A DNA stretch of 64,000 nt from Oxalobacteraceae bacterium CAVE-383. Lineage in GTDB: Bacteria > Pseudomonadota > Gammaproteobacteria > Burkholderiales > Burkholderiaceae_D. The notes beneath the pieces were generated by a model, which saw only the letters and a program-made list of their open reading frames with translations, ran no database searches and was not told the origin of the DNA. This document shows, piece after piece, positions 1 through 64,000 of this stretch; position 1 is the stretch's first letter, and every line of letters begins with the position of its first letter. The stretch covers positions 1 to 64,000 of the forward strand of contig REGP01000003.1 of NCBI GenBank assembly GCA_004134995.1, in the 5' to 3' direction. The translations under genes and the position numbers were made by a program.

Positions 1-234
1 GATCCGTTCCGCCTGACGGCGTGGTTCGGTCCGCACAATCCGGGCCGCGATCCGGGCGCGCCGGGCGAGAAGCATACCGACTATACGGCGATCGACGTCA
101 ACGAAGGCGGCACGGCGATTCCGTACTGGATGGAAGATCCGTATATCCGCCAGGAATACGAGGCCAAATTGAAGGCGATCAATGTGAACAACCGCATGGA
201 TCCGAACTGGTATCTGCCGCCAGAACGTAAATAA
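1..234 (+). CDS. C-terminal fragment of an unidentified protein
   Basis: The window opens inside a reading frame (frame 1) that runs 77 codons to TAA at 232-234. The visible tail contains LTAWFGPHNPGRDPG, then TDYTAIDVNEGGTAIPYWM, and ends NWYLPPERK. The composition is that of a real soluble protein (rich in Pro, Trp, Tyr) and codon use matches the neighbours. I do not recognise the family. It is followed after 18 bp by a strong rho-independent terminator, so it is the last gene of an operon that lies mostly to the left of the window. The fragment lacks obvious cofactor motifs, so no function is given. Confidence 0.7.
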   Translation, partial: DPFRLTAWFGPHNPGRDPGAPGEKHTDYTAIDVNEGGTAIPYWMEDPYIRQEYEAKLKAINVNNRMDPNWYLPPERK

Positions 235-252
235 AGCCGGCGAGGGATAGTC

Positions 253-284
253 AAGGCGTTCTCCGCAAAGGAGAACGCCTTTTT
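253..284 (+). terminator. Rho-independent terminator after the first operon
   Basis: A perfect 12-bp stem, AAGGCGTTCTCC (253-264) and its complement (270-281), has a 5-nt loop GCAAA and runs into a T-rich tail. It separates the fragment at 1-234 from the EutA-like gene at 342. Confidence 0.9.
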
Positions 285-341
285 AATTTGAATCATTGGA
301 TCAATCAATCAATCGGCAGTGGCAAGCAGGGAGACACAGGC

Positions 342-1895
342 ATGAGCGAAGACGCAGGCGGCAGGGTATTTTTCAGCAACGTGCGGCGCAGCATGGAGGA
401 AGAGGACGAGATCATCCTGCTGAGCGTGGGGGTGGACATCGGCTCGTCGACCTCGCATCTGGTGTTCTCCCGGCTGGTGCTGGAGCGGCTGGACAACCGC
501 TATATCGTCTCCGAGCGCACGGTGGTGCACGAATCGGAAGTGCTGCTGACGCCCTATGCGGCCGACATGAGCATCGACGCGGCGGCATTGGGCGCCTTCA
601 TCGACCGCCAATACCAGTTGGCCGGGATCAAGCCGGCCTCGATCGACACCGGCGCGCTGATCCTGACCGGCGTGGCGGTGCGGCGCAGCAATGCGCGCGC
701 GATCGGCGATCTGTTCGCGGCGCAGGCGGGCAAGTTCGTCTCGGTCAGTGCCGGCGATGCGCTGGAGACGACGCTGGCGGCGTTCGGCTCGGGCGCGGCG
801 GCGCGCTCGATCCGGGAGACGGCGCGCATCATGAACATCGACATCGGCGGCGGCACCTCGAAGATTTCGGTGTGCGAAGCCGGTGAGCTGGTCGATTTGA
901 CGGCGGCGGACGTGGGCGCGCGCATCGTCTCCTTCGATACCCAAGGCAAGGTGGCGCGCATCGAGGCGGCGGGCCAGCGCTTCGCCGACGAGGTCGGACT
1001 GACGATCCGGATCGGCGAAATCCCCGATGCGGCCGGTTTGAACAAGATGGTCGAGCGCATGGCCGAGCGGCTGCTGCAGGTGATCCGCACAGCGCCCGGG
1101 GCATTGGAGCAAGCCGCCGCCGAACTGCTGCGGCTGGACCCGCTGCAGAACCTGCGGGCGCCGGATGCGGTGACGTTCTCGGGCGGCGTATCCGAATATA
1201 TCTACGGCGTGCAGACGCAGTCGTTCGGGGATCTGGGCGGACAACTGGCGCAGGCGGTATTAAAACGTGTAAAGGCCTGGGGGCCGCGCATCGAGACGCC
1301 GGAGCAGGGCATCCGGGCCACGGTGGTGGGGGCGTCGCAGTACACGATCCAGGTCAGCGGCAGCACGATCTATATCGAGCCGCAAAGCGTTTTACCGTTG
1401 AAGAACATCGCCGTGATCACGCCGGACCTGCCGCTGGAGGCGGAGGTGCTGGACAGCGCGGCGATCGCGGCGGCGGTGCAGACGGCGTTGCGCAATTTCG
1501 ATCTGCATCATGGCGAGCAGGCGGTGGCGGTGTGCTATCGCTGGCATCCGTCGGCGACGTTTGCGCGCATGGACGCGTTCTGCCGGGGCGTGATCGATGG
1601 CATGGCGGCGGTGCTCGAGAACGGCTTGCCGCTGATCCTGGTGGGCGACGGCGACATCGGCGGGCTGATCGGGATTCACTGCGAGCAGGAATGCAAGCTG
1701 GCCAATGCGGTGGTGTCGATCGACGGGATTGTGTTGAAGGCCTTCGATTTCATCGACATCGGCGCGATGCTGGAGACCTCGGGCGCGGTGCCGGTGGTGA
1801 TCAAGTCGCTGGTGTTTCCGAGCACCAGCGCGGTCGGGGTGCGCGAAGATGCACACTCGCATGGCATCGAGAAGGTCCTTGAACGCATTGCCTGA
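342..1895 (+). CDS. EutA-like ASKHA-fold protein (first copy)
   Basis: A 517-residue protein of the EutA family (reactivating factor of adenosylcobalamin-dependent ethanolamine ammonia-lyase), with the ASKHA sugar-kinase/Hsp70 fold. The nucleotide-binding elements are visible: VGVDIGSSTSHLVFSRL near residue 30, NIDIGGGTSKISV near 165, and FSGGVSEYIYG near 285. The ATG at 342 is preferred over an upstream ATG at 288 because GGGAGAC precedes it at a good distance. Known EutA proteins exchange damaged cobalamin using ATP. No ethanolamine ammonia-lyase or other B12 enzyme is visible here, so the client is unknown. A paralogue lies at 8544. The stop lies inside the next gene, suggesting translational coupling. 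Confidence 0.8.
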   Translation: MSEDAGGRVFFSNVRRSMEEEDEIILLSVGVDIGSSTSHLVFSRLVLERLDNRYIVSERTVVHESEVLLTPYAADMSIDAAALGAFIDRQYQLAGIKPASIDTGALILTGVAVRRSNARAIGDLFAAQAGKFVSVSAGDALETTLAAFGSGAAARSIRETARIMNIDIGGGTSKISVCEAGELVDLTAADVGARIVSFDTQGKVARIEAAGQRFADEVGLTIRIGEIPDAAGLNKMVERMAERLLQVIRTAPGALEQAAAELLRLDPLQNLRAPDAVTFSGGVSEYIYGVQTQSFGDLGGQLAQAVLKRVKAWGPRIETPEQGIRATVVGASQYTIQVSGSTIYIEPQSVLPLKNIAVITPDLPLEAEVLDSAAIAAAVQTALRNFDLHHGEQAVAVCYRWHPSATFARMDAFCRGVIDGMAAVLENGLPLILVGDGDIGGLIGIHCEQECKLANAVVSIDGIVLKAFDFIDIGAMLETSGAVPVVIKSLVFPSTSAVGVREDAHSHGIEKVLERIA

Positions 1896-2910
1896 GCGGC
1901 CCGCGGCCCTGCATGCGGACCTGCGCGGGCCGGCGTACGCGCCATCGCCATTGCCGTCCCCCGCGCCTGAACGCTATCCGCGCATCGAGCCTTACGACAG
2001 CGGATTCCTGGAGGCAGGCGACGGCCATCGCTTGTATTGGGAGAAATGCGGCAATCCCCACGGCACGCCGGCATTGTTCCTGCACGGCGGTCCCGGCGGC
2101 GGCTGCAGCAAGACCGACCGGCGCTGGTTCGACCCGCAAAAATATTGCATCGTGCTGTTCGATCAGCGCGGCTGCGGCCGTTCGATGCCGCAAGGCAGCC
2201 TGCATGCCAATACGACGCAGCATCTGATCGATGACATCGAAAAGCTGCGCGTCCATTGCGGCGTGGAGCGCTGGGTGCTGATGGGCGGATCATGGGGCGC
2301 GACGCTGGCGCTGGCATACGGCCAGCGTTTTCCGGAGCGGGTACGCGCAATGGTATTGCGCGGCGTTTTCATGGCGCGCCGCGACGAGTTGCGCTGGCTG
2401 TATGAAGAGGGCGGCGGCGCGTCGCAATTGTTTCCGGATGCCTGGGAACAATTCATCGCGCCGATTCCGCCGGCCGAGCGCGGCGATCTGATCGGCGCCT
2501 ATTACGCCCGCCTTACCGGCGGCGACGCGGCGCTTGAGATCGCGGCCGCGAATGCCTGGTGCGCATGGGAAGATCGTCTGACCACATTGCTGCCGGCGCC
2601 GCCGGCCTGCGGCCCGGGCGATCCGGCGCTGCTGACGCTGGCGCGGATCGAGTGCCATTATTTCAGGCACGCGGCGTTTCTGGCGGAAGGGCAGCTGCTG
2701 GCCGATGCGCACTTGCTGCACGGCATCCCCGCCACGATCGTGCAGGGCCGCTACGACGTCATCGCGCCGCCGGTCAGCGCCTGGGATCTGGCGCGCGCCT
2801 GGCCGCAGGCGCATCTGCGGATCGTGCCGGACGGCGCTCATGCCTCCGGCGAACCGGGCAATCTGCGGCAATTGATCGCGGCCACGGATGGATTTGCCGC
2901 CAGTATTTAA
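1849..2910 (+). CDS. pip: Proline iminopeptidase (alpha/beta hydrolase, S33 family)
   Basis: This enzyme releases N-terminal proline from peptides. The family pattern is clear: IEPYDSG, DGHRLYWEKCGNP, the oxyanion segment HGGPGGG, FDQRGCGRS, and the nucleophile elbow GGSWGATLA. The catalytic Asp is in GRYDVIAP and the His in DGAHASGEP near the end. At 353 residues it is about 35 longer than usual, because the frame opens inside the end of the EutA-like gene (47-bp overlap). The conserved part begins only at ERYPRIEPYDSG, so the true start may be the ATG at 1861 or a later non-ATG codon. It has no evident role in the catabolic theme around it. Confidence 0.85.
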   Translation: MHTRMASRRSLNALPERPAALHADLRGPAYAPSPLPSPAPERYPRIEPYDSGFLEAGDGHRLYWEKCGNPHGTPALFLHGGPGGGCSKTDRRWFDPQKYCIVLFDQRGCGRSMPQGSLHANTTQHLIDDIEKLRVHCGVERWVLMGGSWGATLALAYGQRFPERVRAMVLRGVFMARRDELRWLYEEGGGASQLFPDAWEQFIAPIPPAERGDLIGAYYARLTGGDAALEIAAANAWCAWEDRLTTLLPAPPACGPGDPALLTLARIECHYFRHAAFLAEGQLLADAHLLHGIPATIVQGRYDVIAPPVSAWDLARAWPQAHLRIVPDGAHASGEPGNLRQLIAATDGFAASI

Positions 2911-2973
2911 GCCGAAAAACCGCCAAAAGTGGCCGGTAACCGAACAAGCGGCAAACGCCAAGTTCTTTTATGC

Positions 2974-2998
2974 GGAACATCGTTTCATTTATTGCGGT
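2974..2998 (+). promoter_or_regulatory. Putative IclR-type composite operator upstream of the first binding protein
   Basis: Boxes GGAAC / GTTTC / GCGGT with the same 3-nt and 7-nt spacers as the other copies. The third box is degenerate. It lies 104 bp before the start of the solute-binding protein at 3103. Confidence 0.45.
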
Positions 2999-3102
2999 AT
3001 TCAATAATCCGACCTACAATGCATTGACATGATTTTCTGGGCGACCGCTGCATTGGCGCGCCAGGGAAATCTGATAACTATAAAGATCTGGAGTGGAGAC
3101 AA

Positions 3103-4173
3103 ATGAATATGTGCATAACGCGCAGTATCCGGTTTTTGCGGTTGGCGGGCGGTTTCGCCGCGGCGGCGCTGTTGAGCGCGCCGCTGCTGAGCACGCCGGC
3201 GGCAGCCGGTCCCAACGATGCAGTTTATATGTACAAAGCCGCCGACCGCGATCAGAAATTGATCGAGGCGGCCAAGAAGGAAGGCTCGCTGACGTTGTAT
3301 ACGTCGCTGGCCACGAATGAATCGATGCCGCTGACCAGCGCATTCGAAAAGAAATACGGGGTCAAGGTTGTGCTGTGGCGCACCACCAGCGACAAGGTGG
3401 TGCAGCGTGCAATCAGTGAAGGGCAGGCCGGCCGTCATATTGCCGATGTGATGGAAACCAACGGCCCAGAGATGGAAATGATGGCGCGGGAAAGGCTGCT
3501 GTCGGAATTTTACAGTCCGCATCTGGCCGATTTTCCGCCGGCCGCATTCGGACCGAAGCGGCTGTGGGTCAGCGACCGGGTAGCGTTTTTCGTGGTGGCG
3601 TTCAACACCAATAAATTCAAGCGCTCGGACATCCCGACCACTTATGAAGGCTTTCTCGATCCGAAATGGAAAGGCCAGCTCAGTATCGAATCGACCGATT
3701 CGGAATGGATGGCGGCCACGATCAAGAAATGGGGCAACGACAAGGGCATGAAGTATTTCCAGTCGCTGGCCGCGATGCGGCCGGATATGCGCATGGGCCA
3801 CGTGCTGCTGGCGCAGATGGTTGCCGCGGGCGATGCGCCGGTGGCGCTGACCGCATATAACGCCAACGCCGAATCGCTGAAAATGCGCGGCGCGCCGATC
3901 GACTGGGTGCCGGTGCAGCCGGTGATCGGCCGGCCGCAGGGCATCGGCGTAGCGGCCAATGCGCCGCATCCGAACGCGGCGTTGCTGTTCGCCGACTTCG
4001 TGTTGTCGCAGGAAGGCCAGAAAATGTTTGCCGACATGGGACGCGTGCCGGCCAATCCGAAGGTGAAAACGCCATTGAACGATTTCCCTTACGTGATGAG
4101 CGAAGCGTCCATCGTGCTCGACGAAAGCGCGAAGTGGGACAAATTGTGGCAGAGCCTGTTCTTTACGAAGTAG
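3103..4173 (+). CDS. ABC transporter solute-binding protein, ferric-type family (paralogue 1)
   Basis: A 356-residue periplasmic binding protein with an N-terminal signal peptide (Arg-rich start, hydrophobic stretch, cut near STPAAAG). The family features are LTLYTS, FEKKYGVKV, the hinge segment GFLDPKWKGQLSIES, and NAALLFADFVLSQEGQ near the end. This is the Fe(3+)/spermidine-type SBP fold (SBP_bac type 1/6), which in many soil betaproteobacteria carries small organic acids rather than iron. The ATG at 3103 follows GGAGTGGAGAC. It forms a tandem pair with the next gene (49-bp gap). Three more paralogues lie at 14201, 17443 and 22974; one permease/ATPase pair at 11304-14198 is the likely partner. 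Confidence 0.85.
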   Translation: MNMCITRSIRFLRLAGGFAAAALLSAPLLSTPAAAGPNDAVYMYKAADRDQKLIEAAKKEGSLTLYTSLATNESMPLTSAFEKKYGVKVVLWRTTSDKVVQRAISEGQAGRHIADVMETNGPEMEMMARERLLSEFYSPHLADFPPAAFGPKRLWVSDRVAFFVVAFNTNKFKRSDIPTTYEGFLDPKWKGQLSIESTDSEWMAATIKKWGNDKGMKYFQSLAAMRPDMRMGHVLLAQMVAAGDAPVALTAYNANAESLKMRGAPIDWVPVQPVIGRPQGIGVAANAPHPNAALLFADFVLSQEGQKMFADMGRVPANPKVKTPLNDFPYVMSEASIVLDESAKWDKLWQSLFFTK

Positions 4174-4222
4174 CGGTATCGGGTAGCGCTGCAGTGGCCT
4201 GATGGATTTCGGGAGCGCGGAC

Positions 4223-5305
4223 ATGAACGATATGGGAATGCGCAGCAAGCGATGCCTGAGCCGGTTGTGCGGCGCGGCCGGTTTGCTGGCGGCGTTGTTG
4301 CCGGGCGCTCCAGCGCTGGCCGCGCCGGCGGCGAATGCCGGTCCGAACGACGCGCTGTATATGTACAAGGGCGCGGACCGCGACCAGAAGCTGCTGGAGC
4401 AGGCGCGCAAGGAGGGCTCGGTCACGCTGTACACGTCGCTGTCGAGCGGTGAATCGACGCCGCTGATCGCGGCGTTCGAAAAGAAGTACGGCGTCAAGGT
4501 GAATCTGTGGCGCGCCATCAGCGATCAGGTGGCGCAGCGCGCGATCACGGAAGGGCAGGCGCGGCGCTTCGCGATGGATGTAATCGAGACCAACGGTTCG
4601 GAAGTGGAGCAGGCGGCGCGCGAGAAATTGCTGTCGGAGTTCTATAGTCCGAATCTGGCCGATCTGCCGCCCGATGCGATATCGTCGGACCGGCTGTGGG
4701 TGTCGGACCGCGCCAATTTCATTGTGGTGGCGTACAACACCAGCAAGATCAAGCGGGAAGATTTGCCGGCGGATTATGCCGGCTTTCTCGACCCGAAATG
4801 GAAAGGGCTGGTCAGCATCGAGTCCACCGATATCGAGTGGATGGCGACCATCATCAAGAAGCTGGGGCCGGAAAAGGGCATGAAGCTGTTCCAGGACCTG
4901 GCCGCGACGCAGCCGCAGATGCGCGCCGGCCATATCCTGCTGGCGCAGATGGTGGGCGCGGGCGAGGCGCCGGTGGCGCTGACGGTATATAGCGGCGAGG
5001 TGGAATCGCTCAAGCGCAAGGGCACGCCGATCGATTGGGCGCCGGTGCAGCCGGTGGTCGGCAGGCCGCAGGGCGTGGGCATCGCGAAGAACGCGCCGCA
5101 TCCGGCCGCCGCGCTGTTGTTCGCCGATTTTGTGCTGTCGCAGGATACGCAGCAGCTGTATGCCGATCTGGGACGGATTCCGGTCAGCATGAAGGTGAAG
5201 ACCAGGATGAACAACTTTCCGCACGTGATGATCGACACGGCGGCGACGCTGGATGAAAGTCCGAAGTGGACCAAGTTGTGGAACAGCCTGTTTTTGAAGA
5301 AGTAA
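4223..5305 (+). CDS. ABC transporter solute-binding protein, ferric-type family (paralogue 2)
   Basis: A 360-residue protein with a signal peptide (hydrophobic stretch LLAALLPGAPALA) and the same landmarks as the preceding gene: NDALYMYKGADRDQK, VTLYTSLSSGES, FEKKYGVKVNLWR, GFLDPKWKGLVSIES and AALLFADFVLSQ. It is the closest relative of the 3103 protein, so the two arose by tandem duplication. The ATG at 4223 has GGGAG eight bases upstream and is chosen over an in-frame ATG at 4202, which lacks a ribosome site. The ligand cannot be inferred. Confidence 0.85.
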   Translation: MNDMGMRSKRCLSRLCGAAGLLAALLPGAPALAAPAANAGPNDALYMYKGADRDQKLLEQARKEGSVTLYTSLSSGESTPLIAAFEKKYGVKVNLWRAISDQVAQRAITEGQARRFAMDVIETNGSEVEQAAREKLLSEFYSPNLADLPPDAISSDRLWVSDRANFIVVAYNTSKIKREDLPADYAGFLDPKWKGLVSIESTDIEWMATIIKKLGPEKGMKLFQDLAATQPQMRAGHILLAQMVGAGEAPVALTVYSGEVESLKRKGTPIDWAPVQPVVGRPQGVGIAKNAPHPAAALLFADFVLSQDTQQLYADLGRIPVSMKVKTRMNNFPHVMIDTAATLDESPKWTKLWNSLFLKK

Positions 5306-5420
5306 GCGAAAAAAGTCAGTGGAAGTGATTGAAAGCAAGTGGAAGGTAAGTGGTTTTTGTCTTCAATTGAAATATTTAGTGAATGCTGTCGCGCTCCTTG
5401 AAAAGAGAAGTTGTCATTGA

Positions 5421-5445
5421 TAAACTGCGTTCTGCATAACGGAAA
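5421..5445 (+). promoter_or_regulatory. Putative IclR-type composite operator at the regulator's own promoter
   Basis: Boxes TAAAC / GTTCT / GGAAA at the standard 3-nt and 7-nt spacing. It ends 12 bp before the IclR start codon, a position that would allow autorepression. It is a weaker match than the copies at 27452 and 36439. Confidence 0.4.
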
Positions 5446-5457
5446 GAGGTTTTATTT

Positions 5458-6282
5458 ATGGAACTCGAAATCATGCCAGGCAAAGTTGCGAAGCCGAAGA
5501 CGCGCCTGTCATCGGTTGCCAACGCCATTCGCTTGATTAAAGTGTTCTCGGACGATCGCTATGAAATCGGCATCAGCGATCTGGGGAAACGGTTGCAGTT
5601 GCCGAAAAGCACTGTGCATCGCCTGGCCAGCACGCTGGTTGAAGCGGGCATGCTGGAGCAGAACACCGAAAGCGGCAAGTACCGCCTCGGCCTGGTGGTA
5701 TTCGAACTGGGATCGCTGGTACGCCGCAAAATGGATTTTTCCAGCGAAGCAAAATCGTTCCTGATGGAGCTGCGCGAAAAGACCGGCGAAACGGTGCATC
5801 TGGCGATTCTGGACAATGCCAGCATCGTCTACATCAACAGTCTGGAAAGCAAGCAGGCCATTCGCATGACGCTCGAAGTCGGCATGCGAAAACCGGCGTA
5901 CACTACGGCGGCCGGAAAGGTCATGCTGGCGTTCCAGACCGAAGAAACGCTGAATCGCCTGCTGGCTGCCGGCCTGAAGGAATTTACCGCCAATACGATC
6001 GTCGATCCGGAGGCGTTCCGGCAGGAACTGGCGCTGATCCGGACCCGCGGCCACGCGATAGCCGATGAGGAAAACGAGCTGGGCGTACGTAGCCTGGCCG
6101 CACCGGTGCGCGACCATTTCGGCGTGGTCATTGCCGCTGCCAGCATTGCCGGACCTGCGCATCGTCTCACCAAAAAAGTGCTGACGTCGTTCATTCCGGA
6201 TGTTGTCAGCGCCGCCGACGCGATTTCCGGCCGGCTCGGCTATCGACCGCTGCGCCTGACGCGCATGCACCAACTGGGTTGA
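5458..6282 (+). CDS. IclR-family transcriptional regulator
   Basis: A 274-residue regulator with an N-terminal winged helix-turn-helix (residues about 15-80: SVANAIRLIKVF, ISDLGKRLQLPKSTVHR) and a C-terminal IclR effector domain (GETVHLAILDNASIVYI, AYTTAAGKVMLAF, ELGVRSLAAPVRD). IclR proteins bind small acids, often aromatic ones, and act as repressors or activators on palindromic sites. It is the only DNA-binding regulator gene in the catabolic part of the window. That makes it the best candidate to act on the repeated GGAMC-N3-GTTYC-N7-GGAAC motif, a copy of which sits just before its start. The reductase gene at 6360/6399 follows on the same strand. Confidence 0.9.
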   Translation: MELEIMPGKVAKPKTRLSSVANAIRLIKVFSDDRYEIGISDLGKRLQLPKSTVHRLASTLVEAGMLEQNTESGKYRLGLVVFELGSLVRRKMDFSSEAKSFLMELREKTGETVHLAILDNASIVYINSLESKQAIRMTLEVGMRKPAYTTAAGKVMLAFQTEETLNRLLAAGLKEFTANTIVDPEAFRQELALIRTRGHAIADEENELGVRSLAAPVRDHFGVVIAAASIAGPAHRLTKKVLTSFIPDVVSAADAISGRLGYRPLRLTRMHQLG

Positions 6283-6359
6283 TTTGATTGCAATCCGGCG
6301 TGATGCGCCGGTCGTCGTGGCGGTGGATGTTTTATTTTTCAGAACGCATTTCATAGATC

Positions 6360-7424
6360 ATGAAGTGCGTTTTTTTAACCCACCCATTGGAGACGATCAT
6401 AGCTGATACGTTTAACATAGCGCTCGCTGGCAGCGAGCAGCAATTTACTTGTGCCGCCGACGATACCATCATGCGCGCGGCCTTGCGGGCCGGGATCGGC
6501 ATGCCGTACGAATGCAACGTCGGTTCTTGCGGCACCTGCAAGATCGAACTGGTCAGCGGCGAAGTTGTGTCGAACTGGCCGGATGCGCCTGCATTGGGCG
6601 AGCGCGACCGCAGCCGCGGACGCGTGCTGGGTTGCCAATCCCGTCCTGCCGGCGATTGCGTGGTCAAGGCCCGTCCCGGTCCGCAATATCTGACCGCGCA
6701 TGCGCCGCAGCGCTTCCAGGCCACCCTGGATGAAACGCGCGACCTGACCCACGATATCCGCGAATTCCGCTTCAAGCTGAAAGAACGCGTGCCGTTCCTG
6801 CCCGGCCAGTATGCGCTGCTGCATATCCCCGGCGTGGAAGGCCCGCGCGCGTATTCCATGTCGAACCTGGCGCAGGACGCCGACGGCGCATGGCATTTCC
6901 AGATCAAGCGCACGCCGCAAGGCAAGGGCACGGGCGCCATGTTCGACCAGGTCAGGATCGGCGACACCATCGCCATCGACGGCCCGTACGGCCTGGCCTA
7001 TCTGCGTACCGACAGTCCTCGCGACATCATCTGCATCGCCGGCGGTTCCGGCCTGGCGCCGATGGTATCGATCGCGCGCGGCGTTGCCGCCACGGCGGCG
7101 ATGTCCGGCGTCAAGGTACATTTGTTCTACGGCGGCCGCGGCGCGCGCGATATCTGCGGCGAAGACATGATCCAGGCGCTGCCGGGTTATGGCGAGCGCT
7201 TCTTCTTCCATCCGATCATTTCGATGCCGGATGCCGCCAGCCCGGAGGAATGGACCGGCAAGGTCGGCTTCGTGCATGAACTGGCGCTGGAGATGCACGG
7301 TCCGCGCCTGCCCGAGCATGAAATCTATTTCGCCGGCCCGCCGATGATGGCGCAGGCGGTGCAGAAGATGCTGATGCAGGAAAAAGTGCCGGGCGCGCAA
7401 GTGCATTACGACGCGTTCTATTGA
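6360..7424 (+). CDS. Ferredoxin-fused flavin reductase (electron supply for an oxygenase)
   Basis: An N-terminal plant-type [2Fe-2S] domain (YECNVGSCGTCKIEL, with the last Cys in GCQSRP) is followed by an FNR-like FAD domain (RAYSMSN) and an NAD domain (GGSGLAPMVSI, YFAGPPMMAQAV near the end). This layout is that of BenC/phenol hydroxylase P5-type reductases, which pass electrons from NADH to oxygenases; the Rieske oxygenases here are likely partners. The start is odd. The only ATG is at 6360 and gives a Cys/Leu-rich extension with no ribosome site. GGAG at 6389-6392 is placed for initiation at 6399, where the codon is ATA, followed by a normal N-terminus (ADTFNIALAG). The real start is probably at or near 6399. 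Confidence 0.85.
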   Translation: MKCVFLTHPLETIIADTFNIALAGSEQQFTCAADDTIMRAALRAGIGMPYECNVGSCGTCKIELVSGEVVSNWPDAPALGERDRSRGRVLGCQSRPAGDCVVKARPGPQYLTAHAPQRFQATLDETRDLTHDIREFRFKLKERVPFLPGQYALLHIPGVEGPRAYSMSNLAQDADGAWHFQIKRTPQGKGTGAMFDQVRIGDTIAIDGPYGLAYLRTDSPRDIICIAGGSGLAPMVSIARGVAATAAMSGVKVHLFYGGRGARDICGEDMIQALPGYGERFFFHPIISMPDAASPEEWTGKVGFVHELALEMHGPRLPEHEIYFAGPPMMAQAVQKMLMQEKVPGAQVHYDAFY

Positions 7425-7479
7425 TAGTACCGATGCATTGCAAGATAAAAATATTCCAATATAAAAACGAGGAACACAC

Positions 7480-8469
7480 GTGTCTAAACTGAGATTAAGC
7501 ATGGGTTGCTGGAACTACGACCGCACCCGCGGCCTGATGGACGGCCACATTCAACCGGACGGCATCGACCTGAACTACCTGAACATGGAAGTCGAGGAAA
7601 CCTTCTTCCGCATGCTGCGCAACCGCGAATTCGACGTCGCCGAAATGTCGCTGTCGTCGTATTCCGTTTCGCTGTTCCGCGACAGCCCGTTCATCGCAAT
7701 TCCGATTTTCCCGTCGCGCTTCTTCCGCCATTCCTGCATTTACGTCAATGCCAACAGCGGCATCAAGACACCGAAGGATCTGATCGGCAAGAAGATCGGC
7801 AATCCTGAATATCAAATGACCGCGCCGGTCTGGATTCGCGGCGTGCTGTCCGACGAATACGGCGTGCCGGTCGACAGCGTCACCTATTACACCGGCGGCG
7901 AAGAAGAGCCGAACCGCGACGAAAAGCTGAAGCTGGACCTGCCGTCGAACATCAAGGTGCAAAGCATCGGCCCGACACAGACCCTGGCGCAGATGCTGGC
8001 CACCGGCGAAATCGACGCGCTGTACACCGCGCGCATGCCGTCGACCTTCCGCACCCAGCCGGACAAGGTCAAGCGCCTGTTCGAGAACTTCGTGCCGGTC
8101 GAGCAGGAATATTTCACCCGCACCGGTATTTTCCCGATCATGCATACCGTGGTGATCCGCCGCGAAATCTATGAAAAGAATCGCTGGGTCGCGCAATCGC
8201 TGTACAAGGCGTTCGCCGAAGCGCAACAGGAAACGTACAAGGACCTGTACGAAACCGCGGCCTTGAAGACCATGCTGCCGTTCCTGACCGCGCACGTCGA
8301 GGAAACCCGCCGCGTGATGGGCGACGATTTCTGGCCTTACGGTTTCCAGAAGAACGAGAAGACACTGGAAACATTCCTGCGCTATCACTTCGAGCAGGGC
8401 CTGTCGAAGAAGCTGTTGACGCCGAAGGAGCTGTTCGCGCCTGAAACGCTGGAATCGTTCAAAATCTAA
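7480..8469 (+). CDS. 4,5-dihydroxyphthalate decarboxylase-like protein (copy 1)
   Basis: A 329-residue protein of the Pht5/4,5-dihydroxyphthalate decarboxylase family, which has the type 2 periplasmic-binding-protein fold but no signal peptide. Seen: LSMGCWNYDRTRGLMDG at the start, the segment FDVAEMSLSSY, and GIFPIMHTVVIRREIY in the C-terminal half. Known members remove a carboxyl group from 4,5-dihydroxyphthalate to give protocatechuate; others in the family are uncharacterised. The start is GTG at 7480, preceded by GAGGAAC. A paralogue of the same family lies at 28972. Its place beside a reductase and a Rieske system supports decarboxylation of an oxygenase product, but the substrate is inferred. 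Confidence 0.7.
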   Translation: MSKLRLSMGCWNYDRTRGLMDGHIQPDGIDLNYLNMEVEETFFRMLRNREFDVAEMSLSSYSVSLFRDSPFIAIPIFPSRFFRHSCIYVNANSGIKTPKDLIGKKIGNPEYQMTAPVWIRGVLSDEYGVPVDSVTYYTGGEEEPNRDEKLKLDLPSNIKVQSIGPTQTLAQMLATGEIDALYTARMPSTFRTQPDKVKRLFENFVPVEQEYFTRTGIFPIMHTVVIRREIYEKNRWVAQSLYKAFAEAQQETYKDLYETAALKTMLPFLTAHVEETRRVMGDDFWPYGFQKNEKTLETFLRYHFEQGLSKKLLTPKELFAPETLESFKI

Positions 8470-8480
8470 CAAGCAAATTT

Positions 8481-8506
8481 CATACGCCGGCGCAAGTCGG
8501 CGTATG
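8481..8506 (+). other. Intercistronic hairpin
   Basis: A perfect 9-bp stem, CATACGCCG and its complement CGGCGTATG, with an 8-nt loop lies between the Pht5-like gene and the EutA-like gene. There is no T-run, so it is more likely an mRNA-stabilising or processing hairpin than a terminator. Confidence 0.5.
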
Positions 8507-8543
8507 CGTCTGCGCATTGTTCAATTGCACCATTGGAATCAAC

Positions 8544-10307
8544 ATGTCGGATAACGAAGAGCAACCCAAACGCGGCCATAACATCAACGATCACATGTAC
8601 GGCGAGGAATTCAACCACGTGCATGAAGAGGGCGAAGACGCCGATCACGATCATGACGACTTCGATGTCGAAGAAGGTTCGCTGGAAGACAACCCGGTAT
8701 ACCAGCAGGACCACGTATCGCTGGTCAGCGTCGGCATCGACATCGGTTCGTCGGGCACGCAGGTCATTTTCTCGCGCATCAAATTGCGCCGCATGGGCGA
8801 AGACCTGTGCAGCCGTTATTTCGTGGTCTCGCGCGATACGCTGTACCAGTCGCCGGTCGCGCTGACGCCGTATCAAAGCGAAACCCTGATCGATGAAGCC
8901 GCGCTGGGCGCGATCATCGACCAGGCGTATCAAGGCGCCGGCCTGCATCCGGACGATATCGACACCGGCGCCGTGATCCTGACCGGCGAAGCCTTGCGGC
9001 GCGAAAATGCGCAGGGCATTTCCGCGATGCTGGCCGAAATGGGCGGCGAGTTCGTGTGCGCCACCGCCGGCCATCACATGGAATCGATGCTGGCGGCCTA
9101 CGGTTCGGGCGCCGCGCGCGCCTCGCACGATCTGGGCAAGCGCGTTCTCAATATCGATATCGGCGGCGGCACCACCAAGCTGGCGATGGTCGAAGGCGGC
9201 AAGGTCAAGGGCACGGCGGCAGTGCATATCGGCGGCCGCCTGCTGGTGGTCGACGAAAACCAGAAGATCGTCCGCCTGGATCCGACCGGCCGTTACCTGG
9301 CGCACGCCGCCGGCTTCGACTGGAAGCTCGGCGATACCGCATCTGCGGCGGACATGGAAAAAGTGGCCGACTGGATGGCCGAGGCATTGATCGCCGCCGT
9401 CAGCAGCGCCAGCGGACTGTCGGAAGACATCGAGCAATTGCGCCTGACCGATCCGCTGGATAATTTCGGTCCGATCGAAGGCATGATGTTCTCCGGCGGC
9501 GTCGCCGAATACGTCTACGACCGCGAACAGCGCGACTTCGGCGACATGGGCCGCAAGCTGGGCGCGGCATTGCGCCGCAAGATCGAAGGCGGCGCGTTTT
9601 CCTGGCCGTTGCTGCCGGCCGGCGAATGCATTCGCGCCACCGCGCTGGGCGCATCCGAATATTCCGTGCAGCTGAGCGGCAATACGACCTACATTTCGAG
9701 CCCGGGCAAGCTGCTGCCGCGCCGTAATCTGCAGGTGCTGCAGCCGACCTACGATACCAGCGGCGAGATCGATTCCGATAAATTGGCACAGGCGATCCGC
9801 GGCCACTTCAAGTCGTTCGACCTGGTTGAAGGCGAAACTGAAGTGGCGCTGGCGTTCCGCTGGAGCGGCGCGCCGTCCTATCAGCGCATCTTCGCGTTCG
9901 CGAACGGCATCGTGAAAGCGATGACGAGCACGCTGGCGCAGAAGTTGCCGCTGTACCTGATCCTGGACGGCGACCTGGCGCATACGCTGGGCAACCTGCT
10001 GCGCGACGAAATCAACATCACCAGCGAAATCCTGGTGATCGATGGTATCGTGCTGTGGGACTTCGACTATATCGACCTGGGACGCATCCGCATGCCGTCG
10101 CAAACCGTGCCGGTCACCGTCAAGTCGCTGGTGTTCAGCCAGGACCCGCGCACCCCGCTGGGCAATGCGCGCAACGACCTGAAATACCGCCCGCACGTCA
10201 AGGAGCACGGACACGGCCACACGCACGGCCATTCACATAGCCATGGCCACGGCCATTCACACAGCCACGGCGATCATTCGCATGATCATGATGGGCACGA
10301 TCATTAA
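8544..10307 (+). CDS. EutA-like ASKHA-fold protein with His-rich ends (second copy)
   Basis: A 587-residue paralogue of the protein at 342. Nucleotide-fold segments: VGIDIGSSGTQVIFSR near residue 70, NIDIGGGTTKLAMV near 210, and MFSGGVAEYVYD near 320. It differs in two ends: an acidic, His-containing N-terminus (HVHEEGEDADHDHDD) and a C-terminus of about 33 residues that is nearly half His with Gly, Ser and Asp, typical of nickel/zinc/cobalt binding. The ATG at 8544 is taken because the upstream ATG at 8517 adds residues without a ribosome site. It sits between a Pht5-like gene and a class II aldolase gene, not near ethanolamine genes, so its role may differ from classical EutA. Confidence 0.8.
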   Translation: MSDNEEQPKRGHNINDHMYGEEFNHVHEEGEDADHDHDDFDVEEGSLEDNPVYQQDHVSLVSVGIDIGSSGTQVIFSRIKLRRMGEDLCSRYFVVSRDTLYQSPVALTPYQSETLIDEAALGAIIDQAYQGAGLHPDDIDTGAVILTGEALRRENAQGISAMLAEMGGEFVCATAGHHMESMLAAYGSGAARASHDLGKRVLNIDIGGGTTKLAMVEGGKVKGTAAVHIGGRLLVVDENQKIVRLDPTGRYLAHAAGFDWKLGDTASAADMEKVADWMAEALIAAVSSASGLSEDIEQLRLTDPLDNFGPIEGMMFSGGVAEYVYDREQRDFGDMGRKLGAALRRKIEGGAFSWPLLPAGECIRATALGASEYSVQLSGNTTYISSPGKLLPRRNLQVLQPTYDTSGEIDSDKLAQAIRGHFKSFDLVEGETEVALAFRWSGAPSYQRIFAFANGIVKAMTSTLAQKLPLYLILDGDLAHTLGNLLRDEINITSEILVIDGIVLWDFDYIDLGRIRMPSQTVPVTVKSLVFSQDPRTPLGNARNDLKYRPHVKEHGHGHTHGHSHSHGHGHSHSHGDHSHDHDGHDH

Positions 10308-10355
10308 GAACACAGCGGCGCCGGCAAGCATCGGCACCAAGCACAAGGAATCGAC

Positions 10356-11036
10356 ATGGAAACGATAGAACAGAAAAAACAAATGCTGGTGGATGCGCTG
10401 CTGATGATGGAGCGCGCGCAGATCATCGACTTCAACGGCCATTTCAGCTGCCGCGTGCCGGGCACCGATCACATGCTGATCAATTCCGGCAAGTCGGTGC
10501 GCAGCGCATTGACCGCCGCCGACATCGTCACGATCGACTTCGACGGCAATCTGGTCGACGGCGTCGACGTGCCGCCGATGGAATTTCATATCCACGCGGA
10601 AATTTACCGCGCGCGGCCGGACGTCAACGCGGTGGTGCATACGCATCCGCTGTGGTCGACCCTGTTCAGCATGGCCGGCCTGAAGGTCGAGCCGGTCATC
10701 ATGCAGGCCGCCGTGCTGGGCGAAATCCGCGAATTCCCGAAAACGGCGTCGATCAACACCAAGCCGCTGGGGCAGGAACTGGCGGCGGCGCTGGACAAGC
10801 ACCGCGTCGTCATGCTCAAGTCGCATGGTTCGGTGGTGGCCGCCGAAGGCATCATCGAAGCTTTCGTGCTCGGCTTTTACCTGGAAGAAACAGCGCAACG
10901 CCAGCATCTCGCATTGCAGATCGGCAAGCCTACCGTGCTGACCGCGGAACAATGCCGGGTCATCAACGGCAATCTCTGGAAACCAAACCTGCTGCGCAAG
11001 GTCTGGGATTACCACCAAGGAATCCTCCACCGCTAA
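10356..11036 (+). CDS. Class II aldolase/adducin-family protein (possible decarboxylase)
   Basis: A 226-residue protein with the class II aldolase fold. The metal-site pattern is present: NGHFSCRVPG, the early Glu/His segment MEFHIHAEIY, the HTHP motif in AVVHTHPLWST, and the later His in LKSHGSVVAAEG. The family includes fuculose-phosphate aldolase and dihydroxyphthalate or hydroxybenzoate decarboxylases. With a Pht5-like gene next to it, a decarboxylase role on an aromatic acid is more likely than sugar metabolism (inference). The start has AAGGAATCGAC before it. It follows the EutA-like gene by 48 bp, apparently in one operon. Confidence 0.75.
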   Translation: METIEQKKQMLVDALLMMERAQIIDFNGHFSCRVPGTDHMLINSGKSVRSALTAADIVTIDFDGNLVDGVDVPPMEFHIHAEIYRARPDVNAVVHTHPLWSTLFSMAGLKVEPVIMQAAVLGEIREFPKTASINTKPLGQELAAALDKHRVVMLKSHGSVVAAEGIIEAFVLGFYLEETAQRQHLALQIGKPTVLTAEQCRVINGNLWKPNLLRKVWDYHQGILHR

Positions 11037-11207
11037 AACCTTCCCCCCGTTCGTCCCCAAAAACGAGTCCGCAGAATCCCTGTTTTCCGCCCCTTATTCG
11101 GGCATCGATAACAGACTGCGGTCATAGGGGAATATTGCCGAAAAAACAACAACGAATGTTGTTGACATTGGCCGTTCAGGTAGGTAAATTCACATGTCTT
11201 TCTATGT

Positions 11208-11232
11208 AGACCGGCGGTCTGTATAGCGGAAC
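11208..11232 (+). promoter_or_regulatory. Putative IclR-type composite operator upstream of the ABC/Rieske operon
   Basis: Boxes AGACC / GGTCT / GGAAC with 3-nt and 7-nt spacers. It lies 71 bp before the permease gene at 11304, at the head of the longest co-directional run of the window. The rest of the 11037-11303 gap shows nothing further. Confidence 0.5.
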
Positions 11233-11303
11233 AATATTAAGCCTAACGCTAAGATTGGCCCGAAAAATGGCAGGACATTTCAAAACTCAGGAGACACAGC
11301 GAC

Positions 11304-13049
11304 ATGGAAGCTGTAGGACAAATCACTGCTGCACCCCCGGCCGGGCGAAAGCGCTGGCAAAACATTGAATTCAAATGGCTCATCATCGGGGTGAGCGTTC
11401 TGGTAGTTGCTTATCTGGCGTTGATGCCGCTCGGGTTTCTGTTGTGGCAAAGCTTTTTCACGCCGCAAACCTTCGCCAAAGCGGCTGAATTCACGTTCGA
11501 CAACTACATTACAGCGTATTCCAGTGTTGAAACGCTGAAGCTGTTTTTCAACTCGGTCACGTTCGCGATCGGCACGTCCTTGTTTGCATTCGTCGTCGGC
11601 ACTGCGCTGGCATGGATGAACGAGCGCACCAATACCCCGCTGAAATCCCTGTTTTTCGCGCTCTCCATCATTCCGCTGATCATTCCGGGCATTCTGTTTA
11701 CAGTGGCGTGGATTCTGCTGGCCAGCTCGAAGATCGGTATCGTCAATCTGATGCTGCAGCACTGGTTCAATACCGACTATGTGTTCGTCAACATCTATTC
11801 GATGTGGGGCATGATCTGGGTCGACGGCCTGCACTATTCTTCGATGGCGTTCCTGATCATGACGGCGGCATTCCGCTCGATGGATCCGTCGCTGGAAGAA
11901 TCGGCAATGATGAGCGGCGCTTCCGTGCCGCAAATCGCATGGCACATCACCCTGAAACTGACCTGGCCGGCGATTTTCGCGACCATCCTGATCCTGTTCG
12001 TGCGTTCGATCGAATCGTTCGAAGTGCCGGCGCTGCTCGGCCTGCCGGTGGGCATCCAGGTGTTTACGTCGTCGATCTATGAAGCGATCCATCAGTATCC
12101 AAGCCAGATCGGCCTGGCCTCGTCGTATGCGGTCACGCTGCTGCTGATTACCACTGTCGGTATTTACTTCCAGTCGAAGCTGTCCAGCCAGGGCAGCAAA
12201 TACTCGACCGTGACCGGCAAGGGCTTCCGTCCGCGCGCCATGGATCTGGGCAAGTGGAAGTATCTGACTGCGTCCATTTTTGTCCTGTATTTTGCGTTGA
12301 TCGTGATCCTGCCGTTCCTGGTGTTGGTGTGGTCTTCGCTGCAAAAGTTCTACAGCGTGCCTTCGATGGCGGCGCTGCGCAACCTGAGCTTCGATGCCTA
12401 TAAATTCATCTGGAATTATCCGACGCTGATCAGCGCGGTCGGCAACAGCCTGTGGCTGGCGGTCGGCACTGCGACCGTGGTCATGCTTCTGACTTCCGTG
12501 ATCTGCTGGATCGTGGTCAAGACCAAGCTGCCGGGCCGCTGGATCCTGGACAACCTGGCGTCGCTGCCGATGGTGTTCCCGGGCCTGGTGCTCGGCCTGG
12601 CCATCATGATTTTCTACCTGAACGTCAACATCGGTGTCTACGGCACGATGTGGATCATGTTCATCGCCTATGTGACGCGCTTCATGCCTTACGGCCTGCG
12701 CTACAACACTACGTCGATGCTGCAGATTCACAAAGAGCTGGAAGAGTCCGCCGCGATGAGCGGCGCCTCCTGGTCCACCACGTTCTGGCGCATCATCCTG
12801 CCGCTGCTGAAACCGGGCATGCTGGCCGGCTGGATCTACATCCTGATTGTCTCGATCCGCGAATTGTCGACCTCGATTCTCCTGTACAGCCCCGATACCG
12901 AAGTGGTTTCGGTGCAGATCTGGGAACTCTGGGAAAACGGCCAATACGTCGAACTCTCCGCTCTCGGTGTGATGTTCATCCTGGCGCTGTTCGTACTGGT
13001 GATGCTGGCCCAGTTCATCGGCAAAAAATTCGGTGTCAAAGAAGAGTGA
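11304..13049 (+). CDS. ABC transporter permease, ferric-type, two fused permease domains
   Basis: A 581-residue membrane protein with about twelve hydrophobic segments. Two copies of the binding-protein-dependent permease domain are visible, each with its EAA-like loop: EESAMMSGASVPQIAWHITL in the first half and EESAAMSGASWSTTFWRIIL in the second. This is the FbpB/ThiP layout, in which one chain replaces a permease dimer. With the ATPase at 13077 it forms the only complete transporter core of this family here, and can serve the five paralogous binding proteins. GGAGACAC precedes the ATG. Confidence 0.9.
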   Translation: MEAVGQITAAPPAGRKRWQNIEFKWLIIGVSVLVVAYLALMPLGFLLWQSFFTPQTFAKAAEFTFDNYITAYSSVETLKLFFNSVTFAIGTSLFAFVVGTALAWMNERTNTPLKSLFFALSIIPLIIPGILFTVAWILLASSKIGIVNLMLQHWFNTDYVFVNIYSMWGMIWVDGLHYSSMAFLIMTAAFRSMDPSLEESAMMSGASVPQIAWHITLKLTWPAIFATILILFVRSIESFEVPALLGLPVGIQVFTSSIYEAIHQYPSQIGLASSYAVTLLLITTVGIYFQSKLSSQGSKYSTVTGKGFRPRAMDLGKWKYLTASIFVLYFALIVILPFLVLVWSSLQKFYSVPSMAALRNLSFDAYKFIWNYPTLISAVGNSLWLAVGTATVVMLLTSVICWIVVKTKLPGRWILDNLASLPMVFPGLVLGLAIMIFYLNVNIGVYGTMWIMFIAYVTRFMPYGLRYNTTSMLQIHKELEESAAMSGASWSTTFWRIILPLLKPGMLAGWIYILIVSIRELSTSILLYSPDTEVVSVQIWELWENGQYVELSALGVMFILALFVLVMLAQFIGKKFGVKEE

Positions 13050-13076
13050 TCAAAATATAAAGGTAGGAGATTAATC

Positions 13077-14198
13077 ATGTTAAACGTAAACGCCTTATTT
13101 ACAGAGTACCCGAACGACAAGGGTGAAATTGTCAAAGCTGCGCAGAACGTCACTTTCGAAGTACCGGAAGGCAAGCTGTTCACCCTGCTGGGCCCATCGG
13201 GCTGCGGCAAGACCACCACCCTGCGTTCGATCGCCGGCCTGGAGCGTCCGCGCGCCGGTGAAATCACCGTCGGCGGCATCACGGTCTTTTCGTCCGAGAA
13301 AAACATTTTCGTCGCGCCGAACAAGCGCAATTTCGGCATGGTGTTCCAGTCCTACGCGATCTGGCCGCACATGAACGTGTTCAAGAACGTGGCCTTCCCG
13401 CTCAATGTGGGCACCAAGAAGTACAGCAAGAAGGAAATCGAAGACAAGGTCATGCGCGTCCTGACCGCGGTCGGCCTGGACCATGTTGCCGATCGCGAAG
13501 CGACCAAGATGTCCGGCGGCCAGCAACAGCGCCTGGCGCTGGCGCGCGCGCTGGTGATGGAGCCGAAGCTGCTGCTGCTCGACGAGCCGCTGTCGAACCT
13601 GGACGCCAAGCTGCGCGAGCGCATGCGTTTCGAATTGAAGCGCATGCAGCGCGAACTGGGCCTGACCACCATCTACGTGACGCACGATCAGGGCGAAGCG
13701 CTGGCGCTGTCGCACGAAATCGCGGTGATGAACGCCGGCCGCGTGGTGCAGATCGGATCGCCCCGCGACATCTACGAACGTCCGACCAACAAGTTCGTCG
13801 CCGACTTCGTCGGCCTGACCAACTTCCTGGATGCGACCATCGAAGCGCCGGAATCGGAAGAAGACCGCTACCGCGTGCAGTCGTCGATCGGCCAGTTGTG
13901 CGTGACATCGATGGATCGTTTCGCCAAGGGCGACGCGGTGCTGGTGTCGGTGCGTCCGGAAGATGTGGAATTGCACGAAACGCGTCCGGATGGCGCGAAC
14001 ATCATCGAAGCCGTTGTCGACTTCAAGGTGTTCCTGGGCGAATACATGGATTATCAAGTCAAGATCGGCGATCAGCAGGTCCTGGCGCGCGTCCATCCAT
14101 CGTTCAAGGCGCCTGTCGGCGGCACCGTTTACCTGCGTTTGAACCCTGAAAAATGCATCACTATCCAGGATAACGCGCAGTACCGGAAAGCAGCGTAA
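13077..14198 (+). CDS. ABC transporter ATP-binding protein (MalK/FbpC type)
   Basis: A 373-residue ATPase with Walker A GPSGCGKTT, Q-loop MVFQSYAIWPHM, signature MSGGQQQRLALARAL, Walker B LLLLDEPLSNLD, and switch His in TIYVTHDQGEAL. It is followed by a TOBE-type C-terminal domain (LVSVRPEDVELHE). It energises the permease encoded 27 bp upstream and is followed after 2 bp by a binding protein gene, so permease, ATPase and binding protein are co-transcribed. The ligand is unknown, but the operon context of Rieske oxygenase and cupins favours an aromatic or organic acid over iron. Confidence 0.9.
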   Translation: MLNVNALFTEYPNDKGEIVKAAQNVTFEVPEGKLFTLLGPSGCGKTTTLRSIAGLERPRAGEITVGGITVFSSEKNIFVAPNKRNFGMVFQSYAIWPHMNVFKNVAFPLNVGTKKYSKKEIEDKVMRVLTAVGLDHVADREATKMSGGQQQRLALARALVMEPKLLLLDEPLSNLDAKLRERMRFELKRMQRELGLTTIYVTHDQGEALALSHEIAVMNAGRVVQIGSPRDIYERPTNKFVADFVGLTNFLDATIEAPESEEDRYRVQSSIGQLCVTSMDRFAKGDAVLVSVRPEDVELHETRPDGANIIEAVVDFKVFLGEYMDYQVKIGDQQVLARVHPSFKAPVGGTVYLRLNPEKCITIQDNAQYRKAA

Positions 14199-14200
14199 TC

Positions 14201-15280
14201 GTGGCCGTCACTGTGTTCCCTAAAAAGGTACGCGGGACGGCAGGCGCTATAGCAGGCCGCATCGGCCTGGGCGTAGCGTCGCTTTTGATTGCAACCGGCG
14301 CCTGCGCGCAAGCGGCCGCGCCGGTGCCGATCACGCTGTATCAGGGCGCGGACCGGACGCAGCGCCTGCTTGAGGGCGCCAGGAAGGAAGGCGCGCTGAA
14401 TCTGTATACCTCGATGGCGGCGGCGGACGACCGGCTTCTGATCGACGCGTTCGAAAAGAAATACGGCATCAAGGTCAAGGTGTTCCGCTCGGCAAAGAAT
14501 ATTCTGCTGCAGCGCGTGATCAACGAGGCGCGGGCCGGCCGCAACGAGGCGGATTTCGTCGGAAATCCGTCGCCGGAAATGGAAGCGCTGGTGCGCGAGA
14601 AACTGTTGCAGCCGGTGATTTCGCCGGTGCAGCAGGATCTGATTCCGGCGGCGCTGCCGAAGCACAAGATGTGGACCGGTTTCCGGGTCTACATGTTTGT
14701 CGAAGCCTACAACACGGATAAGGTCAGCAAGGACGAACTGCCCAAGACGTATCAGGATTTGCTCGACCCGAAATGGAAAGGCCGTCTCGGCATCGAATCG
14801 AAGCAGCAGGAATGGTTTTATACGCTGGTGCAGGCGATGGGCGAGAAAAAGGGATTGCAGTATTTCCGCGATCTCGTCAGGAACAACCAGGTATCGCAGC
14901 ATAACGGCAATTCGCTGCTCACCAATATGGTGGTGTCCGGCGAAGTGCAGATGGGACTGGGGCTGTACAGCTACCTGACCGACCAGCGCAAGGCCAAGGG
15001 CGCGCCGATCGACTATATCGCTTTGTCGCCGTCGATTGCCTATACCGATGGTCTGGGTATTCCGGCCAAGGCGCCGCACCCGTATGCCGCCACGCTGTTT
15101 TATGACTTCATGCTGACGGACGGACAAAAGATCGTCTCCGAAGGCAAGGCGTTTACCACTAACAAGCGCGACCAGGAAACTCTGGCGAAATTCAATCCCA
15201 TCTATATGGACGCGCCGCATATCCTCGACACCTACGACCGCTGGGTGAAGCTGTACGACGATGTCCTGAACGGCCGCTGA
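14201..15280 (+). CDS. ABC transporter solute-binding protein, ferric-type family (paralogue 3)
   Basis: A 359-residue binding protein starting with GTG two bases after the ATPase stop. Signal peptide: GLGVASLLIATGACAQ. Family landmarks: ITLYQGADRTQRLLEGARKE, LNLYTSMAAADDR, FEKKYGIKVKVFR, LLDPKWKGRLGIESK and YAATLFYDFMLTDGQ. As the third gene of the permease-ATPase operon it is the most direct partner of that transporter. It diverges from the 3103/4223 pair, for example FVGNPSPEMEAL in place of METNGPEME, so ligand specificity may differ. Confidence 0.85.
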   Translation: MAVTVFPKKVRGTAGAIAGRIGLGVASLLIATGACAQAAAPVPITLYQGADRTQRLLEGARKEGALNLYTSMAAADDRLLIDAFEKKYGIKVKVFRSAKNILLQRVINEARAGRNEADFVGNPSPEMEALVREKLLQPVISPVQQDLIPAALPKHKMWTGFRVYMFVEAYNTDKVSKDELPKTYQDLLDPKWKGRLGIESKQQEWFYTLVQAMGEKKGLQYFRDLVRNNQVSQHNGNSLLTNMVVSGEVQMGLGLYSYLTDQRKAKGAPIDYIALSPSIAYTDGLGIPAKAPHPYAATLFYDFMLTDGQKIVSEGKAFTTNKRDQETLAKFNPIYMDAPHILDTYDRWVKLYDDVLNGR

Positions 15281-15307
15281 TAGTGAAATATTGAAGGAAC
15301 GTTTCAA

Positions 15308-16576
15308 ATGAATGCTCAAGATAACGAACTGCTGACCCGCACCGGTCCCGGCACGCCGATGGGCGATGTATTTCGACGTTACTGGATTCCGGCGCTGATG
15401 TCTTCCGAGCTGCCGGAGCGCGACGGCGCGCCGGTGCGCGTCAAGATCCTGTCCGAGCGCCTGATCGCGTTCCGCGACACCGACGGCAAGCTGGGCCTGA
15501 TGGATGAGTTCTGCGCGCACCGCGGCGTTTCGCTGTGGTTCGGCCGCAATGAAGAGAACGGCCTGCGCTGCCCGTACCATGGCTGGAAATACGATACCAC
15601 CGGCCAGTGCGTCGAGGTGCCGTCCGAATCCATCGAGAGCGGCTACTGCAAGAAAATCAAGCTGAAGGCCTATCCGCTGATCGAGATGGGCGGCATCCTG
15701 TGGACCTACATGGGCCCGCCGGAACTGCAGCCGGATCCGCCGATGTACGAATGGGCCACCGTGCCGGCAGCGAATTCCTTCGTTTCCAAGCGCGCGCAGG
15801 AATGCAATTACCTGCAGGCCATGGAAGGCGGTCTCGATTCCTTTCATTCGACCTTCCTGCACAAGATGTCGGTCGGCGAAGATCCGCTGCTCAAGCGCGA
15901 TCCGCTGAGCCTGAAACTGCTCAAGGCCGACCAGCAGCCCGAATTCGTGCCGCTGGAATCGCCCGCCGGCCTGTATATCGCGACGCGCCGCAACGCCGAC
16001 GCCGACAATTACTACTGGCGCGTGACGCAATGGCTGATGCCTTGCTTCAACCTGTTCCCGCCGTACGAAGGCAATCCATACGGCGGCCACGCCTGGGTGC
16101 CGATCGACGACGAACATTGCTTTACCTGGAGCTGGGACTACCATCCGGAACGCGCGCTGACCGCCGAGGAAATCGAGGCGATGAAGGCCGGCAAGGGCAT
16201 CCACAGCCTGACCATTCCTGGTACCTCGCGTCCGCTGGCCAACAAGGACAACGATTACCTGATGGACCGCGCGGCGCAGAAAGCCAAAAAGACATTCTGC
16301 GGCGTGATGGGCGTGGCCGAGCAGGATGCGGCGGTGCAGGAAAGCATGGGCGCAATCGAGGACCGCACCAGGGAAAACCTGGTCGGCACCGACAACGGCA
16401 TCATCATGACGCGCAACCGCTTGCTCAAAGCGGTCAAGGCGGTGCAGGCCGGCAAGGCGCCGCCGGGCACCGATGCGCTGTCGCAGCGCGTGCGGGCATT
16501 TTCTTCCGTGCTGCCGCGTTCGGCGGCTATCCACACCGCGCCCGAGATGCAGGTCAGCACGGACAGCGCAAAATAG
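15308..16576 (+). CDS. Rieske non-haem iron oxygenase, phthalate 4,5-dioxygenase type (copy 1)
   Basis: A 422-residue oxygenase large subunit. The Rieske [2Fe-2S] ligands are in FCAHRGVSLWFG and LRCPYHGWKYD (C-x-H and C-x2-H). The mononuclear iron site is in the segment with LDSFHSTFLHKM, i.e. D-x2-H-x4-H. The N-terminus (TGPGTPMGDVFRRYWIPA) is typical of phthalate 4,5-dioxygenase and related single-subunit (alpha-only) oxygenases. It hydroxylates an aromatic ring using electrons from a reductase, probably that at 6360. No small subunit is present, as expected for this group. A paralogue is at 27568. The actual substrate could be another aromatic carboxylate. Confidence 0.85.
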   Translation: MNAQDNELLTRTGPGTPMGDVFRRYWIPALMSSELPERDGAPVRVKILSERLIAFRDTDGKLGLMDEFCAHRGVSLWFGRNEENGLRCPYHGWKYDTTGQCVEVPSESIESGYCKKIKLKAYPLIEMGGILWTYMGPPELQPDPPMYEWATVPAANSFVSKRAQECNYLQAMEGGLDSFHSTFLHKMSVGEDPLLKRDPLSLKLLKADQQPEFVPLESPAGLYIATRRNADADNYYWRVTQWLMPCFNLFPPYEGNPYGGHAWVPIDDEHCFTWSWDYHPERALTAEEIEAMKAGKGIHSLTIPGTSRPLANKDNDYLMDRAAQKAKKTFCGVMGVAEQDAAVQESMGAIEDRTRENLVGTDNGIIMTRNRLLKAVKAVQAGKAPPGTDALSQRVRAFSSVLPRSAAIHTAPEMQVSTDSAK

Positions 16577-16630
16577 AGAGCCGCGAAAGCGCCGCGGCCA
16601 ACGAAGGATTCGAGGATACAAGGGTTGATT

Positions 16631-17440
16631 ATGCAGACAGTAGGATTGATCGGCGCAGGCCGCATGGGAATGCCGATTATCGGCCATCTGGTGCGCAAGG
16701 GTTTCAAGGTGCTGGTGAGCGAACGCAATGCGGCGCGGCGCGCCGATATTGAAAAAACCGGCGCCGCCGTGGTCGATCTGCAGGCGATGGGCGCGCAGGC
16801 CGATGCGATTCTGATCTGCGTCGGCTACGACAAGGAAGTGCGCGAAATCCTGCAGGCGCCGGACGGCCTGCTGAAGACCGGCAAGAAGGGCGTCATCGTC
16901 GCCGTGTTGAGCACCGTGCATCCGAACACCATGAAAGAGCTGGCCAAGGATGCCGATGCGCATGGCATGCATGTGGTCGACGCCACGGTGTGCCGCGGCG
17001 GCCGCGCGGCCGATGACGGCACGCTGCTGTCGTTCGTCGGCGGCCCGGAAGATGTGGTCGAGCGTCTCAAGCCGGTGCTGGCGGCGTATTCGTCCGACAT
17101 CGTGCGCAGCGGCGAAATCGGCACGGCGCAAGTGGCCAAGGCGTCGAACAATCTGATCCTGTGGGCCTGCCTGGTCGCCAATCACGAAGGCCTGGCCCTG
17201 GCGCAGCGCTACGACGTCAACGTCGAGGCCTTGCGCACGGCGCTGATGACCAGCAGCGCGGCCAACGGCGCGCTGGGCAACTGGGGCAAGCAGTCGATGG
17301 CGTGGGCCGAAGACGATATGGAAATCGTGTCCGAAATGGCGGCCGAATGCGGCATCTCGTTGCCGCAGACCGGCCTGGTGCGCGAAATCTGCCGCTCGCT
17401 CAAGCCGCGCCGCTACGATCTCGACAAGTACGGGGCCTGA
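16631..17440 (+). CDS. NAD(P)-dependent beta-hydroxyacid dehydrogenase (3-hydroxyisobutyrate dehydrogenase family)
   Basis: A 269-residue two-domain enzyme. Rossmann motif GLIGAGRMGMPI is at the start, the substrate-binding segment DATVCRGGRAADDGTL lies around residue 125, and the catalytic Lys is in the KASNNLI helix. The family oxidises short beta-hydroxyacids or reduces semialdehydes. The ATG at 16631 with AAGGG upstream is preferred over the TTG at 16625. Placed between a Rieske oxygenase and a binding protein (2-bp gap), it probably acts on a pathway intermediate, but its substrate is unknown. Confidence 0.8.
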   Translation: MQTVGLIGAGRMGMPIIGHLVRKGFKVLVSERNAARRADIEKTGAAVVDLQAMGAQADAILICVGYDKEVREILQAPDGLLKTGKKGVIVAVLSTVHPNTMKELAKDADAHGMHVVDATVCRGGRAADDGTLLSFVGGPEDVVERLKPVLAAYSSDIVRSGEIGTAQVAKASNNLILWACLVANHEGLALAQRYDVNVEALRTALMTSSAANGALGNWGKQSMAWAEDDMEIVSEMAAECGISLPQTGLVREICRSLKPRRYDLDKYGA

Positions 17441-17442
17441 GC

Positions 17443-18510
17443 ATGCAGCTGCGCGCCGCGATTTTTGCATGTGTTGCGTGGGCCGGCCTGGCGGGTTTGG
17501 CGGGAATGGGCGCGGCTGCCGTTGCAGCTTCCGATCCGGCGGCGGTCAGCGCGATCGCGCAATACAGCGGCGCCGACCGCACGCAGCGCCTGATCGACGG
17601 CGCAAAAAAGGAAGGCGAGCTGACGCTGTACAGCTCGCTGACGGCGGAAGACCTGGCGGATCTGAACGGCGCGTTCGAAAAGAAATACGGCGTCAAGGTG
17701 AAATTGTGGCGCGCGGCGTCCGACACCATTTTGCAGCGCACGCTGACTGAAGCGAAGGCCAATCGTTTCGACGTCGATGCCATCGACGTCAGCACGCCGA
17801 TGCTGGAAGCGCTGCATCGCGAAAAATTGCTGGTGGCGATCAAATCGCCATACCTGGCGGATATGATCCCGCAGGCCGTGCCGAAGCATCATGAATGGGT
17901 CGGCTCGCGCCTGAACGTATTCGTGCACGCGTACAACACCAAGCTGATCAAGAAGGAAGATCTGCCGAAGACGTATGAGGATCTGCTGGATCCGAAGTGG
18001 AAGGGCAAGCTGAGCATTGAAGGCACCGATGAGGACTGGTTTGCCACGCTGGTCGGCAGCATGGGCGAGAAAAAGGGCTTGCAGCTGTTCCGCGACATCA
18101 AGGCGGCCAATGGCCTGTCGGTGCGCAAGGGACATACGCTGCTGACCCAGATGGTGGCATCGGGCGAGGCGCCGTTTGCGCTGACGGTTTACAACTTTAC
18201 CGCCGACCAGCTCAAGCAAAAGGGCGCGCCGCTCGATTGGTATGTGATGCAGCCGGCGGTTGCCCGCGCCAACGGCCTCGGCATACCGGCGCGGGCGCCG
18301 CATCCGAACGCGGCGATTTTGTATTACGACTTCATTCTCAGCGAAGAAGGCCAGCAGATTCTGTTCAGACGCGGTTTCCTGCCTTCCAGCACCAAGATTC
18401 AGACGCCTTTCAGCAAGATGGCTTTGAAAGTAGTGGACCCGGCGCAAATGCTGGATGACGGCGACAAGTGGACGCGTTTGTACGACCAGATCGTCGTCAA
18501 GGGAAATTAA
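17443..18510 (+). CDS. ABC transporter solute-binding protein, ferric-type family (paralogue 4)
   Basis: A 355-residue protein with a signal peptide (FACVAWAGLAGLAGMGAAA). Landmarks: YSGADRTQRLIDGAKKEG, LTLYSSLTAEDL, FEKKYGVKVKLWR, LLDPKWKGKLSIEG and NAAILYYDFILSEEGQ. It is most like the 22974 protein; both are followed directly by cupin A and cupin B genes, so the gene trio has been duplicated as a unit. The ATG lies two bases after the dehydrogenase stop, which fixes it within the operon. Confidence 0.85.
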   Translation: MQLRAAIFACVAWAGLAGLAGMGAAAVAASDPAAVSAIAQYSGADRTQRLIDGAKKEGELTLYSSLTAEDLADLNGAFEKKYGVKVKLWRAASDTILQRTLTEAKANRFDVDAIDVSTPMLEALHREKLLVAIKSPYLADMIPQAVPKHHEWVGSRLNVFVHAYNTKLIKKEDLPKTYEDLLDPKWKGKLSIEGTDEDWFATLVGSMGEKKGLQLFRDIKAANGLSVRKGHTLLTQMVASGEAPFALTVYNFTADQLKQKGAPLDWYVMQPAVARANGLGIPARAPHPNAAILYYDFILSEEGQQILFRRGFLPSSTKIQTPFSKMALKVVDPAQMLDDGDKWTRLYDQIVVKGN

Positions 18511-18581
18511 TCGTCGACAGTATTTGCAATATCAGGCATCAGCAGTATTGAGCAGTACCGAACAGTAACCAGGAGAGCAGA

Positions 18582-19148
18582 ATGAGCACCGAACAGCCAA
18601 AGAAGGAAAAGTATCACCACAACAAGAACCGCATTTTCGTGCGTGAAGTTTCCGATGCATACAGCCTGAGGGCCGAGCTGGCGCGTCTGCGCGGCATGCC
18701 GCGCGTGCGCCGCGGCGCCGAAATCGACATGACCGACGGCCCGCAGGCATACAGCCGCCATTACGTCGAACCGAAGGACGGCATCACCCAGAACTTCCAC
18801 CTGCACCTGGAAGAGTATTCGCCGGGCGGCAAGTCGCAGAAGCACGGCCACGTCAACGAAGCCGCGTTCTACATTCTCGACGGCGACGGCTATGAAATCC
18901 ATGACGGCATCCGTTACGACTGGACCGCGGGCGATATCGCCATCGTCCACAACAACTGCGTGCATCAGCATTTCAACCGCAGCAACGAAAAGCCTGCGCG
19001 CGCCCTGGTCCTCAAGACCAAGCCGATGTACCTGTTCATGAACATGCTGTTCCAGTATCAGGTCGAGCACCGCACCGATGAAATCGCCGAAGGCGGCGAG
19101 GGCTTCGTGCCGCGTACTGCCGAGGATGATTACAACCATCCGAAGTAA
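18582..19148 (+). CDS. Cupin protein A (copy 1)
   Basis: A 188-residue single-domain cupin. Cupin motif 1 is GGKSQKHGHVNEAAFYILDG, with His-x-His and Glu as metal ligands, and motif 2 is GDIAIVHNNCVHQHFN, with the fourth His ligand. It is probably cytoplasmic (no signal) and metal dependent. The catalytic role is unknown; cupins near Rieske oxygenases include dioxygenases and isomerases of aromatic degradation. It is paired with cupin B 49 bp downstream. The pair recurs at 24193-25383. GGAGAG precedes the ATG. Confidence 0.75.
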   Translation: MSTEQPKKEKYHHNKNRIFVREVSDAYSLRAELARLRGMPRVRRGAEIDMTDGPQAYSRHYVEPKDGITQNFHLHLEEYSPGGKSQKHGHVNEAAFYILDGDGYEIHDGIRYDWTAGDIAIVHNNCVHQHFNRSNEKPARALVLKTKPMYLFMNMLFQYQVEHRTDEIAEGGEGFVPRTAEDDYNHPK

Positions 19149-19197
19149 TCCGCATGCAGTGATGTAGGAAATAACAGTAACAGTAAAGGAAACCGTA

Positions 19198-19800
19198 ATG
19201 GCATGGGGCGAATCGAAAACCTGGTTGACAGGCAACGAAAACAAACATCTGTACCAGGATCTGCTGGACGACGCGGCGGAAGCGCCGGCGCGCAACGGCA
19301 AGCGCAAGAAGGTGGTGCATCCGAATGAAATGCCCTGGGAGATGTCGCGCCAGGGCATCCTCAAGCATCTGCTGAACGAACAGATGAACACGCGCATGGA
19401 GTCGGTGGACGCCTACATGCTGCTGATCCCGCCGGGCAGCCGTTCGGGCAAGCACCGCCATCTGGCCGAGGAGTGCCTGTACGTGGTCGAAGGCCGGGGC
19501 TACGACCAGCACCAGGATTGCGACGTTGAAATCACCGACACGTATCACTGGATCGTGCAGGACGAAGTCAAGCGCTACGACTGGGAAGCGGGCGACGTGA
19601 TCTACATTCCGCCAAATACCGTGCATCAGCATTTCAATGCGGATCCGGACCGGCCGGTGCGTTTGATCTCGGCGATCAACCGCATTTACCAGAAATTTGG
19701 TTTGAACGATATCGAACAGCTGGAAGATGCGCCCGAATACAAGCCGGGCGTCACCTTGACAGCTGAAATGGTAGCGGCGTATTTGAAGCCGAAAAAATAA
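19198..19800 (+). CDS. Cupin protein B (copy 1)
   Basis: A 200-residue cupin. Motif 1: GSRSGKHRHLAEECLYVVEG, with H-x-H and Glu. Motif 2: GDVIYIPPNTVHQHFN. An N-terminal stretch of about 70 residues rich in charged residues precedes the barrel. Its sequence is almost identical to the 24775 protein over long runs, also at the nucleotide level, which implies a recent duplication or gene conversion. It probably forms a functional unit with cupin A, whose copy always lies just upstream. The reaction is unknown. Confidence 0.75.
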   Translation: MAWGESKTWLTGNENKHLYQDLLDDAAEAPARNGKRKKVVHPNEMPWEMSRQGILKHLLNEQMNTRMESVDAYMLLIPPGSRSGKHRHLAEECLYVVEGRGYDQHQDCDVEITDTYHWIVQDEVKRYDWEAGDVIYIPPNTVHQHFNADPDRPVRLISAINRIYQKFGLNDIEQLEDAPEYKPGVTLTAEMVAAYLKPKK

Positions 19801-19879
19801 GGCGTGCTTTCAGGCGCCAGGGGCAACGACGATTTAACGTTTTGGCGATTTTTATTTTTATATAGAGCAGGAGTATCTA

Positions 19880-20995
19880 ATGGCAAAAGACGCAATGGTT
19901 TCGACCGAGCTCGCGAGTAAATTCGCGACCGAAAAAGAAACCCCATACACACGTTGGGTAGCAGCAGAAGGACTCGACATCATCAGCGCCCACTACATCC
20001 CGAGTTTGCTTACGTGCGATCTGAAGCCGTGGGCACGCCGGGGCGGTAATGGCGTATACATCAACCATGAAGCGTCGCGCACATCGAACGACTGCTACGT
20101 TTGCGAAATTCCGCCTGCCAAGCAGCTGGAACCGCAACGCCAGCTGTTCGAAGAAATGATCTACGTTCTGAGCGGCAAGGGTTCGACCACAGTGTGGAAC
20201 GATGCCGGCAAGCGCGTGACATTCGAATGGCAAGCCGGTTCGCTGTTTGCGATTCCATTGAATGCGATCTGCCAGCATTTCAACGGTTCGGGCAAGGATG
20301 CAGCGCGTTTCGTCGCTGTGACCAACGGTCCTGGCGTCATCAATCTGTACGAAGATATGGACTTCATCTTCAAGACCCAGTACGACTTCAAGCAGCGTTT
20401 CTCCGGCGAGCCTGATTATTTCGATAACAAGGGCGAGCAAAAGGGTCTGCTGCTGGAAACCAACTTCGTTGCCGATGCCGTCAACCTGCCGCTGATCAGC
20501 GCCAAGGAACGCGGTGCGGGCGGCGGTCACATCCGCTTCAATATGGCCAAGGGTTCGATGAACAGCCATATCTCGCAATTCCCTATCGGTACGTACAAGA
20601 AGGCCCATTGCCATGGCCCTGGAGCGCACGTCATCATCCTGTCCGGCGAAGGTTACAGCCTGATGTGGCCTGAAGGCGAAGAGCCACGTCGTTACGAATG
20701 GCAAGTCGGTTCAATGGTCGTGCCGCCAAACCTGTGGTTCCACCAGCATTTCAACACCGGCACCACACCGGCGCGTTACCTGGCGTTCAAGCACGAAGTC
20801 GTTTCGATCCGCAATGCGCAAGGCGTGCCGAAGGCATGGATCAGCAAGCGCGTCGGCGGCGACCAGATCGATTACGCGGACGAAAGCCCGGTTGTGCGCG
20901 ATCTGTTCAAGGATGCATTGTCGAAACACGGCCTGGAACCCCGCATGGCCGATGCCTATCAGGCAGAGCTGGCGGATTTGCCACCGAAGCAATAA
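19880..20995 (+). CDS. Two-domain cupin (bicupin) of gentisate-dioxygenase-like architecture
   Basis: A 371-residue protein with two cupin barrels. The C-terminal barrel has intact metal-site features (YKKAHCHGPGAHVIILSGEG and VVPPNLWFHQHFN). The N-terminal barrel has the right shape (MIYVLSGKGSTTVW, IPLNAICQHFN), but its motif-1 His pair is replaced by Gln-Arg-Gln in LEPQRQLFEEM, so it is probably metal-free. Gentisate and 1-hydroxy-2-naphthoate dioxygenases share this bicupin plan with one active barrel. A ring-cleavage role would fill the missing step of the pathway (inference). It is the last gene of the run; AT-rich sequence follows. Confidence 0.7.
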   Translation: MAKDAMVSTELASKFATEKETPYTRWVAAEGLDIISAHYIPSLLTCDLKPWARRGGNGVYINHEASRTSNDCYVCEIPPAKQLEPQRQLFEEMIYVLSGKGSTTVWNDAGKRVTFEWQAGSLFAIPLNAICQHFNGSGKDAARFVAVTNGPGVINLYEDMDFIFKTQYDFKQRFSGEPDYFDNKGEQKGLLLETNFVADAVNLPLISAKERGAGGGHIRFNMAKGSMNSHISQFPIGTYKKAHCHGPGAHVIILSGEGYSLMWPEGEEPRRYEWQVGSMVVPPNLWFHQHFNTGTTPARYLAFKHEVVSIRNAQGVPKAWISKRVGGDQIDYADESPVVRDLFKDALSKHGLEPRMADAYQAELADLPPKQ

Positions 20996-21187
20996 GTAAA
21001 TTTGAAGTAAATAAACTATAGTTTTTTTAAAGAATCTGTAGTTTTTTGTTAACGATTGAAGCAGTTGTTACGTGTCCATGACTGTTTTATCAATTGTTGA
21101 GAAACTTTTAGTGTAAGGTTCGGTTAAGGATTGGTTCACAGACGCAGTCAAGGTGTGTAGGTGAAATTGGTACGCCAGTCTTTAATC

Positions 21188-21212
21188 GGACCGGTGTTTC
21201 GTATATCAGAAC
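21188..21212 (+). promoter_or_regulatory. Putative IclR-type composite operator upstream of the porin
   Basis: Boxes GGACC / GTTTC / AGAAC with 3-nt and 7-nt spacers, 72 bp before the porin start. The intergenic region 20996-21284 is otherwise AT-rich and holds a short AAACTATAGTTT palindrome followed by T residues near 21013-21028, possibly a weak terminator of the upstream run. Confidence 0.55.
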
Positions 21213-21284
21213 CACGGCAGTGGCGATGCGAAATGCCTTTATTCGCAGTAACAGCAATCGAATTTATTCACGGAGGGGACCTCA

Positions 21285-22520
21285 ATGTTGGACACGAAAA
21301 GCAAGATTTTGGCAGCAGCAATTGGCGCAGCGTTTGCCTTGCCGATGGCGGCGCAGGCTCAAACGAACGTCACCGTCTACGGTAAGCTTTATCCCGATTT
21401 TTATCATTCGAACACCACGGCCGGTTTGGCTGGCGGTTCGCGTACCAGCAGCATTGGCCCAACGGCCACAGGTGCTCCATCGACCAACGTCACAGCCATG
21501 GATTCGCCGAACTCCCGTTTGGGGTTCAAGGGCACTGAAGACCTGGGCGACGGCCTGAAAGCCATCTTCCAATTGGAAATGGGCTTCAGCTCCGATACCG
21601 GCCAGGCCAGCGACGCCAGCGCACCGTTCAGCCGCAATACTTTCGTCGGCCTGTCCGGCGGTTTCGGCACGATCAAGCTGGGTAACATGGATACCGTCTA
21701 CAAGGAACTCGGCGACCACATCGACTTCCTGGGCATTTCCAGCGGCAACTTCATGGCCCTGAGCAATGTGCTGTCGAAGGCAACATTCACGACCAACAGC
21801 GCCAACAGCTTCCACTTGCGCCGTACAAACAGCTTCTACTACACATCGCCGACAATCGGCGGCTTCACTGGCTTGTTCGACTGGTCGCCCAATGAAGTTG
21901 CAGGCAACGCTTCCGCAGGCGTGATTTCGACCGGTGTGACATACGAAGGCGGCCCGATCTACGCGGCGCTGGCGTATGAACAGCACAAAGACATGTTCGG
22001 CGGCTCGTTTGGTACGTTCAACAACGGCACCACGACAAGTAGCGCTACGAGCACATCAGCCACGCCGGCTGGCTTGAGCTCGAAAGACCAGGCTATTCGC
22101 GGAACATTCCAATGGCAGTTCGATAACAACTTCCAATTGGAAACCAACGTGGCGTATCTGAAGTATACGGAAAGCGGTCAGACTGCTGCCGGCAAGTTCG
22201 ATACCTACAAGCACTACACATGGTCCGTAGGCGCCCGTAAGCAATTGGCCGCGTGGACTTTGGTGAGTACCTATGGCCAGGCTCAGGCAGGCAGCTGTAC
22301 CCTGACAGGCGGCGTCAATTGCGACACCTACGGCCTGCAAGCCCGCATGCTGAATCTTGGCGCAGGTTATTCGCTGTCGAAGCGCACCATGCTGTTCGGC
22401 GTGTATTCGTATTATGGCAACACCACCGGTGTCGGCAGCAACCTGCAGATCAACAGCGCCAAGCCGGCTGCAGGTGTGGATCAAAGCACATTCGCTCTGG
22501 GTATCAGCCACAGCTTCTAA
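21285..22520 (+). CDS. Gram-negative outer membrane porin
   Basis: A 411-residue porin of the betaproteobacterial OmpC-like family. A signal peptide (AAAIGAAFALPMAAQAQ) is followed by the first strand NVTVYGKLYPDFY. Other landmarks are SRLGFKGTEDLGDGLKAIFQ and the terminal strand ending in Phe (ALGISHSF), as needed for outer membrane assembly. Such porins let small hydrophilic substrates into the periplasm. The operator-like site upstream and the neighbouring binding proteins suggest it is co-regulated for uptake of the pathway substrate. GGAGGGGAC precedes the ATG and a strong terminator follows. Confidence 0.9.
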   Translation: MLDTKSKILAAAIGAAFALPMAAQAQTNVTVYGKLYPDFYHSNTTAGLAGGSRTSSIGPTATGAPSTNVTAMDSPNSRLGFKGTEDLGDGLKAIFQLEMGFSSDTGQASDASAPFSRNTFVGLSGGFGTIKLGNMDTVYKELGDHIDFLGISSGNFMALSNVLSKATFTTNSANSFHLRRTNSFYYTSPTIGGFTGLFDWSPNEVAGNASAGVISTGVTYEGGPIYAALAYEQHKDMFGGSFGTFNNGTTTSSATSTSATPAGLSSKDQAIRGTFQWQFDNNFQLETNVAYLKYTESGQTAAGKFDTYKHYTWSVGARKQLAAWTLVSTYGQAQAGSCTLTGGVNCDTYGLQARMLNLGAGYSLSKRTMLFGVYSYYGNTTGVGSNLQINSAKPAAGVDQSTFALGISHSF

Positions 22521-22534
22521 TGCTTTTGCAGTGA

Positions 22535-22569
22535 ACAAAAAACGGGTCGCAGTCTGACCCGTTTTTTGT
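22535..22569 (+). terminator. Rho-independent terminator after the porin gene
   Basis: A perfect 14-bp stem (22535-22548 with 22556-22569) contains ACGGGTC and its complement, a 7-nt loop and an A-run/T-run on the two sides. It lies 15 bp after the porin stop. Confidence 0.9.
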
Positions 22570-22615
22570 CCGTCTGAAATTCGTGCAGACGCATCTGTTT
22601 GCCGAGGAAGGAATA

Positions 22616-22801
22616 ATGCAGGTCTTTACGTTATGTCTGTCATTTTTGGCCGCGGGCCTGTTCCCCGCGCAGGGCATGGCGTTATCAGGGCGGGCCGGAA
22701 CCTCTGGCAAGCCGCAGCAATCAGCAGGTCCGGATTTTCAGGCGCCGATCGTGAGCATGATCCCATCGGCGGCATTAACAATTTCCCACAGAATTCAGTA
22801 A
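22616..22801 (+). CDS. Possible small exported protein, unrecognised
   Basis: A 61-codon frame with a good ribosome site (GAGGAAGGA, 5 bases before the ATG) encodes a hydrophobic N-terminus VFTLCLSFLAAGLFPAQG that could be a signal peptide, then a Ser/Gly/Pro-rich tail. There is no known domain. It sits in the 450-bp gap between the porin terminator and the next binding protein; the remainder of that gap (22802-22973) shows nothing I can name. It could be a chance frame or a remnant. Confidence 0.3.
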   Translation: MQVFTLCLSFLAAGLFPAQGMALSGRAGTSGKPQQSAGPDFQAPIVSMIPSAALTISHRIQ

Positions 22802-22973
22802 AAGCGGGCTGCCGGCGGCGGTAGCCGACGGCGTCGCATTCATCGTATTATTCGTCACAGCAAAATAGCGGGGACGCCCAGAGGCCAGCAAATAGGCCAG
22901 CGAGACCGGCGACCGGTCTCCACACTGAAGCAGCACAGGATTTTTACCAACTAATAATGAAGGGTCTACCATA

Positions 22974-24062
22974 ATGTACAAGCAGAATTCCAGGCGCGGC
23001 ATGCTCAAGACGGTTTTGGGCAGCGCAACGGCCATTGCATTACTGTCGATGGGCGGTTCCGCCTTTGCCCAGGCAACGGTCGCAACGCCGGCTGTCATCG
23101 CCGCCGCGACTTATACCGGCGCCGATCGCGAACAACGCCTGATCGAAGGTGCGAAAAAGGAAGGCAATCAACTGACCATCTACACGTCGGCGCCCACCGA
23201 CGACATGGCTGTGTTTACGGCAGCGTTCGAAAAGAAATACGGCATCAAGGTCAAGGTCTGGCGTTCAGGTTCGGAAAACGTCCTGCAGCGCACCGTCACG
23301 GAAGGCCGCGCCGGCCGTTTCGATCCGGACGTCGTCGACACCAACGGTCCTGAACTGGAATCGCTGCACCGCGAACAGATGCTGCAAGCGGTCAAGACGC
23401 CTTACCTGGCCGACCTGATCAAGCCGGCCATCCTGCCGCACGGCGAATGGGTCAGCTCGCGCCTGAACATTTTCACGCAAGCCTATAACACCAACGTCGT
23501 GAAGAAGGCCGATCTGCCGAAGACCTACTACGATCTGCTGGATCCGAAATGGAAAGGCAAGCTGGGCGTCGAGGCCGAAGATCTGGACTGGTTCGCCAGC
23601 GTGATCACGGAATTGGGCGAAGCCAAAGGCTTGCAATTGTTCAGGGACATCGTCAAGACCAACGGCATCTCGGTGCGCAAGGGCCATACGCTGCTGGCCA
23701 ACCTGGTGTCTTCCGGCGAAGTGCCGCTGTCGCTGACCATCTATAACTACAAGGCCGAGCAGTTGCATAACAAGGGCGCGCCGATCCAGTGGTTTGCGAT
23801 CGCGCCGGCATTTGCCCGCCCGAACGGCATCGGCATGCTGCGCCGCGCGCCGCATCCGAACGCTGCCGCGCTGTACTTCGATTTCATGCTGGGCGATGCC
23901 CAGCAGATCATGTTGAAGCTGAACTACGTCCCGACCAGCAAAAAGGCCGATACGCCTTTGAACAAGATCCCGCTGAAGTTCGTCGATCCGAAGGTTACCC
24001 TGGATGAAAACGAAAAATGGCGCAATCTGTACGAAGAGATCATCACCAAGCAGTCGAAGTAA
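22974..24062 (+). CDS. ABC transporter solute-binding protein, ferric-type family (paralogue 5)
   Basis: A 362-residue protein with a signal peptide (VLGSATAIALLSMGGSAFAQ; an RRGML start could even be read as Tat-like). Landmarks: YTGADREQRLIEGAKKEG, FEKKYGIKVKVWRSG, LLDPKWKGKLGVEAE and NAAALYFDFMLGDAQQ. It resembles the 17443 protein most and, like it, is followed by cupin A and cupin B genes. No second permease or ATPase of this family is present, so it presumably shares the 11304-14198 core or has a sensory or binding role. Confidence 0.85.
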   Translation: MYKQNSRRGMLKTVLGSATAIALLSMGGSAFAQATVATPAVIAAATYTGADREQRLIEGAKKEGNQLTIYTSAPTDDMAVFTAAFEKKYGIKVKVWRSGSENVLQRTVTEGRAGRFDPDVVDTNGPELESLHREQMLQAVKTPYLADLIKPAILPHGEWVSSRLNIFTQAYNTNVVKKADLPKTYYDLLDPKWKGKLGVEAEDLDWFASVITELGEAKGLQLFRDIVKTNGISVRKGHTLLANLVSSGEVPLSLTIYNYKAEQLHNKGAPIQWFAIAPAFARPNGIGMLRRAPHPNAAALYFDFMLGDAQQIMLKLNYVPTSKKADTPLNKIPLKFVDPKVTLDENEKWRNLYEEIITKQSK

Positions 24063-24113
24063 GACGAAGTCGATTCGCCAGGTTTAGTTGCTGTATCTCA
24101 GATGAAGTCGGAA

Positions 24114-24168
24114 AGTGCCGGCCGAGTGTTGCAAGCGGATTGCTTGCGGCGCCTGGCCGGCGCTTTTT
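24114..24168 (+). terminator. Terminator-like hairpin between binding protein and cupin A
   Basis: A branched hairpin: an outer 10-bp stem of AGTGCCGGCC with GGCCGGCGCT (one G-T pair), an inner GCAAGC/GCTTGC stem, then TTTTT. It may partly terminate transcription after the binding protein gene and so set a lower level for the cupin genes. Confidence 0.5.
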
Positions 24169-24192
24169 CGATTCGAAATAAAAGGAAATACC

Positions 24193-24744
24193 ATGGGTAA
24201 GGAATCACATTACGACAATCCCAAGCCGCGCGTGTTTCTGCGCGGGATTGCGGGCGCCTACAATCTGGGCGACGAGCTCAAGCGCCTGCGCAGCCTGCCG
24301 CGCGTGATCAAGGGCACGGAACTGGACTTTTCGACCGGACCGCAATCGTTCAGCAAGCACTTCGTGGAGCCGGTCGACGGCATGACGCAGACGCTGCACG
24401 TGCATCTGGAAGAATACGCGCCGGGCGGCCGCACGCAAAAGCACGGCCACGTCAACGAAGCGGCGTTCTACATCCTGGACGGCACCGGCTACGAAATCCA
24501 TGACGGCATCCGTTACGACTGGGACGCGGGCGACATCGCCATCGTCCACAACAACTGCGTGCATCAGCATTTCAACAAGGATCCGAACAAGCCGGCGCGG
24601 GCGCTGGTGCTGAAGCCGAAGCCGATGATGATGTTCATGAACCTGCTGTTCCAGAAAATGGTCATTCCGCGTCCGAAGGAGCCGACCGAATTCGGCCCTT
24701 ACACGCCGCGCAAGCTGGAAACCAACTACAACCACGACGAGTAA
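24193..24744 (+). CDS. Cupin protein A (copy 2)
   Basis: A 183-residue cupin, paralogue of the 18582 protein. Motif 1 is GGRTQKHGHVNEAAFYILDG and motif 2 GDIAIVHNNCVHQHFN; the metal ligands are all conserved. Much of the barrel is identical to copy 1, while the ends differ (GKESHYDNPKPRVFLRG here). The ATG at 24193 follows AAAGGAAATACC; an upstream in-frame start at 24115 would lie in the hairpin and is rejected. It is linked to cupin B copy 2 by a 30-bp gap. Confidence 0.75.
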   Translation: MGKESHYDNPKPRVFLRGIAGAYNLGDELKRLRSLPRVIKGTELDFSTGPQSFSKHFVEPVDGMTQTLHVHLEEYAPGGRTQKHGHVNEAAFYILDGTGYEIHDGIRYDWDAGDIAIVHNNCVHQHFNKDPNKPARALVLKPKPMMMFMNLLFQKMVIPRPKEPTEFGPYTPRKLETNYNHDE

Positions 24745-24774
24745 TCCGACACACGTACTATCAAGGAGGCCATC

Positions 24775-25383
24775 ATGGCATGGAGCGAATCGAAAGCCTG
24801 GTTGACAGGCACGGAGAACAAAGAGCTGTACCAGGACCTGCTGGACGACGCGGCGGCGGCGCCGGCGCGCAACGGCAAGCGCAAGAAGGTGGTGCATCCG
24901 AATGAAATGCCTTGGGAGATGTCGCGCCAGGGCATCCTGAAGCATCTGCTGAACGAACAGATGAACACCCGCATGGAGTCGGTCGACGCCTACATGCAAT
25001 TGATTCCGCCGGGCAGCCGTTCGGGCAAGCACCGCCATCTGGCCGAAGAGTGCCTGTATGTGGTCGAAGGCCGCGGCTACGATCTGCACCAGGATTGCGA
25101 TGTTGAAATCACCGACACCTACCACTGGATCGTGCAGGACGAAGTCAAGCGCTACGATTGGGAAGCGGGCGACGTGATCTATATCCCGCCAAATACCGTG
25201 CATCAGCATTTCAATGCCGACCCGGACCGGCCTGCGCGCCTGATCTCGGCGATCAACCGCATTTATCAGAAATTCGGTCTGAACGATATCGAACAACTGG
25301 AAGATGCGCCTGAATACAAGCCGGGCATCACGCTGACGCCGGAAATGGTGGCCGACTACCTGAAGTCGAAGGTCAAGGCGTAA
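24775..25383 (+). CDS. Cupin protein B (copy 2)
   Basis: A 202-residue cupin, near-identical to the 19198 protein (the segment from PARNGKRKKVVHPNEMPWEM through the barrel differs in only a few residues). Motif 1 is GSRSGKHRHLAEECLYVVEG, motif 2 GDVIYIPPNTVHQHFN. AAGGAGG lies before the ATG. The high identity shows recent duplication; the reaction is unknown. An MFS carrier gene follows. Confidence 0.75.
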   Translation: MAWSESKAWLTGTENKELYQDLLDDAAAAPARNGKRKKVVHPNEMPWEMSRQGILKHLLNEQMNTRMESVDAYMQLIPPGSRSGKHRHLAEECLYVVEGRGYDLHQDCDVEITDTYHWIVQDEVKRYDWEAGDVIYIPPNTVHQHFNADPDRPARLISAINRIYQKFGLNDIEQLEDAPEYKPGITLTPEMVADYLKSKVKA

Positions 25384-25499
25384 TCGAGGTTCAAGTCACA
25401 ACTGCATCTGTCGCGGCAAGCCCAGGAAGTTCGCCGCGGCGAAGCGGAAGCATTAACACAGGATCAAAACGCAGAATAAAAAAAATATAAGGAGAGACC

Positions 25500-26777
25500 A
25501 TGAGCAGCGCCGCCATTACCGCAGCAGATACAGCATCCGCCAATACAAATACACCGCCCAAAAGATCGTTCCGCGAGGTCTGGGTGATCTCGATCGGCCA
25601 CGCGCTGACGCATTGGTATCCCGCGACGTTTTATCTGTTGCTGCCGCTGATCGGCAAGGAGCTCGGGCTGGACTACAGCCAGATCGGCCTGATCATGACC
25701 TGTCAATACGTGGCCGGTGCGCTGTCGAACGTGCCGGGCGGCATGCTGGTCGATACGGTCGGCAAAAAGGGCCTGCTGATGGCGCTGTCGCTGTTCTGGG
25801 TCGGCTTTCCTTATCTGCTGATGAGTTTCACGCATAGCTACGTCATGCTGCTGCTGTGCGTGGCGATGGTCGGCATCGGCAACAATTTGTGGCATCCGAC
25901 CGCCATTCCGATGCTGGCGCAACGCTTCCCGGAACGCAAGGGATTGGTGCTGTCGCTGCACGGCATGGGCGGCAATGCCGGCGACGCTTTGGCGCCATTG
26001 CTCATCGGCGCCTTGCTGGCGACTTTCAGCTGGCGCCAGATCGTGGTGATGAACGCGATTCCGGGCGCCATCATGTCGGTCATGATCCTGGTTTCGGTCG
26101 GCACCCTGACCTTGGGGCGCAAAAAGAAAGTCGCGCCGGCGGCAGCCGAAAACGAAGGCCAGAAGGTGGGCGAATATGCGCAGGGGCTGCGCGCGCTGCT
26201 GCGCAATCGCGTCTTGATCATGCTGGCGGTCGGTTCGGCCTTCCGTTCGATGACGCAAACCACGCTGCTGACTTTCCTGCCGGTTTTCCTGGCTTATGAA
26301 ATGGGTTATTCGCCGGTATGGATCGGCGGCTGCATGTTCATGCTGCAGGCGGCCGGTTTCGCGGCTTCGCCGGTGGCGGGCCATCTGTCGGATTCGATGG
26401 GCCGGCGCCGCATCATCATGACCAGCATGGCGATGAGCGCCGTGGTGCTGGCGTTCATGGCGATTGCCGGCCGTTCGCACGCATTCGTGATCTTTATCGC
26501 GATCCTGGGCTTCTTCCTGTATGCGGTGCGGCCGGTATTGCAGGCCTGGCTGCTCGAAGCCACGCCGAAGAACATGGGCGGCACCAGCATCGGCGTGCTG
26601 TTCGGCACCCAGGCGCTGGGTTCGGCGGCGGGGCCGATCATCGGCGGCGTGGTGGCGGACCGTTTCGGCCTCATGGGCACCTTCTACTTCCTGGCGCTGA
26701 CCATTGTGATCGCCAATTTGTTCGTGTTCTTCGTGCCGGCGACGGCCAGTGGTGACGCGCCCGCTGCGAAAATCTAG
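25500..26777 (+). CDS. Major facilitator superfamily transporter
   Basis: A 425-residue polytopic membrane protein with about twelve hydrophobic segments in two halves. Characteristic loops: GGMLVDTVGKKGLLM between segments 2 and 3, AGHLSDSMGRRRIIM in the second half, and a charged central loop LGRKKKVAPAAAENEGQK. It is probably a proton-driven carrier or exporter of an organic acid of the pathway. The N-terminal 20 residues are Ala/Thr/Asn-rich and cytoplasmic. AAGGAGAG precedes the ATG. It ends just before hairpin repeat A. Confidence 0.85.
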   Translation: MSSAAITAADTASANTNTPPKRSFREVWVISIGHALTHWYPATFYLLLPLIGKELGLDYSQIGLIMTCQYVAGALSNVPGGMLVDTVGKKGLLMALSLFWVGFPYLLMSFTHSYVMLLLCVAMVGIGNNLWHPTAIPMLAQRFPERKGLVLSLHGMGGNAGDALAPLLIGALLATFSWRQIVVMNAIPGAIMSVMILVSVGTLTLGRKKKVAPAAAENEGQKVGEYAQGLRALLRNRVLIMLAVGSAFRSMTQTTLLTFLPVFLAYEMGYSPVWIGGCMFMLQAAGFAASPVAGHLSDSMGRRRIIMTSMAMSAVVLAFMAIAGRSHAFVIFIAILGFFLYAVRPVLQAWLLEATPKNMGGTSIGVLFGTQALGSAAGPIIGGVVADRFGLMGTFYFLALTIVIANLFVFFVPATASGDAPAAKI

Positions 26778-26804
26778 TTGGCGTTTTTTTAGGCGTACGG
26801 TTCC

Positions 26805-26936
26805 GTCAAGGCGCCGTCAGGCCGGACGCCATGGGGCGTTGTACTTCGTTCGTGTCCTCCGCCGGCCTGCGGCCGGCTCCCCCTTTACCTCACTGCGCAC
26901 AACACCCCATGGCGTCCGGCCTGACGGCGCCTTGAC
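26805..26936. repeat. Hairpin repeat element, copy A
   Basis: The 38-nt arms 26805-26842 and 26899-26936 are complementary with a single mismatch (C opposite A; a G-U pair in one RNA sense). They enclose a 56-nt loop (26843-26898) that begins ACTTCGTTCGTGTCCTCC, contains the inner palindrome GCCGGC-CTGCG-GCCGGC and ends CTTTACCTCACTGCGC. The loop is identical to copy B and near-identical to copies C and D, while the arm sequence is specific to this copy apart from the outer GTCAAGGCG and the inner GTTGT. It lies between the convergent MFS and Rieske ferredoxin genes. Confidence 0.9.
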
Positions 26937-26958
26937 TGCGTCGTCGCCAGACTTGTTC

Positions 26959-27315
26959 TTAGTCGATTGCCAGCGCGGGCTGCGACGGGTCGATGAAGAC
27001 CTTGCCGTCCTGCATGTGCACGGCGTAGGTCCGCAGCGGGATCATGCAGGGCGGCGTGACCACTTCGCCGGTACGGATATTGAACGCGCCGTTGTGGAAA
27101 TCGCATTCGATCACGTCGCCGTCGATATAGCCCTCGGACAGCGAACCCGGTCCGTGCGTGCACAGATCGTCGGTGACATAAAACTTCCCGGCCAGGTTGA
27201 AGACGGCCAGGCACATGCCGTCCTTTTCGATCTTGGCGGCCGCGTTTTCGGCAACGTCGGCGCTGGGGCAAAGCTCAACTAAAGCAGTGGAAATGGTGTC
27301 GGATTTATCGTTCAT
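26959..27315 (-). CDS. Rieske-type ferredoxin (copy 1)
   Basis: A 118-residue soluble Rieske protein. The cluster ligands are in LCTHGPGSLSEGYI (C-x-H) and IECDFHNGAFNI (C-x2-H). It matches the ferredoxin components of three-component ring-hydroxylating oxygenases, carrying electrons from reductase to oxygenase. It is divergently placed to the Rieske oxygenase at 27568 and shares its operator region. It is closely similar to the second ferredoxin at 35878 (identical ...EVVTPPCMIPLRTY segment), so the two may serve the two oxygenases. Confidence 0.9.
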   Translation of the reverse strand: MNDKSDTISTALVELCPSADVAENAAAKIEKDGMCLAVFNLAGKFYVTDDLCTHGPGSLSEGYIDGDVIECDFHNGAFNIRTGEVVTPPCMIPLRTYAVHMQDGKVFIDPSQPALAID

Positions 27316-27451
27316 CTTTGTAGAGAATCTGTCTGGAATTTGCGTATTAACGCAGATTGAAAAGTTAAAAAAGAGACAATTTTAACCGGTCTGCGCGGCG
27401 CCCGCCATTGACAAATCGGGCCATGCGGTGATATCTTATTCAGACCTTTTA

Positions 27452-27476
27452 GGAACGTTGTTCCATATAAAAGAAC
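27452..27476 (+). promoter_or_regulatory. IclR-type composite operator in the ferredoxin/oxygenase divergent promoter
   Basis: Boxes GGAAC / GTTCC / AGAAC with GTT and ATATAAA as spacers. It is one of the two best matches to the motif. It lies 91 bp before the oxygenase start (27568) and 136 bp before the ferredoxin start on the other strand (27315), so it could control both. Confidence 0.6.
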
Positions 27477-27567
27477 AATAATTATAAGTCGACCACGCCG
27501 ATAGGCGAAGGCGGGTGGGCCGCGCACGCAAATTTGATAGACGAAGAAGCTCTTTTGAGGAATTGAA

Positions 27568-28851
27568 ATGACCAAACGCGAACAAAACGAACTGCTGACA
27601 CAGACCGGCCCAGGCACCCCGATGGGCGATCTGTTCCGCCGTTACTGGATACCGGCAATCATGTCGTCCGAACTGCCGGAAAACGATTGCCCGCCTGTGC
27701 GCGTCAAGCTGTTGTCCGAGCGCATGATCGCTTTCCGCGACAGCGAAGGCAAATATGGCCTGATCGATGAATTCTGCGCCCACCGCGGCGTTTCGCTGTG
27801 GTTCGGCCGCAACGAAGAAAGCGGCCTGCGCTGCCCATACCATGGCTGGAAATACGATGTCACCGGCCAATGCGTCGACGTCCCATCGGAATCGGTCGAA
27901 AGCGGCTACTGCAACAAGATCAAACTGAAGGCCTATCCGCTGATCGATCGCGGCGGCATCCTGTGGACATACATGGGTCCTCCTGAACTGCAACCGCCGC
28001 TGCCTGAATACGAATTCGCAATGGTCGGTCCAAAGCGCAGCTACGTTTCGAAGCGCCATCAGGAATGCAACTACCTGCAGGCCATGGAAGGCGGTATCGA
28101 TTCCAGCCACGTTTCGTTCCTGCACAGCGGTGCTCTGGAACACGATCCGCTGTTCAAGGGCGCCAAGGGCAATCAATACAATCTGCAGGATTTCCAGGTC
28201 AAATTCGAAGTGGTCGAATCCGACGGCGGCCTGCTGATCGGCGCACGCCGCAATGCGGAAAACGGCAATTACTACTGGCGCATCACGCAGTGGGTCATGC
28301 CTTGCTTCACAGCGATCCCACCGCGCGGCGACCATCCTATCCACGGTCACTTCTGGATTCCAATCGATGACGAGAGCTGCTGGTCGTGGAGCTACGATTA
28401 CCATCCGGCGCGCGATCTGAGCGAAAAAGAAGTGCAGGCGATGGACGACGGCCACGGCATCCACGTCAAGCTGATCCCGGGTACTTTCATTCCGGTGCAA
28501 AACAGCAGCAACGATTACCTGATGGACCGCGCCGCGCAAAAGGCCAAGGTCAGCTACAGCGGCATCTCGGGCATTGCGATCCAGGATTCGTCCCTGCAGG
28601 AAAGCATGGGCCCGATTGCCGATCGCAGCAAAGAGAACCTGGTTTCGACCGACAACGGCATCATCATGGCGCGCCACCGTCTGCGCAAGGCCGTCCTGGC
28701 CCTGCAAAAAGGCATCGCGCCTCCAGGCCTGGATCCGGTCAACCACCGCGTGCGTTCCGCTTCGCTGGTGCTGCCGCCCGACGTCGCCTTCAAGGATGCC
28801 GCCAAGGATGCGCTGATCGCGCATGAAGGCCAGCCTTTGACTTCGGTTTAA
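27568..28851 (+). CDS. Rieske non-haem iron oxygenase, phthalate 4,5-dioxygenase type (copy 2)
   Basis: A 427-residue oxygenase closely similar to the 15308 protein. Rieske ligands: FCAHRGVSLWFG and LRCPYHGWKYD. Mononuclear iron triad: IDSSHVSFLHSG (D-x2-H-x4-H). The N-terminus TGPGTPMGDLFRRYWIPA is again phthalate-dioxygenase-like. The main differences from copy 1 are in the substrate-facing region after the iron site (for example the insertion around FKGAKGNQYNLQDFQ), so it may act on a different ring or isomer. GAGGAATTGAA precedes the ATG. The Pht5-like gene at 28972 follows. Confidence 0.85.
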   Translation: MTKREQNELLTQTGPGTPMGDLFRRYWIPAIMSSELPENDCPPVRVKLLSERMIAFRDSEGKYGLIDEFCAHRGVSLWFGRNEESGLRCPYHGWKYDVTGQCVDVPSESVESGYCNKIKLKAYPLIDRGGILWTYMGPPELQPPLPEYEFAMVGPKRSYVSKRHQECNYLQAMEGGIDSSHVSFLHSGALEHDPLFKGAKGNQYNLQDFQVKFEVVESDGGLLIGARRNAENGNYYWRITQWVMPCFTAIPPRGDHPIHGHFWIPIDDESCWSWSYDYHPARDLSEKEVQAMDDGHGIHVKLIPGTFIPVQNSSNDYLMDRAAQKAKVSYSGISGIAIQDSSLQESMGPIADRSKENLVSTDNGIIMARHRLRKAVLALQKGIAPPGLDPVNHRVRSASLVLPPDVAFKDAAKDALIAHEGQPLTSV

Positions 28852-28971
28852 ACGGGACGCTCTCAAGCTCCTGCCCGCCCGATGTAGTCGCCGACCGCGC
28901 CCCCACGGGCCCGGCGGCGATTGTTTTTTGAAGCGGTACTGCGCCGAATAATTTACCCGGAGACCACCAGA

Positions 28972-29919
28972 ATGGCCGAACAGAAACTGAAGACGGCGTT
29001 CCAGACGCTTGGACATACCAAGGCGTTGAAAGACGGCAGCCTCAAGCCGCAAAGTTTTGAATTTGAATTCGAAGAAGTGCCGGCCATCATCCAGGCTTTC
29101 CGCCGCATGGTGCGCGGTCACGAGTTCGACATCAGCGAGATGGCGATCACAACCTATATGTGCGCGCGCGCCGCCGGCAAGCGTTTCACCGCGCTGCCGG
29201 TGTTCCTGGTGCGGGCCTTTCACCATGGCGCGATCCTGCAAAATACGCAAGTCGGCCTGACCGGCCCCAAGGATCTCGAAGGCAGGAAAGTCGCGGTCAA
29301 TCGCGGCTATACCGTCACCACCGGCGTCTGGGCGCGCGGCGTGCTGCAGCATGAGCACGGCGTCGATCTGAACAAGATCAACTGGATCCTGTCGGGCGAC
29401 GAACACGTTGCCGAATACCAGGCGCCGGCGAATGTGCAGCCGGTCGAGAAGGGCCGCGACCTGCAGGAAATGCTGATCGCGGGCGAGGTGGTGGCCGCCA
29501 CCGGCATGACGATCGATAATCCGATCATCAAGCCGCTGATTCCGAACGCCAAGGAAGCCGGTTTCGCGGCGCTGAAGGCGACCGGTTATTATCCGATCAA
29601 CCACACCGTCGTGGTGCGCGACGAACTGCTGGCTGCCCAGCCGGGCCTGGCCAGGGAACTGTTCATGCTGTTTGCGGAAGCCAAGAAGCCGTATATCGAA
29701 CAGCTCAGGAACAAGCAGATCGCGCAGCCTACGCCGGCCGACCAGACGTACGCGCGGGTCATGGAAATTACCGGCGGCGATCCATTGCCGTACGGTATCG
29801 AGCCAAACCGCAAAATGATAGAAATGGTTATTCGCCTTGCTGGAGAACAAGGCATCGTCAAACAGCCATTTACAGTAGAAGAGCTGTTCGCGGCAGGCAC
29901 CCACGATCTGATCGGGTGA
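28972..29919 (+). CDS. 4,5-dihydroxyphthalate decarboxylase-like protein (copy 2)
   Basis: A 315-residue protein of the Pht5 family (periplasmic-binding-protein-like fold, no signal peptide). Landmarks: FDISEMAITTYM, FHHGAILQNTQVGLTGPKDL and GYYPINHTVVVRDELL, matching the same positions of the 7480 protein. The start is ATG at 28972 after GGAGACCACC; an upstream in-frame codon at 28921 has no ribosome site. Coming directly after a phthalate-type oxygenase, a decarboxylase for the dihydroxylated product is the natural reading, though the family also contains uncharacterised binding proteins. It may instead deliver ligand to the ABC system that follows. Confidence 0.7.
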   Translation: MAEQKLKTAFQTLGHTKALKDGSLKPQSFEFEFEEVPAIIQAFRRMVRGHEFDISEMAITTYMCARAAGKRFTALPVFLVRAFHHGAILQNTQVGLTGPKDLEGRKVAVNRGYTVTTGVWARGVLQHEHGVDLNKINWILSGDEHVAEYQAPANVQPVEKGRDLQEMLIAGEVVAATGMTIDNPIIKPLIPNAKEAGFAALKATGYYPINHTVVVRDELLAAQPGLARELFMLFAEAKKPYIEQLRNKQIAQPTPADQTYARVMEITGGDPLPYGIEPNRKMIEMVIRLAGEQGIVKQPFTVEELFAAGTHDLIG

Positions 29920-30001
29920 CCCTTGTGACTTATCGTCGTTACGCCGCAAAAAATGGTCCGGCATATGCCGGCAACAATTGATCTTCTGGAGAAACAGCAG
30001 C

Positions 30002-31063
30002 ATGAAGCATTTGAGTTTAATTCGACGCATCGCCGTCTGCCTGGGCGCCGGCTTGGCCTTGGTCTTCGGCAGCGCCGCAAGCAATGTCTACGCCGCGGAC
30101 ATGATCCCGGTGCGCGTCGGGCTGGCCAACGCCAGCAGCGACGTCGGCTTTTTCATCGCCGACAAAAAAGGCTACTTCAAGCAGGAAGGCCTGCTGGTCT
30201 CTTATACCCCTTTCGATTCGGCCGCCAAGATGGTCGCGCCGCTGGGCGCCGGCCAGATTGAAGTCGGCGCCGGTTCGCCGTCGGTCGGCCTGTACAACGC
30301 CATCGCGCGCGGCATCGAAATCAAGATCGTCGCCGACAAGGGATCGACGCCGCCCGGCTACGGCTATCAGCCGCTGCTGGTGCGCAAGGATCTGATCGAC
30401 AGCGGCCGCTACAAATCGCTCAAGGATCTGAAAGGCATGAAGATCGCCGGCAGCGCGCCGGGCAGCGGATCGACCTCGACGATGAACGAAGCCCTCAAAA
30501 AAGGCGGCCTGAAGCCGGCTGATGTGGAGCGCGTGTTCCTGGCGTTTCCGCAGCATGTGCTGGCGCTGCAGAACAAGGCGGTCGATGCCGCACTGACCAC
30601 CGAGCCGTCGGCCACCAAGGCGGTGCAAAGCGGCGCCGCGGTGCGCGTCATGGGCGACGACGAAATCTATCCGAACCACCAGCTGGCCGTGGTGCTGTAT
30701 TCCGGCAATTTCATCAAGAAGAATCCGGATGCGGCCAAGCGCTTCATGCGCGCCTATCTGCGCGCCGTGCGCGACTATAATGATGCGCTCAAGGGCGGCA
30801 AGCTTGCCGGCCCCAACGCCGAAGATGTGATTTCGATCCTGACCGAGTACACCAACGTCAAGGATCCGGCCGTGTATCGCGCCATCAGCGTGCAGGGTTG
30901 CAGCCCGGACGGCACAGTCGACGTGCCGAGCCTGAAAAACGATCTGGCCTTCTTCAAGAGCGAAGGCCTGGTCAAGGGTGAAGTATCGGTCGACCAAGCG
31001 CTCGACACTTCTTTCGCCGCCGCGGCAGCGAAGGAACTCGGACCGTACAAGCGAAAGAAATAA
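30002..31063 (+). CDS. ABC transporter substrate-binding protein (nitrate/sulfonate/taurine type)
   Basis: A 353-residue periplasmic protein of the NMT1/SsuA family. Signal peptide: CLGAGLALVFGSAASNVYAAD. Typical segments: FFIADKKGYFKQEGL, GAGSPSVGLYNAIARG and DLKGMKIAGSAPGSGS. The ATG at 30002 follows CTGGAGAAACAGCAG. It is the first gene of a complete transporter (binding protein, ATPase, permease, 30002-32725). Members of this family import nitrate, sulfonates or aromatic and heterocyclic acids; the context suggests the last. Confidence 0.85.
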   Translation: MKHLSLIRRIAVCLGAGLALVFGSAASNVYAADMIPVRVGLANASSDVGFFIADKKGYFKQEGLLVSYTPFDSAAKMVAPLGAGQIEVGAGSPSVGLYNAIARGIEIKIVADKGSTPPGYGYQPLLVRKDLIDSGRYKSLKDLKGMKIAGSAPGSGSTSTMNEALKKGGLKPADVERVFLAFPQHVLALQNKAVDAALTTEPSATKAVQSGAAVRVMGDDEIYPNHQLAVVLYSGNFIKKNPDAAKRFMRAYLRAVRDYNDALKGGKLAGPNAEDVISILTEYTNVKDPAVYRAISVQGCSPDGTVDVPSLKNDLAFFKSEGLVKGEVSVDQALDTSFAAAAAKELGPYKRKK

Positions 31064-31070
31064 GGACGTC

Positions 31071-31898
31071 ATGCAAACCAATTCGAACCACCAGGACGCA
31101 GTGCCGAAGATTCAACTGCAGAACCTGACCAAGAGTTTCCAAACCGCGGGCGGCGTCGTTACGGCGCTCGATAATGTCTCGCTCGACATTCCAACCGGCT
31201 GCTTTTTCATGATCGTCGGCCCCAGCGGCTGCGGCAAGACCACGCTGCTGCGCATCCTGGCAGGCCTGGAAGCGCCGACTTCCGGCAGCGTCAAGGTCAG
31301 CGCGCCGGCGGCCAACCGCCCGGCCAATTCGATGGTGTTCCAGGGCGACTCGCTGTTCCCGTGGATGACCGTATTCGAAAACGCGGCCTACGGCCTGACG
31401 CTGCGCAATCGGCCGAAGGGCGAGATCGACGACACCGTCGGCCATTACCTGAACCGTATCGGCATGACCAAGTTCGCCAAGGCCTATCCGCACCAGTTGT
31501 CGGGCGGCATGCGGCAACGGGTGTCGATCGCGCGCGCATTCGCCAACGATCCGGACATCCTGCTGATGGACGAACCGTTCTCGGCGCTCGATGAGCAGAA
31601 CAAGCTGCTGCTGCAGGAAGAACTGCTGCGCATCTGGGACGAAACCCGCAAGACCGTGCTGTTCATCACGCATAGCGTGGACGAAGCGGTCACGCTGGGC
31701 GACCGCATCATGATCATGACGGCGCAGCCGGGCCGCGCCAAGCAGATCATCGATGTGCCGTTCGAGCGTCCGCGTGAAGTGCTGTCGCTGCGCGCCCGCC
31801 CGGCGTACGGCGAACTGGTGTATTCGATCTGGGGACAACTGCGCGACGAAGTGCAGGCAGCCCGTTCGCAGGATGAAAAAAGGAGTATCAAAGCATGA
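31071..31898 (+). CDS. ABC transporter ATP-binding protein (SsuB/TauB type)
   Basis: A 275-residue ATPase. Walker A is GPSGCGKTT, the Q-loop is MVFQGDSLFPWM, the signature is LSGGMRQRVSIARAF, Walker B is ILLMDEPFSALD, and the switch His lies in LFITHSVDEAV. The start at 31071, 7 bp after the binding-protein stop with AAGGACGTC before it, is preferred to the overlapping upstream ATG at 30978. Its stop overlaps the permease start (ATGA), so the two are translationally coupled. Confidence 0.9.
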   Translation: MQTNSNHQDAVPKIQLQNLTKSFQTAGGVVTALDNVSLDIPTGCFFMIVGPSGCGKTTLLRILAGLEAPTSGSVKVSAPAANRPANSMVFQGDSLFPWMTVFENAAYGLTLRNRPKGEIDDTVGHYLNRIGMTKFAKAYPHQLSGGMRQRVSIARAFANDPDILLMDEPFSALDEQNKLLLQEELLRIWDETRKTVLFITHSVDEAVTLGDRIMIMTAQPGRAKQIIDVPFERPREVLSLRARPAYGELVYSIWGQLRDEVQAARSQDEKRSIKA

Positions 31899-32725
31899 GT
31901 GCCGTATCCGATAGCCAACCGGAAGTGACGCCGGTCAAACCAGCGGCGAAAGCGCGCCGCAAAATGAGTCTGAGCAATCGCGACCGCCTGATCAGCATCT
32001 TCTCGCCGATCGCGCTGCTGGTGATCTGGGAAATCCTGGTGCGGGTCGGCCTGCTCGACGCGCGCTTCTTCCCGGCGCCGTCCAGCGTGTTCGAAACCCT
32101 GGTGCAACTGGTCGAAGACGGCAGCCTCTGGGCCAATACCTGGGCCACCCTGCAACGCCTGTTCTGGGGCTTCTTCCTGGGCGGCATTCCGGGCCTGCTG
32201 CTGGGCATCGGCATGGGCCTGAACCGCACCTTGCGCGCCATCGTCGATCCGTTGATCTCCACCACCTATCCGGTGCCGAAGAGCGCGATCTTCCCGTTGA
32301 TCCTGCTGATTTTCGGTCTCGGCGAAGGCTCCAAGATCGTCATGGTCGCCATCGGCGTGTTCTACCCGGTGCTGATCAATTCGACCATCGGCGTACTGGA
32401 AATCAACAAGATTTATCTCGACGTCGGCCGCAATTTCAAGGCCAGCCGCTGGCAGACATTCCGCACCATCGCCTTCCCGGGCGCGGTGCCGAGCATCATG
32501 AGCGGCATCAAGCTGGGCCTCGGCCTGGGCCTGATGCTGATCGCCATCGCCGAAATGATCGGCGCCAAGAGCGGTCTCGGTTTCATGATCTGGAATGCAT
32601 GGGAAATCCTGTCGGTCGAAACCATGTATGTCGGCCTGATCGTGATTGCCTTGCTGGGCGTGATCTTCTCGATCGTGCTCAATGAAGTCGAGAGCAAGCT
32701 GGTACCCTGGAAAAACTCCAGATAA
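31895..32725 (+). CDS. ABC transporter permease (SsuC/TauC type)
   Basis: A 276-residue inner membrane protein with about six hydrophobic segments and the permease loop in DVGRNFKASRWQTFRTIAFP. It begins with ATG overlapping the ATPase stop. The cytoplasmic N-terminus is basic (KPAAKARRKMSLSNRDR). It completes the importer encoded from 30002. A rho-independent terminator follows 24 bp after the stop. Confidence 0.9.
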   Translation: MSAVSDSQPEVTPVKPAAKARRKMSLSNRDRLISIFSPIALLVIWEILVRVGLLDARFFPAPSSVFETLVQLVEDGSLWANTWATLQRLFWGFFLGGIPGLLLGIGMGLNRTLRAIVDPLISTTYPVPKSAIFPLILLIFGLGEGSKIVMVAIGVFYPVLINSTIGVLEINKIYLDVGRNFKASRWQTFRTIAFPGAVPSIMSGIKLGLGLGLMLIAIAEMIGAKSGLGFMIWNAWEILSVETMYVGLIVIALLGVIFSIVLNEVESKLVPWKNSR

Positions 32726-32749
32726 TTAGCAAACAGTAAAGTAAACAGA

Positions 32750-32786
32750 AATGCCTCCGCGCCAAAAGCGCGGGGGCATTTTTTTT
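32750..32786 (+). terminator. Rho-independent terminator after the ABC importer
   Basis: A 13-bp stem of AATGCCTCCGCGC with GCGCGGGGGCATT (one G-T pair), a loop of CAAAA, and a run of eight T residues. Confidence 0.9.
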
Positions 32787-32808
32787 GAAAATTGTTATTC
32801 TGATATGT

Positions 32809-32833
32809 GGACCGGTGTTTCGTATTTTTTATT
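32809..32833 (+). promoter_or_regulatory. Putative IclR-type composite operator upstream of the degenerate CobW-like gene
   Basis: Boxes GGACC / GTTTC are clear, with GTAT after them as in other copies; the third box (TTATT) is lost. It lies 114 bp before the start at 32948. Confidence 0.45.
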
Positions 32834-32947
32834 GCCCTTGTCCAATTTTCCTCATAGAATGAGGACGCAAAAATAAGAACCGGCGATCCGGAGGACGTTG
32901 CGCTCACTGCGCGGCGCCATGAAAAAATCAGAGGAGACCCTCCTGCG

Positions 32948-33967
32948 ATGGATAAGCGAATTCCCGTAACGGTATTGACTGGCGATCCGGGCGTGGGCAA
33001 GACCGCGCTGCGTCACCGCATCCTGTCGGAGGATTCCGCTCGCCGCTACGCGCTTGTCGTCGATCGCGCCGATGCGTGCGGCGCAAGCGCCGACGCGCTC
33101 GTCGTGCACACCGAGGAAGAGCTATTCGAGATGAACAGCGGCTGCATCTGCTGCACCATCCGCGGCGATCTGATCCGCGCCTTGCATACCCTGCTGATGG
33201 AGCAGTCCGGCAAATTCGACGCCGTCATCATCGAGACCGCCGGCAGCGCCGATCCCGGTCCGATCATTCAAACCTTTTTCATCGATCATATTCTGGAGCA
33301 GCGCACCCGGCTCGACGCCATCGTCGCCGTGGCCGGCGCCGATACCATCGTCCGCAATCTGCGGGACCAGCGGCACGCCGTGCAGCAGATCGCCTTTGCC
33401 GACCAGATCGTATTGAATAACGCCGCGGCGATGGACGGCACGGCGCTTGCCGCGGTGGAAGCGCGCCTGCGCGGCGTCAATCCGCTGGCTGTGATCCATC
33501 GCGCCCAGGCCGCCGATATCGCCATCGAGCGATTATTGGAACGCGGCGCCTTCGAGCTGGAACGCGGCGCGGCGCTGCCGTCCGATTTCCTGATGCCGGA
33601 GCAACATGCGGGCGACGGCAGCGATGGCGATGTCCGCGCATTCTCCTTGCGCAGCGACGTGCCGATGGCGTTCGAGCGCATCGACGAATGGCTGGCGGCG
33701 CTGGTCATGGGCCGCGGCGCCGACATCCTGCGCGGCAAGGGCATCGTCGACGTTGTCGATGCCGGCGGCGAGCACCGGCGCCTGGCGTTTCAATCCGTGC
33801 AGATGCTGCATGAAGGGAATTTCCCGCGCCCCTGGGCAGCGGGCGAGCGGCGCGCCAGCCAGGTGGTTTTCATCGGCCGCAATCTCGATCGGATGGCATT
33901 GCAAACCGGCTTCATGTCCTGCGCGGCGGCCGGTGTGGAAAATTTCGCGCTGGTAGCCGCAGCCTGA
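32948..33967 (+). CDS. CobW/P47K-like protein with degenerate GTPase motifs
   Basis: A 339-residue COG0523 protein. Walker A is kept (LTGDPGVGKTALRHRIL) and so is the metal-site motif GCICCTIRGDL. The usual NEFGEIGID switch segment is replaced by VVDRADACGASAD, and the guanine-specificity NKxD is replaced by NNAAAMD. The C-terminal domain (GADILRGKGIVDV, LAFQSVQMLHEG) is retained. Compared with the intact paralogue at 45227 it also lacks the His-rich linker. Typical members insert or chaperone zinc, cobalt or other metals using GTP. This one may have lost GTP specificity or work as a partner subunit. It follows an operator-like site and has GGAGACC upstream. Confidence 0.75.
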   Translation: MDKRIPVTVLTGDPGVGKTALRHRILSEDSARRYALVVDRADACGASADALVVHTEEELFEMNSGCICCTIRGDLIRALHTLLMEQSGKFDAVIIETAGSADPGPIIQTFFIDHILEQRTRLDAIVAVAGADTIVRNLRDQRHAVQQIAFADQIVLNNAAAMDGTALAAVEARLRGVNPLAVIHRAQAADIAIERLLERGAFELERGAALPSDFLMPEQHAGDGSDGDVRAFSLRSDVPMAFERIDEWLAALVMGRGADILRGKGIVDVVDAGGEHRRLAFQSVQMLHEGNFPRPWAAGERRASQVVFIGRNLDRMALQTGFMSCAAAGVENFALVAAA

Positions 33968-34004
33968 AGGCGCGGTTTAATAATATCGATAATGGGGGAC
34001 CACA

Positions 34005-35798
34005 ATGGAATCTATGAGTAGCGCTCGCCTTGCAGGCGATGCGCAAACCGGCATTGCCACAGTCAATGAATCGGCGCGCATCCTCAATCTGCCCGGCGTC
34101 GGAGACAGCAAAAAGGCCGCGGAGAAAGCTGCAAGGAAGGCCGCCAAAGGAAAGCTCAAGCCGGTCAAGGCCGGCGGCGCGGCAATGACCGTCAAGAGCC
34201 GCGGCCCGATGCAATGGTTCTACAACCTGAAGCTGGCCAAGAAGCTCATGTGCGTGGTCGCGATGGTGCTGGCGCTGAGTATTTTTGTCGGCCTGTTTTC
34301 GGTCGGCCAGTTGAACGAGGTAAACAAGTCGGCCGCTGAAATGAAGAACGTGTGGCTGCCGAGTTTGCGCAGCGTGCTGCATATTCGCGAACAGCTGGCG
34401 CGCCTGCGCGCGATCGAGGTGCAGTATTCGGTGGTCAGCGCGGATGCCGACCTGTCGCCGTATAAAAAGAACACGGCAGCCTTGTTTGCCGATCTGGAGC
34501 AGAGCGTCGCCCAATATTCGCAATTGGTGACCCAGCCCGCCGAGCAAGAGGCGCTGCAGCGTTTCAAGAGCCAGTTGGGACCGTATCTGGAGCAGCACCA
34601 GAAGATCTTCGCGGCCATCGATGCGCAAAAAGCCTGGGACGTGCCGGAAATGCTGAAGGGTGAAGCGCTCGGCGCGCCGCGCACCAAGCTTAACGCCATT
34701 GCCGACGAGCTGATCAAGATCAACGAAGAAGGCAGCACGCGCGCCGGCGCGGTCGGCGACAGCATTTACAAGGCAGGCCGCATCTGGATCTTCGGCATGC
34801 TGGCCGCCAGCGTCCTGATCGGCTGCGGCTTTGCCTTGTGGATCGCACGCATCGTGTCGAACCCGCTGACATCGGCCGTGAACCTGTCGCGGCGCGTCGC
34901 CGCCGGCGACCTGACCGGCGACGTCGAAGTGCGCTCCACCGACGAGACCGGCCAGTTGATGCAGGCGCTCAAGGACATGAACGCCGCGCTCACGCGCATC
35001 GTGACCGATGTGCGTCTCGGCACCGACGCCATTGCCACCGCGTCCGGCGAAATCGCCTCCGGCAATATGGATCTGTCGACCCGCACCGAGCAGCAGGCCG
35101 GCGCGCTGGAAGAAACCGCGTCGTCGATGGAAGAAATGACGCATGCGGTGAAGAAGAGCGCCGACAGCGCCAACCAGGCCAATCTGTTCGCGGAATCGGC
35201 CACGCGGGTTGCGCTCAAAGGCAGCACCGTGGTGTCGGAAGTGGTCGATACGATGGGTTCGATCAGCGAATCGGCCAAGCGGATTATCGACATCATCGGC
35301 GTGATCGACGGCATCGCCTTTCAAACCAATATCCTGGCGCTGAACGCCGCGGTGGAAGCGGCGCGGGCGGGCGAGCAGGGCCGCGGTTTCGCGGTCGTGG
35401 CGGCCGAAGTGCGCACGCTGGCGCAGCGCAGCGCCACCGCCGCCAAGGAGATCAAACAGCTGATCGGCGATTCGGTGCAGAACGTCGACGCCGGCACCAA
35501 GCTGGTCGGACAGGCCGGCGCCACCATGACCGAAATGGTCGACGGCGTGAAAAAACTGGCCGACATCATGGGCGAAATCACCACCTCCACGCAAGGCCAG
35601 GCGGCCGGCATCGACCGCATCAACCAGGCGCTGCAGCAGATGGAAAATGTGACGCATCAGAACGCCGCGCTGGTGGAGCAGGGCGCCGCCGCTTCGGAAA
35701 GCATGCGCGAGCAGGCTGAAAATCTGCTGCGCTCGGTCAGCGTATTCAAGCTCGGCGACGGTTCGGCCGGCGGCGCTGCGTTGATGCTGGGACGTTAG
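34005..35798 (+). CDS. Methyl-accepting chemotaxis protein 1
   Basis: A 597-residue chemoreceptor. Two membrane segments (about residues 82-103 and 260-280) flank a periplasmic four-helix-type sensor of about 155 residues. HAMP and a full signalling domain follow; the hairpin tip is [20 protein letters not shown]. The N-terminus is unusual: about 68 residues before the normal start MQWFYNLKLAKKLM, with a Lys/Ala-rich stretch KKAAEKAARKAAKGKLK. GGGGGACC before the ATG at 34005 supports the long form; no ribosome site precedes the internal ATG at 34209. It probably senses a substrate of the island. Confidence 0.88.
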   Translation: MESMSSARLAGDAQTGIATVNESARILNLPGVGDSKKAAEKAARKAAKGKLKPVKAGGAAMTVKSRGPMQWFYNLKLAKKLMCVVAMVLALSIFVGLFSVGQLNEVNKSAAEMKNVWLPSLRSVLHIREQLARLRAIEVQYSVVSADADLSPYKKNTAALFADLEQSVAQYSQLVTQPAEQEALQRFKSQLGPYLEQHQKIFAAIDAQKAWDVPEMLKGEALGAPRTKLNAIADELIKINEEGSTRAGAVGDSIYKAGRIWIFGMLAASVLIGCGFALWIARIVSNPLTSAVNLSRRVAAGDLTGDVEVRSTDETGQLMQALKDMNAALTRIVTDVRLGTDAIATASGEIASGNMDLSTRTEQQAGALEETASSMEEMTHAVKKSADSANQANLFAESATRVALKGSTVVSEVVDTMGSISESAKRIIDIIGVIDGIAFQTNILALNAAVEAARAGEQGRGFAVVAAEVRTLAQRSATAAKEIKQLIGDSVQNVDAGTKLVGQAGATMTEMVDGVKKLADIMGEITTSTQGQAAGIDRINQALQQMENVTHQNAALVEQGAAASESMREQAENLLRSVSVFKLGDGSAGGAALMLGR

Positions 35799-35815
35799 CC
35801 AAAAATCGGGCAGGG

Positions 35816-35859
35816 AGGAAAAAGGGCCGGACAAGCATCGCTTGTCCGGCCCTTTTTAT
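35816..35859. terminator. Bidirectional terminator between chemoreceptor 1 and ferredoxin 2
   Basis: A perfect 16-bp stem (35821-35836 with 35840-35855; core GGGCCGGACAAGC) has a 3-nt loop, an A-run on the left and a T-run on the right. It serves the two convergent genes. Confidence 0.9.
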
Positions 35860-35877
35860 TGTTTGTTTCCGGCGCGC

Positions 35878-36264
35878 TTACGAATTCGCCTTCGGGCATT
35901 CCGCACCGTCGGCGGAGAAAGCCGGCTGGTCGGGATCGATGTAGATCTTGCCGTCGACCACGTGCACGCAGTAGGTGCGCAGCGGAATCATGCAAGGCGG
36001 CGTGACCACTTCACCGGTGCGGATATTGAAGGCGCCGTTATGGAAGTCGCATTCGACCACGTCGCCCTCAATGTAGCCTTCCGACAGGGAGCCGGGGCCA
36101 TGCGTGCACAGATCGTCCGTCACGTAAAACTGATCGTCGACGTTGAATACCGCCAGCGACAGGCCGCCGTCGGTTTCGACCTTGATGGCGGCGCCTGGCG
36201 CGACGTCGGCGCTCGGGCACAGTTCGAGCAGGTGCAGCAAATGGAAGTCTTTTGTGTCAGTCAT
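35878..36264 (-). CDS. Rieske-type ferredoxin (copy 2)
   Basis: A 128-residue Rieske ferredoxin with ligands in LCTHGPGSLSEGYI and VECDFHNGAFNI. It closely resembles the 26959 protein but has a different N-terminus (TDTKDFHLLHLL) and a ten-residue C-terminal extension. It is the likely electron carrier for one of the two Rieske oxygenases or for an oxygenase outside the window. It stands alone, facing the chemoreceptor gene; its promoter region (36265-36584) holds a strong operator-like site. Confidence 0.9.
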   Translation of the reverse strand: MTDTKDFHLLHLLELCPSADVAPGAAIKVETDGGLSLAVFNVDDQFYVTDDLCTHGPGSLSEGYIEGDVVECDFHNGAFNIRTGEVVTPPCMIPLRTYCVHVVDGKIYIDPDQPAFSADGAECPKANS

Positions 36265-36438
36265 GATGGAAGGCGCACGCTTGTGCGCGGTAGTTGGTCA
36301 ATATTCGTTATTTGTCGAATCACCCGCCGAATCGTTCATTAAATGGCAGTGAATCGTTCGCGGAGTCATTCTTGTATTGTCGCCGGCAACTTTCGTTGAC
36401 ATCGGAACGGGTGAAATGATATCGTAAATCCCTTTAAA

Positions 36439-36463
36439 GGAACAGAGTTCCATATATTGGAAC
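36439..36463 (+). promoter_or_regulatory. IclR-type composite operator (best copy) in the ferredoxin 2 promoter region
   Basis: Boxes GGAAC / GTTCC / GGAAC, all three perfect; the right-hand pair forms the palindrome TTCCA-N5-TGGAA. It lies 174 bp upstream of the ferredoxin start (minus strand, 36264) and 121 bp upstream of the small gene at 36585. Nothing else is evident in 36265-36584. Confidence 0.6.
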
Positions 36464-36584
36464 TAGTGAACTCTGTAAAAAAATGCGTTTTCCGGCTTGA
36501 ATGCGCTTCGCAAGGCGCCGAAAGTGCAGCGGATCGGCCACACCGGTTTTTCTTCTTCCTAATCAAATGTCCAGGATAGTCTGA

Positions 36585-36875
36585 GTGCTCGGCGCCCCCA
36601 AAAAAAGTGCAGCGCAACTTCAGGCGCTGGATCAGATCGCAGCATGGACGCGCGCGCGTTTTTCGCTGGCTGCCGATACGGTCGTGCTGGTCACGGAAAT
36701 GGCCTGCAGCCAACCGGGCTGTCCGCCGCTGGAGACCGTTGTCGTATTCTGGGAAAGCGACCAGAGATACCAATTCAAATTTTTCAAAATAGCGCTTGAA
36801 GTAAGCGAGGATGACCTGCCTCCTTATTGGATGAAACCGGGCCTGCTTGGTGGAGAATGGGGCGATTGCTGTTGA
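36585..36875 (+). CDS. Small conserved-looking Cys-containing protein, function unknown
   Basis: A 96-residue protein beginning with GTG. It has an N-terminal helical region (AAQLQALDQIAAWTRARF), a central MACSQPGCPPLETVVVFWE segment with two Cys, and a C-terminus ending GEWGDCC. I have seen similar short proteins with C-x4-C-PP and a terminal Cys pair in proteobacteria, but their function is not known to me. Four Cys residues suggest metal or redox chemistry. It lies between the operator at 36439 and chemoreceptor 2; no better start codon is present. Confidence 0.6.
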   Translation: MLGAPKKSAAQLQALDQIAAWTRARFSLAADTVVLVTEMACSQPGCPPLETVVVFWESDQRYQFKFFKIALEVSEDDLPPYWMKPGLLGGEWGDCC

Positions 36876-36939
36876 TCATGGCTAACACTTTTGTTAGCGT
36901 TTTGTCAATTAAAATAAACCATATTTCCGGGACCAGACA

Positions 36940-38607
36940 ATGAAATTCGCCGATATGAAAATTGGGCGCCGCCTCGGCGCCGCCTTCGCCATCCTGATCA
37001 TCCTGCTGGCCGCGGTAACGCTGCTGGGCCTGCGCGGCATGAGCGATATCCAGACCTGGCTGCGCAACATCACGGAAGAAAACAATGTGGAAACGCGGGC
37101 CGCGGCCGATATGCGCGTGGCCTTGTTCGAGCGCGCGCTGACGGTGCGCAACCTGCATATTGCATTGCTGACCGATGCCGCAACCACTGAAAAGAATGCC
37201 GAATTCATCAAGGACCAGACCGATCGCCTGAAAAAGGAAACCGAACGCGTCACCGAAATGCGCGCTCAATTCAACAACCCCAGGAAGACGCTGGAAACGA
37301 TTTACGCGAATGGCGATGCCGATGCGGAAAAGGCCCTGCTGGCAAAATTGACGGATTTCGACAAAAAGGCGATTCCGCTTGAGGACGGCCTGTTCGACGC
37401 GATGCGCAACGCCAAGACCTTCGATGAATCGTTCGAGTTCATCAAGGGCGCGCGTAACCAGTTGCGCTCGGCCATGGATTCCACGATAGAGCTGGCCAAG
37501 GTGATCGACAAGCGCAACACCGAAGTCGTCGCCAATGCAATTTCCGCCTATCAGCGCGCCCGGATCTGGATGATCTCGCTGAGCGTTGCCGCGGCCGCCT
37601 TGGGCATCCTGCTGGCATGGCTTGCCACCCGCAGCATTACCCGCCCGATCAATCGCGCCGTGCAGGTGGCGCAGACCGTGGCGCAGGGCGACCTGACGGC
37701 GCGCATCGAGATCACCTCCAAGGATGAAACCGGCCAGCTGATGATGGCGCTGCAGGAAATGATCCACAGCCTGAGCAATATCGTCACCGAAGTGCGCAAC
37801 GGCACCCATTCGATCGCCACCGGATCGCAGCAGATCGCGGCCGGCAATCTGGATCTGTCGTCGCGCACCGAAGAACAGGCCTCGGCGCTGGAAGAAACCG
37901 CATCGTCGATGGAAGAATTGACCACCACCGTGAAGAAAAACGCCGATAACGCGCGCCAGGCCAATCAACTGGCGGTGTCGGCTTCGGACGTCGCCGTCAA
38001 GGGCGGCGAAGTGGTGTCGCGCGTGGTGACCACCATGGAATCGATCAACCAGTCGGCCAGAAAGATCGTCGACATCATCAGCGTCATCGACGGCATTGCC
38101 TTCCAGACCAACATCCTGGCGCTGAACGCGGCGGTGGAAGCGGCGCGCGCCGGCGAGCAGGGACGCGGCTTTGCGGTGGTGGCCTCGGAAGTGCGCAGCC
38201 TGGCGCAGCGCTCGGCGGCCGCCGCCAAGGAAATCAAGACGCTGATCGGCGATTCGGTGGAGAAGGTCGACGCCGGCAGCCGCCTGGTGAGCGAGACCGG
38301 CTCCACCATGGATGAAATCGTCAACAGCGTGCAACGCGTCACCGCTATCATGTCGGACATCATGGTGGCGTCGCAGGAGCAGAGCAGCGGCATCGAGCAC
38401 GTCAGCCAGGCCATCGGCCAGATGGATCAGGTGACGCAGCAGAACGCGGCGCTGGTGGAAGAAGCCGCCGCGGCCGCCGGTTCACTGGAAGAGCAGGCGG
38501 CCCGCCTGGCCAAGGCCGTGCAGGTATTCCGTCTGGACGATCATCTCGGTCATCAGCCGCAGTTGCAGACCGTGGAAGTGCCGATGCAGCCGAGGCTCGC
38601 TGCATAG
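36940..38607 (+). CDS. Methyl-accepting chemotaxis protein 2
   Basis: A 555-residue chemoreceptor of standard layout: a membrane segment at about residues 12-32, a periplasmic four-helix-bundle domain (MCP ligand-binding family), a second membrane segment at about 208-228, HAMP, and a signalling domain with tip [20 protein letters not shown] and methylation-type helices. Unlike chemoreceptor 1 it has no N-terminal extension. The signalling half is very similar in the two proteins and the sensor halves differ, so different ligands are expected. The ornithine-cyclodeaminase-like gene follows. Confidence 0.9.
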
Positions 38608-38648
38608 CGTGAACGCGGCGGAAATTTAAAACGCGACAGGAGCGCAAT

Positions 38649-39749
38649 TTGGCCTTGCTATTGAATAACAACGATATCCAGAAAGTGCTGACCGCCGAAA
38701 TGACGATCAATGCGCTGGAAGAATCCTATAAGCAGTTGATCGCCAAGGAAGCCGTCTGCCGGCCGCGCATCGATATCCGCATTCCGACCAGCACGCCCAG
38801 CAAATTCTATCAATGGGGCACGATGGAAGGCGGTTCGACTTCCGGCTATTTCGCGATCCGGATGAAGTCCGACGTGATGGAAGAACAGGAATATAACGGC
38901 GCGCGCACCGAAGAAAAATATTGCACCAAACCGGGTTTGTTCTGCGGCCTGATTTTCCTGACCTCGATTGAAAACGGCGAGCCGCTGGCGCTGATCAACG
39001 ACGGTTATCTGCAGCACCTGCGGGTCGCCGCCGACGGCGCCATCGGCGCCAAGATCATGGCGCGCAAGAATGCCGAAGTGCTGGGCATGCTGGGCTCGGG
39101 CGGCATGGCGCGCTCGCATGTGGAATCGCTGCTGCGGGTGCGCGGCATCAAACGCATCCAGATCTACAGCCCGACCAAGGCCAACCGCGAAAAATACGCG
39201 GCCGAGATGCGCGAGAAACATGGCGTCGAAGTGGCGGTGATGGACAATCCGCGCGACGTCTACCGCGGCGCCGACATCCTGGCCGGCTGCACCGATTCCT
39301 CGGTGCCGGTGGTGCAGGGCGAATATCTGGAACCGGGCATGCACGTGATCGCGGTCGGCGGCCGGCCCGACGACGCCGCCAAACAGCGTTTCGACCTGAC
39401 GCTGCGGCTGGGCACCGCGCCGGCGCCGGTGGGGCGGCCGGAATACGGCACCGCCGACGAATACATCGGCTACATGGCGCGGCCCGACGCGCCGTTCTGG
39501 CAAAACCGGCGCCTCGGCAAGCGCGCGCCGCAGATCACCGGCTTGGGCAAAGACGTCATGTTCGCCGACATCCTCGCCGGCAAGACGCCGGGGCGCGAAT
39601 CGGACCGGCAGATTACGTTTTCAGAGCGCGGCAATATCCAGGGCGCGCAATTTTATGCCGTGGCGGCGGTGGCGTACGAAGAAGCAAAGCGCCAGGGATT
39701 GGGACATGAATTGCCGACCGAATGGTTCCTGCAGGACATCCGGGACTAA
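38649..39749 (+). CDS. Ornithine cyclodeaminase/mu-crystallin family protein
   Basis: A 366-residue NAD(P)-dependent enzyme with the Rossmann motif LGMLGSGGMARSHVESL near residue 140 and the family segments LALINDGYLQHLRVAADGAIG and DILAGCTDSSVPVV. The family includes ornithine cyclodeaminase, alanine dehydrogenase and ketimine reductases. The start is TTG with GGAGCG upstream. An unusual insert (MEEQEYNGARTEEKYCTKPG) lies before the substrate-binding region, so true ornithine cyclodeaminase activity is doubtful; reduction or deamination of a pathway imino acid is possible. It is followed by hairpin repeat B. Confidence 0.75.
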   Translation: MALLLNNNDIQKVLTAEMTINALEESYKQLIAKEAVCRPRIDIRIPTSTPSKFYQWGTMEGGSTSGYFAIRMKSDVMEEQEYNGARTEEKYCTKPGLFCGLIFLTSIENGEPLALINDGYLQHLRVAADGAIGAKIMARKNAEVLGMLGSGGMARSHVESLLRVRGIKRIQIYSPTKANREKYAAEMREKHGVEVAVMDNPRDVYRGADILAGCTDSSVPVVQGEYLEPGMHVIAVGGRPDDAAKQRFDLTLRLGTAPAPVGRPEYGTADEYIGYMARPDAPFWQNRRLGKRAPQITGLGKDVMFADILAGKTPGRESDRQITFSERGNIQGAQFYAVAAVAYEEAKRQGLGHELPTEWFLQDIRD

Positions 39750-39785
39750 AGCATCGCAGGCGCAATGCAATCAAGGCGCAATGCA

Positions 39786-39907
39786 GTCAAGGCGCGGCAG
39801 AGGCGCGAAGGGTGTTGTGCGCAGTGAGGTAAAGGGGGAGCCGGCCGCAGGCCGGCGGAGGACACGAACGAAGTACAACGCCCTTCGCGCCTCTGCCGCG
39901 CCTTGAC
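39786..39907. repeat. Hairpin repeat element, copy B (inverted relative to A)
   Basis: The 33-nt arms 39786-39818 and 39875-39907 are complementary with one mismatch, at the same place as in copy A. The 56-nt loop 39819-39874 is the exact reverse complement of the copy A loop. The arm sequence (GGCAGAGGCGCGAAGGG part) is unlike that of the other copies. It lies between convergent genes. Confidence 0.9.
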
Positions 39908-39930
39908 GAAATGGAACCGCGCGAATGACG

Positions 39931-40788
39931 CTAGGCCGTAGCCACTCGCCCCAAAAACTCCAGCAGCTTTTCCGTCGTGTTCTGCTCGTTCTGATCATCG
40001 GGCGCGATATCCCAATATTCCGATTTCGGCAGGCACTCCTGCAGATAGCGCGCGGCCGACGTGGCGTGCGAGGCGTCGCGGCCCGGCACGATGATGGCCG
40101 GGATATCCAGCCGCATCAGGTCTTCCGGCTCGGCGCCGGGCGAGGTGTCGCGGTCGATCAGCGTGCGTCCCATGCTGGCGACGATCAGCTTGTACTTGTC
40201 GACATTCATCTTCACGTATTCCGCCGCGAAAGCCGGATTGCTGCGCAGCACGGAAGCCCAAGGGCCGCCGCGCGGATCGGCGCCGAACGCCTTGCCGTCC
40301 TTGGCGACCAGCGCCGCCACCGCTTCCAGGCCGTTCTGATGCACGAACGCCAGATGCTCGGCAAAGCGCTGATGGCCGCTGAGGCGGTATTTGGCGCCGC
40401 CGACCGGCCAGTACAGCACCATGCTCATGGTGGCTTCAGGGTAGGCTACGGCGAATGCCATCACCGAGCTGCAGCCCATGCAGCCGCCCATGATATGCGC
40501 GAGCTCGATGCCCAGATGATCCAGCAGGCCCTTGCCCTGGGCGACATAGTCGGACCAGTTCACCCGTTCCACGCGGCCGTCCGACTTGCCGCATTCGCGG
40601 CGGTCGAACACGATGCACGTGTAGTGCTTGCTCAGATTGTCGAGCGGCCTGGTGCGCACGTAGACGCCCAGCGACGACCATTTTTCGACCGTCGCGTCAA
40701 AGCCGCCCGGCGAAAACATCAGCAGCGGCGGGCCTTCGCCGACCACGTCGTAGCGGGTCGAGATGCCATCGATGATTGCAGTAGGCAT
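39931..40788 (-). CDS. Alpha/beta hydrolase with apparent cysteine nucleophile
   Basis: A 285-residue alpha/beta-hydrolase-fold protein. Landmarks: GPPLLMFSPGGFDA for the oxyanion region, VFDRRECGKSDG, and a nucleophile elbow reading HIMGGCMGCSSVMA, where Cys stands in place of the usual Ser of G-x-S-x-G. Asp is in PGRDASHAT, with possible catalytic His nearby. Dienelactone hydrolase also uses Cys, so C-C or lactone/enol-ester hydrolysis in the ring-cleavage pathway is plausible (inference). It is co-transcribed with the PanB-like gene 12 bp upstream on the minus strand; GGAG precedes its ATG. Confidence 0.75.
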   Translation of the reverse strand: MPTAIIDGISTRYDVVGEGPPLLMFSPGGFDATVEKWSSLGVYVRTRPLDNLSKHYTCIVFDRRECGKSDGRVERVNWSDYVAQGKGLLDHLGIELAHIMGGCMGCSSVMAFAVAYPEATMSMVLYWPVGGAKYRLSGHQRFAEHLAFVHQNGLEAVAALVAKDGKAFGADPRGGPWASVLRSNPAFAAEYVKMNVDKYKLIVASMGRTLIDRDTSPGAEPEDLMRLDIPAIIVPGRDASHATSAARYLQECLPKSEYWDIAPDDQNEQNTTEKLLEFLGRVATA

Positions 40789-40800
40789 GGCGGACTCCGA

Positions 40801-41640
40801 TCAGGCTGATTTGACTTTGATGCCGCCCTTGATCTGGCGGGATGCGCGCACGTCGGCTGCATAGGCGTTGATCGAATCGAGCGTGATCTTGGCGACATTC
40901 GCGTAGCTTTCGGCGGTCGAATCGATCCAGCTTTCGGCGTAGCCGATGGCGGCATGCGCCATGCGCACGCGGCCGTCGAGCCATGGTCCGCCGCCGAGGC
41001 CGCCGATGACCGGCACGGTCGCCGCCTGCGTTACGGCTGCACCCGCGATCGGTCCGGAGTTGGTGAAGTCGATCAGCGTCGCGCCGGCTTCTTCCAGCAT
41101 CTTCACTTGCGCGACCAGCTCGGCGGTCATTTCCGCAGGCATTTGCACGTCGCCCTTGAGCATTTGCGCATAATCGATGCCATAGTGCAGAGCGGTTTGC
41201 GGTGTGATGCCGATTTGCGCCCAGACCGGAATGCCGGCGCGTGCGATGGCGGAGACGGCGTCAGGAAAATCCGCGGCGCCGTCAACCTTGATGATGTCGA
41301 CGCCGGCTTCCTTGACGAAGCGGATCGCCGCGCGCAGGGCGGCATCGGTGCCTTCCTGCAGCGGGCCGTAAGGGAAGTCGGCGCTGACCAGCGCGCGCTT
41401 GACACCGCGGCGCACGGCCTTGGTGATCATCAGCATTTCTTCCATGGTGATTTCGAGCGGATTTGCATGGCCGAGCAGGTTGATGCCGACGGTGTCGCCG
41501 ACCGAAACGATTTCGACGCCGGCGCGATCGACGATCTTCGCGATCTGGTTATCCCAGGCGACCACGGCGACGATTTTCTTGCCGTCGCGCTTCATTTGTT
41601 GCAATGCTGGAATGGTGACTGCCTTATCGTTCGGTTGCAT
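40801..41640 (-). CDS. PanB/PEP-mutase-superfamily protein (ketopantoate hydroxymethyltransferase-like)
   Basis: A 279-residue TIM-barrel protein resembling 3-methyl-2-oxobutanoate hydroxymethyltransferase: VSVGDTVGINLLGH at the metal Asp, ALVSADFPYGPLQEG at the second, FVKEAGVDIIKVDGA, and GIPVWAQIGITPQTA. PanB makes ketopantoate from ketoisovalerate. Here the catabolic setting suggests a lyase or aldolase on a related keto acid instead. The start at 41640 (GAAAGAAA upstream) is preferred over a frame extension to 41742 that has no ribosome site. It is the first gene of the minus-strand pair with the Cys hydrolase. Confidence 0.75.
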   Translation of the reverse strand: MQPNDKAVTIPALQQMKRDGKKIVAVVAWDNQIAKIVDRAGVEIVSVGDTVGINLLGHANPLEITMEEMLMITKAVRRGVKRALVSADFPYGPLQEGTDAALRAAIRFVKEAGVDIIKVDGAADFPDAVSAIARAGIPVWAQIGITPQTALHYGIDYAQMLKGDVQMPAEMTAELVAQVKMLEEAGATLIDFTNSGPIAGAAVTQAATVPVIGGLGGGPWLDGRVRMAHAAIGYAESWIDSTAESYANVAKITLDSINAYAADVRASRQIKGGIKVKSA

Positions 41641-41750
41641 AGCGTTTCTTTCGGTGATTTGTTGAGGTTCGGTGCGGATTTCATGGCGGTCGCGGACCGC
41701 CCGGCGAACCGCGAGCATAGCCGCCGCATCCGCACTTGGCAAGGAATATT

Positions 41751-41775
41751 GGACCGGCGTTCCGTATAAGGAAAC
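41751..41775 (+). promoter_or_regulatory. Putative IclR-type composite operator upstream of the PanB-like gene
   Basis: Boxes GGACC / GTTCC / GAAAC with 3-nt and 7-nt spacers, in the divergent region 41641-42208. It lies 110 bp from the minus-strand start at 41640. A second copy at 42014 and hairpin repeat C share this region. Confidence 0.55.
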
Positions 41776-41792
41776 GTGATGCAGGGGGCGAT

Positions 41793-41940
41793 GCCACTCG
41801 GTAAAAGGGCTGCCGGGCGCGCCAAGGCGGGGCGTTGTACTGCGTTCGTGTCCTCCGCCGGCCTGCGGCCGTCTCCCCCTTTACCTCACTTCGCACAACC
41901 CCCCGCCTTGGCGCGCCCGGCAGCCCTTTTGCCGAGTGGC
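41793..41940. repeat. Hairpin repeat element, copy C
   Basis: This is the longest stem of the four: 46-nt arms 41793-41838 and 41895-41940 with two mismatches. The loop 41839-41894 (56 nt) matches copy A except for four scattered changes. The arms begin GCCACTCGG and lack the GTCAAGGCG end seen in A, B and D. It lies between the two operator-like sites of the divergent PanB-like/LigJ-like region, so it cannot be a simple gene-end terminator. Confidence 0.9.
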
Positions 41941-42013
41941 TCCGTGGTCCGCGGGGGAGATTTTTATTGACACTGCAAGGGCCAGACGTTAAATTGACGG
42001 AGTATTACTATGT

Positions 42014-42038
42014 AGACCGATATTCCGTATACAGGAAC
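42014..42038 (+). promoter_or_regulatory. Putative IclR-type composite operator upstream of the LigJ-like gene
   Basis: Boxes AGACC / ATTCC / GGAAC with 3-nt and 7-nt spacers, 170 bp before the amidohydrolase start at 42209. The remaining leader (42039-42208) shows no further signal. Confidence 0.55.
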
Positions 42039-42208
42039 GCCGCAAAAACGGCGCAGGAACAAAAGCGGATGCATGGGATATGCAAGAACAACGCGCCTGT
42101 ACAACTTAATGAAGCGTTCGGACGGCAGGAATTGCAGCCGGGAATCACCCCCGGCAGCGCGCCCAAGCCCGGCCGGATTCGCTTTGTCCCAGATAAAGAC
42201 ACTCCCTG

Positions 42209-43249
42209 ATGATCATCGATACGCACTGCCATTACACAACGGAACCGCAGGCGCTGCAGGTATTTCGCGACAAGCAACTGGCCGGCCTGGCCGATCCGGC
42301 GCGCAAGCCGGCTTCCTTCGATCTCGGCATTACCGACGAACAACTGATCCAGAGCGTGCAGCCGCAGCTCAAGCTGCAGCGCGAACGCGGCAGCGACATG
42401 ACGATCTTTTCGCCGCGCGCGGCCGGCATGGCGCATCACGTCGGCACCGAAGCCACCAGCCAGCAATGGACCCGCATCAGCAACGATCTGATCCACCGCA
42501 TCAGCACCCTGTTGCCGGACAATTTCGTGCCGGTCGGGCAATTGCCACAATTTCCCGGCGTGTCGCCCAAGAACTGCCTGGCCGAAATCGACCGCCTGGT
42601 CAATGAACTCGGCTTCGTCGGCGTCAACCTGAATCCGGATCCGTCCGGCGGCTACTGGACCGACCCGCCGCTGACCGACCGCTACTGGTATCCGATCTAC
42701 GAAAAACTGGTCGAACTCGACCTGCCGGCGATGATCCACGTGACCTCGTCCTGCAACCCGAATTTCCATCATACCGGCGCGCATTACATCAATGCCGACA
42801 CCACCGCTTTCATGCAGTTGATCCAGGGCGATCTGTTCAAGGATTTCCCGACCCTGCGCTTCGTGATCCCGCACGGCGGCGGCGCGGTGCCGTTCCATTG
42901 GGGCCGTTATCGCGGCATGTGCCTGGCGATGAAGAAGGTCAATCTGCTCGACCACGTCATGAAGAACGTCAGTTTCGATACCTGCGTGTATCACCTGCCG
43001 GGCATCGAATTGCTGACCAAGGTGGTGCCGATCGACAATATCCTGTTCGCTTCCGAAATGCTGGGCGCGGTGCCGGGCGTGGATCCGGAAACCGGCCACA
43101 ATTTCGACGATACCAAGCGCTATGTGGATCAGGTTTCCACCCTCAGCGAGCAAGACCGCTACAAGATTTTCGAAGGCAACGCGCGCCGCATTTATCCGCG
43201 TCTCGACGCCATGCTGACCAAGCGCGGCCATCCGCCGAAGCAGTTTTAA
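42209..43249 (+). CDS. Amidohydrolase-fold hydratase, LigJ-like (4-oxalomesaconate hydratase)
   Basis: A 346-residue protein of the COG2159 amidohydrolase family, similar in length and landmarks to LigJ, which hydrates 4-oxalomesaconate to 4-carboxy-4-hydroxy-2-oxoadipate in the protocatechuate 4,5-cleavage pathway. Metal-site His residues: IDTHCHY at the start, MIHVTSSCN in the middle, FVIPHGGGAVPFHWGR, and an acidic residue in NILFASEMLG. The next gene is a LigK-type aldolase that would use its product, which strengthens the call. The related decarboxylases of this family remain an alternative. Confidence 0.78.
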   Translation: MIIDTHCHYTTEPQALQVFRDKQLAGLADPARKPASFDLGITDEQLIQSVQPQLKLQRERGSDMTIFSPRAAGMAHHVGTEATSQQWTRISNDLIHRISTLLPDNFVPVGQLPQFPGVSPKNCLAEIDRLVNELGFVGVNLNPDPSGGYWTDPPLTDRYWYPIYEKLVELDLPAMIHVTSSCNPNFHHTGAHYINADTTAFMQLIQGDLFKDFPTLRFVIPHGGGAVPFHWGRYRGMCLAMKKVNLLDHVMKNVSFDTCVYHLPGIELLTKVVPIDNILFASEMLGAVPGVDPETGHNFDDTKRYVDQVSTLSEQDRYKIFEGNARRIYPRLDAMLTKRGHPPKQF

Positions 43250-43278
43250 TTACATAACAAGCAATCACAAGGACCCAC

Positions 43279-43971
43279 ATGAGCAATTCTTTAGCTGATA
43301 TCCGCCGCGATTTCGAACGCGTCTCCCCTGAACTCGTCAAAAAAGCCGCCACCTTCGCTTCGTCGATCCTGGCCGACGTGGCCGGCCGCCGCGGCGCGAT
43401 GGACGGCCGTATCCAGCCGCTGGCCCATTCGTTCCGCATGGCCGGCCCTGCATTCACCATCGAAATCCGTCCGGGCGACAATCTGATGATCCACGCCGCG
43501 ATGGCGATGGCCAAGCCGGGCGATATCCTGGTGATCGACGGCAAGGCCGACAGCACCTGCGCACTGATGGGCTCGATCATGATCCACGCCTGCCAGAAAA
43601 TGGGTTTCGGCGGCGTGATCCTGGATGCCTCGCACCGCGATACCGAAGAACTGATCGAAATGGGCTTCCCGGTCTATTCGATCGGCGCCAACCCGAACGG
43701 TCCGACCAAGTACGTTCCGGGCCGCATCAACTGGCCGATTTCCTGCGGCGACATCGCCGTCAGTCCGGGCGACCTGATCGTCGGCGACGCTGATGGCGTC
43801 ACCGTGGTCGAGCGCGAAAAGGTGGCTTCGGTGCTGGACCTGGCGCAAGCCAAGTACGACGACGAGCAGAAGCGCCTGGCCGATATCGCTTCCGGCGCCG
43901 CGCTGCGTCCGAAGTGGCTGGAAGGCGCATTGCGCGCCGCCGGCGTGCTGGCCGAAGGCGAAGCGCTGTAA
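43279..43971 (+). CDS. RraA-family aldolase, LigK-like (4-carboxy-4-hydroxy-2-oxoadipate aldolase)
   Basis: A 230-residue protein of the RraA/HMG-aldolase fold. The active-site segment GGVILDASHRDTEEL carries the conserved Arg-Asp, and VSPGDLIVGDADGVTVV is the typical C-terminal signature. Enzymes of this group cleave 4-carboxy-4-hydroxy-2-oxoadipate to pyruvate and oxaloacetate, with Mg. It lies 29 bp after the LigJ-like gene, so the two final steps of the pathway are co-encoded. The C-terminal helix region is long, as in ligK-type rather than RraA proteins. Confidence 0.82.
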   Translation: MSNSLADIRRDFERVSPELVKKAATFASSILADVAGRRGAMDGRIQPLAHSFRMAGPAFTIEIRPGDNLMIHAAMAMAKPGDILVIDGKADSTCALMGSIMIHACQKMGFGGVILDASHRDTEELIEMGFPVYSIGANPNGPTKYVPGRINWPISCGDIAVSPGDLIVGDADGVTVVEREKVASVLDLAQAKYDDEQKRLADIASGAALRPKWLEGALRAAGVLAEGEAL

Positions 43972-44060
43972 GCGTTTGAATCGCCTCGGGAATTGAAATT
44001 TTGCATTGAATTTGAACATTTTGATACGCAAATAGTGTCAACCATCACTGGAGAGTAATT

Positions 44061-45227
44061 TTGGAAAAAGTACGCGCAGCAGTTAAAACCGGCCCAAGCA
44101 AAATCGAAATGCGGGAATTCCCGATGCCGGAAATTCCAGAGGACGGCGACTCGGCCCTGATGAAGATCGAAGTTGCCGGCATCTGCGGCACCGACGTCAA
44201 GATGTACAAGGAAGAACTGAAGACCGGCGGCCCGGTCATCATGGGTCACGAAAACATCGGCGTGATCGTCAAGGCCGGCAAGGAATTCACGGCGCGCAAG
44301 GGCTTCAAGGTCGGCGATCGCGTTTTCGTCGAACATTACGTCGCCTGCGGCAAGTGCGAATGGTGTCATTCGGGCGAATACCGCCACTGCGAAAACACCG
44401 ACTGGCGCTCGAACCCGGACGGCATCCGCTACGGCTACTCGACATCGGACAAGCCGCCGCACCTGTGGGGCGGTTTTGCCGAATACATGTATCTGCCATG
44501 GAACGCCGTCGTGCACAAAGTGCCGGACGGCATGACGCCTGAGCGCGCCGGCCTGGTTACGCCTATGGCCAACGGCATCGAATGGGCATTGTTCGATTCG
44601 AAGGTCGGCTACAACTCGGTGGTGCTGATCCAGGGTCCTGGCCAGCAAGGCCTGTCGCAAGTGGTTGCCTGCAAACAAGCCGGCGCCAAGCTGATCATCG
44701 TCACCGGCACCACCAAGGATGCCGCGCGTTTTGAAGTGGCCAAGAAACTGGGCGCCGATGTCACCATCGACGTGCAAACGGAAAACCCGCTGGAACGCAT
44801 CATGGAAGTCACCGGCGGCTACGGCGTCGATGTCTCCCTCGATTGCACCGCCGGCGCGGGCACCGCGGCGATCCTGCTGGGCGTGGAAGCGATGAAGCGC
44901 AAGGGCGGCACACTGCTGATCCAGGGTGAAATGTCGGAATTCCCGAACTTCCCGATCGGTAAAGTGACTGTCAAGTACATCACCATCAAGAGCGCGCGCG
45001 GCCACAGCTACAAGGCTTGCGAACTGGCCCTGGAGCAACTGGCGTCGAAGCGTTTCCCGCTGGATCTGCTGACCACCCACCGCTTCCGCCTGGACGAAGT
45101 CGAGAAGGCCATCAAGGCCGTGACCGGCGAAGGCGAAATCAAGGGCGCGGTGCACGTGTCGCTGATGCCATGGCGCACCGTGGAAGACAGCGAAAAAGAC
45201 GCAGCGAAGGCGGCTGCGGCAGCCTGA
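44061..45227 (+). CDS. Zinc-dependent alcohol dehydrogenase family protein
   Basis: A 388-residue medium-chain dehydrogenase. Catalytic zinc ligands: ICGTDVKMYK and MGHENIG. The structural zinc loop is ACGKCEWCHSGEYRHC. The NAD fold is VLIQGPGQQGLSQVVACKQAG, a variant of the usual GxGxxG. An Ala/Lys-rich tail ends the protein. It oxidises an alcohol or hydroxyacid intermediate (inference). The start is TTG at 44061 with GGAGAG upstream. Its stop overlaps the CobW start (TGATG), coupling the enzyme to a metal-chaperone-like protein, perhaps its zinc supplier. Confidence 0.82.
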   Translation: MEKVRAAVKTGPSKIEMREFPMPEIPEDGDSALMKIEVAGICGTDVKMYKEELKTGGPVIMGHENIGVIVKAGKEFTARKGFKVGDRVFVEHYVACGKCEWCHSGEYRHCENTDWRSNPDGIRYGYSTSDKPPHLWGGFAEYMYLPWNAVVHKVPDGMTPERAGLVTPMANGIEWALFDSKVGYNSVVLIQGPGQQGLSQVVACKQAGAKLIIVTGTTKDAARFEVAKKLGADVTIDVQTENPLERIMEVTGGYGVDVSLDCTAGAGTAAILLGVEAMKRKGGTLLIQGEMSEFPNFPIGKVTVKYITIKSARGHSYKACELALEQLASKRFPLDLLTTHRFRLDEVEKAIKAVTGEGEIKGAVHVSLMPWRTVEDSEKDAAKAAAAA

Positions 45228-46444
45228 TGAGCGCCGCCAACGAAGCCGTCGTCAAGACCGAAGCCGGAGCCGCAGACGCGGCGCCGGCCGTGCGGATTCC
45301 GGTCACGGTGCTGACCGGCTATCTGGGCGCCGGCAAGACGACGCTGCTCAACCGCATATTGTCGGAGGACCATGGCCGGCGCTATGCGGTGATCGTCAAC
45401 GAGTTCGGGGAAATCGGCATCGACAACGATCTGATCCTGAACTCCGACGAAGAGCTGTTCGAAATGAGCAACGGCTGCATCTGCTGCACCGTGCGCGGCG
45501 ATCTGATCCGCACGCTGCACGGGCTGCTGGAAAAGGCTGAGGGGGCCGAGGGAGCCGGGGGCGGCAATTTCGACGCGATCATCGTCGAAACTACCGGCCT
45601 GGCCGATCCGGGTCCGGTGGCGCAGACGTTTTTCGTCGATCCCTTCCTGCAGGCCAGGACGGTGCTCGATTCGGTGACCACGGTGGTCGACGCCAAGCAT
45701 ATCCTGCTGCGCCTGGCCGATAGCCGCGAAGCCGTTGAACAAGTGGCATTCGCCGACCAGATCGTGCTGAACAAGACCGAACTGGTGGACGAGCAGGCAT
45801 TGCGCGAAGTCGAGACGCGCCTGCGCAAGATCAATCCGCTGGCGCCGATACATCGTGCGCAGCGCTCCAACGTGGCGCTGGATAAAGTGCTGGCGCGCGG
45901 CGGTTTCGATATTGAGCGTATCATCTCGCTGGAACCGGATTTCCTGAATCCGGCGCATGGCGAAGCGGGCCATGTGCATGACGAACACTGCGGCCATGAC
46001 CATCACGATCATGGGCACGTGCATGATGAGCATTGCGGCCACGATCATGACGATCACGGCCATGCGCATGAAGACAAACACGGGCACGGGCATGAGGCGA
46101 AGCAGCCGCATGCACAGTACGACCACGAGCACGACAGCGGCATCGACAGCATCGGCCTCACGTCGCACACGCCGATGGACCCGACCCGCATCAGCCTGTG
46201 GCTGAACGCGCTGATCGCCAGCAAGGGCGCGGACATCCTGCGCGCCAAGGGCATCATCGACGTCAAGGACGAGCCGCGGCGGCTGGTGTTCCAATCGGTG
46301 CACATGGTGCTGGAAGGCGACTTGCAGCAGCCGTGGAAGCCATCGGAGCCGCGTTACAGCAGACTGGTATTCATTGGACGCAACCTGGACAAGGATGCGC
46401 TGCGCGCAGGCTTTGAGTCCTGTATTTCGGAAAGGAGCGCATGA
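45227..46444 (+). CDS. CobW/P47K family metal-chaperone GTPase (intact copy)
   Basis: A 405-residue COG0523 GTPase. Walker A is LTGYLGAGKTTLLNRIL, the switch segment VNEFGEIGIDNDL, the metal motif GCICCTVRGDL, Walker B IIVETTGLADPGP and the guanine motif NKTELVD. A His-rich linker of about 60 residues (repeated HDEHCGHDH units) separates the GTPase domain from the CobW C-terminal domain (GADILRAKGIIDVKD). Family members deliver Zn or Co to client enzymes; the gene overlaps both the zinc dehydrogenase upstream and the FtsZ-like gene downstream by ATGA-type junctions, so all three should be made together. Confidence 0.88.
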   Translation: MSAANEAVVKTEAGAADAAPAVRIPVTVLTGYLGAGKTTLLNRILSEDHGRRYAVIVNEFGEIGIDNDLILNSDEELFEMSNGCICCTVRGDLIRTLHGLLEKAEGAEGAGGGNFDAIIVETTGLADPGPVAQTFFVDPFLQARTVLDSVTTVVDAKHILLRLADSREAVEQVAFADQIVLNKTELVDEQALREVETRLRKINPLAPIHRAQRSNVALDKVLARGGFDIERIISLEPDFLNPAHGEAGHVHDEHCGHDHHDHGHVHDEHCGHDHDDHGHAHEDKHGHGHEAKQPHAQYDHEHDSGIDSIGLTSHTPMDPTRISLWLNALIASKGADILRAKGIIDVKDEPRRLVFQSVHMVLEGDLQQPWKPSEPRYSRLVFIGRNLDKDALRAGFESCISERSA

Positions 46445-46896
46445 TGGAAAAGACATACGACGCCGTCGACATTTCAAGCTGTGCCATTGCGATCACCGAT
46501 ACCCGCTATCGCATCGACAGCCCCAATTCGCAGCGCCGCTTCATTGAAGTGGTGGGCCTCGGCACCGGCGGCGAGCAAGTCGCGCGCATGGTCGAGGCGC
46601 GCGGACTGGCCGATGTGCATGTGGTGATACCGGACGCCAATCGCGCCCTGCAACTGCTGGACGGCACCGACATGCTGTTCATCATTACCTGCGATGGCGA
46701 CGACGTCAGCCTGGCGCCGGTTTTCAAGCAGGCGGCGCGCAAGCTCGGCGTGCAGATCACGGGCATCTTCATTCATGACCCGGCATTGAAGCCGGAGCCG
46801 GTCAGCTTTGCCGCGCTCAGGGCCTCGTCGGATATCCTGGTGATTGCCTCGAGCGAGGACTATGCGATCGACATGTTGATTCAGCTTGGTGCTTAA
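46441..46896 (+). CDS. Short FtsZ-like domain protein
   Basis: A 151-residue protein resembling the N-terminal half of FtsZ. IEVVGLGTGGEQVARMVEA aligns with the FtsZ start IKVIGVGGGG..., and GTDMLFIITCDGDDVSLAPV aligns with the FtsZ stretch ADMVFVTAGEGGGTGTGAAPV. VFKQAARKLGVQITGIFI continues the match. The tubulin signature GGGTGTG is replaced by DGDDVSL and the C-terminal polymerisation domain is missing, so it is unlikely to form filaments or bind GTP in the usual way. It overlaps the CobW stop by 4 bp (ATGA), suggesting a linked role in metal-protein maturation. The function is unknown. Confidence 0.65.
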   Translation: MMEKTYDAVDISSCAIAITDTRYRIDSPNSQRRFIEVVGLGTGGEQVARMVEARGLADVHVVIPDANRALQLLDGTDMLFIITCDGDDVSLAPVFKQAARKLGVQITGIFIHDPALKPEPVSFAALRASSDILVIASSEDYAIDMLIQLGA

Positions 46897-46995
46897 TTGT
46901 TATAAAGCCAATTTATTTCTAGAAATATTTCATATTTAACGATATTAATTTTTAATCATTCTTAAATCGTATATCACTTATCGAAAGTCTAAATT

Positions 46996-47008
46996 GGACG
47001 CTGGTTCC
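46996..47008 (+). promoter_or_regulatory. Partial IclR-type operator and hairpin before the small gene
   Basis: Only the first two boxes (GGACG / GTTCC, 3-nt spacer) are kept. Directly after them a 9-bp inverted repeat, GAGAGTTAT (47010-47018) with ATAACTCTC (47034-47042), could form a leader hairpin just before the ribosome site. The AT-rich region 46897-46995 shows nothing else. Confidence 0.35.
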
Positions 47009-47057
47009 GGAGAGTTATATATTGCATAGCAACATAACTCTCTTTACTGGAACTGAA

Positions 47058-47270
47058 ATGTCTGCCGTCCTTACCTCCCCATTCCGCACTGAATTCTTCC
47101 CTAAAGCCGACCGTGCACCACGTTCGCGTCCTCCGGTTCAGAAATCGAACGCGAATGTGGCAGCCACTGCTGTCGCAGCCGGCCCGGTGACTACCGCTGC
47201 CGAAGAGCGCGGCCAATTCGCGCAGGTCAATGTGGCCGCCCGCAACCAATGGCTGCTCTGGGTCTTCTGA
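47058..47270 (+). CDS. Small protein, unrecognised
   Basis: A 70-codon frame from ATG at 47058 (GGAAC six bases upstream) with a low-complexity Ala/Val-rich middle (NVAATAVAAGPVTTAAEE) and an aromatic C-terminus ending NQWLLWVF. It has its own operator-like site, a leader hairpin and a downstream terminator, all of which support a real transcription unit. The hydrophobic end could touch the membrane. No family is recognised. Confidence 0.45.
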   Translation: MSAVLTSPFRTEFFPKADRAPRSRPPVQKSNANVAATAVAAGPVTTAAEERGQFAQVNVAARNQWLLWVF

Positions 47271-47318
47271 TTGCTGTTCTTCGGCAAGCGGTCTTGATCG
47301 CTTTCTCCGCATCGTCGC

Positions 47319-47352
47319 AACGGCGCCCGGCAATTTGCCCGGCGCCGTTTTG
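47319..47352 (+). terminator. Terminator-like hairpin after the small gene
   Basis: A stem of AACGGCGCC with GGCGCCGTT (9 bp) around a short inner region, followed by TTTT. It ends 82 bp after the small gene and precedes the molybdenum hydroxylase promoter. Confidence 0.6.
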
Positions 47353-47430
47353 ACATCAAAATCCCTTCTTTTCGCGATGCCGCGATCCGTATTTTCCCTT
47401 GCAATTCCATTTACGATATTTCTGATATAT

Positions 47431-47455
47431 GGAACGCTGTTTCGCATAGTTTCCT
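47431..47455 (+). promoter_or_regulatory. Putative IclR-type composite operator upstream of the molybdenum hydroxylase
   Basis: Boxes GGAAC / GTTTC clear, third box TTCCT degenerate, spacers 3 and 7 nt. It lies 77 bp before the iron-sulfur subunit start. Confidence 0.5.
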
Positions 47456-47532
47456 TATTGTGAGATTTGTGATTAGATGCTGGATTGAGGTGCATTCCGA
47501 TCAAGAAACGATCAAGAAAACAGGAGACAGAC

Positions 47533-48012
47533 ATGGCTAAATATGGCTTTACCGTGAACGGTAAAAAGGTATCGGTGGACGCGGATCCGGCGATGCCGCT
47601 GTTATATGCGCTGCGCGACGATCTGAAGATGGATAATCCCAAATTCGGTTGCGGTCTGGCCCAATGCGGCGCCTGTACCGTGCACCTGAACGGCGGCGCC
47701 ACGCGCTCCTGCGTGTTGCCGGTATCGGCGATCCAGGGCCAGAACGTCACCACCATCACCGGCCTCGGCACCGAAGCCAGGCCGCATCCGCTGCAAACCG
47801 CGTATATCGAAGAGCAAGTGCCGCAATGCGGTTACTGCATCAACGGCTGGATGATGACCGGCGCGGCGCTGCTGGAACAGAATCCGAATGCTTCCGACGC
47901 GGAAATCCGCGAAGCGCTGTCCGGCCTGAAGTGCCGCTGCGGCACCCATCTGGCCATCCTGCGCGCCATCAAGCGCGCCCAGGCGGCAATGAAACAAGGA
48001 GTGTCAGCATGA
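47533..48012 (+). CDS. [2Fe-2S] subunit of a molybdenum hydroxylase (isoquinoline 1-oxidoreductase alpha type)
   Basis: A 159-residue protein with the two iron-sulfur sites of the xanthine oxidase family: the plant-type cluster FGCGLAQCGACTVHLNGG with its last Cys in RSCVLPV, and the helical-domain cluster QCGYCINGWMM with LKCRCGTH. It passes electrons from the molybdenum centre of the large subunit, whose gene overlaps its stop (ATGA). The start at 47533 with GGAGACAGAC is preferred to the upstream in-frame ATG at 47485. Confidence 0.9.
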   Translation: MAKYGFTVNGKKVSVDADPAMPLLYALRDDLKMDNPKFGCGLAQCGACTVHLNGGATRSCVLPVSAIQGQNVTTITGLGTEARPHPLQTAYIEEQVPQCGYCINGWMMTGAALLEQNPNASDAEIREALSGLKCRCGTHLAILRAIKRAQAAMKQGVSA

Positions 48013-50309
48013 GCGCCGAACTCGGGGTATCGATGAAGCGCCGCCAGTTTCTGGTGGCTTCGGGCGCCTTGGTGGTATGCGCCGCCGCGCCATGGGAAGT
48101 ACAGGCCGCGACCAAGCCGTTGCCGCAAGTCGGCAGCGCCGCCATTCCATTGAAGCCGACGCTGGATCCGGTGGAGCTCGATTCGTGGGTCGCGATCCTG
48201 CCGGACGGCAGCGTGAACGCCTATTTCGGCAAGGTCGATCTGGGCCAGGGGCTGGAAGTCGGCATTGCGCAGATCGTTGCCGATGAGCTCGACGTGCGCT
48301 ACGAAAAAGTGCATGTGCTGATGGGCGACACCAACGTCGCCATCAATCAGGGCGGCGCTTCCAGTGCGCTGGGCATCGCCGCCGGCGCCAAGCCGATGCG
48401 CAATGCCGCCGCCGAAGCGCGCCGCCTGATGGTGGCCATGGCTTCCGAAAAACTGAATGTGCCGGTCGATCAACTGGCGGTCTACGACGGCCTAGTGGCG
48501 CCGCGCGACAATCCGTCCCGCGGCGTGACATACGCCGATCTGATCGGCGGCAAATACTTCAATTCCAAGGTCAAATGGAATGAGAAGGAAGGCAACGAGC
48601 TGTACATCGAAGGCAAGGCCAAGCCGAAATCGTACAAGGATTACAAAGTGGTCGGGCAGTCGTTCCCGCGCAACGACGTGGCGTGGAAGGCATTCGGCAC
48701 CGACGGATTCGTCAGCGACGTGCGCGTGCCCAATATGCTGCATGCGCGCATGGTGCGCACGCCGCATGCGGGCAGCACGATCGTCAAGGTCGATGCGTCC
48801 TCGATCGCCGGCATCAAGGGCGCGCGCGTGATCCAGGACAAGAATTTCCTGGCCGTGGTCGCCGAAAAGGAATGGGACGCCGTGCGCGGCGCGCAGATGC
48901 TGCAGGTGCAGTGGAGCGAACCGGTCAATCCGTTCCCGCCGCAGGAAAAACTGTACGACCACATCCGCGGCGCCAAGGTGGTCAAGCGCGATGAAGAAGT
49001 CAAGAAGGGCGACGCCAGGAAAATCCTGAACGATCCGGGCGCCTATAAAATGGTCGAGGCCGAATACCATTGGCCGTTCCAGTCGCACGCCAGCATGGGG
49101 CCGTCCTGCGCGGTGGCCGATGTCAAAAAGGACCAGGTCACCATCTGGACCGGTTCGCAGAAGCCGCACTATGCGCGCGACGGCATCGCCAATCTGCTCA
49201 AAATGAAGCCGGAACAGGTGCATGCGATCTGGGTGGTCGGCGCCGGCTCGTACGGCCGCAACGATGCGGGCGATGCCGTGATCGACGCGGCATGGCTGTC
49301 GAAGCTGACCGGCCGTCCGGTGCGCGTGCAGGGCATGCGCCGCGACGGCACCGGTTGGGACCCGAAGGCGCCGGCCTCGATCCATCGCGGCCGCGCCGCG
49401 CTGGATGCCGACGGCAAGGTGGTGGCCTACGAATTCAACGCCAAGGGATTCTCGCGTTCGAACATCAACAGCAATGAATCCTATCCGGGCGACAGCCTGG
49501 CCGGCATGGAAATGGGCGCCGCGCTGAAACCGGGCAATACCTTCGGCGTGCCGGCCGAAGCCTATACCTTCGAAAACAAATCGATGGCATGGGAAACCAT
49601 TGCGCCGCTGCTGGACCGCGCCTCGCCGCTGCGCACCGCGCACATGCGCGATCCGGTCGGTCCGCAAACGCATTTCGCCAGCGAGCAGTTCATCGATGAA
49701 ATCGCGGTCGCCGCCAAGACCGATTCGGTCGCATTCCGCCTGAAAAACCTGAAGGACGGGCGCGACAAGGCCATCATCAAGGCCATCGCCGACAAATCGG
49801 GCTGGCAGCCGGCCGTCGCGCCGCGCAAGCTGCGCGACGGCGATCTCATGCTGGGCCGCGGCATTGCCTATGCGCAGCGCAGCGGCACCTTTGTCGCGGT
49901 GATTTCGGAGATTGAAGTCAATCCGAAGAGCGGCCGCATCTGGGTCCGCAAATTCACCGTCGGCCATGATTGCGGCATCGTCGTCAATCCGCGCCAGTTG
50001 CATAACGTGATCGAGGGCGCGCTGATCCAGGGCATGTCGCGCGGCATGTTCGAGGAGGTGCATTTCACGCCGGACATGGTCAGCAGCGTGGACTGGATGA
50101 CTTACCGCATCGTGGACATGACGGATATCCCGGGCCAAGTCGATATCGTCATGCTGAACCGTCCCGAAGCGTCGCCGACCGGCGCCGCCGAAGCGACGTC
50201 GCGCGTGGTGCCGGCATCGCTGGCCAATGCCTTCTTCGACGCCACCGGCGTGCGCCTGCGCCGCGCGCCGCTGTCGCCGGAAAACGTGCTGGCCGCGCTC
50301 AAGGCCTGA
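48009..50309 (+). CDS. Molybdopterin-binding subunit of a molybdenum hydroxylase (isoquinoline 1-oxidoreductase beta type)
   Basis: A 766-residue large subunit. It starts with a Tat-type signal (KRRQFLVASGALVVCAA), so the enzyme is probably exported folded to the periplasm or membrane face, with the small subunit carried along. Further features: KVDLGQGLEVGIAQIVADEL, GGASSALGIAAG, and near the end the molybdenum-site Glu in GAAEATSRVVPASLANAFF, where most relatives read GxGE. Such enzymes hydroxylate N-heterocycles or oxidise aldehydes and usually pass electrons to cytochromes; no cytochrome gene is nearby. It closes the catabolic island: housekeeping genes start 138 bp later. Confidence 0.88.
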   Translation: MSAELGVSMKRRQFLVASGALVVCAAAPWEVQAATKPLPQVGSAAIPLKPTLDPVELDSWVAILPDGSVNAYFGKVDLGQGLEVGIAQIVADELDVRYEKVHVLMGDTNVAINQGGASSALGIAAGAKPMRNAAAEARRLMVAMASEKLNVPVDQLAVYDGLVAPRDNPSRGVTYADLIGGKYFNSKVKWNEKEGNELYIEGKAKPKSYKDYKVVGQSFPRNDVAWKAFGTDGFVSDVRVPNMLHARMVRTPHAGSTIVKVDASSIAGIKGARVIQDKNFLAVVAEKEWDAVRGAQMLQVQWSEPVNPFPPQEKLYDHIRGAKVVKRDEEVKKGDARKILNDPGAYKMVEAEYHWPFQSHASMGPSCAVADVKKDQVTIWTGSQKPHYARDGIANLLKMKPEQVHAIWVVGAGSYGRNDAGDAVIDAAWLSKLTGRPVRVQGMRRDGTGWDPKAPASIHRGRAALDADGKVVAYEFNAKGFSRSNINSNESYPGDSLAGMEMGAALKPGNTFGVPAEAYTFENKSMAWETIAPLLDRASPLRTAHMRDPVGPQTHFASEQFIDEIAVAAKTDSVAFRLKNLKDGRDKAIIKAIADKSGWQPAVAPRKLRDGDLMLGRGIAYAQRSGTFVAVISEIEVNPKSGRIWVRKFTVGHDCGIVVNPRQLHNVIEGALIQGMSRGMFEEVHFTPDMVSSVDWMTYRIVDMTDIPGQVDIVMLNRPEASPTGAAEATSRVVPASLANAFFDATGVRLRRAPLSPENVLAALKA

Positions 50310-50343
50310 CGCCCCGGCGTTTTGCCCGGCAATCGGTGGAACA

Positions 50344-50375
50344 CGGCGGAACACGGCGCAAGCCCTGTTCCGCCG
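50344..50375. other. Hairpin at the end of the catabolic island
   Basis: A perfect 10-bp inverted repeat (CGGCGGAACA with TGTTCCGCCG, 12-nt loop) lies 34 bp after the molybdenum subunit stop and has no clear T-run. It could act as a weak or Rho-assisted terminator. Confidence 0.5.
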
Positions 50376-50446
50376 AATTCATTTGAGGCCGGACGCCCAA
50401 TCGCGTTAGAATAGCCCCCTCCCCGTAACGACCCCAATGCATCCCC

Positions 50447-51487
50447 GTGAAGCTAGGCCCTTATTTATTGCAAAATAACGTGTTTGTCGCGCCCATGGCT
50501 GGCGTGACGGACCGGCCTTTCCGGCAGTTATGCAAGCGATTGGGCGCCGGCTACGCGGTTTCCGAAATGGCGGCGTCGAATCCGCGCCTGTGGCATAGCG
50601 AGAAGACTTCGCGCCGCACCAATCACGACGGCGAGATGGAGCCGAAGGCGGTGCAGATCGCCGGCGCCGATCCGGCCATGCTGGCGGAATGCGCGCGTTT
50701 CAATGTCGGCCGCGGCGCCCAGGTGATCGACATCAACATGGGATGCCCCGTTAAAAAGGTCTGCAACAGCTGGTGCGGTTCGGCCTTGCTGCAGCACGAA
50801 TCGCTGGTCGGCGAAATCCTGGACGCGGTGGTGCGCGCGGTGGACGTGCCGGTCACCCTCAAATTCCGCACCGGCTGGGATCGCCAGCACAAGAACGCGC
50901 TGGCCATCGCGCACATGGCCGAGCAGAGCGGCATTGCCATGCTGACCCTGCATGGCCGCACCCGCGCCGACGGTTACAGCGGCTTCGCCGAATACGACAC
51001 CATCGCCGCGGTCAAGGCCGCGGTCTCGATTCCGGTGGTGGCCAACGGCGACATCGACACGCCGCAGAAGGCGCGTGCGGTGCTCGACTTCACCAAGGCC
51101 GATGCCGTCATGATCGGCCGCGCGGCGCAGGGCCGGCCGTGGATTTTTCGCGAGATCGATCATTTCCTGCGCACCGGCGAGATCATGCCGGCGCCGCTGG
51201 TGGCCGAAGTGCAGGCGCTGATGCTGGAACACCTGGAAGCGCATTATGCGTTTTACGGCGACTACCTCGGCGTGCGCACCGCGCGCAAGCATATCGGCTG
51301 GTATGTGCGCGAATTGCAAGGCGGCGAAGCATTCCGGCAACGCATGAATCTGCTGGAGGATTGCGGGCAGCAACTGGCGGCGGTGCGCGCCTTTTTCGAT
51401 TTGCAGGCCGGTTACGGAGAGCGGTTACAATACGCCGGATACGAGGCGGGCGGGCAGGATGCGGACAGCATTGCGCTGGCCGCCTGA
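50447..51487 (+). CDS. dusB: tRNA-dihydrouridine synthase B
   Basis: A 346-residue flavoenzyme that reduces uridine to dihydrouridine in tRNA. Markers: APMAGVTDRPFRQLCKRLG at the FMN site, MGCPVKKVCNSWCGSALL with the catalytic Cys, TLKFRTGWD, and GRAAQGRPWIF. The start is GTG at 50447; the nearby ATG at 50437 is out of frame. It is followed by fis after 28 bp, the dusB-fis operon order common in beta- and gammaproteobacteria. Confidence 0.95.
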   Translation: MKLGPYLLQNNVFVAPMAGVTDRPFRQLCKRLGAGYAVSEMAASNPRLWHSEKTSRRTNHDGEMEPKAVQIAGADPAMLAECARFNVGRGAQVIDINMGCPVKKVCNSWCGSALLQHESLVGEILDAVVRAVDVPVTLKFRTGWDRQHKNALAIAHMAEQSGIAMLTLHGRTRADGYSGFAEYDTIAAVKAAVSIPVVANGDIDTPQKARAVLDFTKADAVMIGRAAQGRPWIFREIDHFLRTGEIMPAPLVAEVQALMLEHLEAHYAFYGDYLGVRTARKHIGWYVRELQGGEAFRQRMNLLEDCGQQLAAVRAFFDLQAGYGERLQYAGYEAGGQDADSIALAA

Positions 51488-51515
51488 ATCAATAAAGCCA
51501 ATAAAGAACAGCACA

Positions 51516-51749
51516 ATGAGCAAAGACAGCATCCAGGACGCAGTCAGGAAAAGCCTGGAAAAATATTTTCGGGATCTGGGCGAACAGGCGCCTTCCGATG
51601 TTTACGAAATGGTCATCGCCACGGTCGAGAAGCCGGTGTTCGAAGCCGTGATGGCGCGCGCCGACGGCAATCAGTCGCTGGCGGCGGAAATGCTGGGCAT
51701 CAATCGCAACACCCTGCGCAAGAAATTGCAGGCGCACGGCCTGATGTAG
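51516..51749 (+). CDS. fis: Fis-family DNA-binding protein
   Basis: A 77-residue nucleoid-associated protein. The C-terminal helix-turn-helix GNQSLAAEMLGINRNTLRKK is typical of Fis, preceded by the dimerisation helices. It is a little shorter than the 98-residue E. coli protein, lacking part of the flexible N-terminus, as usual in betaproteobacteria. The ATG at 51516 matches the conserved start SKDSIQDAVRKSLEKYF. It is in operon with dusB. Confidence 0.93.
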   Translation: MSKDSIQDAVRKSLEKYFRDLGEQAPSDVYEMVIATVEKPVFEAVMARADGNQSLAAEMLGINRNTLRKKLQAHGLM

Positions 51750-51842
51750 CGCAACCGTTTACCCCTTGTCCCTTTGGCGCCGTCCTGTCCTTTCAGAACG
51801 CCGCCGTGAAATTCCAGTCCACTTTTTAGCCCGTCCTCTCCA

Positions 51843-53423
51843 ATGATCAAACAAGCCCTCATTTCCGTTTCCGATAAAACCGGCGTCCTCGAATTCGCGC
51901 GCGCCCTTGCCGCGATGGGCGTCAACATCCTGTCCACCGGCGGCACCGCCAAACTGCTCGCCGACAACGGCGTCAAGGTCACCGAGGTGGCGGACTACAC
52001 GGGCTTCCCCGAAATGCTGGACGGCCGCGTCAAGACGCTGCATCCGAAAGTGCACGGCGGCATCCTGGCCCGGCGCGATTTTCCCGAGCATGTGGCCGCA
52101 TTGGAGCAGCACGCCATTCCGAACATCGATATGGTGGTGGTGAACCTGTATCCGTTCCAGAAGACCGTGGCGCAGGAACAATGTTCGCTGGAAGACGCGA
52201 TCGAGAATATCGACATCGGCGGCCCGGCCATGCTGCGTTCGTCGGCCAAGAATCACAAGGACGTGATTGTGCTGTGCGATCCGGCCGATTACGCCGGCGT
52301 GCTGGCGGAACTGCAGGCGGAAGAGGGCGAGGGGGGGCCAGGCGAAGTGGCCTATGCAACCAAGTTCATGCTGGCCAAGAAAGTATTTGCGCACACCGCG
52401 CAATACGACGGCGCCATCACCAATTATTTCACCGCGCTCGGCGACGACAAGCAGCACGCCACCCGCAGCGCCTATCCGGCCACGCTGAATCTGCACTTCG
52501 AAAAAGTGCAGGAAATGCGCTACGGCGAAAATCCGCATCAATCGGCGGCGTTCTACCGCGACCTGAACCGGGTCGAAGGCGCGCTGGCGAATTATCATCA
52601 ATTGCAGGGCAAGGAACTGTCGTACAACAACATCGCCGACGCCGACGCCGCCTGGGAATGCGTGAAGACCTTCGACAGCAACGCCTGCGTGATCGTCAAG
52701 CATGCCAATCCATGCGGCGTGGCGCTGGGCGCCGATCCGTTCGAAGCCTACAGCAAGGCATTGCAGACCGATCCGACTTCGGCCTTCGGCGGCATCATCG
52801 CCTTCAACCGTCCGCTCGACGGACGCGCCGCCGAAGCGGTGGCCAAACAGTTTGTCGAAGTGCTGATCGCGCCGTCCTTCAGCGCCGAAGCGCGCGCGAT
52901 TTTCGCGGCCAAGCAAAACGTGCGGCTGCTGGAAATCGAACTCGGCAGCGCCCTGAATGCCTACGATTTCAAACGCGTCGGCGGCGGCCTGCTGGTGCAG
53001 TCGCCGGACAGCAAGAACGTGCTGCCGGCCGACATCCGCGTGGTCAGCAAGAAACAGCCGACGCCGCAGCAACTGGAAGACCTGATGTTCGCCTGGCGCG
53101 TCGCCAAGTTCGTCAAATCGAATGCGATCGTGTTCTGCGGCAACGGCATGACGCTGGGCGTCGGCGCCGGCCAGATGAGCCGCATCGATTCGGCCCGCAT
53201 CGCCTCGATCAAGGCGGAAAACGCCGGCCTGACGCTGGCCGGTTCGGCGGTGGCCTCGGATGCATTCTTCCCGTTCCGCGACGGCCTCGATGTGGTGGTG
53301 GCGGCCGGCGCGACCTGCGTGATCCATCCGGGCGGCTCGATGCGCGACCAGGAAGTGATCGACGCGGCCGATGAGCAGGGCGTGGTGATGCTGCTGACCG
53401 GCACCCGCCATTTCCGGCATTGA
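51843..53423 (+). CDS. purH: Bifunctional AICAR transformylase / IMP cyclohydrolase
   Basis: A 526-residue enzyme for the last two steps of purine synthesis. The N-terminal MGS-like cyclohydrolase domain ([35 protein letters not shown]) is followed by the transformylase domain with the catalytic Lys-His pair in [14 protein letters not shown] and the end [17 protein letters not shown]. Length and order match the family. It sits between fis and ruvC, a conserved order in this bacterial group. Confidence 0.97.
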
Positions 53424-53459
53424 TCGCATCCCGTCCGGCGGCGCGGTAAACATTCTCCA

Positions 53460-54002
53460 ATGAAAATCCTTGGCATCGATCCCGGCCTGCGCACCACCGG
53501 CTTCGGCGTCATCGACAAGCAGGGCAATAAACTGGCGTATATCGCGTCCGGCACCATCAAGACGCCGGACGCCGATCTGCCCGAGCGCCTGAAAACCATT
53601 TTCGCCAGCGTCAGCGAAGTGATCGCCACCTACAGGCCCGATTGCGCCGCCATCGAAAAAGTCTTCGTCAACGTCAATCCCCAATCGACCCTGCTGCTGG
53701 GCCAGGCGCGCGGCGCGGCCATCTGCGCGCTGGTGTTCGGCGAGCTGAAAGTGGCCGAATATACCGCGCTGCAGGTCAAGCAGGCGGTGGTCGGCCAGGG
53801 CAAGGCGCAGAAACAGCAGGTGCAGGACATGGTGCAGCGCCTGCTGTCGCTGTCCGGCATGCCCGGCACCGACGCGGCCGATGCGCTCGGCGTGGCGATC
53901 TGCCATGCCCACAGCGGCGATGTACTGGCGGCATTGAGCGCGATGGCGCCCGGATTGGCGAAAAAAGGGCTGCGGGTCAAGGGCGGACGGCTGATCGGCT
54001 GA
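53460..54002 (+). CDS. ruvC: Holliday junction resolvase RuvC
   Basis: A 180-residue endonuclease that cuts Holliday junctions. Catalytic acids: Asp in [14 protein letters not shown], Glu in [15 protein letters not shown], and Asp in [16 protein letters not shown]. It lies upstream of ruvAB, with a 107-bp gap that contains an SOS-type site, so ruvAB has its own promoter. Confidence 0.97.
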
Positions 54003-54045
54003 CATTTCCTTGCTGAAATAGCGTTAAATCCCTTTTATTTAATCA

Positions 54046-54061
54046 CTGTTTGTATATACAG
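54046..54061 (+). promoter_or_regulatory. LexA/SOS box upstream of ruvA
   Basis: CTGTTTGTATATACAG matches the CTGT-N8-ACAG LexA consensus exactly and extends to an 18-bp palindrome (54045-54062). It lies 48 bp before ruvA, fitting damage-induced ruvAB as known in other proteobacteria. Confidence 0.85.
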
Positions 54062-54109
54062 TGATACAGTCCTGTATTATTCCATCCATTCTGATTACGG
54101 TGCGCATCC

Positions 54110-54694
54110 ATGATAGGTCGTCTGTCCGGTATCCTGCTGGAAAAAAATCCGCCGCATCTGCTGGTCGATTGCAACGGTGTCGGCTATGAAGTGGGGGTGC
54201 CGATGAGCACTTTCTACAATCTGCCCGCCGTGGGCGAGAAAATCGTCCTGCTGACCCATCTGACGGTGCGCGAAGACGCCCATATCCTGTTCGGCTTCGG
54301 CAGCGCCGAGGAACGCAATGTATTCAAGGAACTGATCAAGATCTCGGGCGTCGGCGCGCGCACGGCCTTGTCGATACTGTCGGGCATGTCGGTCGGCGAT
54401 CTGGCGCAGGCGATCACGCTGCAGGAAGCCGGCCGCCTGACGCGCGTGCCGGGCATCGGCAAGAAGACCGCCGAGCGCCTGCTGCTGGAACTCAAGGGCA
54501 AGCTCGGCGCCGACCTGGGCGCGGTCGGCGGCGGCGCGCATGGCGGCGGCAGCGCCAGCGCCGATATTCTCAATGCGCTGCTGGCGCTGGGCTATTCGGA
54601 CAAGGAAGCCACGCTGGCGATGAAGCAGGTCGGCGCGGACTGCAGCGTGTCCGACGGCATCAAGATCGCGCTCAAAGCCCTTTCGAAAGCCTAA
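54110..54694 (+). CDS. ruvA: Holliday junction branch migration protein RuvA
   Basis: A 194-residue junction-binding protein. It has an N-terminal OB-fold ([22 protein letters not shown]), two helix-hairpin-helix motifs ([18 protein letters not shown] and [19 protein letters not shown]), a flexible Gly-rich linker, and a C-terminal RuvB-binding three-helix domain ([11 protein letters not shown]). It is followed by ruvB after 24 bp. Confidence 0.97.
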
Positions 54695-54718
54695 TGCAGC
54701 CGCGGCTGAACCATACCC

Positions 54719-55780
54719 ATGAGCATCCAGACCGACGACTTTTCCGAACAGCGCATCATTGCCGCCACGCCGGCATCGGCCAATGAGGAAGCGCTGGAGC
54801 GCGCCCTGCGGCCCAAGCATCTCGAAGAATACGTCGGCCAGGAAAAAATCCGCGGCCAGCTGGAAATCTTCATCACCGCCGCGCGCCAGCGCAGGGAAGC
54901 ACTGGACCATACCTTGCTGTTCGGGCCGCCCGGCCTCGGCAAGACCACATTGGCGCACATCATTGCGCGCGAAATGGGCGTCAATCTGCGCCAGACTTCC
55001 GGCCCCGTGCTGGAGCGCGCCGGCGATCTGGCCGCACTGCTGACCAATCTGGAAGCCAACGACGTCCTGTTCATCGATGAAATCCATCGCCTTTCGCCGG
55101 TGGTCGAGGAAATCCTCTACCCGGCGCTGGAAGATTATCAGATCGATATCATGATCGGCGAAGGCCCGGCCGCGCGCTCGGTGCGCCTGGACCTGCAGCC
55201 GTTCACGCTGGTCGGCGCCACCACGCGCGCCGGCATGCTGACCAATCCCCTGCGCGACCGCTTCGGCATCGTGGCGCGCCTGGAGTTTTACACGCCGCCC
55301 GAACTGACCAGGATCGTCACCCGCAGCGCCGCGCTGCTGGACGCGCCCATCGATCCCGAAGGCGCGCTGGAAATCGCCAAGCGCAGCCGCGGCACGCCGC
55401 GCATCGCCAATCGCCTGCTGCGCCGGGTGCGCGATTATGCGGAAGTCAAAGGCAACGGCCAGATCACCAAGGCCATGGCGGACGCGGCGCTGGTCATGCT
55501 GGACGTCGATCCGGTCGGTTTCGATCTGATGGACCGCAAACTGCTGGAAGCGGTGCTGTTCAAATTCAGCGGTGGCCCGGTCGGCCTGGACAACCTGGCC
55601 GCCGCCATCGGCGAGGAGCGCGACACCATCGAAGACGTGCTGGAGCCTTATCTGATCCAGCAGGGCTATCTGCAGCGCACGCCGCGCGGCCGCATCGCCA
55701 CGCCGATCGCCTATACGCATTTCGGCATCGCGGCGCCGCATACCGGCCCGAATGGCGAATTATGGAATTCCCAGATGTGA
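54719..55780 (+). CDS. ruvB: Holliday junction branch migration ATPase RuvB
   Basis: A 353-residue AAA+ motor. Walker A is [15 protein letters not shown], Walker [13 protein letters not shown], sensor 1 [10 protein letters not shown], arginine finger region NPLRDRFG, and the C-terminal winged helix [24 protein letters not shown]. It drives branch migration with RuvA. AT-rich sequence without genes follows (55781-56001). Confidence 0.97.
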
Positions 55781-56001
55781 ATAAATTGGTGAATCGATTG
55801 ATGAATCGAATCGGGAATAAAAATCAGCGAATCACGTCTATTAGAGTTGTCAGTCGAATAATGGTTTTAAGTAGGCGCGCTGTATCGAATCGTTTCGTTT
55901 CTTGTCTGGAACTATTCCGATAAATATATTGACTACGCTTGTTTAAAACCTAACTGTCGCTGACAATAAATAGTTATTAACTATATCCATCGGAATCTCT
56001 T

Positions 56002-56844
56002 ATGCTTATGTCCAGCCAGGCCAGCCGTTACGCGCATGCGCTGTTGGACGCGCGCGCCGAAAGCCGCCTGCTGCCGTTGCTGTCGGCGGAAGAGCCGCTT
56101 TCCGTGGCAGATGCGTATCAGATCGCCGGCAGGATCGCCGCCATCCGTACCGCGCAGGGCGAGGTGCAGATCGGCCGCAAGATCGGTTTTGCGATCAAGA
56201 AGGACTGGGACCGCTATGGCGTCATCGACGGCGTGGCCGAGCCGATCTGGGCGCCGATTTTCGATACCACGGTGCGTTATGCCGATGACAACCACGGCAT
56301 CCAGAGCCTGGAAGGCGCATTGCAGCCGCGCATCGAGCCGGAGATCATTTTCAAGCTCGGCAGCGCGCCGCCGCCGCAAGCCACACTGGAACAACTCGCC
56401 GATTGCATCGAATGGATGGCGCACGGCTTCGAGATCGTTTCCTGCCCGTTTCCCAATTGGGAATTCACCACTGCGGATGTGATTGCGGCGTTCGGCCTGC
56501 ACGGTGCGCTGATCGTCGGCGAGCCGCACGTACTGTCGTCGGCCACGCGGCGCAACCTGGCCATGCTGCTCACCAGTTCCAGCATGTCGCTGTCATGCAG
56601 CACCGACCAGAACGCGATCCTGCGCGCGGCCGGTTACTGCAACGACATCCTGGACAGCCCGTTGCATGCGCTGCTGCAATTGCACCGTCTGCTGCAGGCC
56701 CAGCCCATGTCGGCGCCGCTGCGCGCCGGCGAAATCATCAGCACCGGCACCTGGACCGACGCCTATCCGATCCAGGCCGGGCAGACCTGGATTACGGCGT
56801 TTTCAGGGATTGCGCTGCAAGGACTGACGGTCGCGTTCGTATAG
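56002..56844 (+). CDS. 2-keto-4-pentenoate hydratase / decarboxylase family protein
   Basis: A 280-residue protein of the fumarylacetoacetase-like fold, MhpD/HpcG group, which hydrates 2-hydroxydienoates produced by meta-cleavage of aromatic rings or decarboxylates oxalocrotonate. The metal site is in LQPRIEPEIIFKLG (E-x-E) and a conserved segment is MAHGFEIVSCPFPNW. The ATG at 56002 has a second ATG six bases later at 56008; either is possible. It stands alone beyond ruvB, separated from the catabolic island by housekeeping genes, but fits aromatic degradation. Confidence 0.8.
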   Translation: MLMSSQASRYAHALLDARAESRLLPLLSAEEPLSVADAYQIAGRIAAIRTAQGEVQIGRKIGFAIKKDWDRYGVIDGVAEPIWAPIFDTTVRYADDNHGIQSLEGALQPRIEPEIIFKLGSAPPPQATLEQLADCIEWMAHGFEIVSCPFPNWEFTTADVIAAFGLHGALIVGEPHVLSSATRRNLAMLLTSSSMSLSCSTDQNAILRAAGYCNDILDSPLHALLQLHRLLQAQPMSAPLRAGEIISTGTWTDAYPIQAGQTWITAFSGIALQGLTVAFV

Positions 56845-56885
56845 GCAATGCTGATTCAGCATTGCCTGTGATTTTATATTTGACG

Positions 56886-57374
56886 CTATTCTTCCCGCAG
56901 CCAGATCTGTGTGCGTCCCAGCATCGGCACGCCGATATAGCCGCGCAGATTCAATTTCCTGCCATCTTCGGCCACGGTTAATTTGCTCTTGTAGGTTTTG
57001 CCGCTGGCGGGATCGACGATCCGGCCGCCGCTGTAGCCGTCGCCGTCTTTTTTCAGCCCGGTCAGAATGGTCATGCCGATGATCGGCTGGTCTTTCAGCG
57101 CGCCCTCGCATTTGACGCATTTCGGATCCTGATCCTGGTCCGGCGCGCGAAACAGCTTCTCGATCCTGCCGGACAGTTCGCCGTCGTTTTCGGTGATCCG
57201 GACCAGCGATTTCGGCTTGCCGCTTTCGTCGTCGATGGTTTTCCATAAACCGACCGGCGACGCCTCGGCAGCCGTTGCGATTGCAGGCATGGCGAAGATG
57301 GCGGCGCTTGCCAGGATTGCCAGTGTAGTCATTGCCGCCAGCCTGAGGCCGGCGGACGCACCGTGTTTTTTCAT
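56886..57374 (-). CDS. Exported DUF2147-family protein
   Basis: A 162-residue protein with a signal peptide (LAAMTTLAILASAAIFAMPAIATAAE), then the DUF2147 barrel: SPVGLWKTIDDESGKPKSLVRI, DPKCVKCEGALKDQPIIGM and RGYIGVPMLGRTQIWLR. The family is periplasmic and uncharacterised. The ATG at 57374 with GGAGGAG upstream is chosen over a TTG at 57389. It lies downstream of valS on the same strand, 49 bp apart in direction of transcription. Confidence 0.85.
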   Translation of the reverse strand: MKKHGASAGLRLAAMTTLAILASAAIFAMPAIATAAEASPVGLWKTIDDESGKPKSLVRITENDGELSGRIEKLFRAPDQDQDPKCVKCEGALKDQPIIGMTILTGLKKDGDGYSGGRIVDPASGKTYKSKLTVAEDGRKLNLRGYIGVPMLGRTQIWLREE

Positions 57375-57423
57375 TGTTGTCTCCTCCAATGCGGCGATAT
57401 TGCCGTATTGGAGGATCAGACTA

Positions 57424-60255
57424 TTATGAATTTTTCAGCTTGGCAAACTGTTCCTGCAGCTTGTCCAGCGTGGCCGAGAAATTGGCGATACGTTCGCGTT
57501 CCTGCGCGACCACTTGGGCAGGCGCGCGCGCCACGAAACTTTCATTGCTCAGCTTGCCTTCCGCTTTGGCGATCTCGCCGCCGATGCGCGTGATTTCCTT
57601 GGACAGGCGTTCGCGTTCCGCCGCGACGTCGACTTCCACCACCAGCATCAGCTTGATCTCGCCGACGATCGCCACCGGCGCCGCCGAATCGGCCGGCAGT
57701 GCAGTAACTACCTGCGCTTCCGACAGCTTCACCAGCGATTGCAGATAGGGCAGGAACGAAGTCAGGCGTTCCTGCTGACCTGCATTGGCTTCGATCAGCA
57801 GCGGCACCCGCAGCGCCGGCGACAATTGCATTTCGCCGCGCAGATTGCGGCAGGCGTCGGTCAGCGCCTTGAGCTGGTTCATCCAGGCTTCGGCTTCTTC
57901 GTCGATCTTGTCCGGCTGCGCTTGCGGATACGCCTGGCGCATGATCGAATCGCCGGCCGGATCGAGCTTGCGGTCGGTCAGCGGCGCAACGCTTTGCCAC
58001 AGCGCTTCGGTCACGAACGGAATCACCGGATGGGCCAGGCGCAGCACGGTTTCCAGCACCCGCAGCAGGGTGCGCCGCGTGCCGCGCTGATGCGGCTCGC
58101 TGTCGCCCTGCAACTGCACCTTGGCCACTTCCAGATACCAGTCGCAATACTCGTCCCAGACGAACTTGTAGATGGCCGATGCGATATTGTCGAAACGGTA
58201 GTCGGCGAAGCCCTTTTCGACTTCCGCCTCGGTCTTCTGCAGCAGCGAAACGATCCAGCGGTCGGCCGCCGAAAACTGCATCTTCTCTTTGTTGCACACG
58301 CCCGGCTCATGGCCTTCGAAACCGCAATCCTTGCCTTCGGTATTCATCAGCACAAAGCGCGTCGCGTTCCACAATTTATTGCAGAAATTGCGATAGCCTT
58401 CGCAGCGGTTCAGATCGAAATTGATATTGCGGCCCAGCGTCGCCAGCGAGGCGAACGTGAAGCGCAGCGCGTCGGTGCCGAAGGCGGGAATGCCGTCCGG
58501 GAACTCCTTCCTGGTGGCCTTGGCGATGCTGTCGGCCTGCTTCGGATTCATCAGCCCGACGGTGCGCTTGGCGATCAGCGCATCCAGTTCGACGCCGTCG
58601 ATCAGGTCGATCGGATCCAGCGTATTGCCTTTCGACTTCGACATCTTCTGGCCGTTGCCGTCGCGCACCAGGCCATGCACATACACCGTTTTGAACGGCA
58701 CCTTGCCGGTGAAGTGGGTGGTCATCATGACCATCCGCGCCACCCAGAAGAAGATGATGTCGAAGCCGGTCACCAGCACCGAGGACGGCAGGAACATCTT
58801 GTAGTCCGGCGTTTCCTCGGGCCAGCCCAGGGTCGAGAACGGCACCAGCGCCGACGAGAACCAGGTGTCGAGCACGTCGGCGTCGCGGCGCAGGGTCTTG
58901 CCGCCGGCCTGCGCCTGCGCGTCGGCTTCGTTGCGGGCGACGTAGATTTTGCCGTCTTCGTCGTACCAGGCCGGAATCTGATGGCCCCACCACAATTGGC
59001 GCGAGATGCACCAGTCCTGGATATTGTTGAGCCACTGGTTGTAGGTGTTGCTCCAGTTTTCCGGGATCAGCCTGATTTCGCCGTCGGCGACTTTTTCGAG
59101 CGCGACTTCGGCGATCGATTTGCCCGGGAAATACGTGCCTTCCGGCGCCGGCTTGCTCATGGCGACGAACCACTGGTCGGTCAGCATCGGTTCGATCACG
59201 ACGCCGGTGCGGTCGCCGCGCGGCACCATCAGCTTGTGCGGCTTGACCAGTTCCAGCAGGCCTTGCGCTTCCAGGTCGGCCACGATCTGCTTGCGGGCGG
59301 CGAAGCGGTCCAGGCCGCGGTAGGCAGCCGGTACGATGTCGTCGCCGATGACCTTGGCGTCCAGCGTGAAGATATTGATCTGCGGCAGGCCGTGGCGCTG
59401 GCCGACGGCGTAATCGTTGAAGTCGTGGGCGGGGGTGATCTTGACGCAGCCGGTGCCGAATTCCTTGTCGACGTATTCGTCCTTGATCAGCGGGATTTCG
59501 CGGCCGCACAGCGGCAGCTTGAGCATCTTGCCGACCAGGTGCGCATAGCGCGCGTCGTCCGGATCGACCGCCACCGCGGCGTCGCCCAGCATGGTTTCGG
59601 GGCGGGTGGTGGCGACCGTGATGTGGCCGCTGCCGTCGGCCAGCGGATAGCGGATGTGCCACATCGAGCCGTCTTCCTCTTCCGACACCACTTCCAGGTC
59701 GGAGACCGCGGTGCCCAGCTTGGGATCCCAGTTCACCAGGCGTTTGCCGCGATAGATCAGGCCTTGTTCGAACAGCCGCACGAAGACTTCGGTGACGGTG
59801 CCGGAGAGCTTGTCGTCCATGGTGAAGTATTCGCGGCTCCAGTCGGTCGAGGCGCCAAGGCGGCGCATCTGGCCGGTGATGCTGGAACCGGATTTTTCTT
59901 TCCATTCCCAGATTTTTTCGATGAATTTTTCGCGGCCGAGATCGTGGCGCGTAATATTTTGGGCGTCGAGCTGGCGTTCGACCACGATCTGGGTCGCGAT
60001 GCCGGCATGGTCGGTGCCGGGGATCCAGGCGGTGTTGAAGCCGCGCATGCGGTGATAGCGCGTGAGGCCGTCCATGATGGTCTGGTTGAACGCGTGTCCC
60101 ATGTGCAGCGTGCCGGTCACATTCGGTGGTGGCAATTGAATGCTGAAAGACGGTTTTTCCGGCGCCGTGGTGGCGGTAAAGTATCCGCGCTTTTCCCACT
60201 CGGTGCGCCAGAATTTTTCAATGTCGGCGGGCTCGAAAGACTTGGCTAATTCCAT
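57424..60255 (-). CDS. valS: Valyl-tRNA synthetase
   Basis: A 943-residue class I synthetase. The HIGH motif appears as [14 protein letters not shown] and KMSKS as [14 protein letters not shown]. The editing domain ([15 protein letters not shown]) and the C-terminal coiled coil typical of ValRS ([25 protein letters not shown]) are present. Length and domain order are normal. It is divergent from thiC, with hairpin repeat D in the shared upstream region. The very long open frame on the opposite strand is a codon-bias shadow. Confidence 0.98.
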
Positions 60256-60320
60256 GATTTGATTTGTGTTTTCGCGAAACCGTCCATTATAAGGGAAGCG
60301 GGGGTTGGGGATGCGAATCC

Positions 60321-60450
60321 GTCAAGGCGTCGTCAGGCTGGGCCTCAAGGGGGTTGTACTCCGTTCGTGTCCTCCGTCGGCCTGCGGCCGCCTCCCCCTT
60401 TACCTCACTGCGCACAACCCCCTTGAGGCCCAGCCCGCCGCCGCCTTGAC
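60321..60450. repeat. Hairpin repeat element, copy D
   Basis: The 37-nt arms 60321-60357 and 60414-60450 pair with three mismatches near the outer end. The 56-nt loop 60358-60413 differs from copy A at three positions. The arms contain GCTGGGCCTCAAGGGGGTTGT, unlike the other copies, but share the outer GTCAAGGCG with A and B. It is placed in the 518-bp divergent region between valS and thiC, upstream of the thiC promoter. Confidence 0.9.
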
Positions 60451-60498
60451 TGCGGCATCGGGAAAATTGATCCAAGACAAGTCTTCGCCAAAAACCGG

Positions 60499-60526
60499 TT
60501 GCCGGCCGGCGCGATCGGTGTAAAAT
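60499..60526 (+). promoter_or_regulatory. Possible thiC promoter
   Basis: TTGCCG and TAAAAT separated by 16 bp resemble -35 and -10 elements. A start just after this would give a leader of about 240 nt containing the whole TPP riboswitch. Confidence 0.4.
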
Positions 60527-60578
60527 CCGTTCACCATGTCATGCAGATGAATTATTCGTTCCAATGCAGACGTCGTAA

Positions 60579-60668
60579 CCAAGCTAGGGGTCCTGACTGC
60601 CATGTAGTCCACAGTCGGGTGAGAAATACCCTTTAAACCTGATCTGGGTAATGCCAGCGAAGGGAAGC
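60579..60668 (+). ncRNA. TPP riboswitch (THI box)
   Basis: The conserved core is present: GGGGTCC at the 5' end, GGTGAGAAATACCC, then the strongly conserved AACCTGATCTGGGTAATGCC and the closing AGCGAAGGGAAGC. It lies 105 bp upstream of thiC and represses the thi operon when thiamine pyrophosphate is bound. Confidence 0.95.
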
Positions 60669-60704
60669 CGCCGAGATTGGCAGATTGTGGGCATGCATCC
60701 ATGA

Positions 60705-62687
<1,983 letters not shown>

Positions 62688-62691
62688 AGCC

Positions 62692-62895
62692 ATGCTGGAG
62701 ATCGAACTTAACGGCGCGCCGCACAGCGTCGCCGATCCGCACAGCCTGCAGGATCTGATCGCGGCGCTGTCGATGTCGAACCAGGCATTGGCGGTGGCGG
62801 TCAACCGGCAGGTGGTGCCGCGCCAGAGCTGGGCGCAGCATCACCTGCGGGCCGGCGATCGGGTCGACATCGTGCGGGCAATCGGCGGCGGCTGA
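62692..62895 (+). CDS. thiS: Sulfur carrier protein ThiS
   Basis: A 67-residue ubiquitin-like protein ending in Gly-Gly (RAIGGG), which is adenylated and thiocarboxylated to deliver sulfur for the thiazole ring. The N-terminal strand LEIELNGAPHSV and the VAVNRQVVPRQSW segment are typical. It lies between thiC and thiG. Confidence 0.95.
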   Translation: MLEIELNGAPHSVADPHSLQDLIAALSMSNQALAVAVNRQVVPRQSWAQHHLRAGDRVDIVRAIGGG

Positions 62896-62958
62896 TCCCG
62901 GCCTGTTCCGTCAAGCCACGCGCAAAAAATCAATTGGCAAATCGCCAGGGAGCATTCA

Positions 62959-63771
62959 ATGAATCTCAACGACCAACCCAATCTGGGCGCCACGGCTGAT
63001 CCTTTCGTGATCGCCGGCACAACCTATTCCTCGCGCCTGATCGTCGGCAGCGGCAAATACCGCGACCTGGATCAGACCCGTGAAGCCACGGAAGCCAGCG
63101 GCGCGAATATCATCACGGTGGCAATTCGCCGGGTCAACCTCGGCCAGGACCCGAACGCGCCGAATCTGCTCGACGCAGTGCCGCCGTCGCGTTTCACGAT
63201 TCTGCCGAACACCGCCGGCTGCTACACCGCGGCCGATGCGGTCTACACCATGCAACTGGCGCGCGAATTATTGAACGGCCACAAGCTGGTCAAGCTGGAA
63301 GTGCTCGGCGACGAAAAGAATCTGTTTCCGAACATGCCGGAAACCCTGAAGGCGGCCGAAGCGCTGGTCAAGGACGGCTTCGACGTCATGGTCTATTGCA
63401 GCGACGATCCGATCCAGGCGCGCATGCTGGAAGAGATCGGCTGTGTGGCGATCATGCCGCTGGCCTCGCTGATCGGTTCCGGCATGGGCATCGTGAATCC
63501 GTGGAATCTGTCGCTGATCATCGAGCAGGCCAAGGTGCCGGTTCTGGTCGATGCAGGCGTCGGCACGGCGTCCGATGCGGCCATCGCGATGGAACTCGGC
63601 TGCGACGGCGTACTGATGAACTCCGCGATTGCCGGCGCGCGCGATCCGATCCGTATGGCGCATGCCATGAAGCTCGCGGTGCAGGCCGGCCGCGAGGCAT
63701 ATCTGGCGGGCCGCATTCCGAAGCGTTACATGGCGTCGCCGTCCTCGCCGATGGCCGGCCGGGTGGCCTGA
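62959..63771 (+). CDS. thiG: Thiazole synthase ThiG
   Basis: A 270-residue TIM-barrel enzyme that builds the thiazole phosphate from deoxyxylulose phosphate, ThiS thiocarboxylate and dehydroglycine. The Schiff-base Lys is in [18 protein letters not shown]; other signatures are [42 protein letters not shown] and [18 protein letters not shown]. Confidence 0.97.
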
Positions 63772-63796
63772 TGCGGATATCGGTCGGCGGGCGGGC

Positions 63797-64000
63797 ATGA
63801 CGGCTTCATTTCGCACGCCGCCCAATGTGCTGGTGTTCTCCGGTTCCGACCCCAGCGGCGGCGCCGGCATGCAGGCCGACCTCGCCGCCATCAATGCGCT
63901 GGGCGCCCACGCGCTGACCGTGCCGACGGCCTTGACGGTGCAGGACAACGTCAGCGTCTTCGCCGTGCATCCGGTTGATGCCGAACTGGTGCGGCATCAG
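63797..64000 (+). CDS. thiD: Hydroxymethylpyrimidine (phosphate) kinase, 5' part
   Basis: The first 68 codons of a ThiD-type kinase, cut by the window edge. VLVFSGSDPSGGAGMQADLAA is the family N-terminal signature, followed by ALGAHALTVPTALTVQD. It phosphorylates hydroxymethylpyrimidine phosphate made by ThiC. Here thiD follows thiG directly (25-bp gap), without thiE between them. Confidence 0.9.
   Translation, partial: MTASFRTPPNVLVFSGSDPSGGAGMQADLAAINALGAHALTVPTALTVQDNVSVFAVHPVDAELVRHQ

Follow-up and report, generated by a model that had tools for sequence, protein, structure and literature searches.

The locus and its surroundings

The window, by which we mean the whole 64,000-nucleotide stretch analysed here from Oxalobacteraceae bacterium CAVE-383, encodes an intact protein of the COG0523 (CobW) family and a degenerate one. 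The features that frame the two genes are the following:

27568..32725, + strand: genes for a Rieske oxygenase, a decarboxylase-like protein, a substrate-binding protein (SBP), an ABC ATPase and a permease, found near CobW in some relatives too
32744..32786, + strand: strong stem-loop with a T run, resembling an intrinsic terminator (z -5.7), between the ABC permease gene and the 32948 gene
32832..32860, + strand: sigma-70-like promoter match, 9/12 (1 found against 0.5 expected by chance in the scanned region)
32948..33967, + strand: degenerate COG0523 (CobW) gene, 339 aa, ATG start, zero internal stops
33635..33922, + strand: CobW_C domain of the 32948 protein (Pfam CobW_C, 69 bits, residues 230-325)
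44061..45227, + strand: Zn-type alcohol dehydrogenase (ADH) gene, immediately 5' of the intact CobW gene
45227..46444, + strand: intact CobW paralogue, 405 aa, with every motif and a His-rich linker

The ATG of the paralogue at 45227 overlaps the stop codon of the ADH gene; in most comparisons its sequence was started at 45233, minus the first two residues. The region 27568-50309 has the make-up of an aromatic-catabolic cluster (Rieske oxygenase, decarboxylase-like, PanB-like, alpha/beta hydrolase, amidohydrolase, RraA-like, Zn-type ADH, CobW, and ABC uptake with an SsuA-type SBP), with a gene order unlike that of relatives. One of the 27568..32725 genes, whose product matches no Pfam or NCBIfam family, presumably encodes a dihydroxyphthalate-decarboxylase-like protein, and the genes at 34005 and 36940 inside the cluster are, by their appearance, probably chemoreceptor-like. 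The gene directly after the intact CobW (46441-46896) codes for a 151-aa protein with a weak TrkA-like NCBIfam match alone and no Pfam family; a relative of it occurs in two copies in one locus (L157) and beside a Rieske gene in another (L163).

The ADH gene immediately precedes CobW in 12/12 related loci. Among the ten with longer flanks, an amidohydrolase lies nearby in 8, the 151-aa protein follows CobW directly in 6, and 5 carry the Rieske oxygenase on the stretch itself, a sixth genome having it on a separate contig. High-identity SBP-ABC-permease genes follow in 2/10, and one stretch breaks off at a contig edge with the SBP visible; in two of the ten loci there is little of the cluster to be seen (G017, a 6.4-kb contig, and G676, an 18-kb stretch with ADH-CobW only). 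For this comparison the references at 39925 and 40954, which are antisense to minus-strand genes, served as position markers only, and gene matches at 47743-50309 were left out. In the two relatives with the complete ABC system there is no cobW after the permease; the gene found there is, from the look of its sequence, presumably fumarylacetoacetate hydrolase-like. Since the permease of these two relatives precedes a non-cobW gene, and is followed here by a terminator-like hairpin and then by a gene with its own promoter-like match, the 32948 gene is an extra copy and not the displaced CobW of the cluster.

The 32744..32786 hairpin was missed by a simple terminator scan. Overlapping the promoter-like match is a perfect 7-3-7 palindrome, TCCTCAT-AGA-ATGAGGA (32849-32865), the sole exact copy in the genome; we considered it as a control element and rejected it, because the relaxed pattern occurs in the window at chance level (2 found against 1.75 expected), and it may be a chance occurrence. 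The likely ribosome-binding site sits inside a small perfect hairpin, AGGAG-ACC-CTCCT (32932-32944). Riboswitch or other Rfam control of the 32948 gene was likewise discarded, the sole match in the window being a TPP riboswitch (RF00059, 60576-60682, 62.8 bits).

A 45-row tree places the 32948 protein within the 45227 clade, with a branch length of 2.47, as against 0.014-0.6 for other members of the clade; its exact attachment point there is unsupported (87/35). Judged by its sequence, the 32948 protein is thus a duplicate of the 45227 one that sits on a long branch.

Motifs kept and lost

The 32948 protein has both the CobW nucleotide-binding domain and the CobW_C domain of COG0523/G3E proteins, with a Pfam cobW match of 119 bits at residues 6-183, and is 46% identical to the 45227 paralogue. 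It stays below the curated NCBIfam cut-offs for the YjiA-type PRK11537 (157/361 bits), ZigA (131/600), CobW (124/332) and MRF (37/375) subfamilies, as does the intact paralogue. Its motifs are laid out as follows:

32978..33007, + strand: P-loop TGDPGVGKTA, residues 11-20; G..G.GKT retained, the next residue Thr20 changed to Ala, Leu14 to Pro
33062..33082, + strand: former Switch I, NEFGEIG changed to DRADACG, residues 39-45
33140..33154, + strand: GCICC metal motif, retained, residues 65-69
33230..33256, + strand: G3/Walker B IETAGSADP, residues 95-103; Glu96 and Gly99 retained, Thr98 changed to Ala
33413..33436, + strand: former G4, LNKTELVD changed to LNNAAAMD, residues 156-163
33596..33640, + strand: short linker PEQHAGDGSDGDVRA, residues 217-231, at the place of the His-rich linker of the paralogue

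Alignment to the paralogue bears out the earlier note, which had described Walker A and GCICC as retained and NEFGEIG and NKTELVD as altered: GxxGxGKT is present as GDPGVGKT (GYLGAGKTT of the paralogue having become GDPGVGKTA), the ExxG hallmark of G3E proteins with its Walker B Glu as ETAG (VETTGLADP to IETAGSADP), and CxCC as GCICC, while NNAA stands where NKxD or [ST]KxD is expected and DRADACG lacks the NE/ND start of Switch I seen in the aligned homologues. The list of losses was correct but incomplete, as Thr20, Thr98, the His-rich linker (HVHDEHCGHDH...) and Asp130 are gone as well, the last being Gly here and present in all 81 homologues compared. Of 51 sites conserved at 95% or more across those 81, the protein retains 38 and loses 13. 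The losses fall mostly (11 sites) in the P-loop, in G4 and in Switch I including the strand that leads into it, the other two being D130 and H225 of the linker; this concentration argues against chance. Among clade-invariant sites it keeps 29/36 in the C-terminal domain, 13/15 in the CxCC segment and 4/13 in Switch I; other windows of the protein retain fractions equal to or larger than that of the CxCC segment.

A frameshift was rejected as the cause of the unusual Switch I and G4 sequences, since the missing motifs are absent from the other frames of the gene; the paralogue aligns to one single frame over the full length. The claim of an intact frame with a conserved C-terminal domain holds, with an open frame of 339 aa and CobW_C at 69 bits. 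An AlphaFold2 model of the protein (pTM 0.76) has YjiA as its closest PDB structure. The low confidence of its Switch I/CxCC region (below 50 at residues 42-70) is uninformative because the corresponding region of the intact control (residues 58-87) is as low, in a model with an overall pTM of 0.58, and AlphaFold confidence was dropped as evidence on this protein.

Distribution among relatives

We assembled a homologue set of 148 loci giving 177 distinct rows, a subset of the matches listed, which includes the 32948 copy and its paralogue. With that copy excluded, a lenient five-motif test finds the canonical elements in 172/176 rows; the four remaining rows come from L103, where one gene is broken into two pieces in separate frames, from L038, which gives a C-terminal fragment, and from L140, a copy whose N-terminal half is garbled in a frameshift-like manner. 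Three loci added later (L168-L170) are all canonical. This distribution bears on whether the 32948 protein might simply be a canonical COG0523 GTPase whose divergent residues serve the usual functions. The Pfam cobW match far over the cut-off, the P-loop and the Walker B Glu would fit such a protein, but the Lys of NKxD and the Asn-Glu of Switch I are gone here and nearly all other rows have them, so that we consider this explanation very improbable.

We found no orthologue of the 32948 gene among 34 genomes of the genus and 392 of the family (E up to 1e-55), 399 of the order (1e-60), 321 of the class (1e-68) and 62 of a cluster-bearing genus (1e-65), sets that overlap and all count the own genome except the 62, with scoring confined, in part of the searches, to the 5 or 6 top candidates of each genome. 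A match from the genus at 56% identity (G016, L008) was set aside as an orthologue, since it has an ADH gene upstream and is instead an orthologue of the 45227 gene. A scan of genome contigs returned 70 loci with a top identity of 51%, and the rows obtained were canonical or fragments (one locus, L105, was cut by a contig end and contributed no row). The own genome has five COG0523 genes at the threshold used, the 32948 gene being the sole degenerate one. Viral contigs yielded no relatives, and 1425 plasmid records matched on similarity, motifs aside, with the best-ranked 30 at 42-45% identity and 32 records reaching 60-80%.

In another genome, the L038 locus (9017-9459) has a broken C-terminal remnant of a second CobW directly 3' of the intact CobW of the same cluster. 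Because this duplicated piece has decayed, decay after duplication does occur in this cluster.

Selection on the 32948 branch

We fitted a branch codon model with a purpose-written script to 12 sequences and 321 codons, using three topologies for the main omega test, two for the partitions and one for 48 simulations. Synonymous distances to the clade are alike for the 32948 gene (0.67-1.5) and the paralogue (0.71-1.35), with synonymous sites near saturation, whereas nonsynonymous distances are 0.37-0.42 for the former against 0.09-0.24 for the latter, a roughly threefold rise in dN. Across the three topologies, omega, a branch average that hides recent change, is 0.24-0.29 on the 32948 branch against 0.08 elsewhere; a single omega is rejected (LRT 17.5-19.9) and so is omega=1 (LRT 19.2-52.2). 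When six other tips were taken one by one the LRT never exceeded 4.0, and in all 48 neutral simulations, run on one topology, the LRT fell short of the 19.2 observed, the maximum being 8.0.

From background to the 32948 branch, omega rises from 0.017 to 0.34-0.37 in the nucleotide motifs, from 0.07 to 0.24-0.26 in the rest of the G domain and from 0.14 to 0.26-0.30 in the linker and C-terminal domain, and proportional relaxation is rejected (LRT 50-52, 2 df). Within the branch, three classes do not fit significantly better than one omega (LRT 2.3-2.7, p 0.26-0.32). The motif-specific effect is therefore a contrast with the background and not a difference within the branch: with no significant difference among the classes, the motifs are now ordinary sites, not free ones, and for the motif codons alone omega=1 is rejected (LRT 9.9-12.2). 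When the CxCC segment is split off, with bounds (61-77) chosen after the alignment was viewed, its omega is 0.04-0.05 against 0.35-0.37 for the motifs and 0.27-0.30 for the rest (LRT 14, p 0.0009). Since neutrality is rejected, motif constraint is lost (0.017 to about 0.35) and the CxCC segment is tight (0.04), selection appears to have kept the protein as a non-GTPase whose cysteine site is preserved.

The main rival to such retention is recent decay, in which a duplicate that was functional for most of its history has only lately lost its role and now drifts, having as yet acquired no stop codon. We regard it as possible but the less probable account. It is favoured by the raised dN, by the presence of the gene in one genome only among the sampled genus, family, order and class genomes, and by the decayed, fragmentary or frameshifted CobW copies elsewhere (L038, L140, L103). 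In simulations of neutral drift without insertions or deletions, moreover, a stop-free frame persists in 42/200 and 59/200 runs at 0.1 changes per site and in 6/200 and 8/200 at 0.2, falling to 0-1/200 per setting at 0.32 or more. Against it stand the constraint on the CxCC segment despite the relaxed motifs and the motif codons evolving below the neutral rate. The view that this is not a simple pseudogene is upheld, on branch average, by the unbroken frame, the omega of 0.24-0.29 and the rejection of neutrality. Elevated nonsynonymous change together with homologues lacking conservation at the altered sites had been named beforehand as signs of decay; the former is present (about threefold), and for the latter the searches yielded no orthologue.

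Relation to known COG0523 proteins

With the 45227 protein and its orthologues the 32948 protein shares the P-loop, Walker B Glu, CxCC and CobW_C; it differs from them in the missing Switch I, G4, D130 and His-linker, and its gene stands alone downstream of an ABC permease. E. coli YjiA (PDB 1nij, 4ixm, 4ixn), its top PDB match by sequence and structure, has a like fold and CxCC, but unlike it has NEFG in Switch I and is reported to be a verified GTPase (PMC2770081). Degenerate COG0523 proteins are already known: Haas et al. 2009 reported mycobacterial Rv0106 as lacking the GTPase motifs (PMC2770081), and its smegmatis counterpart, MSMEG_6069, was labelled an MPY recruitment factor (MRF) in a 2020 paper (PMC7174638). 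In lacking these motifs Rv0106 resembles the 32948 protein, but as described there it also lacks Walker A and one Cys of CXCC, whereas the 32948 protein has both P-loop and CxCC; NCBIfam for its part calls its MRF model a GTPase, the 32948 protein scoring 37 bits on it against a cut-off of 375. In the open-licence literature, as far as the available portions go, we found no COG0523 protein with P-loop and CxCC but with lost Switch I and G4.

Acinetobacter MigC is reported to be a COG0523 protein that works via a partner, inhibiting MurD (PMC12208494). It is an active Zn-stimulated GTPase, unlike the 32948 protein as read here, holds Zn tightly by three CxCC cysteines and one N/O ligand in GTP-coupled binding, loses activity and full complementation in a Walker B mutant, and hydrolyses some ATP. 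The last point lends some plausibility to a new kind of P-loop NTPase, in which GKT and the Walker B Glu bind another nucleotide, e.g., ATP, and Switch I has been rebuilt; the retained GxxGxGKT and ExxG agree with this. However, the Thr after GKT, the Asn and Glu of Switch I and Asp130 are all gone, and a single sequence cannot reveal a new conserved motif. We hold such an enzyme to be improbable.

Proposed role

Returning to retention as a non-GTPase, we give a probability of roughly 0.5 to the following: the CobW of the catabolic cluster (45227) would have been duplicated, and the copy, having lost the GTP-reading elements (Switch I, G4 and Asp130) and the His-rich linker, would have been maintained by selection for the greater part of its history as a folded, CxCC-bearing protein. 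It would no longer switch on GTP: because metal binding in CobW and MigC is reported to be GTP-coupled, and Switch I and NKxD are gone, it should not cycle. It might instead act as a non-cycling scaffold or competitor, and not as a metal deliverer, by binding a partner, either a client of the intact CobW (the ADH or the amidohydrolase) or the intact CobW itself, in keeping with the earlier suggestion of a regulator or partner of the 45227 protein, for which common descent and the 11-kb distance are the basis.

That the protein still binds metal, as also proposed, is weakened: the retained CxCC speaks for it, as does the tight Zn holding reported for MigC through its CxCC cysteines and an N/O ligand, and the loss of the Switch I Glu residues and of the His-linker against it. 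CobW is reported to bind Co(II) weakly without nucleotide and more than 1000-fold tighter in its Mg-GTP than in its Mg-GDP form (PMC7895991), so that tight binding is tied there to Mg-GTP. The 32948 protein may perhaps hold a metal, and tight holding at CxCC might depend on ligands from the new Switch I (Cys44, Asp39, Asp42). Going by residue positions, Cys44 with Asp39/Asp42 could conceivably complete the Cys66/68/69 site with no need for Mg-GTP, a nucleotide-independent holder that we think unlikely. Were it true, the protein would sequester metal on behalf of the cluster's own GTP-driven chaperone or compete with it.

The 32948 gene may thus show a metallochaperone naturally split into its two halves, with GTP reading lost and the cysteine site retained. 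If it is decaying, it illustrates an ordinary fate of duplicates; if it encodes a working protein, it would open the question of what a COG0523 protein can do without the GTP switch, beside an intact paralogue of the same pathway.
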